DNA of 32,912 nt, from assembly GCA_020433455.1 (NCBI GenBank), contig JAGRCP010000101.1, positions 24,525-57,436 of the forward strand, in the 5' to 3' direction. Positions within the stretch are counted from its first letter, which is position 1; each line of letters opens with the position of its first letter. The notes under the pieces are model-generated. The model was not told the DNA's origin. It searched no databases and saw only the letters and a program-made list of their open reading frames with translations. This stretch comes from Caldilineaceae bacterium. Lineage in GTDB: Bacteria > Chloroflexota > Anaerolineae > Caldilineales > Caldilineaceae. Positions 1-32,912 of the stretch are shown one piece after another. The position numbers and the translations under genes are program-made.

Positions 1-24
1 GACAACCACAGAGACAACCACAGA
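1..24. repeat. 12-bp tandem repeat, two copies
   Basis: The unit gacaaccacaga occurs twice in perfect tandem at the left edge. It lies in frame with the transglycosylase gene and encodes a Thr/Glu-rich segment (TTTE repeated), so it is probably part of a low-complexity linker that continues upstream of the window. Confidence 0.85.
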
Positions 25-2392
25 GGCGGAGACGGCCGGGGAGACGGTCCCGGAAACGTCAATGCCTACTTCGCCTCCCGCTCCTACGCCAACCGTTACG
101 CCGCGCCCGGAAGAGGAATTGGCCTCGGGTGAAACCCTCTTGCGCTATGGCGAGTACGGCGCGGCCCGGGATAAGTTGACGGCCGCGCTGGCTGCACTGG
201 ATCCGGGCGATCCGGCGGCCGTGCAGGCTCGCCTGGATTTGGCCCGGGCCTATCTGCTGGATGATTATTTTACCGAAGCGCTGAATGAGCTGGATACGCT
301 GCGCACCGGTCTTTCCGCCGATAGCACAGCCGAATCAGCATCCCTGACGGCCGGAATCGCGCTGCTGCGGGGCAAAGCCCTTACCGGCTTGCAGCGTGCG
401 GATGAGGCCTTGCAGGCTTACGCGGAAGCCGAAGCCGCCTTTTCCGGCCTGGCGGCGGTGACAGGACCCTTGCGGGCTCAACTCTACCTCTCCCTGCAGG
501 ATACGGACAATGCCCTTGGCGCTTATCGTCAAGCCGCCGACGTGCTGCGGGATAGCGGAGATACCGTCGCTTACGTACTGGAGTTGGAGGCGCTGGCCGA
601 AGTAGCCCGCAACACCGAAGATTATGCTGCCGCTGTAGCCGCATACGATGAAATCCTGGGAGTTGCGCAGAACCCCGGTTACCGGGCCGACATCCAGGAG
701 CGCGCCGGCCAGACCCTGGCCGCGGCGGGTGATACTGCGGGGGCCCTTGCTCGCTGGCTGGCCGCCACGGAAGAGGCGCCGACGAGCGACTACGCCTATG
801 CTGCGCTGGTGGAGTTGGTGGCGCGGGACGTGGCCTTCGATCTCTACCAGCGGGCCTATATCGACCTGGCCGCTGAAGCCTGGTATCCGGCCATCAATGC
901 CTATCAATCCTTCCTGGCCACGGCCGCATCTGACGATCCCCGGCGCGGCCGGGCTTTGCAGGAACTGGGCGTAGCCTACATCGGTGCAGGCGATTATCCC
1001 ACAGCCATTGCTACGCTGGATCGTACGCTCCTTGAGTATCCCGCCTGCGACTGCCTGGGCGATGCCTGGCTGGCCAAAGCCCAGGCCCTTTCGCTCCAGG
1101 GGGATCGGGTAGGCGCACGGCGGACCTACCGCACTTTTGCCCGGGAGCACCCTGATCACCCCCAGGCGGCCTATGCCCTTTGGCTCAGCGGGCTTTCGGC
1201 TTTTGGCGACAATAACCAAATTGAAGCCGGATTGGACCTCCTGACGCTGGCCGACGCTTTTCCGGATGACGAACGCACGCCCGACGCCCTCTATATTTTG
1301 GGATTGGGCGCGCTGCAAAACGGGTTAACCGGTCAATCCGCTGAATTTTACGCACGCCTGCGCAAAGACTATCCGGACTACCGCCCGGCTGCGGCGGACT
1401 ATTGGCGCGGTCGGGCGCTGGCCGCAACGGGGAATGATGCGCAGGCTCAGGCCGCCTGGCAAGCGGCTCTTATTGCTCCCGGCGGCGAGTACTACACGAT
1501 TCTGGCCGATGTAGCGCTACAAACACAAAATAACAGAACGAATGTTCTTGGCGTTGTTCCGCAACTCGTTGATCCGAAAACCCGGCTGGAAGGGGATGAC
1601 GGCAGTCAAGCCTTTGCCCAGCAGTGGTTGGCTACATGGATCAGCGTGCCGGCCGATGACCTGCCCGCGTTGCCTGCGGCCTCAGCCGCGGACCGCGATT
1701 GGGCGCTGCTGCCGGTGCTGCTGAATGGGGACGAGCGGGCGGAGGCCCTGCGCGTGGCTGATCGTCTCTGGGAGCGCTACAAGGATGATCCCCATGCCCT
1801 CTACGCCATGACCCTTGCCTTTGAGGAGCTGGAATTCTACCGCCTTAGCCTGATAAGCGCCGCCCGCTTGTTGAGTATGAGTCCGGCCGCGGGAATGGAG
1901 GATGCGCCGCTCTTCCTGCAGCAGAAGGTTTATCCTCGCCCCTTCGCCGATCTCATCGCAGCGGAAGCGGAGGCCAACGGACTGGACCCGCTTCTCTACT
2001 TCAGCCTCATCCGACAGGAAAGTCAGTTTGAGGAGGGCGCGCGCTCTTTTGCCGCGGCCCAGGGGTTGGCCCAGATTATCCCGGATACGGGGCAATGGGT
2101 CGCCACCCAGTTAGGGTATCCCAACTACAGCAACGATCTCATCTATCGACCTGCAATCAATCTCAAGTTTGGCGCCTATTACCTGGCGTGGGTGCGGGAC
2201 TATCTGGAGGGCGATTTGATTGGCGCGCTGGTGGGCTACAATGCCGGGCCGGGCAATGCCAAAAGCTGGCGCGAGCAGTTTGGCGTTGACGATCCGTTGT
2301 ACGTGGAGCGCCTTACCTACAGCGAGCCGCGCCTCTATATCCAGACCATTTTGCCCAACTACTATCACTATAACCGGCTCTACGGCGAGTGA
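2..2392 (+). CDS. TPR-repeat soluble lytic murein transglycosylase (5' partial)
   Basis: Predicted to cleave peptidoglycan glycan strands outside the cytoplasmic membrane. The frame is open to the left edge, so the true start, and probably a signal peptide or lipobox, lies outside the window; the ATG at 62 sits inside a Thr/Pro linker and has no ribosome site. Numbering from that ATG, residues about 20-620 are helical, TPR-like repeats, as in the superhelical part of Slt70-type enzymes. A C-terminal SLT domain starts near residue 630. It shows IRQESQFE, with catalytic Glu at about residue 653 (codon 2018-2020), then QGLAQI and the GYNAGPG signature. The product ends 'YYHYNRLYGE' just after this domain, as in the family. 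It converges with the lipoprotein gene at 2623. The family is secure; the exact peptidoglycan substrate cannot be read from sequence. Confidence 0.9.
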   Translation, partial: TTTETTTEAETAGETVPETSMPTSPPAPTPTVTPRPEEELASGETLLRYGEYGAARDKLTAALAALDPGDPAAVQARLDLARAYLLDDYFTEALNELDTLRTGLSADSTAESASLTAGIALLRGKALTGLQRADEALQAYAEAEAAFSGLAAVTGPLRAQLYLSLQDTDNALGAYRQAADVLRDSGDTVAYVLELEALAEVARNTEDYAAAVAAYDEILGVAQNPGYRADIQERAGQTLAAAGDTAGALARWLAATEEAPTSDYAYAALVELVARDVAFDLYQRAYIDLAAEAWYPAINAYQSFLATAASDDPRRGRALQELGVAYIGAGDYPTAIATLDRTLLEYPACDCLGDAWLAKAQALSLQGDRVGARRTYRTFAREHPDHPQAAYALWLSGLSAFGDNNQIEAGLDLLTLADAFPDDERTPDALYILGLGALQNGLTGQSAEFYARLRKDYPDYRPAAADYWRGRALAATGNDAQAQAAWQAALIAPGGEYYTILADVALQTQNNRTNVLGVVPQLVDPKTRLEGDDGSQAFAQQWLATWISVPADDLPALPAASAADRDWALLPVLLNGDERAEALRVADRLWERYKDDPHALYAMTLAFEELEFYRLSLISAARLLSMSPAAGMEDAPLFLQQKVYPRPFADLIAAEAEANGLDPLLYFSLIRQESQFEEGARSFAAAQGLAQIIPDTGQWVATQLGYPNYSNDLIYRPAINLKFGAYYLAWVRDYLEGDLIGALVGYNAGPGNAKSWREQFGVDDPLYVERLTYSEPRLYIQTILPNYYHYNRLYGE

Positions 2393-2457
2393 GCCATCCG
2401 CACGGTGGAAAAATGGGGCTCTGATAGATTGTCTGGCGGGAAAGATGGGCATCACTC

Positions 2458-2488
2458 GAAACGGCTGCCTGCTGCAGGAAACCGTTTC
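2458..2488. other. hairpin after the transglycosylase gene
   Basis: GAAACGG (2458-2464) pairs perfectly with CCGTTTC (2482-2488), and CCTG/CAGG can pair inside. It lies in the 230-bp gap between two convergent genes, where a terminator is expected, but no U-tract follows on either strand. It is therefore called only a hairpin. The rest of 2393-2622 contains one more hairpin and no ORF worth calling. Confidence 0.45.
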
Positions 2489-2564
2489 AAAGTCGGGGCG
2501 TTTCCCTGAGATAACTTGCTTTTGTTATCCTTCTGCCTGAATAGCCAATTTGGGTGTTGTCTGC

Positions 2565-2590
2565 CGGGCTCTTACACAGGAAGAAGCCCG
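2565..2590. other. second hairpin in the convergent gap
   Basis: CGGGCT-CTT (2565-2573) pairs with AAG-A-AGCCCG (2581-2590), with one bulged A and a 7-nt loop. It lies just past the stop codon of the minus-strand lipoprotein gene. No run of T follows on the minus strand, so a Rho-independent terminator is not proven. Confidence 0.4.
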
Positions 2591-2622
2591 TAAAGCCCGT
2601 CCGATCGGGACGTTCGTCACAT

Positions 2623-4428
2623 CTATCTTGAAGACGGGGCTTCATTGCCGCTGTCTGAAGGTTGGGGCGTCCTTTCCAACAACTCGTCGAGCCCGGAAAA
2701 ATCGGGCGCAATGATGTGCGGAATAGGCGTCTCAGGGGCAACTAGACTATCAAGCTGGACGTCCGTTAACCCAATATCGACCATTTCGCCTGGATTTGCC
2801 ACTTTTTTAGCCATAAAACCAAGCTCCGCCATTGCTATCCATAAATCTTCGACTTGGACAAAGAGATAGTAGTTACCGGCTGGCAGGTCGTTGAAGCGGA
2901 ATGCACCATCAGCATCCGTAGTTGTCTGAACGGAAAAATTGGCATCTGCACAGGGTGATGCGCCGCTGAAGCCGAGTAGGCCGGGCTCTTCGTTGCACGC
3001 CTCGACCATAGCGTTGACCAGAGATTGGTGTTGATAGGTGAACGCGCCGATGAGCGCGCCCGCCATTTTGGGAATTTCTGCGGGCAGCTCCACCACACTG
3101 CCATATAACCGTACCTTCTCGATATCGTTGTCCGCCAGCGGTGAATTTTCCATACGGTAATTGCGCCACTCGCTGCCGTCAAGAATATAGAGTCCGCCGC
3201 CCCAGGTAGCCATCCACAGCCGACCCCCTGAATCGGTGTCAAACCCTCTTAAGCGGGTGAGGGCTGTTTCCGTCAAACTGCTGTTTTCGGGACCCCATGT
3301 CTGTGTCTCCAAGGTCTGCATATCCAGGAGCCCGATTCCCTGATATATCTGCCGGAACAAGCGATCTTTGCTGCTGTCGACGCTTATCTCGTTAGACATT
3401 TGAAAAGGGTTCGGATAGGCTGGCGTCCATGTCCCGTTTTCAAAACGGTATATGGCATCTTCTTGAGCGCCGTCAGGAGAGAACCAGGCGACGCCGCTGT
3501 CGTCCACGTCAAAGTAACCGAATCCCAATGAATCGGGCCATTGCTCTTCTACAAGGGTCTCTTGCCAACCTGAACCATTAAAGTGTGAAAGCGCCTCAAC
3601 AGCTCCAGATTCCACATAGACCCAAACTTCATCTCCCGCAGTTTTGAGGTGAAACCAATCGTCGGAGGATGGCATCACCTGTTCGCTTTCGTGGGAAATC
3701 CAGCCGGTGTCGCTTTGCTGCCAGACGCGCCTTGCCTCTGCAACCCATATTGTGTTCGAGTCCGTGCATGCGAAGTTGAATGGATCAACATCCTCCGGTA
3801 ATGAAACCGGCTCCCAACCGGATCCGCTTTCTAGAAAGAGTCTCCTAACGCTTTGCACAAGCATCCGTCCGTCACCGCAAAACGTAAAATCGAAAACAGA
3901 GCCCGGTAATTCAGACTCAGCATAGATTTTCCATTGACCGGTTTCGGTGATGCATCCGAAGAAACCTGATGAGCTCAAAATGCATGCTCGGCCCTCTCCA
4001 ATTGCCGCCGGAATTGAGGGTGTATCCGCCTGGGCGTTCGCGGGATGAGGGGTAGCGGTCGGCCGGGACAGAACGGTTGCGGTCGCCGTTGGTTCTATCG
4101 TCGCGGTGGGTTCTACAGCTGCCGTAGGATTTAAAATTGCCGTTTCCTGGGCTAAAGTGGGTAAGGGCGTGGCAGTAGGTGAGTCAACGGGCGGCTGGGT
4201 TGGCGTCAGTTCAGTTGTCGGTCCGGTCGTTGTCTCGGACGCATCAGCCGCTGACTCTGCAGCATTCGGTGCGCTGTTGGAGATAACCGTGATTCTGGTA
4301 TTGCATCCTGTAGACAGCAAAACAGAAATACAGACCAGGCACCATACTATTGGATGGCGCTTCCGGATATTAACGCTGTTAAGATGCTGAAGGGCGGAAA
4401 CTTTCCTGGGTTCATTATTGTTTGTCAT
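2623..4428 (-). CDS. lipoprotein with propeller-like region and C-terminal carboxypeptidase-regulatory-like domain
   Basis: A 601-aa exported protein of unknown function. A basic N-terminus is followed by a hydrophobic segment and the lipobox LLSTGC, with acylated Cys at about residue 42, so it should be anchored on the outer face of the membrane. Residues about 70-135 form a Thr/Pro/Ala-rich linker. A region of WVAE/WMAT-GGGLY-type blades (for example GGRLWMATWGGGLYILDG) resembles 'two-component regulator propeller' repeats and runs to about residue 430. After that, 'GAFRFNDLPAGNYYLFV' resembles the carboxypeptidase-regulatory-like (beta-sandwich) fold. The start is supported by AGGA eight bases upstream of the ATG. 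No enzyme motif is visible. Domain names rest on pattern resemblance only. Confidence 0.8.
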   Translation of the reverse strand: MTNNNEPRKVSALQHLNSVNIRKRHPIVWCLVCISVLLSTGCNTRITVISNSAPNAAESAADASETTTGPTTELTPTQPPVDSPTATPLPTLAQETAILNPTAAVEPTATIEPTATATVLSRPTATPHPANAQADTPSIPAAIGEGRACILSSSGFFGCITETGQWKIYAESELPGSVFDFTFCGDGRMLVQSVRRLFLESGSGWEPVSLPEDVDPFNFACTDSNTIWVAEARRVWQQSDTGWISHESEQVMPSSDDWFHLKTAGDEVWVYVESGAVEALSHFNGSGWQETLVEEQWPDSLGFGYFDVDDSGVAWFSPDGAQEDAIYRFENGTWTPAYPNPFQMSNEISVDSSKDRLFRQIYQGIGLLDMQTLETQTWGPENSSLTETALTRLRGFDTDSGGRLWMATWGGGLYILDGSEWRNYRMENSPLADNDIEKVRLYGSVVELPAEIPKMAGALIGAFTYQHQSLVNAMVEACNEEPGLLGFSGASPCADANFSVQTTTDADGAFRFNDLPAGNYYLFVQVEDLWIAMAELGFMAKKVANPGEMVDIGLTDVQLDSLVAPETPIPHIIAPDFSGLDELLERTPQPSDSGNEAPSSR

Positions 4429-4438
4429 GAAATTTTTC

Positions 4439-4465
4439 CTGAATTACTGGTCAGAATACTGAATT
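4439..4465. promoter_or_regulatory. CTGAATT direct repeat, 20-bp period, upstream of lipoprotein gene
   Basis: CTGAATT occurs at 4439-4445 and 4459-4465, two helical turns apart; the second copy belongs to the palindrome CTGAATTCAG. The pair sits 11-37 bp upstream of the lipoprotein start and could be an operator. It is short enough to be chance. Confidence 0.2.
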
Positions 4466-4493
4466 CAGCCTCATCCGTCAGGGAAGTCAGCTT

Positions 4494-4569
4494 GAGGGAG
4501 GCATCCCCTTGGTGCAGCCCAATAGATGGCCTGGCCATCATGGACCCCGGATGGTGGGGCGCCTCCCTC
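4494..4569. repeat. 76-bp imperfect palindrome with nested hairpin
   Basis: The ends GAGGGAGGC (4494-4502) and GCCTCCCTC (4561-4569) are perfect inverted repeats. CCCC (4505-4508) can pair with GGGG (4556-4559), and GATGGCC/GGCCATC (4525-4531/4533-4539) forms a hairpin inside. It lies in the 167-bp gap between two minus-strand genes and would be in the leader of the lipoprotein transcript. There is no T-tract, so it does not look like an intrinsic terminator. It could be a structured leader or a small palindromic repeat element. Confidence 0.5.
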
Positions 4570-4595
4570 TTGCGCTTCCTCATGAAACTATTGCG

Positions 4596-5441
4596 TCATT
4601 TTTCCGCCGTCGCCGATGTTTCCGCTGGGTCCGGCTTTGGCTGTATTTCTTCGATTTTCGACAGCAGATAACTTACCTTTGTTGAAAGGTGCTGTTCATC
4701 GTAGACGAGGTCATACTCGTTGAGAAACGCTTCCCTGCCGCGTAGCGGACTTTCGGGTAGCACCTTCTTCTCCTGCTGTTCGACGTCAGGCGCGAGGCCA
4801 TATCGTTCCCTTGCTTCCGGCTTGATGCGAACGCATAGGTATGTTTTGTTATCACCGCCGACCGGCGGAGCGGAAATATACTGCGCCTCAATGCTCCGGA
4901 TATCGCTCCAGGCATAGACTTGCGGAGCAAGCGCAGTGAACTTTTTATTTTGGCGCTGGAACATGGGCGTCCTGTTTGCCGGAACTTCAATTCCTTCCGG
5001 CGTTAGGCGAAATATAATCCGCTCATATTGCCGGGAGGCCAGACCGCCTCCTATAGCAGCTATCGCTCCCACCACAACCATCGCCGTAAAGAAGGAATCT
5101 CGTTCTCCCGACCGTATGAAAAGTTCAAATATCAGGAAGAATATCCAAAGGACAAGCAGAAAAATTTCTTCCGTCTGGGCGGCATGAACCGTATAACTGT
5201 TTCTTCGGTTCCGCATGGCTTCGGAAGATGCAGCCGGCATGGAATAGGTTGGAGGTTGCGACGCTTCGGGTATGAAATGGACGCCTGCCAGGGCCAGCGG
5301 GCCAAGCAGGACCCCGACCAAACTCAATAGGCAGCCATAATAACGCCCCTTTTGACCAGCCGCAATCATAACGGCGCGTAAGCCTTCACCTAACCAAATT
5401 ATGCAGAATATAAGGATGTACATCCAGGAAAGCATTACCAT
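4596..5441 (-). CDS. membrane protein with PH-like cytoplasmic domain, unknown function
   Basis: A 281-aa protein. Two hydrophobic segments lie near residues 3-25 and 35-60 and another pair near residues 90-135. They are followed by a soluble region (about 140-281) beginning 'RIIFRLTPEGIEV' and continuing 'YAWSDIRSIEAQYIS'. That pattern (strand, 'TPEGI', then W-x-D-I) is typical of bacterial PH-like domains of the YdbT/STM3941 kind; this is a resemblance, not a match I could test. The tail is charged and proline-rich. AGGAAGAGG lies upstream of two in-frame ATGs (5441 and 5435), either of which could be used. It is followed by the lipoprotein gene 167 bp downstream on the same strand. Confidence 0.7.
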   Translation of the reverse strand: MVMLSWMYILIFCIIWLGEGLRAVMIAAGQKGRYYGCLLSLVGVLLGPLALAGVHFIPEASQPPTYSMPAASSEAMRNRRNSYTVHAAQTEEIFLLVLWIFFLIFELFIRSGERDSFFTAMVVVGAIAAIGGGLASRQYERIIFRLTPEGIEVPANRTPMFQRQNKKFTALAPQVYAWSDIRSIEAQYISAPPVGGDNKTYLCVRIKPEARERYGLAPDVEQQEKKVLPESPLRGREAFLNEYDLVYDEQHLSTKVSYLLSKIEEIQPKPDPAETSATAEK

Positions 5442-5463
5442 GATCCTCTTCCTAATCGATGCG

Positions 5464-5496
5464 GGGCGGAACAGGAGCGTCTCCTTGTTGCCGCCC
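5464..5496. other. strong bulged hairpin upstream of the PH-like gene
   Basis: GGGCGG-AACA-GGAG (5464-5477) pairs with CTCC-T-TGTT-G-CCGCCC (5481-5496): 14 base pairs with two single-base bulges and a 3-nt loop. It lies between the aminotransferase stop (5602) and the ribosome site of the PH-like gene (5441), both on the minus strand. No T-run follows. Within the 160-bp gap this is the only notable structure. Confidence 0.45.
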
Positions 5497-5601
5497 GCGG
5501 CGCGCCAACCGAGTTTGCTTATGCCGCCGCAATGTTGGTCCGGATCATTGTAGCAAGGGGAGAGCTGTCGATGATGACAACCCGGCCTTCATTCAGTAAC
5601 A

Positions 5602-6450
5602 TCAGGTCACAGATTTGTGATAGTCAAGCGCATAAGCCCGAAAGTCGTCCAGCAGCGTCAGCGTTACCGGGCCGGGCCTTCCGTCGCCGATGACCAGATC
5701 GTCGATTTGCACGATGGGCAAAAGCTCTTTGGTTGAGCTGGTAATAAAGACCTCGTCTGCATCAGCCAACTCGCTGATGTGAACGGCGCGCTCGGTCGTG
5801 GGAAGCCGCGCCGGGGCCAGCTTGAGTACGGCCATGCGCGTGATGCCGTCCAGGATATCTTCTGCCGGCGTAATCAGCTCCCCGCCTTTGACCAGGAAGA
5901 AATTTGAGCGCGTCCCTTCGGTGATGCAGCCGTCGGCCGTGAGGTAGAGAGCCTCTGTTGCGTCGCGGCGCTTGGCCTCCTCTACGGCCATGATGGCCCC
6001 GATGTAGTTCAGGCTTTTTACGGTCGGGCGCTCGCGTATCATTGCCTTGGTGATGGCCCGGCAGCCTTCGCTGTAGTTCGTCGCTTGATAAGCCGGCACG
6101 GCTTTGACCATGATCACCAGGCTGGGATTGCTTTGGGGCGACATGTAGTCGGGGGCAGGGCCGCCGGTGGCAATAATGCGAATGCCCGCGTTGGCGAAGC
6201 CGTTGCGGGCTACCGTTTCATTGACCAGCGCATTCAGTTCGTCTTCCGTCCAGGGAAGCGCCAGGTCAATCTGTGCGGCTGAGCGGGCGAAGCGCTGCAA
6301 GTGCTCGCGTTGGTGAAAGGGCGTACCGTCATAAGTGCGCCAAAAATCAAAAACGCCGTAGCCGCGCACAATGCCCAAATCATTGAGGGGCAATGCCGCG
6401 TGCTCCGCGGGCGTAAATTCTCCGTTAACGTAAAAAATTGGTTGGCTCAT
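5602..6450 (-). CDS. PLP-dependent class-IV aminotransferase (branched-chain or D-amino-acid type)
   Basis: A 282-aa fold-type IV transaminase, full length for the family. Visible landmarks are RGYGVFDFWRTYDG near the N-terminus (residues 29-42), the PLP Schiff-base lysine in VKSLNYI (Lys145), ITEGTRSNFF (residues 176-185, with the conserved Glu178 that contacts the PLP pyridine nitrogen), and ITSSTKELLP near the C-terminus. Sequence alone does not separate branched-chain aminotransferase, D-alanine aminotransferase and aminodeoxychorismate lyase; with no pabA/pabB nearby the first two are likelier. No clear Shine-Dalgarno precedes the ATG, and a perfect tandem 12-bp repeat lies 12 bp upstream. 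proA lies upstream on the same strand, 134 bp away. Confidence 0.88.
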   Translation of the reverse strand: MSQPIFYVNGEFTPAEHAALPLNDLGIVRGYGVFDFWRTYDGTPFHQREHLQRFARSAAQIDLALPWTEDELNALVNETVARNGFANAGIRIIATGGPAPDYMSPQSNPSLVIMVKAVPAYQATNYSEGCRAITKAMIRERPTVKSLNYIGAIMAVEEAKRRDATEALYLTADGCITEGTRSNFFLVKGGELITPAEDILDGITRMAVLKLAPARLPTTERAVHISELADADEVFITSSTKELLPIVQIDDLVIGDGRPGPVTLTLLDDFRAYALDYHKSVT

Positions 6451-6462
6451 GGCGATACTCGG

Positions 6463-6486
6463 TTGGTGAAGGATTTGGTGAAGGAT
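6463..6486. repeat. perfect tandem 12-bp repeat upstream of class-IV aminotransferase
   Basis: TTGGTGAAGGAT occurs at 6463-6474 and again at 6475-6486, immediately adjacent. It lies 12-36 bp upstream of the minus-strand start codon at 6450, in the region where the 5' leader or promoter should be. Confidence 0.7.
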
Positions 6487-6512
6487 AATGGGAGGGGAAA
6501 GCGTGATGAAGG

Positions 6513-6585
6513 GATTTGAGATTGGAGATCAGAGACTGCTTTATCAAAACACCCAATCTCTCAATCTCTAATCTCCCAACCTCTT
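6513..6585. repeat. low-complexity GATTGGAGAT-type intergenic repeat
   Basis: The stretch is built from short GAGATTGGAGAT and CAATCTCTAATCTCC units that form an imperfect inverted repeat around a central AAAACA segment. Related GATTGG/GATTGAAGA strings occur at 18819-18858 and 25153-25194. It fills most of the 134-bp gap upstream of the aminotransferase gene and touches the proA stop codon. Confidence 0.45.
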
Positions 6586-7871
6586 TATTGCCGGATATGA
6601 AAATTCCCTATCGCCACCCACTTGTACGTGGTCAACTCCTCCAGGCCCATGGGGCCCCGGGCGTGGAGCTTTTGGGTGCTCACGGCTACTTCGGCGCCCA
6701 GGCCGAACTGGCCGCCGTCATTGAAGCGGGTGCTGGCGTTGACGAAGACAGCCGACGAATTAACGGCATTGACGAAGCGCATGGCATTGGCCAGGTCATT
6801 GGTGAGAATGCCGTCGGAGTGATTCAGGCTGTGGGCCTGGATGTGATCCACGGCTTCGTCCAGCGTATCTACGAGCTTGACGCCCAGAATCAGGCTCATC
6901 CATTCTGTGTCAAAATCTTCCGGTCCGGCGACGCTGATGGGCGTGCCGTAATCGGTCTCCCCCAAAAGCGCCAGCACATCAGGCGTAGCCCGCATTTCCA
7001 CCCGATTTTCGGCCATGCGCCGGGCCAGCCTGGGTACGAATTCAGGCGCAACGGCCCGGTTAACCAGCACGGTATCCAGCGCATTGCAGACGCTGGGGCG
7101 CTGAACTTTGGCGTTTTCGATAACGTCCAGCGCGCGTGCCTGATCCGCGCTCACGTCCACGTACAGGTGACAGATGCCGATGCCGCCGGTAATGACGGGC
7201 ATAGTCGCCTGCTCTTTGCACAGGCGATGGAGCCCCGCCCCGCCCCGGGGGATGATCATGTCCACGTACTCATCCAGCTTGAGCAGCTCGCTGACCAGCC
7301 CTCGGTCGGGATCGTCGATGTATTGAACGGCCGCGGCGGGCAGTCCCGCCTTGTCCAGCGCGGCGTGGATCACCTGGACCAAGGCAATATTGCTGCGCAG
7401 GGTTTCGCTGCCGCCGCGCAGGATGGCCGCGTTACCGGTCTTGAGAGCCAGCGTGGCAATGTCGATGGTGACGTTGGGGCGGGCTTCATAAATGACGCCC
7501 AGAACGCCGATGGGAATGCGCCGCTTGCTGATGCGCAGCCCGTTGGGCAGCATCTTTCCCTCCATCTCTGCGCCGACCGGATCGGGTAATTCCGCCACCT
7601 TACGCGTGTCCGCGGCCAGGGCGGCCATGCGTGCGTCCGTGAGCAGCAGGCGATCCAACAGGGCGTCGCTCAATCCCTTGGCGCGTCCCTCCTGGATATC
7701 CTGCACGTTGGCGGCAATTACCGTTGCCGATTGGGCTTCCAGCTCGGCTGCGATCTGCTGAAGCGCGGCGTTTTTCTGTTCTGTGTTGAGGACAGCCAGC
7801 CTGCGGCCGGCCGCCTGCGCAGCCGCACCCATTGCGTGCAGGTTAACGGATGTCATAACGGCGGTTGACAT
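6585..7871 (-). CDS. proA: gamma-glutamyl phosphate reductase
   Basis: Catalyses the NADPH-dependent reduction of gamma-glutamyl phosphate to glutamate semialdehyde, the second step of proline synthesis, in the cytoplasm. At 428 aa it is the normal length. Visible landmarks are [17 protein letters not shown] (residues 121-137), [13 protein letters not shown] (144-156), the catalytic cysteine in [12 protein letters not shown] (Cys262) and the C-terminal [20 protein letters not shown] block. The start is secure: AAGGAG lies 8 bases before the ATG. It appears monocistronic, with a candidate promoter directly upstream. The kinase gene proB is not in the window. An in-frame ATG five codons downstream is a less likely start. 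Confidence 0.97.
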
Positions 7872-7912
7872 GCAAACATCTCCTTACAGCGATAACGATT
7901 GGAATTGGCGCA

Positions 7913-7941
7913 AGTATGCCCCACTTTATGCCCGGTTGCAA
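7913..7941 (-). promoter_or_regulatory. candidate sigma-70-type promoter for proA
   Basis: On the minus strand, TTGCAA (7936-7941) is followed after exactly 17 bp by CATACT (7913-7918). Transcription would start about 35 bp before the proA ATG, leaving the strong ribosome site in the leader. Confidence 0.5.
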
Positions 7942-7963
7942 AGCTGAATGAAATCGGACTGCC

Positions 7964-8017
7964 TTGCGTTGCTGCTGCCCGCCTGGGAGCACCGGACTCC
8001 CGGGCGGCAGACCGCAA
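7964..8017 (-). terminator. long hairpin downstream of anti-sigma gene
   Basis: TTGCG/CGCAA (7964-7968/8013-8017) encloses a longer stem in which CTGC, CGCC and GGGAG pair with CTCCC-GGGCGGCAG across a 7-nt loop. It lies 57 bp past the minus-strand stop at 8074, in the 202-bp gap before proA. There is no T-run, so termination is an inference from position and stem strength. Confidence 0.4.
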
Positions 8018-8073
8018 TCGCTATGCTGTTGGCGAAAGTCAACTGGACGCAGGATGAGGCGGGAATCGTGGAG

Positions 8074-9747
8074 TTACGGCCGGGCCGGCGGCGTCACCGT
8101 CGGGGCCGTGCCGTACAGAACCGGGGTAGGACGCGTTGACGTTCCCGCTGGCCGGGGCGCAGCCGTCGTCACAACCGGGGTGGGGGGAACGGGCGTCGGC
8201 TCAACCGTCGGGAGCGCAGTAGGCGACAGCGCGATCGTCGCAACGGGCGGCGAGGCGGCCGGATCGATCAGCGGCTCCTCTGTAGGCGTGGGCGTCGCTG
8301 TGACGCTCGGCTCTTCTATCGGCGTTGTCTGGGGCGTTAGGGTTTCATCCGGTTCAGGCGTCGGCTCCTCCGTAGGCGGAATCGTCGGCGTCCCCTCTCC
8401 TGAAGGCGGGAGCGTCGGAGATGCCGTCGGTGTTGTCGTTTCCGGGGCGGTCGGCGTCCCGTCCGGCGTTGTTTCCGGCGTGGGCGTGGCGTTGGGATCC
8501 ACCGTGGGCGTGACGGAAAGCGTTCCGGTCGGCGTGACTGAGCCGTCCGGCGTATGCGTAACGATTGGCGTCAGGCTGCCGTCGGGCGTCGGCGCCGTGG
8601 TTTCCGTGGGCGCGCTCGTTGCCGTGGGCAGCGGCGTATTCGTGAGCGTAGGCGCGGGCGTCCGGGTGGGACGGCGCGTCGGGTCCGGCTCACGCGTGTT
8701 GGTCGGTCGGGGCGTGAAGGTGGCGGTCGGACGCGGCGTGTCGGTCGGAGTCGCAGTGGCCGTAGGGGTGGGCGTGCGCGTAGGCGTAGCTGTGGCTGTA
8801 GCAGTTGCCGTGGCCGTCGGCGTTAAGGTCGGTTCCTGGGTGGGCGTGGCGGTCAACGTCGCCGTGGCCGTCATGGTCGCCGTCGGCGTAAGGATCGGCA
8901 CAAAGCCGTCACTTTTCTGGGAATCGCCGGAGGCATCGGCATTACCGGTGCGGGTTGCCGAAATAACGGGCAGCGTTGCGTCATTCAGTCCGGCGGCCGT
9001 CTCAACGGTAGCAATGGTGCGCATGAGAATCCGGGCGGCTGCTCCCGAGTCGCCAACCTCATCATACAGGCTCTGCATCTCTCCAATCCAGCTTGCGAAG
9101 AGGGCCTGTCGTTCGCTGCCCGAGAGCGTTGACGCTGCTTCCAGCGCCTCTTCCAATTCTTTTTCAATATCCAGGGCAACCGCGGGTGCGATACCGTCGC
9201 GTACTTCCAGCGCCAGGGCTTCGTGGAGGCGGCGCTTCACCTGCTGTGCGTGCCAGGTGGCATTCTCGCCGGCCGCGGTCATCAGCAGGCCCTGAGCATT
9301 CTCGCCCGCGCGCTTCAAGCCGTAAAGGCGATCGCCGGGCAGGCTGGCGGCCGTGCTGTGGACAAGCGACGCCGTGCTTAGCAGGGCAACCAGCGCCAGC
9401 ATGACGACGGTGACGTTGTAAAAAGCCGAGAGGCTGGGCGGCGCATGCAGGCGGCGACGCATAGTCCGCATCCGGTCGGGGCGTGAGCGATGGGCGCGCG
9501 TTGGGGGCGTAATGCGCCGATGGCCAACGGGCGCAGCTTGCTGCGCCGCCGCCCAAAGGGACGCCCGCGCGCCCTCGAAACCGGCGTCGCTCATGCCTGG
9601 GGGCGGCGCTGCCTGCAGCGCCGCTGCCTGCTTCAACAGCGGCGACAACTCGTCTTTATGTTCAGGATAACGGGCAAGACACTCTTCTACGCTCGCACCG
9701 TTTTCCAGTTCGATCAGGCAAAGGTGTAAAAGTTCGGTCAGGTTCAT
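8074..9747 (-). CDS. probable membrane anti-sigma factor, DUF5667-like, with long Thr/Pro extracellular tail
   Basis: A 557-aa protein, probably the partner that restrains the sigma factor encoded 6 bp upstream. Residues 1-45 contain 'VEECLARYPEHKDELSPLL', a cytosolic motif common in Chloroflexota and Planctomycetes regulators. One membrane span lies at about 109-130. Outside it, 'LPGDRLYGLKRAGEN' (136-150) and the following helical region to about 250 resemble DUF5667. From about 285 to the end the protein is almost wholly Thr/Pro/Ala (TATATPTRTPTPT style), a tail that could span the cell wall and be glycosylated. The start lies close behind the sigma stop, which suggests translational coupling; the Shine-Dalgarno is weak. 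Anti-sigma function is inferred from context and topology. Confidence 0.8.
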   Translation of the reverse strand: MNLTELLHLCLIELENGASVEECLARYPEHKDELSPLLKQAAALQAAPPPGMSDAGFEGARASLWAAAQQAAPVGHRRITPPTRAHRSRPDRMRTMRRRLHAPPSLSAFYNVTVVMLALVALLSTASLVHSTAASLPGDRLYGLKRAGENAQGLLMTAAGENATWHAQQVKRRLHEALALEVRDGIAPAVALDIEKELEEALEAASTLSGSERQALFASWIGEMQSLYDEVGDSGAAARILMRTIATVETAAGLNDATLPVISATRTGNADASGDSQKSDGFVPILTPTATMTATATLTATPTQEPTLTPTATATATATATPTRTPTPTATATPTDTPRPTATFTPRPTNTREPDPTRRPTRTPAPTLTNTPLPTATSAPTETTAPTPDGSLTPIVTHTPDGSVTPTGTLSVTPTVDPNATPTPETTPDGTPTAPETTTPTASPTLPPSGEGTPTIPPTEEPTPEPDETLTPQTTPIEEPSVTATPTPTEEPLIDPAASPPVATIALSPTALPTVEPTPVPPTPVVTTAAPRPAGTSTRPTPVLYGTAPTVTPPARP

Positions 9748-9753
9748 GGCGGG

Positions 9754-10335
9754 TCAGGGCAAGAGCAAATTTCGTAAATTTTCTAACGCCCGATGCTGAA
9801 GCGCCTTGATGGCGCCTTCGCTCTTCTCCATGATCTGCGCGGTTTCGGCGATGTTGTGTCCTTCAATGAAACGCAGCAGGATGACGTTTTTCTGGGAGTC
9901 GTTGAGGGACTGCATACGTTGAAGCACCTCTTCGATCTCCATTTTTTCCAGTACTTCGTCCGCAACGTGATGTTTTCCCGGACTTTGTTCGGCAAACTCG
10001 ATGGGCATTGCGCGGGTACGCTTCTGCTTGCGCTGAATGTCGATCATTTTGTTATAGGCCAGACGATAAAACCAGGCCGAAAAAATCGCCACGTTGTCCT
10101 GGGGCGCAAGTCGATAGCGCCCGATTTTCCGAATCAAATGCAAAAAAACCTGCGACGTCACCTCCTCGCTTAAAACCGGATCCCCGATCCTGGCCAGCAG
10201 ATAGCGATAAATCCGGTCGGCGTAAAGGAGGTAGATGCCGTCAAACGCTCGTGGATCGCCCCACTCCTGCGCACGCTGAATGAGGTCAACCAAGAGGCTC
10301 TCTTCAATTGGGGCGTTACGTTGTATATCTGTCAT
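9754..10335 (-). CDS. ECF-type RNA polymerase sigma factor
   Basis: A 193-aa sigma-70 family protein of ECF size. Region 2 spans about residues 28-105 and includes 'YADRIYRYLLARIGD', 'EEVTSQVFLHLIRKI' and 'FSAWFYRLAYNKMIDIQRK'. Region 4 spans about 135-190, with the helix-turn-helix 'GHNIAETAQIMEKSEGAIK'. There is no region 1.1 or 3. It would direct RNA polymerase to a regulon controlled by the membrane protein encoded just downstream. The start has no obvious Shine-Dalgarno; a 14-bp inverted repeat lies 2 bp upstream of the ATG. The regulon and the signal cannot be read from this window. Confidence 0.93.
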   Translation of the reverse strand: MTDIQRNAPIEESLLVDLIQRAQEWGDPRAFDGIYLLYADRIYRYLLARIGDPVLSEEVTSQVFLHLIRKIGRYRLAPQDNVAIFSAWFYRLAYNKMIDIQRKQKRTRAMPIEFAEQSPGKHHVADEVLEKMEIEEVLQRMQSLNDSQKNVILLRFIEGHNIAETAQIMEKSEGAIKALQHRALENLRNLLLP

Positions 10336-10337
10336 AC

Positions 10338-10351
10338 AATTGCCCGCAATT
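10338..10351. promoter_or_regulatory. 14-bp inverted repeat in front of the sigma gene
   Basis: AATTGC-CC-GCAATT is a perfect 6-2-6 inverted repeat that ends 2 bp before the sigma start codon. It could be an operator or a small hairpin masking initiation, in a gene without a clear ribosome site. Confidence 0.35.
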
Positions 10352-10387
10352 ACTTATGCATACGGTAAGGAAAGCAAATAGGATACG

Positions 10388-10432
10388 TTAGAAAGACAAA
10401 GACGCCCGCAAGCGTAAAGATTGCCGGGCGTC
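10388..10432 (-). terminator. Rho-independent terminator for the ArsA-like gene
   Basis: CGGGCGTC (10425-10432) and GACGCCCG (10401-10408) form an 8-bp GC-rich stem that can be extended by TTG/CAA with one bulge. On the minus strand it is followed by TTTGTCTTTCT. It lies 155 bp beyond the stop of the ArsA-like gene and insulates the sigma gene. The rest of the 251-bp gap holds only a small CACGCA/TGCGTG hairpin (10462-10475). Confidence 0.7.
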
Positions 10433-10586
10433 CGGGTAGGGATTGGCTCACAAACTATTTACACGCATTTGCGTGCAAGGCCGCGAAATATTGAATCCCG
10501 TTGCAAATTCCCGCGGAAATACTGCGGCAGTTCTTGTCAGACGTAGAAGCCCCTGATTTTTGCCGGGATATTTATGCCGCAATGTT

Positions 10587-11867
10587 CTAGCTCGCGGTGC
10601 GCCCGTTGCCGAACCTTGCGCGCAGACTTTCCCACCTGGTAGGCGTCAACTCCTCGGCGGAAAGCGCTTTGTCTCCATCTTCCCGGGCGAAGAGAATGTT
10701 CAGCCGATTTTCCTCATAGCGTGCGCCGGCGATTTCCAGTTTTGCCAACCCTATGGGCAGCGACACGTTCCGCCGCCAGTTGCCGATATCGACGATGAGC
10801 TCGTCAAAAACGCTGCGGTGAAGGTGCACTTCGCTGCGCTCGACCAGGGGCAAGGCCAGGCTGAGGACGTAATATTCGTCCCGCGCAAAGATTTCCTGGG
10901 GCCGTCCCTGGTAAAAGCGCTGCGTCGGATCGCCCTGACCGCCCGGCTCCGCTTCCGCTCCATAGAGGGTCGCAGCCGTCTTTTGCAGCATTTCCATGCC
11001 GGTGACTTCCTGATCGAAGAAGGGAATCTTGAAAATAGGGAGCGGGTGGAAAGACTCATCGACCAGTTGCAGATTTTCCGCCTGGGCCCGCTTCCAGCCG
11101 TCGAAATAGCTGTCGGTAAGGTAATCCGGAAAGACCCGGTTGCAGACGACCGCATCTACCGTGTAGCCGTAGAGATTGAGGTAGGTGTAGGCGCGCTGCG
11201 CCTCCTTGACCACCATTCTCTCGGGATTGAGCACCACCCGCATGCTGCTGATCTCGCCGTCACCCAGCAGGCGACTCATGCGTTCCAGCTGGCCGACCAG
11301 GTCTTCGATGCTGGCGAAGACGTCGTCATCGGGCAGGGGAACGTCGCTCATGCGCTTGAAGACGGGGCGGGCGATCTGCATGGCCCGGCGCTGGATGGGA
11401 AAGATTTTTTCAATATACCAGCGCGCCATATCGGGAAAGCTGAGAAGCTGGAGCGTGGAGCCGGTGGGCGCGGCGTCGATGATGATAACGTCGTAATTGC
11501 CGCTGTCGGCCAGGTGCACAATCTGCATGAGGCTGGCCAGCTCTTCCATGCCGGGCAGCACAGCGGTCTCTTCCGCAACCAATCCTTCCATGCCCTGCCA
11601 CGAGAAGATGGCGTTGAGGTAGGCCTGTACCTTGCCCCAGTATTGATCCATCTGGTTGAGGAGATCGATTTCCTGGCCCCACAGGTTGGGCGCCAGTTGG
11701 GTCAGTTCGTTGCCGATGCGGACGTTGAAGCTGTCGCCCAGGCTATGGGCGGGATCGGTGCTCAGGACGGCGGTGCGATAGCCCAGTTCGGCGCAGCGCA
11801 ACGCTGTGGCCGCGCTGACGCTGGTCTTGCCTACGCCGCCCTTGCCCGTATATAGCAAAATGCGCAT
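10587..11867 (-). CDS. ArsA/Get3-family ATPase with C-terminal HSP20-like domain
   Basis: A 426-aa deviant-Walker P-loop ATPase. It starts MRILLYTGKGGVGKT, with the P-loop at residues 8-15. It has the switch I motif DPAHSLGDSF and the switch II block IIDAAPTGSTLQLLSFP. The C-terminal ~95 residues (EEIFARDEYYVLSLALPL region onward, ending LNILFARED) resemble the alpha-crystallin-like domain often fused to bacterial ArsA homologues. No arsB, arsC or arsR lies nearby, so arsenite export is unlikely; a Get3-like membrane-protein or envelope role is possible but unproven. The frame extends 19 codons further upstream, but GAGG six to seven bases before the ATG at 11867 and the P-loop position fix this start. 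An extended -10 element lies just upstream and a terminator downstream, so it is monocistronic. Confidence 0.9.
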   Translation of the reverse strand: MRILLYTGKGGVGKTSVSAATALRCAELGYRTAVLSTDPAHSLGDSFNVRIGNELTQLAPNLWGQEIDLLNQMDQYWGKVQAYLNAIFSWQGMEGLVAEETAVLPGMEELASLMQIVHLADSGNYDVIIIDAAPTGSTLQLLSFPDMARWYIEKIFPIQRRAMQIARPVFKRMSDVPLPDDDVFASIEDLVGQLERMSRLLGDGEISSMRVVLNPERMVVKEAQRAYTYLNLYGYTVDAVVCNRVFPDYLTDSYFDGWKRAQAENLQLVDESFHPLPIFKIPFFDQEVTGMEMLQKTAATLYGAEAEPGGQGDPTQRFYQGRPQEIFARDEYYVLSLALPLVERSEVHLHRSVFDELIVDIGNWRRNVSLPIGLAKLEIAGARYEENRLNILFAREDGDKALSAEELTPTRWESLRARFGNGRTAS

Positions 11868-11909
11868 AGAGCCCTCGATGGTGGATGACGAATCAATGAA
11901 ACAGCGTGC

Positions 11910-11918
11910 AGTATACCA
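11910..11918 (-). promoter_or_regulatory. extended -10 promoter for the ArsA-like gene
   Basis: On the minus strand the sequence TGGTATACT matches the extended -10 consensus (TGnTATAAT) with one difference. It lies 43 bp upstream of the chosen start at 11867. No good -35 is present, as is usual for extended -10 promoters. It also argues against the longer in-frame start at 11924, which would lie upstream of it. Confidence 0.5.
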
Positions 11919-11972
11919 TAGCAAAAGCAGATCCCGTGTGACAACAGAGGCGGGACTTTATGTTCGATTCCG

Positions 11973-12010
11973 GATAAAACAAACGGGACGCATTGATATG
12001 CGTCCCGTTT
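11973..12010 (-). terminator. strong Rho-independent terminator for the SPFH cassette
   Basis: A perfect 13-bp stem (ATGCGTCCCGTTT and AAACGGGACGCAT read on the plus strand at 11998-12010 and 11981-11993) closes a 4-nt loop. On the minus strand the stem runs directly into TTTGTTTTATCC. It lies 124 bp past the stop of the SPFH gene. Confidence 0.85.
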
Positions 12011-12040
12011 CTAAAGTGGTATAAATCAATGGTACGGACA

Positions 12041-12100
12041 GGCGGTGCGGCGGAAGAGCCTCTCCTCATATTCGTGCTCTGCCGGCCGCTGCACCGCGCC
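12041..12100 (-). other. long imperfect hairpin in the SPFH 3' untranslated region
   Basis: GGCGGTGC (12041-12048) pairs with GCACCGCGCC (12091-12100). Inside it GGCGGAAGAGC (12049-12059) pairs with most of GCTCTGCCGGCC (12076-12087). It lies between the SPFH stop at 12134 and the terminator at 11973-12010, so it would be a stable part of the mRNA 3' end. Confidence 0.4.
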
Positions 12101-12133
12101 TCCCTGCCACGATTTTTCTCAATTTACTTCCAT

Positions 12134-13186
12134 CTATCCGCCCAAAAATGCGTCGATTGCGCCTTTGCTGATGCGATACTGGCTGCCGATTTTGCGGGCG
12201 GGCAGTTCGCCGCTGTCGATGATGGACTGGATATCCGCCGCGCTTACTTTCAGATAGGCGGCGGCTTCGTCCAGCGTCATCACGTCGGGCACGGACGGCG
12301 CGGCCGCGGCCTGGGCCCCGCTTGCCGACGCCATGCTGCCCTGCATGGCCTGGGAGATCATGCCCGCCATGCCCGCGCCCATGCCGATGCCTGCGCCCAA
12401 TCCCAGACCGTCGCCCGCGCCGCCGCCGGGATTCTGGGCCGCGTCGCCCATGGCCCGCGCGGCCTTGAACTTCATGTACGCGTCCATATTGCCGATGGCC
12501 CCCATGGCGGCCCGCTCGTCGATGGCCTTGGAGGTCTCTTCCGTGGGCGAGAGGGAGATGATCATGAACTGCTTGAGGGCCAAGCCGATTGCGGCAAAAT
12601 CTTCCTGCAGCTTGGCGCGCATGCCCCCGGCGATCTCGTCAAAGAGCGCGGGCAGATCAAAGAGGCTGGTCATATTGCTGCCCAACACGTCGGTCAGGCG
12701 GCTGATGACCATGCCGCGCAGATAATCTTCGATCTGGGAGGTGAGGTAAAGGCCCTGGGTGCCTACGATCTGGTCTACAAATCGCTTGGAGTCGGCCACC
12801 TGCATGGTGTATTGGCCCATTCCGCGCAGGCGGACCATGCCCAACTCGCCGTCACGCAGGCTGATGGGCTGGGGCGTTCCCCATTTGAGGTCCGTATACT
12901 CGCGCTGGTTGACGTAGTAGACCTCGGCCGTAAAGATATCCTGACCGCTGGTCGCCAGCTTGAGCAAGCTGGTGAGAATGGGCACATTGGCCGTGGTAAT
13001 GGTGTGACGGCCCGGCTCGAAGGTGTCCAGCGATCGACCGTCACGATAGAAGACGGCTTCCTGGCTCTCGCGCACGATGACCTGGCTGCCCAGGCGAAAA
13101 TCGCCGGAGCCGCTCTGGGGAACGCGCCGCACAATCTCATCGGCACGCTGATCCGGTACTTCAATAACGTCAATAATTCTGGCCAT
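12134..13186 (-). CDS. SPFH (stomatin/prohibitin) protein with C-terminal excisionase-type HTH
   Basis: A 350-aa protein. Residues about 25-230 follow the bacterial YdjI/COG4260 SPFH pattern: 'FRLGSQVIVRESQEAVFYRDG', 'FEPGRHTITTANVP', 'FTAEVYYVNQREYTDLKWGTP', then a helical stretch ending 'KAIDERAAMGAIG'. A Gly/Ala/Met-rich linker (about 250-300) leads to residues 302-350, a winged-HTH of the excisionase/HTH_17 type (TLDEAAAYLKVS, then SGELPARKIGSQYRISKGAI). Proteins of this SPFH group usually end in a zinc ribbon; here a DNA-binding-type domain takes its place, while the zinc ribbon lies on a neighbouring protein. AAGGAG lies 8 bases before the ATG. A candidate promoter and a strong terminator flank it. 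SPFH proteins form membrane-associated oligomers; the HTH role is unknown. Confidence 0.85.
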   Translation of the reverse strand: MARIIDVIEVPDQRADEIVRRVPQSGSGDFRLGSQVIVRESQEAVFYRDGRSLDTFEPGRHTITTANVPILTSLLKLATSGQDIFTAEVYYVNQREYTDLKWGTPQPISLRDGELGMVRLRGMGQYTMQVADSKRFVDQIVGTQGLYLTSQIEDYLRGMVISRLTDVLGSNMTSLFDLPALFDEIAGGMRAKLQEDFAAIGLALKQFMIISLSPTEETSKAIDERAAMGAIGNMDAYMKFKAARAMGDAAQNPGGGAGDGLGLGAGIGMGAGMAGMISQAMQGSMASASGAQAAAAPSVPDVMTLDEAAAYLKVSAADIQSIIDSGELPARKIGSQYRISKGAIDAFLGG

Positions 13187-13257
13187 TAGTTCTCTCCTTA
13201 AAAGATGGGAGCGGGTAGAACGCAGATGCGTCGGGGGGGGCGGATCGGCACTAATTG

Positions 13258-13286
13258 ATTCAGAAAATTCCTGTTTGCCCGTTCAA
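13258..13286 (-). promoter_or_regulatory. candidate promoter for the SPFH gene
   Basis: On the minus strand TTGAAC (13281-13286) and CTGAAT (13258-13263) are 17 bp apart. The leader would be about 65 nt and would contain a run of eight C residues (G8 at 13233-13240 on the plus strand). This would let the SPFH gene be transcribed apart from the three upstream genes. Confidence 0.35.
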
Positions 13287-13298
13287 TTGTCTGACTGC

Positions 13299-13326
13299 CC
13301 CGACGGCGAAGTCCGCCGGGTTTTTT
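13299..13326 (+). terminator. plus-strand intrinsic terminator with no gene before it
   Basis: CCCG-A-CGG (13299-13306) and CCG-C-CGGG (13313-13320) make a 7-bp stem with one mismatch, followed at once by six T on the plus strand. All nearby genes are on the minus strand and no T-run follows on that strand. It may stop antisense transcription or end an unannotated small RNA. Confidence 0.55.
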
Positions 13327-13353
13327 CGTCCTGATTTTGCCGCGTAACAATCA

Positions 13354-14034
13354 TTACTCGCCGGCGGTTACGTCAGTGGCGTCGTCGGTTGCGGTTGATT
13401 CAGGCAGCGCATCACCGGCAGCCGCTAAACGGTCGGCGGTTTCCAACACGTCTGCTTCCACCTGGGGCGCATAGTTCTTGCCCATGAGCAGATCGGGCGA
13501 AAGCACGGCTTCGCTGCGCTTGTCGTAGAGTGCATCCAATTCATTCACCGTATTCGCTAGCTGGTTGACGGCATCAGCCACCGGGCCGCCGCCGCTGACG
13601 ACCGTGCTCAACGCATCGATCTCTTCGCTGATTTCTTCAATCCGTTCGGCCATGGCCACGTCGAAACGATGGAGCGCGGCCAGTTCATTTTCCTGAACTT
13701 TGGCGGCGTCAAAGAGGCCGGCGTAGCCGTAGCTTGCCGTGCGGATGCGATCGCTCAGGGTCTGCAACCTGGTCACGATCCGGTCCGTCTCGCCTACACT
13801 GGTCAGTCCGCCGCTGTTGAGCAACTGGTTCTGGACGTCCAGCAGCCGGCGCTTTTGCCGGTCCAGCTGGTCGGCCATGAGGGTGCGCAGCTTCTTGTCG
13901 GCCGTGCGCCGCGTCTCTTTGTCAACATAGCCCTTGATGCCGGGCAAGCCTTTTAGCAATTCTTCAAATGCGCCCATTCGGCCTTGTGCCTGCTCGGCAA
14001 ATTGACCGGACGGATCGACGGGCGGGGTAGTCAT
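13354..14034 (-). CDS. coiled-coil protein of unknown function in the SPFH cassette
   Basis: A 226-aa soluble, mostly helical protein with no signal peptide or membrane span. Heptad-like, charged helices run from about residue 40 to 185 (LMADQLDRQKRRLLDVQNQL, DRIVTRLQTLSDRIRT, VAMAERIEEISEEIDALS). A Thr/Ala/Glu-rich acidic tail ends it. The Shine-Dalgarno AAGGAG is 7 bases before the ATG. It lies 69 bp after the zinc-ribbon membrane gene and 167 bp before the SPFH gene. A helical protein encoded beside an SPFH gene recalls PspA-like partners, but I see no PspA signature, so this is only a positional suggestion. Confidence 0.8.
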   Translation of the reverse strand: MTTPPVDPSGQFAEQAQGRMGAFEELLKGLPGIKGYVDKETRRTADKKLRTLMADQLDRQKRRLLDVQNQLLNSGGLTSVGETDRIVTRLQTLSDRIRTASYGYAGLFDAAKVQENELAALHRFDVAMAERIEEISEEIDALSTVVSGGGPVADAVNQLANTVNELDALYDKRSEAVLSPDLLMGKNYAPQVEADVLETADRLAAAGDALPESTATDDATDVTAGE

Positions 14035-14103
14035 GGGAATGCTCCTTGGTTAATACAAAAGTCAGGGTATCGTTGTGGCTGTCTTTTTCCGGCGCGGGCG
14101 CGG

Positions 14104-14655
14104 TCACGCCGCAGCTTCAGCTGCCGTTTCGGCCGCGGCCCGGGGAGTCAGAAACACTTCGCTGCCGCAGTAGGGGCAGACGACAAGGCCCTTGCCGGCA
14201 AACTCCAATTTGCCGCCGCAATTGGGGCAGGTGCGATTTTCGGTCAACTGCTGGCTCTCAACGCTGTACAGAATGCCTTTATCCCAGTTGATGGCCCCGC
14301 TGAAGAGCCGCTTGCCCACCAGGTCCCGAATCATATCTTCGACCGCATCGCGTGAAGTCTGCAACTCCGCCATCAGCTCGGGGATGGTGACCTGGCCCTG
14401 GGTAAGAACCATATTGAGAATCGTCTTCTCCTGCTGCACCGTGGCGAACTGGGCCTGCTCATCAGTCCCGCGGCGGAAGAGATAAAAGCCGATGCCGAAG
14501 ATTGGCGCCATGGCCAATAGCGCGACGAAGATGCCCAAGGCCCGGCCGCCGCCCGTGATATTGCCTTCGGAAAAGGCCCAGATTGCAAAGCCCAGCAGCA
14601 AAAGTGCGCTGCCAATCATGAGTATTGCGCCGACAATGCGGCCGCCGCCAACCAT
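14104..14655 (-). CDS. membrane protein with winged-helix-like region and C-terminal zinc ribbon
   Basis: A 183-aa protein. Two membrane spans (about residues 7-28 and 36-60) are followed by a cytosolic region. Residues about 74-130 (KTILNMVLTQGQVTIPELMAELQTS, then a second helix pair and a short wing) look like a winged helix. Residues 141-163 hold CPNC and CPYC, the four cysteines of a treble-clef/zinc-ribbon fold. The tail is Ala/Glu-rich. AAGGAG lies upstream of the ATG. It lies between the DUF2207 gene and the coiled-coil gene on the same strand. Such a protein could sense or assemble a membrane complex with the SPFH protein. No function is assigned. Confidence 0.82.
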   Translation of the reverse strand: MVGGGRIVGAILMIGSALLLLGFAIWAFSEGNITGGGRALGIFVALLAMAPIFGIGFYLFRRGTDEQAQFATVQQEKTILNMVLTQGQVTIPELMAELQTSRDAVEDMIRDLVGKRLFSGAINWDKGILYSVESQQLTENRTCPNCGGKLEFAGKGLVVCPYCGSEVFLTPRAAAETAAEAAA

Positions 14656-14688
14656 AGGGACTCCTTCGCTGATGAATAACGAGTGCTG

Positions 14689-14712
14689 CGTAATCGTTGC
14701 CCGCGGATTACG
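14689..14712. other. 7-bp inverted repeat upstream of the zinc-ribbon membrane gene
   Basis: CGTAATC (14689-14695) and GATTACG (14706-14712) are perfect inverted repeats with a 10-nt spacer, about 35 bp upstream of the ATG at 14655. It could be an operator or a leader hairpin. Nothing else stands out in the 172-bp gap. Confidence 0.3.
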
Positions 14713-14827
14713 GAAATGCTTCTATTACGGTTCGGCGTGAACGCCACGGCAGAAACTCAACTGGTCTATCACAAGAGGAAACCGTACAAGGATTTCCACC
14801 GGGATTCACTGGGTCTACAGCAGGCGT

Positions 14828-16843
14828 TTATCCAAACCCGCCGCCGCCGCCGCCGCCACCGCCGCCGCCGCCGAAGCTGCCGCCGCCGCTCCAACCGCCG
14901 CCACCGCTCCAGCCGCCTCCGCCTCCGCTCGAGCCGGAGCTGGCCGGGCGACTGGTCATGGTGCTGCTGGCGGAGGAGAGCATGCTGCCCAGGCCCACGC
15001 TCATGGCGCTGAGGCTGGCGCCCATGCCGGCGCTGCCTTGACTCAGACCGCCGCCTAAGCCGCCGCCTTCACCGTTGCCGCCGCTCCAACCGCCGCCGGT
15101 GGGCATGCCGCCGCCCGCGGTAGTTGTGGAAGGTCCGTGCCACGGCGTACCGTAGTAATCGTGGTGGTACGGGCCGTACATGCTGGGTGACGGTACATAC
15201 CAGCCGGGCGCCGGCGCGTCTACCGCGGTGAACTTGCGGATGAATTCCTTGTCGAAGCCGAAGGCGATGGCGTAGGGCAGCCATTGATCCCAAATCTGCT
15301 TTTGGCGTTCGAGATCGGTGTATTTTTCTATGTTCTTCAAATAGGTGCGGAAAGCCTTCCAGCGGGCCGCGACTTCAGACCCCTTGTCCGTTTTACGCGG
15401 CATAGCATGGGCCAGGATAATCATGCCGATGGCGGTAACGCCCATGCCCAGGCCCGGCAGGATCGCCATGGGCGTCAACTCGCCGAAAACGCCGAGCAGC
15501 AGCACGCCCACAAAGATAGCGCCGAAAAGGCCGGAGATGCCCAACCCCACGTACAGGTTGCGAATTGTGGCCGGACTGCGGTTGAAAAAGCCTTCGCTCA
15601 CCACGGCATCGTAGAGATCTTTCTTGAGGCCGGGGATCTTGTTGTAGAACTTATTCTTCAAATCAGAAAGCTTGACCTCTTTTTTGCGGCCGAAGAGCGC
15701 ATCGATAACCTCTTGCTCGTACGGTCGCAACGCCGTGTCGTCCCGCTCCCGGCGATAGATAAAGTCGTAGCCGGTGCGGAAGAAGCCCTCTTCTTTTACT
15801 TCGGTAATGCTGATGGCCTTGCGCCGGGCCAGGTCCACCAGCGTGGCGACAATGTCCTGCATGTCGGCCTGTTCATCCAGCAGCGTCCCCACCAAACCCG
15901 GCGGCAGGTTGTCAGGCGGTTCCGGCAGGTAATCGGCGACCATGGAGACGGGCTTATCCCGGCCCCACATGTACCAGACTGCATAGAGCCCGGCCGGGCC
16001 GCCCAGGGTGAGGAGCAGGCCCAATGCGCCAAACAAGATCGCCGCGATGGGCCCCCAACGTGCGCGGTAAGCCAACTCTTCTTCACGCGCCGCGGCCGCG
16101 GCATCCGCCTGCTCCTGCCATGGCTGCACGGCTCCTTCGACCATGCCGGGGGTGAACTCCACCCGGGTTTCAAATTCCTCGCCCGGACGCAGGGTCTGGG
16201 TTAGGTCAAAGCGAATGGACGCGCCGTCTTCGGCCACGGTTGCTGTAGCCGCATCCCGCGCGTCCAGCTCGTTGATGTAAGCGGCGTATTGCTGCACCTG
16301 TGCGCCCTGGGGCAGCTCAACCGTGACGCTGCCCTCCTGCACGGGGAAGCTGCGATCGCCGTAGATGCCCTTCCACCAGACCTGGTCGCCGTCGCCGTAG
16401 TAGCGGAGGCCGCTGTGTACGGTATAGCTCAAAATGTAGGTGTCGCTTGCGTTTTGCAGGGGCGGAAAATACCAGCGAACGGCGTAGCTGTAGTTGCTCT
16501 CGTCTACCGTGAACGTATAGGGCTCTTCGCCCCACTCGGCTTGCGTATAGAGGTTGCCCTGGCCGTCGCTGAGCGTCCAGTTATCGATGTAGGAAAAGCG
16601 CGAGATGGGGATCTCCCGATAGCCGAAGGTGAATGAGCCCCGGGTGAAGAGGATGGTCTGGGCTTCGCTTACATCAAAGGTTCCGGAGGGATTTACGCGT
16701 AAGGTGACATCAAATCGCTCCCAGACCAGCGACTTGTCCTGGGCATGGGCAGCCGGTGCGGCCAGGAAAAAGCCGCAGAAGATCAAGCCGATGAGAAGGA
16801 AGAGGACCGCTGCCGGTGCATGCAGTCGTCTTTTGGTATGCAT
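14828..16843 (-). CDS. DUF2207-type membrane protein with Gly-rich C-terminus
   Basis: A 671-aa envelope protein. A signal peptide (residues 1-34, cleaved after AHA) precedes an extracellular beta-rich DUF2207-like domain (about 35-240). A membrane span lies at about 265-292. A cytosolic region (about 300-425, with 'LLDEQADMQDIVATLVDLA') follows, then two spans (about 431-454 and 458-480). A second cytosolic part has 'RWKAFRTYLKNIEKYT' and 'YAIAFGFDKEF', typical of the family. From about 570 the sequence is Gly/Ser-rich and the last ~35 residues are nearly all Gly/Ser/Trp (GGGGWSGGGSFGGG). AGGAG lies 7 bases before the ATG. It is the first gene of the SPFH cassette. The family has no proven biochemical role known to me. 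Confidence 0.9.
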   Translation of the reverse strand: MHTKRRLHAPAAVLFLLIGLIFCGFFLAAPAAHAQDKSLVWERFDVTLRVNPSGTFDVSEAQTILFTRGSFTFGYREIPISRFSYIDNWTLSDGQGNLYTQAEWGEEPYTFTVDESNYSYAVRWYFPPLQNASDTYILSYTVHSGLRYYGDGDQVWWKGIYGDRSFPVQEGSVTVELPQGAQVQQYAAYINELDARDAATATVAEDGASIRFDLTQTLRPGEEFETRVEFTPGMVEGAVQPWQEQADAAAAAREEELAYRARWGPIAAILFGALGLLLTLGGPAGLYAVWYMWGRDKPVSMVADYLPEPPDNLPPGLVGTLLDEQADMQDIVATLVDLARRKAISITEVKEEGFFRTGYDFIYRRERDDTALRPYEQEVIDALFGRKKEVKLSDLKNKFYNKIPGLKKDLYDAVVSEGFFNRSPATIRNLYVGLGISGLFGAIFVGVLLLGVFGELTPMAILPGLGMGVTAIGMIILAHAMPRKTDKGSEVAARWKAFRTYLKNIEKYTDLERQKQIWDQWLPYAIAFGFDKEFIRKFTAVDAPAPGWYVPSPSMYGPYHHDYYGTPWHGPSTTTAGGGMPTGGGWSGGNGEGGGLGGGLSQGSAGMGASLSAMSVGLGSMLSSASSTMTSRPASSGSSGGGGGWSGGGGWSGGGSFGGGGGGGGGGGGFG
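14838..14873. repeat. CCG trinucleotide repeat coding poly-Gly
   Basis: An almost pure (CCG)n tract, interrupted by one CCA, encodes the terminal poly-Gly of the DUF2207 protein on the minus strand. Copy number could change by slippage without loss of frame. Confidence 0.75.
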
Positions 16844-16955
16844 GAAACGCTCCTGTAGTAGAAGACGTCGGAGGAAGATTTGCCTGTTGCTGCGGGCAAG
16901 TCAATACGACAAGGGTATTACAAAAGAAGCGACATTGTCTGACATTTTACCAACA

Positions 16956-18185
16956 TCATGGCTGACGTTCAATCGACGTTTCCGTTACTTCCATTTCCGC
17001 CAATTGGGTTGCCGCCCAAAGCATGTCGTCATCCTGTGTTTCCAGCGGCGGCAGTTCCTCTAGGTCCATGAGCCCAAAGTGCTGCATGAACAGGTCGGTG
17101 ACGCCGTAGAGGATGGGCCGCCCCACCGTCTCCAGCCGCCCTACTTCCTCGATCAGTCCCCGCTGGATCAGCGAGCGCAGCACGCCTGCGCAATCTACGC
17201 CGCGTACGGCTTCCACCTGCAGGCGGGTGGCCGGTTGGCGATAGGCGATGACGGCCAATGTCTCCAGCGCCGGGCCGCTCAGCTTGGTAGTCAGGTCCAG
17301 ATTGAGGAAGTCTTCGATGGCGCCTGCTGTTTCGGGCGCAGTGACCAGCAGATAGCGGCCATCGCGATTTTGCAGGCGCAAGCCGCGTCCGTCCTGGCGA
17401 TACAGGCGATCCAGTCGCTGCAGCGTGGCGTGGATGGACTCCAGCGTGACGTTGAGCGCTTTGGCCAATTGCACCGCGTCCGGGGCCTCGTCGCTGACAA
17501 AGAGCAGGCTCTCTACAAGCTGGGTCAATCCCAGGCGGCGGCCATGAGATTCCACCATGATCTCCGCGGGCAGGCCGTTGCTTCCCTCCACAATCTCCAG
17601 TTCGGCCTGAACGAGGGGCCCCTCCGGTTCTTGGGTCGCAGCGTCGATTTCTTCGTCATCGACTTCCCTGCCGGCTGCGTCAGGCGAGACGGTATCCGCT
17701 TCCGCTTCATCGGAGAGGACGCTCGCCGCTTCCGCCGTAAGCACGTCGTCATCTTCTTGAAGCAGCAATACGTCATCCGCGCTGAATGGTTGCGACGAGG
17801 GGATTCCGCTTTCGCCCACGTCGGGCGCAGCTTGTTCCGGCGCGTCGCTGATCGGGGCGGCGCCTTCTTCCCTTTCTTCCTCTTCGTCTTCTTCGGTGCG
17901 CACTGCCGGGCTTTCTTTGGCGCGTTCAAGGGAGGAAGCCTCTGTAAATTCTTCCCGCGCCGCAATATTCAGGTCATCAACAAAAGGGGCTGTTTCTGCT
18001 GTCGGGCTTTCATCTATTTGCTGTATTTCTTCCATTGCGTCCTTTTTTTTCATTCCCTGCTCCCCTTCTTCTCGCCTGTTTTCCATCTCTCCGATGAGCA
18101 CCGGCCCTGATTCGCCTGTAAAGGACGCCCGCCAGAAGACGCGGAAATTATGGGCCGTCACGCGGAGGAAGCGGCGAATAGGCAT
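16956..18185 (-). CDS. scpB: segregation and condensation protein B with long acidic N-terminal extension
   Basis: ScpB works with ScpA and SMC to condense and segregate the chromosome. The conserved core (about residues 219-395 of 409) has two winged helices: 'LVESLLFVSDEAPDAVQLAKAL', 'LSGPALETLAVIAYRQPATR' and 'RGLIEEVGRLETVGRPILYGVT', the last two being family hallmarks. The first ~215 residues are acidic and low-complexity (EEDEEEEREEG) and are not part of the usual ~200-aa protein. Start choice is open. The ATG at 18185 is 6 bp after the AmaP-like stop, with GGAG 10 bases upstream. The ATG at 18053 (MKKKDAM) has GGGGAG 6 bases upstream. scpA is not in the window. Function from the core is secure. 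Confidence 0.92.
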   Translation of the reverse strand: MPIRRFLRVTAHNFRVFWRASFTGESGPVLIGEMENRREEGEQGMKKKDAMEEIQQIDESPTAETAPFVDDLNIAAREEFTEASSLERAKESPAVRTEEDEEEEREEGAAPISDAPEQAAPDVGESGIPSSQPFSADDVLLLQEDDDVLTAEAASVLSDEAEADTVSPDAAGREVDDEEIDAATQEPEGPLVQAELEIVEGSNGLPAEIMVESHGRRLGLTQLVESLLFVSDEAPDAVQLAKALNVTLESIHATLQRLDRLYRQDGRGLRLQNRDGRYLLVTAPETAGAIEDFLNLDLTTKLSGPALETLAVIAYRQPATRLQVEAVRGVDCAGVLRSLIQRGLIEEVGRLETVGRPILYGVTDLFMQHFGLMDLEELPPLETQDDDMLWAATQLAEMEVTETSIERQP

Positions 18186-18191
18186 GGCGAG

Positions 18192-18752
18192 CTAGCTCCA
18201 TTCGGGATCGTAAGGCGCATAGCGCAACTGTACATCCAGCCTGCCCAGCTTGAGCCCCATATCCTGCTCGATGATGTCGCGGGTGACTTCCACTACCTCA
18301 TCGGTCTTCATGGGCACATCGACGTTGGGCGCGGTCTCCACCTCCAGGCGGATGTCTACAGCGCCGCCCCGGGACTTGACGCTGGGGATCACCGTGACGA
18401 TCTCGGCGAGTTGATCCAGATGCCACTCCAGCCGGCGGCCGATGCTGTCCGTGTCCAGTTCCACCGAGCCGCCCTCAACCGTGCGCACGCGTACGCCGCG
18501 CCGGCGTCCTGTCCACAGTTCCGTAATGAGCAACGTCCCGAACAGGGCGACGGCGCCCACCACCACGGCGATTTGACCAATGACAAAATTGGCGCTGTTC
18601 TCCTCTTGCCAGCCGGTCAGTTGGGCCAGCCGGCCGTCCAAAAAAAGTTGGGCCTGGGCCAGCGCACGAAAAGGCATCACCGCGACGTAACAGATGAGGA
18701 GCAACAGGAAAAGCCACAGCAACGCGGCGACAATTCGATTCAACAGATTCAT
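18192..18752 (-). CDS. AmaP-like alkaline-shock membrane anchor protein
   Basis: A 186-aa protein. Two hydrophobic spans (about residues 7-27 and 55-80) flank an external loop. The C-terminal part (about 85-180) has alternating strands and one long helix, like Asp23/AmaP proteins: 'LEWHLDQLAEIVTVIPSVKS', 'DIRLEVETAPNVDVPMKTD', 'EVTRDIIEQDMGLKL'. In Gram-positive bacteria AmaP tethers Asp23 to the membrane; no asp23 gene is seen here. The product ends 6 bp before the long scpB start, so the two are probably co-transcribed. No Shine-Dalgarno is evident. The family call rests on layout and motif feel, not on a search. Confidence 0.7.
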   Translation of the reverse strand: MNLLNRIVAALLWLFLLLLICYVAVMPFRALAQAQLFLDGRLAQLTGWQEENSANFVIGQIAVVVGAVALFGTLLITELWTGRRRGVRVRTVEGGSVELDTDSIGRRLEWHLDQLAEIVTVIPSVKSRGGAVDIRLEVETAPNVDVPMKTDEVVEVTRDIIEQDMGLKLGRLDVQLRYAPYDPEWS

Positions 18753-18789
18753 AGCAATAACCAGTGAGGCGAAATGGATAGTTGGCCCG

Positions 18790-18795
18790 ATTATA
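18790..18795 (-). promoter_or_regulatory. -10 element for the AmaP-scpB pair
   Basis: A perfect TATAAT is present on the minus strand 37 bp upstream of the AmaP-like ATG. No convincing -35 hexamer lies at 16-18 bp, so confidence is limited. Confidence 0.4.
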
Positions 18796-18818
18796 CATCA
18801 CCAGGCGACCGGGGCGTG

Positions 18819-18888
18819 ATTGGGTGATTGGTTAATTGGGTAACTGGCTGATTGGATGACTTGTCATCAGTCATCAAGTCAACCAATC
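18819..18888. repeat. GATTGG repeats and a 14-bp stem spanning the YfhO-like stop
   Basis: GATTGG-type units recur through 18819-18858. A 14-bp inverted repeat with one mismatch then pairs 18850-18863 with 18875-18888 around an 11-nt loop. The right arm covers the last codons and stop of the minus-strand YfhO-like gene. There is no T-run after it on the minus strand, so termination would not be classical. Confidence 0.5.
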
Positions 18889-21623
18889 AACCGCGCAACC
18901 CAAAACAGCGCAACCGTCAGCAGCATGCCCAGTCCGGCCAGGAGGAGTCCCGTGAGCCAGCCTGTGGGCTGATAGCGCAGAATAACCGTGTGCTCGCCGG
19001 CGGGGAGCGGTACGCCGCGGAAGAGATAGTTAGCAGGCAGGACCGGCGCGGCCTGACCGTCCACCGTCGCTTGCCAGCCTGGGTAGTACGTGTCGGTCAG
19101 GACGAGGAGCCCGGCCGCGTCGCTCCGGGTGCGTACCTCCACCCGCTCCGGCCGGTAGGTGATGATCTCCGCTCTGCCCGCGTCGGAGTCGGCTTGCGGA
19201 GAAAAGTCGGCCGGGAGATCGCCTTCCAGCGCAGGCTTGCCCAGAGCGGCGCTGACATCCTCCTCCAGATAGGCCAGGGCTTCCTCGGGGTCGCCCACCG
19301 GCTGCCAATCGGAAAGAAGGCGGGCCCGGGGCGTGACGGCTTCGTTGCGGTAAATTTTCACGTCGCCGCTGTGGACCAGGGAAAATGCGCCCCGGTCCGA
19401 TGGGAGGAGGGGCGTAAACATGCCCGTCCGCGCGTCGACCAGCGTCACCGCGCGGATGACGACATCGCGGTCGTCGGCCAGGCGGGTTACGATCAGGCCC
19501 TCGGGCGCAAGGGGCGCGGCAAGAGACAGGCGCGCCAAATATTCCTGCTCCCCCTTCTCCACATCCCGATAGGCGATCTCCGCGCCGGCGGCCGCGGCTG
19601 CCGGGCTGTCCAGGCGCGGGTCGGCCCACGCCGCACCCGGCTCATGGCCCGCGTTGATGGTGAGCGTCTCCGTGATCGCGCCGTTGTGCAGGACGTCCAC
19701 CCGCGCGATTGGGCGATTGGGGCCCGGCGCATCCTCCCCCGCAACAAAACCGATAACGTTGATATGGGTCGCTTCAAAGGCGATGGGCGCGTCAATGGTC
19801 ACGGCGGGCAGTTCATCCGTCAGGCGCGCGCCGATCTGCCGGTCATAGTAGACGTCATCGTACCAGAGGTCCCGGACCTTGTCGGTGATGATGTGCTCTA
19901 CGTTGAAAAGGGTCAGGCGGTCAGCCGGCGGCATCTCGTCGATCTGCTCGCGCAGGCGGCCGTCGGGCACCAGCTCCTCGGGCGGAATAAAGAGAGTCAG
20001 GCTGCGGAGGTAGCGCTGGAGGGGCAGCACGCCGCCGTCAAAGCCGTCTACCGCCGGCACGCGCCACAACAGCGGCAAATTTGGTGCCAGAATTTCCTGG
20101 GATTTCTGGGCGATGACCAGCTGGCGAAAGGCCCGCTCATCCAGCGCCGCGTGGTCGCCCTGCGCCAGAATGCGGTGGTAGTCGGCCATGTCGCCGGGGT
20201 CAAAGGTGAGCGCGCTCATGCTCAGAAAGCGTCCGGCCGCGTCGGGATGATCCCCGCGATCCGCAGCTGTGAGCAGATGCGCGGGCGCAGTGCGCAAGCC
20301 ATAGACCGCATCGGGCGCGGTGGTTTGGGTGTGGGGCAACGCCCGCGCGGCCAGCAGCAGTTCAACGCCCGTGAGGCCGACGAGGAAAACGGGCGCTAAT
20401 GTCCGCATCCGAGGCCCATGTTTTTGCAGGGCCTCTGCGCCTATACCGGCCAGCACGGCCATCCCCAGGGTGTAGAGCATCATCCAGCGCGCGGGCGCGC
20501 GGAAGAGATCGAAGCCGGGCACGATTTTGTAGAAGGCATAATAGGCGGGATTCCAGCGCCCCGCGGCCAGAAAGAGCCCCAATCCGGCAAAGAGCAAGCC
20601 AAAGGTCCGGCTCCCTCCCCGCCCGCGCCACGCGCCCAGCAGGGCCAGGAGCATTCCCGCGACGCCCACGTACGCCACAAATTCGGTGTAGCCTTCCGTG
20701 GCGAAGACGACGCCCAGATCGGCCAGGCCATAGGAGGGGAAGAGGGTCCAAAACAGGTACAGGGGTTTGAGGCTGAAGCTGCCGGCCTCGCTGTAGGAGA
20801 GGCCGCCGCTGCGCAGGCCCAACCCGCTTAGTTCCAGGGTGGGCAGAAGTTGGGGCGCGGCCAGGAGCGCGCCCAGGATCACGCCGCCGCCGTATGTAAG
20901 CAGGCCGGGCGCTATGCTGCGCAAAGCCCGGCCCGGCGCGCGCAGCGTGACCCGATCAACCAAGGGCCAAATGCTCCAGACGCCCGCGGCCAGGAGGTTG
21001 ATGTAGACGGATTGGGTGTGACCGGCCAGGAGCATGAGCGCAGTAAGGAGCCCGAACAGAGCGGCGCTCTGCGCCATCCGGGCGCGCTTTTCCTGTACGT
21101 TCTCCAGCACGAGAATGAGCCAGGGCAGCCAGGCCACGCCGTTCAGTTGGTTGATGTGGCCGACTAATCCGCCCACGAAACCGCTTCCGGCCAGAATCAC
21201 GCCGGTGGTGAGGGCGGCAAAAAAGCCGTAGCCCCAACGGCGCATGAGGGCATAGCCGCCCAACCCCAGAAGCCACGTGTGGAGGGCCGCGCTCCAGTAG
21301 ATCTGCCTGGTGACGGGCAGCCAGCTCAAGGGCCAATGAAGGGGGTAGAGGACCGCGGCCTGGGGATTGGCCAGGAAGGGCGCGCCCATAAAAATATAGG
21401 GATCCCAGAAGGGGATGCGGCCTTCCCGCAGCGCGGCCGCGGCGTAATCGCGGTAGGGATAGAAGTAGTGGAGTATGTCGCCCCCGGCCAGCACCCGGTT
21501 GGTGAAGAGCAGCCGGGCAAAGAGGGCCAGGACAAAGAGGAGCAGGACCAACGCCGCGCCGCCGGCGCGGATTCGCGCCGGGCGCAGACGGGAGGAAGGC
21601 GACGAAACGTGAGAACCGGACAT
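18879..21623 (-). CDS. YfhO-like polytopic membrane protein
   Basis: A 914-aa protein with an N-terminal span (about residues 20-42) and roughly ten more spans to about residue 420, with one span at the extreme C-terminus. Landmarks are DILHYFYPYRDYAAAALREG (an acidic first loop typical of GT-C-like enzymes), 'PFWDPYIFMGAPFLANPQAA', 'GHINQLNGVAWLPWLI', and near the end 'LTDTYYPGWQATVDGQ' with 'LPAGEHTVILRYQP', both hallmarks of the YfhO family. Some members modify envelope polymers with sugars; this one may do so, but donor and acceptor are unknown. No Shine-Dalgarno precedes the ATG; a weak promoter so close that the mRNA might be nearly leaderless is noted separately. Confidence 0.88.
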   Translation of the reverse strand: MSGSHVSSPSSRLRPARIRAGGAALVLLLFVLALFARLLFTNRVLAGGDILHYFYPYRDYAAAALREGRIPFWDPYIFMGAPFLANPQAAVLYPLHWPLSWLPVTRQIYWSAALHTWLLGLGGYALMRRWGYGFFAALTTGVILAGSGFVGGLVGHINQLNGVAWLPWLILVLENVQEKRARMAQSAALFGLLTALMLLAGHTQSVYINLLAAGVWSIWPLVDRVTLRAPGRALRSIAPGLLTYGGGVILGALLAAPQLLPTLELSGLGLRSGGLSYSEAGSFSLKPLYLFWTLFPSYGLADLGVVFATEGYTEFVAYVGVAGMLLALLGAWRGRGGSRTFGLLFAGLGLFLAAGRWNPAYYAFYKIVPGFDLFRAPARWMMLYTLGMAVLAGIGAEALQKHGPRMRTLAPVFLVGLTGVELLLAARALPHTQTTAPDAVYGLRTAPAHLLTAADRGDHPDAAGRFLSMSALTFDPGDMADYHRILAQGDHAALDERAFRQLVIAQKSQEILAPNLPLLWRVPAVDGFDGGVLPLQRYLRSLTLFIPPEELVPDGRLREQIDEMPPADRLTLFNVEHIITDKVRDLWYDDVYYDRQIGARLTDELPAVTIDAPIAFEATHINVIGFVAGEDAPGPNRPIARVDVLHNGAITETLTINAGHEPGAAWADPRLDSPAAAAAGAEIAYRDVEKGEQEYLARLSLAAPLAPEGLIVTRLADDRDVVIRAVTLVDARTGMFTPLLPSDRGAFSLVHSGDVKIYRNEAVTPRARLLSDWQPVGDPEEALAYLEEDVSAALGKPALEGDLPADFSPQADSDAGRAEIITYRPERVEVRTRSDAAGLLVLTDTYYPGWQATVDGQAAPVLPANYLFRGVPLPAGEHTVILRYQPTGWLTGLLLAGLGMLLTVALFWVARLIG

Positions 21624-21632
21624 GATAGCGGG

Positions 21633-21661
21633 ATTGTGGATTCTCGCCGGGAAATTGTCAA
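21633..21661 (-). promoter_or_regulatory. weak promoter, possibly leaderless, for the YfhO-like gene
   Basis: On the minus strand a perfect TTGACA (21656-21661) is followed after 17 bp by CACAAT (21633-21638). Transcription would start only about 3 nt before the ATG at 21623, which fits the absence of a ribosome site. The -10 is poor. Confidence 0.3.
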
Positions 21662-21685
21662 TTACGCCGCTATCTGCTACGGCTT

Positions 21686-21714
21686 TTGACAGATAAAATG
21701 ACCGGGTCTATACT
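21686..21714 (+). promoter_or_regulatory. near-consensus sigma-70 promoter ahead of the gatC leader
   Basis: A perfect -35 TTGACA (21686-21691), a 17-bp spacer and -10 TATACT (21709-21714). This is the best housekeeping promoter in the window. Transcription should start near 21721, more than 300 bp before gatC. Confidence 0.75.
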
Positions 21715-21720
21715 GGCGGG

Positions 21721-21911
21721 CATGATGAACCATCTGTCCGTATTCGTCGCGAATATCGCCAATCGCGCCGCTGCGCAGGCTGCGGCGGCAGCTAGCTGCG
21801 TGTTGCGGTAGGGACGGAAGTCCGCCGCAGCACGATTCTGCGGCGTAGGTTATGGGCCAATCTGTACGATTTGCAACGCCGTGGAAGCTTCCACGGCGTC
21901 TTTCATTTTTT
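21721..21911 (+). ncRNA. candidate structured small RNA or gatCA attenuator leader
   Basis: The ~190-nt transcript runs from the near-consensus promoter to an intrinsic terminator and has no credible ORF. By eye it can form TATTCG/CGAATA (21741-21755), a 12-bp palindrome GCAGCTAGCTGC (21788-21799), and a two-part hairpin TGCGG/CCGCA enclosing GGAC-GGAA-GTCC with a GNRA-type tetraloop (21804-21829). CCGCAG (21825-21830) can instead pair with CTGCGG (21838-21843), so these two folds exclude each other. It may be a free sRNA, a 6S-like RNA by size, or a leader whose terminator controls gatCA. No known riboswitch consensus was recognised. Its reality rests on promoter plus terminator. Confidence 0.5.
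21876..21911 (+). terminator. intrinsic terminator 117 bp before gatC
   Basis: A perfect 24-bp palindrome at 21876-21899 (10-bp stem closing an AGCT loop) is followed by C and then TTTCATTTTTT (21901-21911). Lying upstream of gatC on the same strand, it must either end a separate RNA or act as an attenuator. Confidence 0.85.
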
Positions 21912-22028
21912 GGTCCGGCGGGCGCAATGCGCCAATGCATCCAAATCAATTGGGCGTCTTCAAGCTCAGCGGGGGCGTCCGCTTTACTGACCACTGATCA
22001 TCCGACTGATTATCTGAGAGGAAGCCTT

Positions 22029-22319
22029 ATGCGCTTATCACCCGATGACGTGCGCCACGTGGCGGAGCTGGCCAAGCTCAGCCTGACCGCGGAAGAGGCG
22101 CAAGAGTATGCTGAACAATTGTCGGATATTCTGGAGTACGCAGACGCGCTCAAGGAGATCGACACCACGGGCGTGGCACCCACGCCCTACGTGTTGCCCC
22201 TGACCAGCGTCATGCGCGAAGACGAGCCGCATGACGGCCTCAGTAATGAGGAAGCCCTGGCCAATGCGCCTGATGCCGCAGACGGCTTTTTCCGGGTCAA
22301 AGCTTATTTTGGGGAGTAA
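22029..22319 (+). CDS. gatC: aspartyl/glutamyl-tRNA amidotransferase subunit C
   Basis: A 96-aa small subunit that stabilises GatA-GatB and helps convert Glu-tRNA(Gln) and Asp-tRNA(Asn) to the amidated forms. Typical features are 'LSPDDVRHVAELAKLSLTAE' at the N-terminus, 'QLSDILEYADALKEIDT' and the terminal 'DAADGFFRVKAYFGE'. The frame is open further upstream, but AGAGGA lies 7 bases before this ATG and family length fits. gatA starts 13 bp after the stop. The leader contains the terminator and possible RNA described above. gatB is not in the window. Confidence 0.96.
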   Translation: MRLSPDDVRHVAELAKLSLTAEEAQEYAEQLSDILEYADALKEIDTTGVAPTPYVLPLTSVMREDEPHDGLSNEEALANAPDAADGFFRVKAYFGE

Positions 22320-22332
22320 CCGCGGGAGAATC

Positions 22333-23817
22333 ATGAACTTATACGAACTGACCATTCAGGAAGCGCTGGACGGCATGGACCGGGGCGATTTTACGGCGGT
22401 GGAGCTGACCGCGGATCTGCTGGGCCGCATCGGCGCTGTGGAAAGGGAGATCCAGTCCTTCCTCACCGTAACGGGCGAGTTGGCCCTGGCGCAGGCCGCG
22501 CGGGCGGACGCGCGGCGGCGGCAGGGTGACGCTTCCCCCCTCCTGGGCATTCCTCTGGGCATCAAGGATGTCCTCTCGACCCGGGATGTGGAGACGACCT
22601 GCGGCAGCAAAATCCTCAAGGGCTACGTGCCGCCCTACACCGCAACCAGCGTAAAGAAGCTGGAAGCGGCCGGTATGGTTATGCTGGGGAAGACCAATAC
22701 CGACGAGTTTGCCATGGGGTCCAGCACCGAGAACAGCGCTTACCACACCACCCGCAATCCCTGGAACCTGGAACGGGTGCCCGGCGGCAGCAGCGGCGGT
22801 TCGGCCGCAGCCGTGGCCGCGGGCGAGGCGTTGGGCGCCTTGGGCACGGATACGGGCGGCAGCGTGCGCCAGCCGGCTTCCTTTTGCGGCGTGGTGGGGC
22901 TCAAGCCTTCTTACGGCCGCGTGAGTCGCTATGGGCTGGTCGCCTACGGCAGCAGCCTGGACCAGATCGGGACCTTAACCAAAGACGTGAGGGATGCCGC
23001 GCTGCTCCTCAACGTCATCGCGGGTCATGATCCGCGTGACAGCACCAGCCTGCCCGACGCGACGCCGGATTACCGCACCGCCCTCACCGGCGACGTGCGC
23101 GGCTTGCGCGTCGGCGTGCCTGCAGAGTACTTCATCGACGGCATAGAGCCGGATGTGGAGCAGGCCGTGCGCGAGGCCATTGCCCAGTTGGCGCACCTGG
23201 GCGCGGAGATTATCCCCGTAAGCCTGCCCAATACGGACAAGGCCGTTCCCGTCTATTACATGATCGCCACGGCGGAGGCCGGCGCCAATCTGGCCCGCTT
23301 TGACGGCATCCGCTTCGGCTACAGCGCGGGCGCGGATCGCCTCATGGACAACTACCGCCAGACCCGGGGCGAGGGTTTTGGTCCTGAGGTGAAGCGCCGC
23401 ATCATGCTGGGGACCTATGTGCTGAGCGCGGGGTACTATGACGCGTATTACGGCAAAGCTCAGCAGGTGCGCACCCTCATGAAGCAGGATTTTGAGGACG
23501 TCTTTAGCCGGGTTGATGTGATCGCATGCCCGGTTTCGCCCACCACCGCGTTCAAAATCGGCGAAAAGTCCGACGATCCCATGGCCATGTATCTGGCCGA
23601 CGTCTTTACCCTCAGCCTGAATCTGGCCGGCATGTGCGGCATCAGCGTGCCCTGCGGTTTGGATGCTGCCGGCCTGCCCATCGGCCTCCAGCTTATCGGC
23701 CCCCACCTGGGCGAAGAGGTCATTCTCCGCACGGCCCACGCCTACGAGCAGAGCACAAATTTTGGCCTCAGCGTCGGTGGATTGGCCGCCGCTAGCCGCC
23801 GGCACGTTGCGGGCTGA
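22333..23817 (+). CDS. gatA: aspartyl/glutamyl-tRNA amidotransferase subunit A
   Basis: A 494-aa amidase that releases ammonia from glutamine for transamidation of mischarged tRNA. The amidase-signature Ser-Ser-Lys triad is visible: Lys in LGIPLGIKDVLS, the cis-Ser in GGSSGGSAAAVAAG and the nucleophile Ser in GTDTGGSVRQPA. After that comes GVVGLKPSYGRVSRYG, a GatA hallmark. The start is MNLYELTIQEAL, preceded by GGGAG; a longer in-frame start at 22231 would overlap gatC and is rejected. It forms an operon with gatC, probably extended to the aminotransferase 87 bp downstream. Confidence 0.97.
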   Translation: MNLYELTIQEALDGMDRGDFTAVELTADLLGRIGAVEREIQSFLTVTGELALAQAARADARRRQGDASPLLGIPLGIKDVLSTRDVETTCGSKILKGYVPPYTATSVKKLEAAGMVMLGKTNTDEFAMGSSTENSAYHTTRNPWNLERVPGGSSGGSAAAVAAGEALGALGTDTGGSVRQPASFCGVVGLKPSYGRVSRYGLVAYGSSLDQIGTLTKDVRDAALLLNVIAGHDPRDSTSLPDATPDYRTALTGDVRGLRVGVPAEYFIDGIEPDVEQAVREAIAQLAHLGAEIIPVSLPNTDKAVPVYYMIATAEAGANLARFDGIRFGYSAGADRLMDNYRQTRGEGFGPEVKRRIMLGTYVLSAGYYDAYYGKAQQVRTLMKQDFEDVFSRVDVIACPVSPTTAFKIGEKSDDPMAMYLADVFTLSLNLAGMCGISVPCGLDAAGLPIGLQLIGPHLGEEVILRTAHAYEQSTNFGLSVGGLAAASRRHVAG

Positions 23818-23832
23818 CCGGATCGCAACGTG
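23803..23832. other. 9-bp hairpin spanning the gatA stop codon
   Basis: CACGTTGCG (23803-23811) and CGCAACGTG (23824-23832) are perfect inverted repeats, with the gatA stop codon in the loop. There is no T-run. It could pause or protect the gatA 3' end before the aminotransferase gene. Confidence 0.45.
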
Positions 23833-23904
23833 TGAGCGGCTCAAACCGGCGGTAGTGCATGTCATTTTCAATCGCCAAACTCCTTTCCCACAGAGGCCAA
23901 TTTT

Positions 23905-25146
<1,242 letters not shown>

Positions 25147-25152
25147 GGGAGA

Positions 25153-25194
25153 GATTGAAGATTGAAGAATAAAGAATAAAGATTGAAGATTGGG
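25153..25194. repeat. GATTGAAGAT/AATAAAG low-complexity repeat
   Basis: GATTGAA, AAGAATAA and GATTGAAGATT units repeat over 42 bp just past the aminotransferase stop. The AT-rich composition contrasts with the GC-rich surroundings. It belongs with the similar strings near 6513 and 18819. Confidence 0.5.
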
Positions 25195-25210
25195 GCAGTG
25201 GATATGTGAC

Positions 25211-25245
25211 ATGTGCTGCGTGACGGGTCCCGTCACGCAGCACGT
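25211..25245. terminator. hairpin between convergent genes, possibly bidirectional terminator
   Basis: A perfect 15-bp inverted repeat (25213-25227 and 25229-25243), extended by a G-T and an A-T pair, lies in the 115-bp gap between the plus-strand aminotransferase and the minus-strand gene ending at 25262. Only a short TATTT follows on the plus strand. Stem strength and position suggest a terminator for both directions. Confidence 0.6.
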
Positions 25246-25261
25246 ATTTACGCGTCACGCC

Positions 25262-26188
25262 TTATTCTGCGCGGCAAGGCAGGTCGTAGAGGCGCAGCCA
25301 GTCAAAGGCGATGTCGGCGACTACGTCCCGCGCCCCGCCGACCAGGCCGGTATTGCCTGCGGGCAGGGCCAAGTCCGAGACGCCGTAGAGGAGGGTGTCG
25401 TTGCCGAGGAAGTTCAGCGTGCGACCGTCATCCTGCAGGGCGATCTTGTTGGCCTGTCCCGCTGGCAGGAGCGCCGGCGCCGGCGTCCACGGTTGCAGCG
25501 TCTGCCAGGCGCCTTCGACCTGGGCCAGCGCCCGATAGTTTCCCCGACCGTCTATGACGAAAAGATAAAAATTCTGCGTATTTTGAAAACGCCCCAGCAG
25601 GCCGGCGTACGCGTCGGGCGCGTCGGCGGCAATGATTGCGCTGGTCTCTGTGCGATAGGGGCCGAGGCAGCTCTTTCCCAGCACGCTCCAGGCCAGGTTG
25701 TCGGGCCAGACCCGCATGCGGTAGGCGCCCGTATCTTCGTCCGTCCATATCTCGTATTGTTGAGGCAGGGACTCCTCCGCCAGCCCGCCGCGGGCCGTCG
25801 AAAAGTTCATTTCCGCCAGCCTGTGATAGGGACTTCCGGCCGGCAGATCGTAGGAAAGCGCAATGGCCTCATCCTGGGCGTCGTACGTGAAGCCGCTTTG
25901 CAAGGCTGCACGTACGTCCGGCAGGCGCGTTGGCCATCCCCGTATGGTCGCGAAGATAAGGAGCGCTGTGGCCAGCGCCAGGAGCGCGACGAGGAAGGGC
26001 AGTCGGCGCAAGTGCCTGTCGCTATGGGCCCGGGGCGGTCGCTGAATGGTTCCGCGTGCCGTCGGGCGGGCCGGGCTGAGTCCCACAGCCTGACGCTTGC
26101 GCGCCCGCGCGTCATCTGCGCCAGCGGGCGTTTGGTAGGCCGCGTTTTTCTCTTCGCTGTAAACTTCTGTCCGGCTGTTGGGCATCAT
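25262..26188 (-). CDS. single-span membrane protein with jelly-roll (LamG/DUF1080-like) domain
   Basis: A 308-aa protein. Residues 1-60 are cytosolic, basic and proline-rich, followed by a membrane span at about 63-84. The outer domain (about 95-305) is beta-rich. Its end, 'GNYRALAQVEGAWQTLQPW', 'NKIALQDDGRTLNFLGND' and 'GLVGGARDVVADIAFDWLRLYDL', resembles the concanavalin-like fold of DUF1080/3-keto-disaccharide hydrolase modules, often attached to membrane signalling proteins in this phylum. No catalytic residue can be named. Two ATGs (26188, 26185) are adjacent and neither has a clear Shine-Dalgarno. A good extended -10 promoter is upstream. Function unknown. Confidence 0.72.
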   Translation of the reverse strand: MMPNSRTEVYSEEKNAAYQTPAGADDARARKRQAVGLSPARPTARGTIQRPPRAHSDRHLRRLPFLVALLALATALLIFATIRGWPTRLPDVRAALQSGFTYDAQDEAIALSYDLPAGSPYHRLAEMNFSTARGGLAEESLPQQYEIWTDEDTGAYRMRVWPDNLAWSVLGKSCLGPYRTETSAIIAADAPDAYAGLLGRFQNTQNFYLFVIDGRGNYRALAQVEGAWQTLQPWTPAPALLPAGQANKIALQDDGRTLNFLGNDTLLYGVSDLALPAGNTGLVGGARDVVADIAFDWLRLYDLPCRAE

Positions 26189-26226
26189 GGCAGTCTGTTA
26201 ACGGTTGCAGATAAGCAATGTCCCGC

Positions 26227-26256
26227 ATTATAGCATCGGGCGCGGAGCAAACTCAA
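26227..26256 (-). promoter_or_regulatory. promoter for the jelly-roll membrane gene
   Basis: On the minus strand TTGAGT (26251-26256) is followed after 18 bp by a perfect TATAAT (26227-26232). The -10 is preceded by TGC, making an extended -10. The start point would be about 32 nt before the ATG. Confidence 0.6.
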
Positions 26257-26286
26257 AGGATGATCGGAATGAACGATATTTTCGCA

Positions 26287-26315
26287 TTGCCAATCATTGC
26301 TTCTTCATTTAGAAT
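26287..26315 (+). promoter_or_regulatory. promoter for the pseudo-receiver regulator
   Basis: TTGCCA (26287-26292), a 17-bp spacer and TAGAAT (26310-26315) on the plus strand. The leader would be about 36 nt. It lies back to back with the minus-strand promoter at 26227-26256. Confidence 0.55.
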
Positions 26316-26357
26316 GAGCCGACCTCAAATTTTACCCCACCAGACGAGCAGCGCAGC

Positions 26358-27059
26358 ATGACGATGCAGACGGCAATCCGAATTTTGTTTGTGGGTCGGC
26401 GCTCACAAACGGCAGAGGAATTGAATCGGATTTGCTCTGATCCGTCGCTTTGCTCCCCGGATGACCGGATAGACGATTCATTTGCGCTTGAATTCCGCAT
26501 GGTGACCAACCAACGCTCGGCGCTTGCCCTCTTTAATTCCGATCCGCCCCATATCATCCTGATGGAACTCAACGCCCAGCCCAACAGTCGTATCCGTTTT
26601 CAGGAAATGGTGCGCTATCGCCTGCCCACGGCCGCAGTTATCGCGGTGGGCAGGCATGCGCCCGACAAACCGGCTGCCTTTGACGCCTATCTGCCTGTCC
26701 CGCTCCAAGGAAATGAGGTCTGTCGGTTAATCCGACGCATCTGCGTAGATGCCGAGGGGTATCATTTGAAGAAGGGCGACGTCACGCTCAACATTGCCAC
26801 CCGGACCGTCCTGACGCCCAATGGGCATTATCACATGACGCCCAAGCAGTGCATGCTGTTGCAGATGCTCATGCAGCGTAACGGGGAAGTGGTGGCGCGC
26901 CAGGAACTGATGCGCGTCATCTGGAACACGTCATTTGTGGAGGATACGCGTACGCTGGACGTTCACGTACGCTGGCTGCGCGAGCGGATTGAGGATGACC
27001 CCTCCCAGCCCAAATATCTGCTGACCGTCCGGGGCGTAGGCTATCAGCTGAACCTGTAG
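26358..27059 (+). CDS. OmpR-type transcription factor with degenerate (pseudo-) receiver domain
   Basis: A 233-aa DNA-binding regulator. The C-terminal winged helix (about residues 135-232) is intact and typical of OmpR/PhoB: 'HYHMTPKQCMLLQMLMQRNG', 'VVARQELMRVIW', 'TLDVHVRWLRERIEDDP', 'YLLTVRGVGYQLNL'. The N-terminal ~120 residues have receiver-like strands but lack the active site. The acidic pair is VGRR, the phospho-Asp position reads ILMELN (Glu70), and the conserved Lys is missing in LPVPLQ. It should therefore act independently of phosphorylation or bind another signal. No histidine kinase is nearby. Two ATGs (26358, 26364) are possible, with weak ribosome sites. It converges with rel, stop to stop with one base between. 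Confidence 0.88.
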   Translation: MTMQTAIRILFVGRRSQTAEELNRICSDPSLCSPDDRIDDSFALEFRMVTNQRSALALFNSDPPHIILMELNAQPNSRIRFQEMVRYRLPTAAVIAVGRHAPDKPAAFDAYLPVPLQGNEVCRLIRRICVDAEGYHLKKGDVTLNIATRTVLTPNGHYHMTPKQCMLLQMLMQRNGEVVARQELMRVIWNTSFVEDTRTLDVHVRWLRERIEDDPSQPKYLLTVRGVGYQLNL

Positions 27060-27060
27060 C

Positions 27061-29592
27061 CTACCCAAGCTGGCGCCTTGCCTCTACGACGTTGGGCAAT
27101 CGATCGATCTTGGTCAGAATGCGGGTAAGCTGGGCGGCGTTGCCGATCTCCAGCGTGGCGTTGATGATGGCCATATTATTCTTCTGCCCCGTCAGCGCCT
27201 CGACGCTCACCATGTTGATTTTGTCATCGGCCACCAGTCCGGCCACATCCCGCACCAACCCGGCCCGATCATAGGCGCTGACCCGAATTTTGACCGGAAA
27301 GGTCTGCTCCTGCTGTGTCTTCCACTGTACGTCAATGAGCCGGCCCTCGCGCCCCTTGCGGAAGGTGCCGTCCACATTGGGACAGGTCGTGCGATGGACG
27401 GTGATGCCCCGCCCTCGGGTGACATAGCCCACAATCTGATCGCCGGGCACAGGATTGCAGCAGCGCCCCAGGTGGGTCAGCAAGCCGTCCACGCCCTGCA
27501 CTTGCAGACTGCCCGTGGCGACCCGGTTGACCTCGCTGCGCTTAACGTTGAGTTCTTTGTGCCACTCATCCTTGCGCTCTTCCTGCTCCTTGTCCAACAA
27601 TTTTTGCGCGATGTGCTGAGAGTTGACTTCGCCGTAGCCGATGGCGGCCAGGAAATCATCCACTCGCTCATAGTTGGGAAAGAGGCGCATCACCGACTCA
27701 AAACTGTCGGTGACGGAGAGGCGCTTTAGCTCCTTTTCCAGCATGTGGCGGCCGCGCAGGATGTTGTCGTCCCGATTTTGCTTACGCAGCCAGGAGCGGA
27801 TCTTGCTGCGCGCGCGTTGGGTCGCAATGTACTCCAGGTTGGGGTTGAGCCAGTCGCGACTGGGCCCGCCGCGCTTGGCCGTCACCACCGAAACTTGATC
27901 GCCGGTTTGCAATTTGTAGTCCAACGGTTTTAGTTGGCCGTTGACATTGGCTCCCCGGCAGCGGTGGCCCAGTTCCGTATGGATGGCGTAGGCCAGATCG
28001 ATGGGCGTAGAGCCGGCGGGCAGATCGATCACATCGCCCTTGGGCGTAAAAATGTAGACCCGATCATGGAACACGTCTGAGGCCATGCCGTCCAGAAAGG
28101 CCCCGGCGTCGGTCACTTCGTGGCGCCAGTCCATGAGCTGACGCAGCCAGTTGATCTTTTCCTGGAACTTGTTTTCGAATGCACGTCCTTCTTTGTACGT
28201 CCAGTGCGCGGCAATGCCCAATTCGGCGATTTGGTGCATCTCGTGGGTGCGAATCTGCACCTCCATGGGCAGGCCGCCGTCGGGGCTGACGACCGCGGTG
28301 TGGAGGCTGCGATACATATTCTCCTTGGGGTTGGCAATGTAGTCGTCAAACTCGCCGGGGATGGGGCGCCACAGCGTATGCACCACGCCCAGCGCCGCAT
28401 AGCATTGGGCCTCCGTGTCAACGATAATGCGGAAGCCGTGGATGTCATAGATGTGCTTAAAATCGACGCCCTTGCGCTCCATCTTTTTCCAGATGCTGTA
28501 GATGTGCTTAGGCCTGCCGCTGATTTCCGCCTGAACGCCGACCTGATGGAGAGCGTGCTCCAATTCCTTGATGGTCTTGTGCACCAGCGCCTCGCGTTCG
28601 CTGCGCTTTTGTTCTAGCTGTTTGGCCAGATCCTGGAAGAGTTCCGGCTCCATGTAGCGGAAGCTCAAATCCTCCAACTCCCACTTGATCTGCCAGATGC
28701 CCAGACGATTGGCCAGGGGCGCAAAGATCTCCTGAGTTTCCCGCGCGATGCGCTTGCGCTTGTGGCCGGGTTGCCCTTTCAGCGTGCGCATGTTGTGCAG
28801 GCGATCGGCCAGCTTGATCAACACGACCCGGATATCTTCCACCATGGCCAGAAACATCTTGCGTAACGATTCGGCCTTGGCGTCGCTCATCGTGATGGTG
28901 CGCTCGCCCACCGTGGCTGTTTTAACTTTGCTCAGTTCGTTGATGCGCTTCAGCTTGGTAACGCCGTTAACCAACTCGGCTACCGTGTCGCCGAAGTGAG
29001 TCCTGAGATATTCGATGTCAAATGCCGTATCCTCCGCCACATCATGCAGCAGGCTGGCCGAGAGCGTGTCCACGTCCAGGTTCAGTTCGGCCAAAATAAC
29101 GGTGACGGCAATCGGATGGGTCATGTAGGATTCGCCGCTGCGCCGCTTCTGCTCCCGATGGGCATAGCTGGCAACCAGGTAGGCTTTGAGCAACTGTTCC
29201 TTCTCTGCCTGGCCGAAATAGGACGGCAGATGATTCATCAGATAGTCCATACCGTCGATCTCGTCCTGGCCAGGCTCAATGCGAAGAACGTCCTGTCCGT
29301 CCATCGTAGGCAGGTCCGGAAAAAGCAATTGCGCCTGCATAGCGGCAGGCGCAGGACGAGAGGCATCTTTGGTTTTTGGCAAACTCTGCCTGTTGGGCAT
29401 TTTTTCTACACTATGAAGGTCGGCATCTGCCGCGTCACCGTTTGTCCAGGGTCCATTGTCCGGCTCCGACTCATCCGGGGCGTCGGAGACAGGCTGCGCG
29501 TCGCGCACTGCTTTGCGCACTTTCCCATTTACGGGGGGGGTCGGTCGCTCTTCTTTGTCTGGATATCGAGGTATTACTGTTTGCGCCTTCAT
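27061..29592 (-). CDS. rel: bifunctional (p)ppGpp synthetase/hydrolase
   Basis: Makes and degrades (p)ppGpp in the stringent response. Numbering from the upstream ATG at 29613, the order is: non-conserved N-terminus (1-120); HD hydrolase with intact HDxxED (LLHDVAEDT, His190-Asp195); synthetase (about 365-475, 'GRPKHIYSIWKKM', 'YDIHGFRIIVDT', 'PGEFDDYIANPKENMYRSLHT'); TGS ('DRVYIFTPKGDVIDLP', about 520-580); conserved cysteines (GRCCNPVPGD) and C-terminal ACT ('VSAYDRAGLVRDVAGLVADD'). The synthetase carries EFDD rather than RxKD. I chose the ATG at 29592 (843 aa) because AGGAG lies 6 bases upstream; the ATG at 29613 has no ribosome site. A G8 run at 29533-29540 falls in the extension. It has its own promoter, downstream of miaA. 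Confidence 0.96.
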   Translation of the reverse strand: MKAQTVIPRYPDKEERPTPPVNGKVRKAVRDAQPVSDAPDESEPDNGPWTNGDAADADLHSVEKMPNRQSLPKTKDASRPAPAAMQAQLLFPDLPTMDGQDVLRIEPGQDEIDGMDYLMNHLPSYFGQAEKEQLLKAYLVASYAHREQKRRSGESYMTHPIAVTVILAELNLDVDTLSASLLHDVAEDTAFDIEYLRTHFGDTVAELVNGVTKLKRINELSKVKTATVGERTITMSDAKAESLRKMFLAMVEDIRVVLIKLADRLHNMRTLKGQPGHKRKRIARETQEIFAPLANRLGIWQIKWELEDLSFRYMEPELFQDLAKQLEQKRSEREALVHKTIKELEHALHQVGVQAEISGRPKHIYSIWKKMERKGVDFKHIYDIHGFRIIVDTEAQCYAALGVVHTLWRPIPGEFDDYIANPKENMYRSLHTAVVSPDGGLPMEVQIRTHEMHQIAELGIAAHWTYKEGRAFENKFQEKINWLRQLMDWRHEVTDAGAFLDGMASDVFHDRVYIFTPKGDVIDLPAGSTPIDLAYAIHTELGHRCRGANVNGQLKPLDYKLQTGDQVSVVTAKRGGPSRDWLNPNLEYIATQRARSKIRSWLRKQNRDDNILRGRHMLEKELKRLSVTDSFESVMRLFPNYERVDDFLAAIGYGEVNSQHIAQKLLDKEQEERKDEWHKELNVKRSEVNRVATGSLQVQGVDGLLTHLGRCCNPVPGDQIVGYVTRGRGITVHRTTCPNVDGTFRKGREGRLIDVQWKTQQEQTFPVKIRVSAYDRAGLVRDVAGLVADDKINMVSVEALTGQKNNMAIINATLEIGNAAQLTRILTKIDRLPNVVEARRQLG
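29533..29540. repeat. G8 homopolymer in the rel N-terminal extension
   Basis: Eight consecutive G on the plus strand (C8 in the mRNA-sense strand) encode Pro-Pro in the non-conserved start of Rel. A single-base slip would shift the frame before the hydrolase domain. A similar G8 lies at 13233-13240 in the SPFH leader. Confidence 0.6.
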
Positions 29593-29671
29593 GCGTGCTC
29601 CTGCCTGGGACATTCAGAGACGAATCACCCGATAGAACAGAGGGGGCTGTTGCGGGCCTGTATCGTCCACA

Positions 29672-29696
29672 TTGCAAAGCCGAAAAAGATTTGCAA
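29672..29696. promoter_or_regulatory. inverted repeat at the rel transcription start
   Basis: TTGCAAA (29672-29678) and TTTGCAA (29690-29696) are perfect inverted repeats separated by 11 bp. They lie just downstream of the rel -10 element and overlap the expected start point. They could be an operator or form a 5'-end hairpin in the mRNA. Confidence 0.45.
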
Positions 29697-29701
29697 CCTT
29701 T

Positions 29702-29730
29702 ATTATAGTAGGAATGGGCAGGAGTGGCAA
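29702..29730 (-). promoter_or_regulatory. rel promoter
   Basis: On the minus strand TTGCCA (29725-29730), exactly 17 bp, then a perfect TATAAT (29702-29707). The leader to the chosen start at 29592 is about 100 nt. It gives rel its own control, separate from rnhB-yraN-miaA upstream. Confidence 0.75.
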
Positions 29731-29740
29731 TGGGGAAAAA

Positions 29741-30742
29741 TCATATTTTGCGCTGTATGTGGCTGTGAATCATGGCTGCCGCCCGCTGAACGATTTGCCC
29801 TGTTTTTTCTTCTTCTGCATCAATTTCCTCTGTATCAATCCAATGCAGATCCTGCATGCGACGAAAGGATGTGCTCTGATGACGGACAAAGCGATGGGTT
29901 TCGCTTTGGATGCGTTCAATAGCCTCAGGCAGCGTCATGTCGCCCGCCAGGTAGGCGATCATCTCCCGATAGCCCAGGCTGCTCATAGCCGGCAGCGCAG
30001 GCGAATACCCCGCGTCCAGCAGCGCCCGGGTCTCCTCCGCCAGGCCGGCGGCCGCCATTTCTTTCACCCGCCGGTCAATCCTGGCGTAGAGGACCGGGCG
30101 TGGCCTGGTCAACCCAATCTTTAGAGATGAGTAGGGCGGCGGGTGCGCGCCTTCCAGCTCCACCTTGGGCGTCCCGGTGAGGAGAAATATCTCCAGCGCA
30201 CGCAGCACCCGCCGGGGGTTGCGCCCGTCAATGACCGCGGCTGTGGCCGGGTCCAGGCGGGTCAGGCGTGCGAAGAGGGCATCTACCCCCGATGCGGCTA
30301 ATTCCGCCTCCAGCTCGGCGCGCAGCGCGGGATCGGGCGGGACAGCGGGAAAGCGCAGCCCTTCCGTCACCGCACGCAGATAAAGCGCAGTGCCCCCAAC
30401 TAAAAAAGGCAAGCCGCCCCGCTGGTGTATCTTATCAATGGTCCGATAGGCCAGCTCCTGATATTCGGCGGCGGTTAACGTTTCATCCGGATTCCGAATA
30501 TCCAACAGGTGATGGGGAACCTGAGCCTGCTCCTCGGCCGTGGCCTTGGCGGTTCCGATGTCCATCATGCGGTAGATTTGGCGGCTGTCTGCGCTGATGA
30601 CCTCACCGTTGAAGCGCCGGCAGAGGGCCAGGCTCAATGCGGTCTTGCCCACGGCGGTGGGGCCGGTCAGAACAATCAGGGGCGGGTGAGAAGTGGGGGC
30701 GGCGGTAATCATGGGCGCTTCTGTCGTGGAACTTTCTGGCAT
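29741..30742 (-). CDS. miaA: tRNA dimethylallyltransferase
   Basis: Transfers a dimethylallyl group to N6 of A37 in tRNAs that read UNN codons. At 333 aa it is near normal length. Visible are the P-loop [31 protein letters not shown] (usual form DSMQVY), [17 protein letters not shown] and [12 protein letters not shown]. The C-terminal motif reads [13 protein letters not shown], whereas better-known members have a KRQxTWFR-type sequence; the aromatic W is Ser here. Starts at 30742 and 30712 are both possible, since neither has a strong ribosome site. The first 15 residues are not conserved. It lies 19 bp after yraN, in an rnhB-yraN-miaA run. Confidence 0.95.
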
Positions 30743-30761
30743 GAGTCTATCGCGTCAAGCG

Positions 30762-31160
30762 TTAGCCGGTGACGGCCCCGCGCAGGTGATCGATGGCTTC
30801 CAGCTTGCCCGCGGCATCCATTTGCACGGCAACCACATCGATGCGCCACGGTCCGGTCCAGGCGACTTCCTGGACATAGTGTGCGGCGACTTCCCGCAGT
30901 TTGGCCGCTTTGCGCGGGGTGATGGACTGCTGGGCCGTGCCGAAGCGCATGCCCCGGCGGGTGCGCACTTCCACAATGACGAGCCAATCCCGCTCAGCGC
31001 CGCCTGTGCTGTAATCGGGGGCGCGCTCCCGGGCGATGAGGTCCAACTCGCCCGCGGGGCAGCGCCAGTTGCGCGTAATGAGGGTGAAGCCTGCCGCGCA
31101 CAGGGCCTGTGCGGCCAACTCTTCACCGGCTGCGCCCAGCTTTTGGCGTGGATGGGTCAT
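30762..31160 (-). CDS. yraN: YraN/UPF0102 family endonuclease-like protein
   Basis: A 132-aa protein with a restriction-endonuclease-like fold. Key residues are 'GAAGEELAAQALCAAGFTLI', then CPAGELDLIAR and VIVEVRTRR, which match the E-(x)n-D-(x)n-EVK-type acidic nuclease motif, with Arg in place of the usual Lys. The frame is open to 31367, but the family begins near MTHPRQKLGAAGEE, which has GGAGG 9 bases upstream inside the end of rnhB. The start lies 1 bp after the rnhB stop, implying translational coupling. The biochemical role of the family is not settled; some members are linked to DNA uptake or repair. Confidence 0.92.
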   Translation of the reverse strand: MTHPRQKLGAAGEELAAQALCAAGFTLITRNWRCPAGELDLIARERAPDYSTGGAERDWLVIVEVRTRRGMRFGTAQQSITPRKAAKLREVAAHYVQEVAWTGPWRIDVVAVQMDAAGKLEAIDHLRGAVTG

Positions 31161-31161
31161 G

Positions 31162-31851
31162 TCAGCGCGCCTCCTGCTCCGGCTTCCGTTCCGGCTGCAC
31201 GGCATCGAAGAGGGATGGGCGGCGCGCAATGGGCGCAAAGCTGTGGCGATGGATGGGGCAGGGGCCGCGTTCTGCCAATGCGGCCAGGTGCGCGGGTACG
31301 CCATAGCCTTTGTGGCGGGCAAAACCGTATGCGGGAAAGCGGACGTCCAGCGCCGCCAGATGCTCATCCCGCGTCACCTTGGCCAGGATGGATGCCGCGG
31401 CCACGGAGACAATGCGCTGATCGGCTTTGGTCAGGCTTTCCTGGCGGATGTTGAGACCGGGCAGCTTGACCCAGTCGATGAGTAGATAATCCGGCGGCGG
31501 CGTGAGTCCGGCCACGGCCCGCTGCATGGCCAGGCGGGTGGCCGGGGCAATGCCCATCTGGTCAATCTCCGCAGCCGAGGCCATGCCCACGCTCCAACTG
31601 AGGGCCGCGGCGCGAATGGCTGCGGCCAGTTCCGTCCGCGCCGCGGGCGTCAAGAGCTTACTATCCCGTACGTCGCGCCAGACGCCTGTTGGTTCGCAAC
31701 AGCGCGGCAGGATCACCGCACCTGCGGCCACCGGTCCGGCCAGCGCGCCCCGGCCGGCCTCGTCAATGCCGGCTATGTGCTGAAATCCCATTTGCCAGAG
31801 ACGCGTCTCATGCTCTAAATTAGGCGGTAGCGGGTGATCGGGCATATCCAT
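31162..31851 (-). CDS. rnhB: ribonuclease HII
   Basis: Removes RNA from RNA-DNA hybrids and single ribonucleotides from DNA. From the ATG at 31851 the protein is 229 aa. The acidic catalytic set is visible: HIAGIDEAGRGALAGPV (Asp and Glu), 'RDSKLL', 'LLIDWVKLPGL' and 'KADQRIVSVAAASILAKVTRDEHL'. 'GYGVPAHLAAL' follows. A longer frame to 31947 overlaps the divergent acetyltransferase start and adds no conserved sequence, so it is rejected; 31845 is another possible ATG. Ribosome site weak. First of the rnhB-yraN-miaA group. Confidence 0.95.
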   Translation of the reverse strand: MDMPDHPLPPNLEHETRLWQMGFQHIAGIDEAGRGALAGPVAAGAVILPRCCEPTGVWRDVRDSKLLTPAARTELAAAIRAAALSWSVGMASAAEIDQMGIAPATRLAMQRAVAGLTPPPDYLLIDWVKLPGLNIRQESLTKADQRIVSVAAASILAKVTRDEHLAALDVRFPAYGFARHKGYGVPAHLAALAERGPCPIHRHSFAPIARRPSLFDAVQPERKPEQEAR

Positions 31852-31897
31852 ACGATAGCATAGCCGCCTTGCCCGGCCAAGGAAGGGAGAATGGGGA

Positions 31898-32413
31898 ATG
31901 AGTGAGCCGCATATTCGTCCAGCCGCAATCGATGATTGGCCCGCCATCGAGCGGATTTATCGCGAGGGCATTCGTACCGGCCACGCAACGTTTCAGACCG
32001 AGGAACAGATCCCGGCCGGTGAGGAGTGGTTTGCCGGCAAAAAGGATGGGCTGATTTTCGTAGCCGTGACGGACGCTTCAGACGGACGACAGGCCGTTGC
32101 AGGTTGGGCCGCGCTCGCCCAGGTTTCCGATCGCTGCGTCTATGCAGGCGTGTGTGAAGTGTCTATCTATGTTGCTGCGTCCCGACGGGGCCAGGGCGTG
32201 GGCCGGATTTTGCTGCATCATCTGGTCGATGCGTCGGAGGCTGCCGGTATCTGGACCCTGCAGGCCGGCATTTTCCCCGAAAATCAGGCCAGCATTCGCC
32301 TGCATGAGCAGGCCGGCTTTCGGGTTGTGGGCGTGCGGGAAAAGTTGGGGAAGATGGACGAGGTCTGGCGTAACGTTACGTTTCTGGAGCGCCGATCGCC
32401 GATTGTGAACTGA
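31898..32413 (+). CDS. GNAT N-acetyltransferase, phosphinothricin/methionine-sulfone (PAT) type
   Basis: A 171-aa acetyl-CoA-dependent acetyltransferase. The N-terminal 'HIRPAAIDDWPAIERIYREGI' and 'HATFQTE' are typical of the PAT/Bar group. The acetyl-CoA loop is ASRRGQGVGRILL. The end 'GIFPENQASIRLHEQAGFRVVGVREKLGKMD' is near signature for this family. Likely substrates are small amines such as methionine sulfone or sulfoximine analogues; this is a family inference. Purine-rich GGGAGAATGGGGA precedes the ATG. It is divergent from rnhB, 46 bp apart. Confidence 0.92.
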   Translation: MSEPHIRPAAIDDWPAIERIYREGIRTGHATFQTEEQIPAGEEWFAGKKDGLIFVAVTDASDGRQAVAGWAALAQVSDRCVYAGVCEVSIYVAASRRGQGVGRILLHHLVDASEAAGIWTLQAGIFPENQASIRLHEQAGFRVVGVREKLGKMDEVWRNVTFLERRSPIVN

Positions 32414-32428
32414 TGGATGAACTGATGT

Positions 32429-32479
32429 CTGCATTGACGGAAGCAGGCCGCGGTGCTACACTTTCGCTTGTCAATGCAG
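32429..32479. promoter_or_regulatory. inverted repeat flanking the last gene's promoter
   Basis: CTGCATTGAC (32429-32438) and GTCAATGCAG (32470-32479) are perfect 10-bp inverted repeats with centres 41 bp apart, about four helical turns. The left arm contains most of the -35 box and the right arm begins at the expected start point. The layout fits a repressor that loops or bridges the promoter. Confidence 0.5.
32434..32462 (+). promoter_or_regulatory. promoter for the zinc-ribbon gene
   Basis: TTGACG (32434-32439), a 17-bp spacer and TACACT (32457-32462). The leader would be about 34 nt and includes GAGGAT, 6 bases before the ATG at 32503. Confidence 0.65.
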
Positions 32480-32502
32480 CGTGACCTTTTTGAGGATATG
32501 CT

Positions 32503-32910
32503 ATGAGCAACGTACAGCGAATTTGTCCCCACTGCGGCGAGAGCGGCGATCTCCAGGCGTCTCACTGCCCCCACTGCGGCGAAGATCTGTCCGGCGGCGT
32601 GCCCATGCGCCAGGAGAATGCGTTATCGGCTACCGTTACCCGGGCTGCTCTGCCCGTACTGGCCGGTGCAGCCGGACTGATTGTGCGCGCGGGTTGGAAG
32701 GTTTTGCAGAACCGGCTCACCGCGGCCGCGGCCCAGCAGGCGCTGGATCCCACCGCTCGATCAACCGATATGGCGCGCCGCACCGCTCAGGCGCCCACGC
32801 CGCGCGCGGGCGGCCGCTCTGTGCGGATTCGCTCGGCCTGGTCTGTTGGCGACGGCCGGGGCAACTGGCGGCACGGTTCGTCGGAACACATTATTGAGTT
32901 CGATGAATAG
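32503..32910 (+). CDS. small zinc-ribbon protein with hydrophobic segment, unknown function
   Basis: A 135-aa protein. CPHC (residues 8-11) and CPHC (about 22-25) make a double-knuckle zinc ribbon at the N-terminus. A hydrophobic stretch 'AALPVLAGAAGLIVRAGWKVL' (about 48-68) may cross or sit on the membrane. The rest is basic and Gly/Arg-rich and ends EHIIEFDE. GAGGAT lies 6 bases before the ATG. The stop lies 2 bp from the window edge, so the gene is complete. No homologous family is recognised. The flanking inverted repeat suggests it is regulated. Confidence 0.78.
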   Translation: MSNVQRICPHCGESGDLQASHCPHCGEDLSGGVPMRQENALSATVTRAALPVLAGAAGLIVRAGWKVLQNRLTAAAAQQALDPTARSTDMARRTAQAPTPRAGGRSVRIRSAWSVGDGRGNWRHGSSEHIIEFDE

Positions 32911-32912
32911 AG

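Follow-up and report, generated by a model that had tools for sequence, protein, structure and literature searches.

The SPFH protein YdjI, encoded in the pspA operon of B. subtilis, is needed to recruit PspA to the membrane (PMC8581546), and its operon partner YdjG is a membrane protein with zinc ribbons (PMC11237479, PMC9239133), described as carrying two ribbons and an NTF2-like domain (PMC11237479). The latter source also treats PspA operons in which DUF4178, band-7/SPFH, SHOCT and zinc-ribbon parts are grouped around PspA, with DUF4178 as a partner, and a chaperone-like role has been proposed there for band-7 proteins in PspA contexts. Winged-helix genes are often neighbours of pspA (PMC10936438), the domain that most often accompanies the SPFH family PF13421 is SHOCT (PMC3581485), and mutation of DUF2207 makes S. 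mutans sensitive to stress (PMC10457818). Within the open-licence PMC literature, where absence is weak evidence, we found no paper that joins DUF2207 to SPFH and, among the matches listed, none that joins it to PspA or YdjI; DUF4178 with PspA was found in PMC11237479 only, and SHOCT with SPFH in PMC3581485 only. Three papers mention SPFH along with both winged and zinc-ribbon domains.

We analysed a window of 32,912 nucleotides from a Caldilineaceae bacterium, a term that denotes the whole stretch of DNA, and compared four of its genes with these systems. They encode a DUF2207 membrane protein, two proteins of uncharacterised families that we call WHZR and CC, and an SPFH protein (Table 1). 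The window shares with pspA-ydjGHI an SPFH protein, a zinc-ribbon membrane protein and a further membrane partner, and its sister lineages also share PspA. The window operon itself differs in lacking pspA, in having a DUF2207 protein in place of the TPM protein YdjH and in its extra protein CC; at E 0.1 in Pfam, TPM gave no match for the four window proteins (for WHZR, among the matches listed, 25 of 26). WHZR combines two spans with a winged helix where YdjG is described with two ribbons and an NTF2-like domain, and the SPFH tail of the window is HTH-like where that of B. subtilis is a zinc ribbon. The initial annotation had regarded a ribbon on a separate membrane protein as a departure from B. 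subtilis. This does not hold: because YdjG has zinc ribbons, a ribbon on the membrane partner is not unusual, and the pairing of an SPFH protein with such a partner is present in the window as in pspA-ydjGHI, the WHZR ribbon scoring under the Pfam cut-off with its four cysteines invariant.

Gene order and conservation of the cassette

All four open reading frames of the initial annotation were found on one strand, in the order DUF2207, WHZR, CC and SPFH, with a GGAG-type ribosome site at each gene. The genes are separated by 172, 69 and 167 bp, and internal promoters could fit into the first and third of these gaps; a sigma-70 promoter scan returned 3 sites where 1.7 are expected by chance. 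The perfect terminator said to close the set was likewise recovered, 123 bp beyond the SPFH stop codon. Perfect 13-bp stems arose in 0 of 60 simulated order-1 Markov windows and occur at two places in the real window, the second near 25213.

Table 1 Features of the cassette in the window
Feature	Coordinates	Strand	Length and basis
DUF2207 membrane protein	14828-16843	minus	671 aa; Pfam PF09972 and PF20990 above cut-off
WHZR: two membrane spans, cytosolic winged helix, zinc ribbon	14104-14655	minus	183 aa; hydrophobic segments, model, alignment
CC: helical-bundle protein, uncharacterised family	13354-14034	minus	226 aa; alignments, model
SPFH (Band_7_1) protein with C-terminal HTH_17-type module, residues ~302-348	12134-13186	minus	350 aa; Pfam, tail comparison
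Intrinsic terminator: perfect 13-bp stem, 4-base loop, T-run	11981-12010	minus	

DUF2207, WHZR, CC and SPFH form a conserved unit. WHZR, CC and SPFH follow one another in 30/30 same-family loci, 26 of which also have DUF2207, and synteny in relatives, which the initial annotation had named as a check, bore the neighbourhood out: all four genes stand in order in each of the 15 loci of the same family that were examined over a wider region, and the flanks of these loci vary (ScpB in 5/15, ArsA in 1/15). A chance neighbourhood was rejected because the order is kept while the flanks change. In a wider genome scan (best 80 of 268), all four genes were in order in 50/80 loci, CC followed WHZR in 76/80 and pspA followed CC in 7/80. 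Some genomes, for example G039, split the unit into DUF2207-WHZR and CC-SPFH; CC and WHZR lie ~1 Mb apart in genome G046, and an apparent split at contig ends in genome G050 was left out of the split count. CC also occurs without adjoining WHZR or SPFH in several Chloroflexota (loci L147, L149, L154, L155, L165 and L166).

Two further interpretations of the locus were considered and found no support. For a mobile or viral cassette, 25 pattern matches to CC in viral contigs yielded 0 confirmed relatives, and no relative was found of CC in plasmids or of WHZR in phages. For a defence system, PADLOC gave weak matches only, and the match to mad1 lies in the HTH tail of the SPFH protein alone.

Folds of the four proteins

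The DUF2207 protein was correctly named a membrane protein: both Pfam domains lie above their cut-offs (N domain PF09972, 69.2 bits against 24.4, E 7e-19; C domain PF20990, 172.9 bits against 33, E 1e-50). Its hydrophobic segments (11-29, 266-284 and 432-450) fit a layout of a signal-like N-terminal span, an extracytoplasmic domain, more spans and a Gly-rich tail.

WHZR was described as a two-span protein with a winged-helix-like region and a zinc ribbon, and our data agree. Spans are found at residues 7-25 and 42-60, with RR directly after the second, and the AlphaFold model (mean pLDDT 88) shows two N-terminal helices followed by winged helix and ribbon. The ribbon scores 22.8 against a Pfam cut-off of 27, its four cysteines are invariant in the WHZR family alignment (built without the row of locus L034, where an in-frame stop interrupts the stretch initially taken), and the matches of WHZR to solved structures are zinc ribbons only. 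For the winged helix, PF01399 (PCI) scores 21.1 bits, under its cut-off of 22. PCI proteins make up most of the top rows of the structural comparison (8h38_B, Z 7.4, rmsd 2.0 over 73 residues), in which Z reaches 7.4, a value also attained by models without clear relatives. The winged helix also aligns with archaeal and bacterial transcription factors: Foldseek ranks PF0095 of Pyrococcus first (E 0.011), and TM1602 and NiaR are among the matches. At these modest scores, with Z values that may arise by chance, the predicted winged helix appears closest to PCI-type protein-binding winged helices. Those of the COP9 signalosome, the 26S lid and eIF3, and also UFL1/DDRGK1, may resemble it in fold; WHZR differs from them as a membrane-anchored bacterial protein, and PF01399 stays under its cut-off.

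CC had been called a coiled-coil protein. The gene is present; for its product the AlphaFold model (mean pLDDT 87) instead predicts a bundle of helices, which we judge to be compact by its secondary structure and by its alignment with bundle proteins. One CC alignment (A4) took 61 of the 72 listed CC references plus the window, and a companion alignment (A5) took 60 of 79 references plus the window. The conserved motifs of CC are LPGxxGYxxKExRR and YGYAGLFDA. CC matches NF047596, the LIMLP_15305 family (Leptospira by locus tag, PMC7567364), over most of its length with E 6e-14; its 52.2 bits fall well under the curated cut-off of 210 in a comparison made by profile alone. We also considered CC as a PspA-like polymer, which profile and fold searches do not support: CC has no PspA_IM30 profile match in Pfam, its structural match to CdvB2 is weak (E 0.36, TM 0.14-0.16), and PspA and ESCRT-III are absent from the 50 structural matches listed. 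Its best matches among solved structures, PhoU (E 0.0016) and HtpG (E 0.007), extend over brief or incomplete runs of helix, and we regard them as chance.

The SPFH protein belongs to PF13421 (Band_7_1; 187.2 bits against 24, E 4e-55) and has no solved relative at E 0.01. It ends, as first described, in an excisionase-type HTH (HTH_17, 48.7 bits against 27), for which the search of solved structures was swamped by designed armadillo repeats and returned one HTH row, Gp37, at E 0.2. The family is the same as that of the PF13421 proteins with SHOCT tails (as described in PMC3581485); the window protein carries an HTH-like module in the SHOCT slot instead. Among 98 distinct tails (identical tails counted once; 15 assigned by eye as 3 HTH, 10 SHOCT and 2 unclassified), HTH, SHOCT and zinc ribbon swap in one slot. 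Tails from PspA loci are zinc ribbons in 10/10 cases, and the 88 from loci with no PspA comprise 47 HTH, 33 SHOCT, 6 zinc ribbon and 2 unclassified. A K/R in the 11-residue recognition segment occurs in 1/40 SPFH HTH tails against 24/24 ordinary HTH_17 domains of relatives, and the wing part of the SPFH tails retains basic residues. The controls came from 31 loci, 3 of which yielded no row; 24 of 28 rows were used, after leaving out a false match (L251) and three SPFH tails (L242, L245, L253).

Association with PspA

Sister lineages place pspA between CC and SPFH, right after CC in 24/30 loci retrieved for one class (that of genome G301); PspA_IM30 reaches E 3.5e-49 in locus L134 (Pfam). In nine fetched loci, the WHZR membrane part lies inside one frame of ~375-460 aa; the CC profile was detected in 4/9 of these fusions and PspA adjoins 5/9. 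DUF4178 forms the C-terminal domain, above cut-off, in 3/3 fusion frames scanned, and only the membrane part of the WHZR profile matches, so that winged helix and ribbon are absent as far as this profile shows. Compared with the PspA operons of PMC11237479, DUF4178 is here a domain of a CC-type protein; DUF2207 is absent from the main text of that paper, and WHZR and CC are not met in the passages available from it.

The window genome has a single PspA_IM30 match, at C127, and no cassette gene adjoins it. PspA was detected in 30/45 genomes with a strong WHZR match, leaving 15/45 without (hand count), against 7/16 genomes without such a match, a weak association. In genus g9 the cassette is present and PspA undetectable in 8/8 genomes, one of them a single contig.

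Proposed function and competing explanations

We tie the cassette to Psp/SPFH membrane-stress systems because sister lineages carry pspA inside it and the fusions often lie beside pspA. We infer its function from these relationships: it is probably an SPFH scaffold, anchored in the membrane and akin to Psp/COG4260 (YdjI), that serves membrane maintenance, and is best read as a Psp/SPFH scaffold that includes two uncharacterised families as adaptors and is in part uncoupled from PspA. DUF2207 and WHZR would sit in the membrane, where DUF2207 may use its extracytoplasmic domain to sense or mark a site of damage. An adaptor made up of the cytosolic part of WHZR (winged helix and ribbon) and the CC bundle would dock the soluble SPFH protein. 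The latter would oligomerise into a scaffold at the inner leaflet and choose clients through its tail (HTH-like, SHOCT or zinc ribbon), putatively a short module that binds peptides or proteins. PspA, an ESCRT-III-like remodeller, is a plausible client in operons of the Thermomicrobiales type. In the family of the window the scaffold may act with unlinked PspA or alone, because PspA is there encoded elsewhere or not detectable. The lack of pspA in the window operon, the weak association of PspA with WHZR, the two wider gaps, the split units and the loci with CC alone speak against this reading.

The initial annotation proposed a membrane-stress complex that could signal to DNA. The four genes are upheld as a conserved unit, and pspA inside sister cassettes and the recruitment of PspA by YdjI (PMC8581546) uphold the membrane-stress part. 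That the HTH of SPFH and the winged helix and ribbon of WHZR bind DNA and pass membrane stress to transcription is improbable: the HTH_17 match above cut-off, the still basic wing and the alignment of WHZR with PF0095, TM1602 and NiaR speak for it, but SHOCT or a zinc ribbon can take the place of the HTH, the recognition helix lacks the basic residues of ordinary HTH_17 domains, the predicted winged helix appears nearest to the PCI type, and the fusions do without winged helix and ribbon as far as the WHZR profile shows. The parts that resemble DNA-binding domains more likely serve to connect proteins than to read DNA, and a scaffold would not need to bind nucleic acid. It is more improbable still that the four genes are mere neighbours with separate membrane jobs, as the two wider gaps and the genomes separating DUF2207-WHZR from CC-SPFH would allow; the constant order amid changing flanks and the joining of the WHZR membrane part and a CC-like region in a single reading frame argue against it. 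A prohibitin/HflKC-like quality-control or assembly platform for membrane complexes, no stress responder, with WHZR and CC picking membrane-protein clients, is possible though doubtful. It would suit PCI-like winged helices as protein-assembly modules, the chaperone-like role proposed for band-7 proteins (PMC11237479) and the PspA-less cassettes of genus g9; pspA inside sister-lineage operons points instead to membrane repair, and the profiles used recognised no protease or chaperone gene in the loci.

A more specific form of the scaffold reading can be put forward only tentatively, as a bacterial layout counterpart of ESCRT-II/ESCRT-III recruitment. Membrane-anchored, PCI-like WHZR and the bundle adaptor CC would nucleate SPFH, and PspA where present, on the inner membrane; Caldilineaceae-type genomes would have kept recruiter and SPFH scaffold and gained an HTH-derived protein-binding tail. 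With PspA outside the operon or absent, the result would be a machine that maintains the membrane independently of PspA.

To the parts known around PspA and SPFH proteins, the cassette adds DUF2207 and two adaptor families, WHZR and CC, both uncharacterised. Among the winged-helix genes that often neighbour pspA (PMC10936438), WHZR offers an example anchored in the membrane, conserved over much of Caldilineaceae and present in Thermomicrobiales-type genomes, and an HTH-fold module is used where relatives have SHOCT or zinc ribbons. With genomes now named that keep the scaffold without detectable PspA, the role of a YdjI-type SPFH scaffold without PspA, and its recruitment to membranes, become a testable general question.

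Layout and conservation of the cassette

The four-gene set and 13-bp terminator described in the initial annotation are real. Each of the genes encoding DUF2207, WHZR (two membrane spans, a winged helix and a zinc ribbon), CC (a helical-bundle protein) and SPFH is preceded by a GGAG-type ribosome site, the intergenic gaps are 172, 69 and 167 bp in cassette order, and a perfect 13-bp stem occurred in 0 of 60 simulated windows. Upstream, the cassette is flanked by ScpB and an AmaP-like protein (44.1 bits, under the cut-off of 55); downstream lies an ArsA/Get3 ATPase. The window comes from a 5.25-Mb assembly (G000:C19:24525-57436), which holds another, divergent Band_7_1 match (27.2 bits; G000:C137:6622-6945, locus L002) distant from the cassette.

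Coordinates of the cassette and other features in the window
Feature	Position	Strand
Four-gene cassette: DUF2207 (671 aa), WHZR (183 aa), CC (226 aa), SPFH (350 aa)	16843-12134	minus
Perfect 13-bp hairpin and T-run, 3' of cassette	11981-12010	
AmaP-like alkaline-shock membrane anchor and adjoining scpB, just upstream of cassette	18192-18752 and 16956-18185	
Terminator-like hairpin and T-run in CC-SPFH gap; no plus-strand gene identified there	13304-13318	plus
Second perfect 13-bp inverted repeat	near 25213	
ORF with long Pro/Thr-rich region, adjoining sigma-factor-like ORF (9754-10335); by eye, the pair resembles an ECF sigma factor with its membrane partner	8074-10335	

WHZR is present in 51 of 61 genomes, its own included, at E 1e-3, and in 45 of 61 by hand count at E 1e-10, the remaining six being mostly ribbon-region matches. 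WHZR-CC-SPFH recurs in the same order and on the same strand in all 30 loci listed, accompanied by DUF2207 in 26. The synteny check proposed initially was borne out in relatives: all four genes are kept, in order, in 15/15 loci with wider flanks (two with two DUF2207 genes), while the flanks vary (ScpB in 5/15, ArsA in 1/15). DUF2207 is duplicated in tandem upstream of WHZR in L059 (3758-8032), L064 (4198-8475) and other loci, and the AmaP-ScpB neighbourhood is found again with the cassette in 4 of the 15 wide loci (L052, L055, L057, L062). A genome scan confirmed 268 relatives; among the best 80 of these, the full order is found in 50, CC follows WHZR in 76 and PspA follows CC in 7, counts that are lower bounds because many loci stop at contig ends. 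The closest named loci among these 80 are Caldilineaceae MAGs (Chloroflexota). Sampling across the phylum detected CC in 37 of 251 genomes; WHZR matched in 39 of 301 (E 1e-3), several of them by the ribbon or membrane part only.

The unit is modular. DUF2207-WHZR and CC-SPFH lie on different contigs in G039, and ~1 Mb separates CC from WHZR in the single-contig genome G046. CC genes without adjoining WHZR or SPFH occur in other Chloroflexota (L147, L149, L154, L155, L165, L166), so that the role of CC may be wider. Alignments define a conserved CC core of ~175 residues, modelled as a helical bundle (mean pLDDT 87) with no clear structural relative; the IncA score (Z 12.9) is within the chance range for bundles, and a Leptospira family model matches under its own cut-off.

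SPFH tails and the WHZR winged helix

The C-terminus of SPFH is a slot whose module can be swapped. We compared 98 distinct tails, which are phylogenetically related rather than independent and 15 of which were assigned by eye. Zinc ribbons make up 10/10 of the distinct tails from loci with PspA; the 88 from loci without it comprise 47 HTH, 33 SHOCT (a label based on a by-eye motif and weak Pfam matches), 6 zinc-ribbon and 2 unclassified tails. The SPFH proteins of L129 (6210-7391) and L161 have a longer helical tail; no Pfam family exceeds its cut-off in the L129 tail.

The initial annotation had proposed signalling to DNA, a reading that loses support here. Lys or Arg occurs in the 11-residue recognition segment of only 1/40 HTH tails, at its first position, versus 24/24 ordinary HTH_17 domains from relatives, and one position is Asp in 39/40. 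For the WHZR winged helix (model mean pLDDT 88), Foldseek ranks an archaeal transcription factor first (E 0.011) and then chains of the proteasome and COP9, and the best VIA-align neighbours are mostly PCI proteins of the COP9 signalosome, 26S lid and eIF3 (Z reaching 7.4, with an rmsd of 2.0 across 73 residues). The Pfam PCI match falls narrowly under its cut-off (21.1 vs 22), and the PCI-like fold is a lead, since such fold scores are also reached by models without clear relatives. Given the swappable slot, the non-basic recognition segment and the PCI-like neighbours, both the HTH tail and the winged helix more likely bind protein than read DNA.

PspA linkage and relation to pspA-ydjGHI

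PspA is not obligatory for the cassette. PspA_IM30 was found in 37/61 genomes; in the genus g9, WHZR-CC-SPFH is present in 8/8 genomes, including the single-contig G031, and PspA in 0/8 (E 1e-3). In the genome that the window comes from, the one PspA is divergent (50 bits, cut-off 33.9) and no cassette gene adjoins it.

Elsewhere the two are linked. In a Thermomicrobiales MAG (L134), WHZR is followed by a CC protein that bears an additional C-terminal domain, then by a PspA_IM30 protein (E 3.5e-49) and lastly by an SPFH protein with a double zinc ribbon. In the class of G301, CC was found in 49 of 149 genomes searched, with pspA immediately 3' in 24 of 30 loci listed. The domain added to CC is similar to DUF4178 (cut-off 25; 24.9 bits in L121, 17.3 bits in L134), a reported PspA-operon component (PMC11237479); a profile search gave no DUF4178 match in L157. 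Other families encode the membrane segment of WHZR in a single frame with a CC-like region and DUF4178; among nine such loci fetched, the CC profile detects the CC-like region in four and PspA adjoins the fusion in five, and DUF4178 exceeds its cut-off in 3/3 fusions scanned.

Among described systems, the closest is B. subtilis pspA-ydjGHI, in which PspA foci are reported to require the SPFH protein YdjI, and both YdjI and PspA the membrane proteins YdjG and YdjH (PMC8581546), described as carrying zinc ribbons and a TPM domain, respectively (PMC11237479). Both systems combine an SPFH protein with a membrane zinc-ribbon partner; unlike pspA-ydjGHI, the window's cassette lacks PspA and TPM, and we therefore class it as a variant that would work like pspA-ydjGHI, not as a member. 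The reported acid and peroxide sensitivity of an S. mutans DUF2207 mutant (PMC10457818) would fit a stress role. Of the membrane-stress complex signalling to DNA that was originally envisaged, the DNA half is weakened, whereas pspA linkage and gene fusions lend support to the other half, in which the cassette would act as a stress scaffold.

Follow-up and report, generated by a model that had tools for sequence, protein, structure and literature searches.

The window analysed here, a stretch of 32,912 nucleotides that represents contig C19 of a 5.25-Mb Caldilineaceae genome (G000), carries gatC, gatA, and a class I/II aminotransferase gene in tandem, preceded by a leader region with a promoter, a small open reading frame (ORF), several competing RNA helices, and an intrinsic terminator (Table 1). 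The order gatC-gatA-aminotransferase is kept in all relatives with a sufficiently long contig. In G000, gatB lies approximately 22 kb away on the opposite strand, and the upstream neighbour of the gatC leader is a divergently oriented YfhO-like gene (18879-21623). The best models for the aminotransferase are general or aspartate aminotransferases; alanine might be its product, a question on which sequence alone is not decisive. An aminotransferase can be the main source of alanine in Bacillus subtilis, where this role is ascribed to AlaT (YugH) by Sidiq et al. 2021 as cited in PMC12893347. A full-length RelA/SpoT homologue (HD, synthetase, TGS, and ACT domains) is encoded on the minus strand at 27061-29613, some 2 kb past the operon; by its location alone, it is a possible link to amino-acid starvation.

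Table 1. Features of the gatC leader and of the downstream operon (window coordinates)
Feature	Position	Strand	Basis or remark
Sigma-70-type promoter, TTGACA-17-TATACT	21686..21714	+	11/12 consensus positions; -35 box 21686-21691, -10 box 21709-21714
Leader ORF, 29 aa, MMNHLSVFVANIANRAAAQAAAAASCVLR*	21722..21811	+	ATG 7 nt past the -10 box; leaderless or close to it
Ala-codon block, codons -14 to -6 from the stop, one Gln codon inside	21767..21793	+	Predicted ribosome-stall zone that would leave region A free
Region A, CGTGTTGCGG, final leader-ORF codons, antiterminator 5' strand	21799..21808	+	Pairing with B; reassortment test and covariation
P0 hairpin, GGAC-GGAA-GTCC, closes the A:B loop	21812..21823	+	Same-place hairpins in most genera, combined z -4.7
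Region B, CCGCAGCACG	21825..21834	+	Pairs with A (ON) or, within CGCCGCAG (21823-21830), with C (OFF)
Region C, CTGCGGCGT	21838..21846	+	Partner is B in the OFF state (hairpin T1), D in the ON state
Terminator hairpin T2, D (21876-21885) with E (21890-21899)	21876..21899	+	Palindrome; T2 and U-tract in 41/41 element-bearing genomes
U-tract of T2	21900..21911	+	T-rich up to 21911
gatC	22029..22319	+	PF02686 / TIGR00135; first gene under proposed control
gatA	22333..23817	+	TIGR00132, 608.7 bits
Class I/II aminotransferase (AspAT-like), third operon gene	23905..25146	+	Profile matches; synteny after gatA

The promoter had already been singled out, with its two boxes and 17-bp spacer, in a sequence-only reading of this DNA, and is borne out by its consensus match; it is the sole promoter-like site on the plus strand of 21600-22060, where 0.3 would be expected on both strands, and a pattern search with 17-18 nt spacing recovers it in approximately 35 of the 41 relatives. 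Transcription is predicted to start at about 21721, so that the start of the leader ORF coincides with it or lies within about one base. The 190-nt leader RNA folds more stably than shuffled sequences (z -3.36), in keeping with the structured stretch previously described after the promoter. Its terminator T2 is the palindrome ACGCCGTGGA-AGCT-TCCACGGCGT, with 10 bp and a tetraloop. The sequence-only reading had recognized both this palindrome and the T-tract but gave as 24 bp what is a length of 24 nt; its spacing of 117 bp from the T-tract to gatC agrees with the 117 nt between 21911 and the ATG at 22029. Searched against Rfam at gathering and relaxed thresholds, the leader matched no family.

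An element of this kind was identified upstream of gatC in 41 of the 43 Caldilineaceae genomes with enough sequence, across 15 genera and once per genome, with a shared layout of promoter, Ala-rich ORF, region A at the ORF end, usually P0, hairpin T1 (B:C), and T2 (D:E followed by the U-tract). A covariance model (R1) trained on 20 of the element sequences returned a single strong match in each genome, in every case before gatC; G000 has its match at this locus alone. Among other Anaerolineae, 33 regions upstream of gatC were without the element, as were 14 additional loci sampled more widely, mostly from Chloroflexota. Upstream of gatC in G012 (L002) and G023 (L054), promoter and terminator are kept while the leader ORF and A:B are lost; these two genomes are natural losses, useful for comparing constitutive with regulated gatCA.

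The distance from the end of T2 to gatC varies from 17 to 148 nt over the 41 genomes and is 17-50 nt in many genera (17 nt in g4, 29 nt in g2, approximately 33 nt in g7, 35 nt in g16, and approximately 45 nt in g9, with a range of 29-47 nt in g2, g7, g9, and g16 together). Such short intervals leave no room for a second promoter, and gatC transcription must therefore traverse T2; in the window, no promoter-like site was found in the interval. These distances bear directly on the proposal, made in the sequence-only reading, that the leader is a free-standing regulatory RNA of about 190 nt resembling 6S RNA, with gatC transcribed from elsewhere. While a good promoter, a terminator, and a stable fold would suit such an RNA, the unfailing linkage of the element to gatC, the closeness of T2 to that gene, the empty T2-gatC interval of the window, and the lack of an Rfam match, including that of the 6S RNA covariance model (RF00013) at the gatC leader, make this very improbable, and the candidate was rejected on linkage and distance. 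The terminated leader would nevertheless be an RNA of this size, and we take the ~190-nt species to be the terminated product of an attenuator.

Neither the leader ORF nor the second switch, in which B and D compete for C, figured in the sequence-only reading. The leader is kept as an Ala-rich ORF in 41 genomes, with 6-10 nt between the -10 box and the ATG in most of them. The alanine run is the strongest conserved coding feature of the leaders. In 14 of 15 genera, positions -6 and -7 hold Ala codons; the block spans approximately -13 to -6 across genera, with all four third bases occurring at -8 to -13; Ala codons with such varied third bases point to selection at the codon or peptide level. 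At the peptide level, the run AAAxAAxxVxR* is conserved among leaders, the C-terminal residues (VLR, VSR, VPR, VLW, LSAGG) vary in step with RNA pairing, and the stop codon sits on the switch. A fixed Z:A hairpin within the ORF, equivalent to the classical 1:2 protector, was sought by eye and proved inconsistent across genera.

This coding character speaks against a metabolite riboswitch or a T-box type leader acting with no translated ORF. Alternative hairpins in a non-coding leader would give a similar appearance, and a T-box precedes the non-discriminating AspRS gene in G000, but what is conserved in the gatC leader is a reading frame whose third bases vary codon by codon and whose stop codon falls on the switch, and no Rfam aptamer matches at gatC, so that we regard this explanation as scarcely credible. 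Covariance models of the T-box (RF00230) and of the glutamine riboswitches (glnA and glutamine-II) gave no match at the gatC leader, nor was a stem I or an AGGGUGG antiterminator found. The T-box of G000 (RF00230, E 1.4e-11, below the Rfam gathering score) lies at L247:237-515 on contig C172, before the archaeal-type non-discriminating AspRS2, and its specifier, read by eye, is GAC (Asp); it is a candidate sensor of tRNA charging for the enzyme that partners GatCAB.

Two sets of helices can form from the five segments of the leader. In the ON set, A and B form a hairpin around P0 (GGAC-GGAA-GUCC in the RNA) and C pairs with D; in the OFF set, B and C form hairpin T1, in which CGCCGCAG pairs with CTGCGGCG (21838-21845), and D pairs with E. 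The sets are mutually exclusive, and covariation is seen in both. On alignment A2, 96.7% of cells are paired in either set, with 18 double-change cells for the ON helices and 11 for the OFF helices, and none of 500 shuffles was as good, both sets lying above all 500 in cells paired and in covariation score. Covariation of stems among relatives upstream of gatC, to which the sequence-only reading had looked as a check, thus holds for the helices of both states. The dual use of CCGCAG (21825-21830) that it described is likewise recovered, this segment belonging to the A:B hairpin and to T1, whereas its GGAA tetraloop hairpin stands in part: it is present in the window, and relatives usually have a hairpin there but do not keep the GGAA loop. 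More generally, the P0 sequence, of which GGACGGAAGU is a part in the window, is not kept in relatives.

The sequence class of A shifts between genera (GTGTCCCGG, GTGCTCCGG, GTGCTGCGG, and CTGTCCGCAG, with GTGTTGCGG in the window), and B shifts along with it. Own-genus A:B pairing has a mean of -18.6 kcal/mol against -14.7 (sd 0.65) for permuted partners and beats all 50000 reassortments, although in single species A:B is not always above chance when compared with shuffled A. C:D also favours its own partner, with 109 of 50000 reassortments as good. A U-run of its own follows T1 in part of the genera; in the others, with which the window belongs, it is missing, and T1 could there work solely through the release of D to T2.

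To relate these helices to translation, the RNA left free by the ribosome was folded codon by codon, with the ribosome masking 12 nt from the first base of the A-site codon onward and the transcript ending at D. In the window model, a ribosome at positions up to codon -6 leaves 5-10 bp of A:B, 8.8 bp of C:D, and no B:C, while a ribosome between codon -4 and the stop leaves no A:B, 5.5-7.4 bp of B:C, and 0.1-2.0 bp of C:D. The modelled switch falls at codon -8 in g16 and at -6 or -7 in the other 14 of the 15 genera; since codons -6 and -7 are the exact end of the conserved Ala block, ribosome-mediated attenuation appears likely. In a few genera, among them g7, g12, and g14, and in one g9 species, masking A does not abolish the predicted C:D, which in these models hardly depends on A. 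When the whole transcript is folded at equilibrium, T2 forms in most species at any ribosome position (0.98 in the window), and the switch must consequently be kinetic, decided before E is transcribed. These two results weigh most against the attenuator model, and the leader losses in G012 and G023 and the uneven single-species A:B pairing also count against it.

The leader thus combines a promoter and a short ORF, a codon run that would free the antiterminator strand, exclusive and conserved helices, and an intrinsic terminator with a U-tract ahead of the first gene, with no second promoter. Comparison among genomes establishes the ORF, the Ala block, the four helices and their mutual exclusion, the position of T2 near gatC, and the confinement of the element to one family and one locus. 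On this basis, and from the folding models, we consider it highly probable that the element controls the gatC-gatA-aminotransferase operon by ribosome-mediated transcription attenuation; the attenuator that the sequence-only reading had offered beside the small RNA is well supported by the exclusive covarying helices and by the closeness of T2 to gatC. We infer translation of the leader ORF, stalling, readthrough, and a signal, as follows. RNA polymerase would start near 21721, and a ribosome would load on the leader ORF at the RNA 5' end. By passing the Ala block to the stop, the ribosome would cover A, so that B joins C in T1, D remains available to E (T2), and transcription ends after approximately 190 nt. 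A ribosome held at or before the Ala block would instead leave A exposed; A:B would form, the freed C would take D, T2 would be blocked, and RNA polymerase would enter gatCA.

Stalling could in principle arise from nascent-peptide arrest or from drug-inducible attenuation, with the Ala-rich peptide or a ribosome-targeting compound halting the ribosome. We judge this unlikely: the peptide-level run is conserved, as arrest would have it, but the C-terminal residues follow the RNA pairing and do not look like a fixed arrest motif, and gatCA does not belong among resistance or stress genes. The arrest explanation gains some weight from a look-alike architecture of other Anaerolineae, in which leaders ending PCRSAP.. 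stand before ABC-transporter and GNAT genes. These look-alikes were seen in other Anaerolineae families at L266, L267, L269, L270, and L271, before ABC-transporter ATPase or GNAT genes, and consist of leader ORFs (three with the PCRSAP.. ending) followed by tandem hairpins of the GGCCGTGGG..CCCACGGCC type; in the three tested, the leader end pairs with T1 at -25 to -36 kcal/mol. They are possibly drug-inducible.

Given ribosome-mediated attenuation, low Ala-tRNA is the most likely signal, although we hold this view tentatively; low Asn-tRNA, the product of GatCAB, comes next and is possible at best, and some other signal, such as nascent-peptide arrest or general translation stress, is doubtful. 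By classical logic, the repeated codon indicates alanine. Asn codons would suit GatCAB, while Ala codons suit the operon only if the aminotransferase makes alanine, and the alanine interpretation is weakened by alaS, none of whose copies in eight family genomes has an Ala-type leader.

The same attenuator could alternatively sense Asn codons, a stall upstream of the Ala block switching the operon on as product feedback, a variant that we think rather unlikely. G000 encodes AsnRS, GlnRS, and an archaeal-type non-discriminating AspRS, which alongside GatCAB point the pathway to asparagine; in Deinococcus/Thermus with the same synthetase set, GatCAB makes asparagine on tRNA (PMC4206432). No AsnB-type asparagine synthetase was found over the cut-off in G000, g9, or g16 (AsnA was outside the search). 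Past the first three codons, leaders contain 16 Asn codons against 7.0 expected, an approximately 2.2-fold enrichment (p about 0.001) that is modest after testing several amino acids, and these codons often stand immediately before the Ala block. However, their position is not fixed, and several leaders (g2, g10, g17, and some of g3, g7, and g9) have none. An Asn or Gln codon is present in every full-length leader; Gln codons are not enriched in leaders, and Gln as the signal was rejected for this reason. The sensing of tRNA amidation or glutamine that the sequence-only reading had suggested for an attenuator is thus no more than a conjecture. In G015, G021, G025, and G029 (genus g16) and in G061, GlnRS is present and no AsnRS was found over the cut-off, so that Asn-tRNA there would come from GatCAB only. 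When the ATG closest to the TATACT box is taken as the start, the g16 leaders contain Asn codons and no Gln codons.

A second conserved element was observed at 23760-23870 of the window and in the gatA-aminotransferase gaps of relatives (loci L103-L120). It consists of a short ORF ending like GVGGLATAxRR and, after it, the hairpin GCCGGCAAC...GTTGTGnAAnCGGC with a covarying inner stem (7/13 pairs); neither a U-tract nor an Rfam match was found for it, and in G000 gatA appears to run on at its end into this ORF (NFGLSVGGLAAASRRHVAG*).

If the proposed mechanism is true, a whole bacterial family adjusts how much amidated or alanylated tRNA it has by translating a tiny ORF. The element also adds a small ORF that lacks annotation and a terminated RNA, both directly checkable in Chloroflexota transcriptomes. 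The literature searched held no leader-peptide attenuation of gatCAB and no operon attenuation by alanine codons. We tentatively propose, as one reading among several, a first Ala-codon attenuator, in which Ala-tRNA shortage, acting through a leaderless Ala-rich ORF and a two-step relay (A:B frees C, and C takes D), would turn on an amidotransferase/aminotransferase operon, with related relays using other peptides at ABC transporters elsewhere in the Anaerolineae.

Among known systems, 6S RNA (RF00013) is alike only in the length of the terminated product; the gatC element does not match it, is cis-linked to gatC, and has a leader ORF and an intrinsic terminator. T-box leaders (RF00230) resemble it as transcription attenuation linked to tRNA charging, but they bind tRNA directly and have no leader ORF, and the gatC element is without T-box features. 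Arrest-peptide attenuators (tnaC, ermCL, and others) share a leader peptide and a stall-dependent choice of hairpins, whereas no fixed C-terminal arrest motif appears to be conserved at gatC. Closest are the trpL, hisL, pheL, leuL, and ilvL attenuators (exemplified in Rfam by His_leader and Leu_leader), which likewise combine an ORF with a repeated codon, exclusive hairpins, a U-tract terminator, and a biosynthetic operon, and the gatC element displays the sequence-testable features of the trp, his, and leu examples. It differs from them in its Ala run, in place of Trp, His, Leu, and the like, with no sequence relation; in an antiterminator strand that lies inside the last ORF codons; in a leader at or near the transcript 5' end; in its target, a tRNA amidotransferase operon; and in five segments that work as a two-step relay, which is a distinct attenuator layout.
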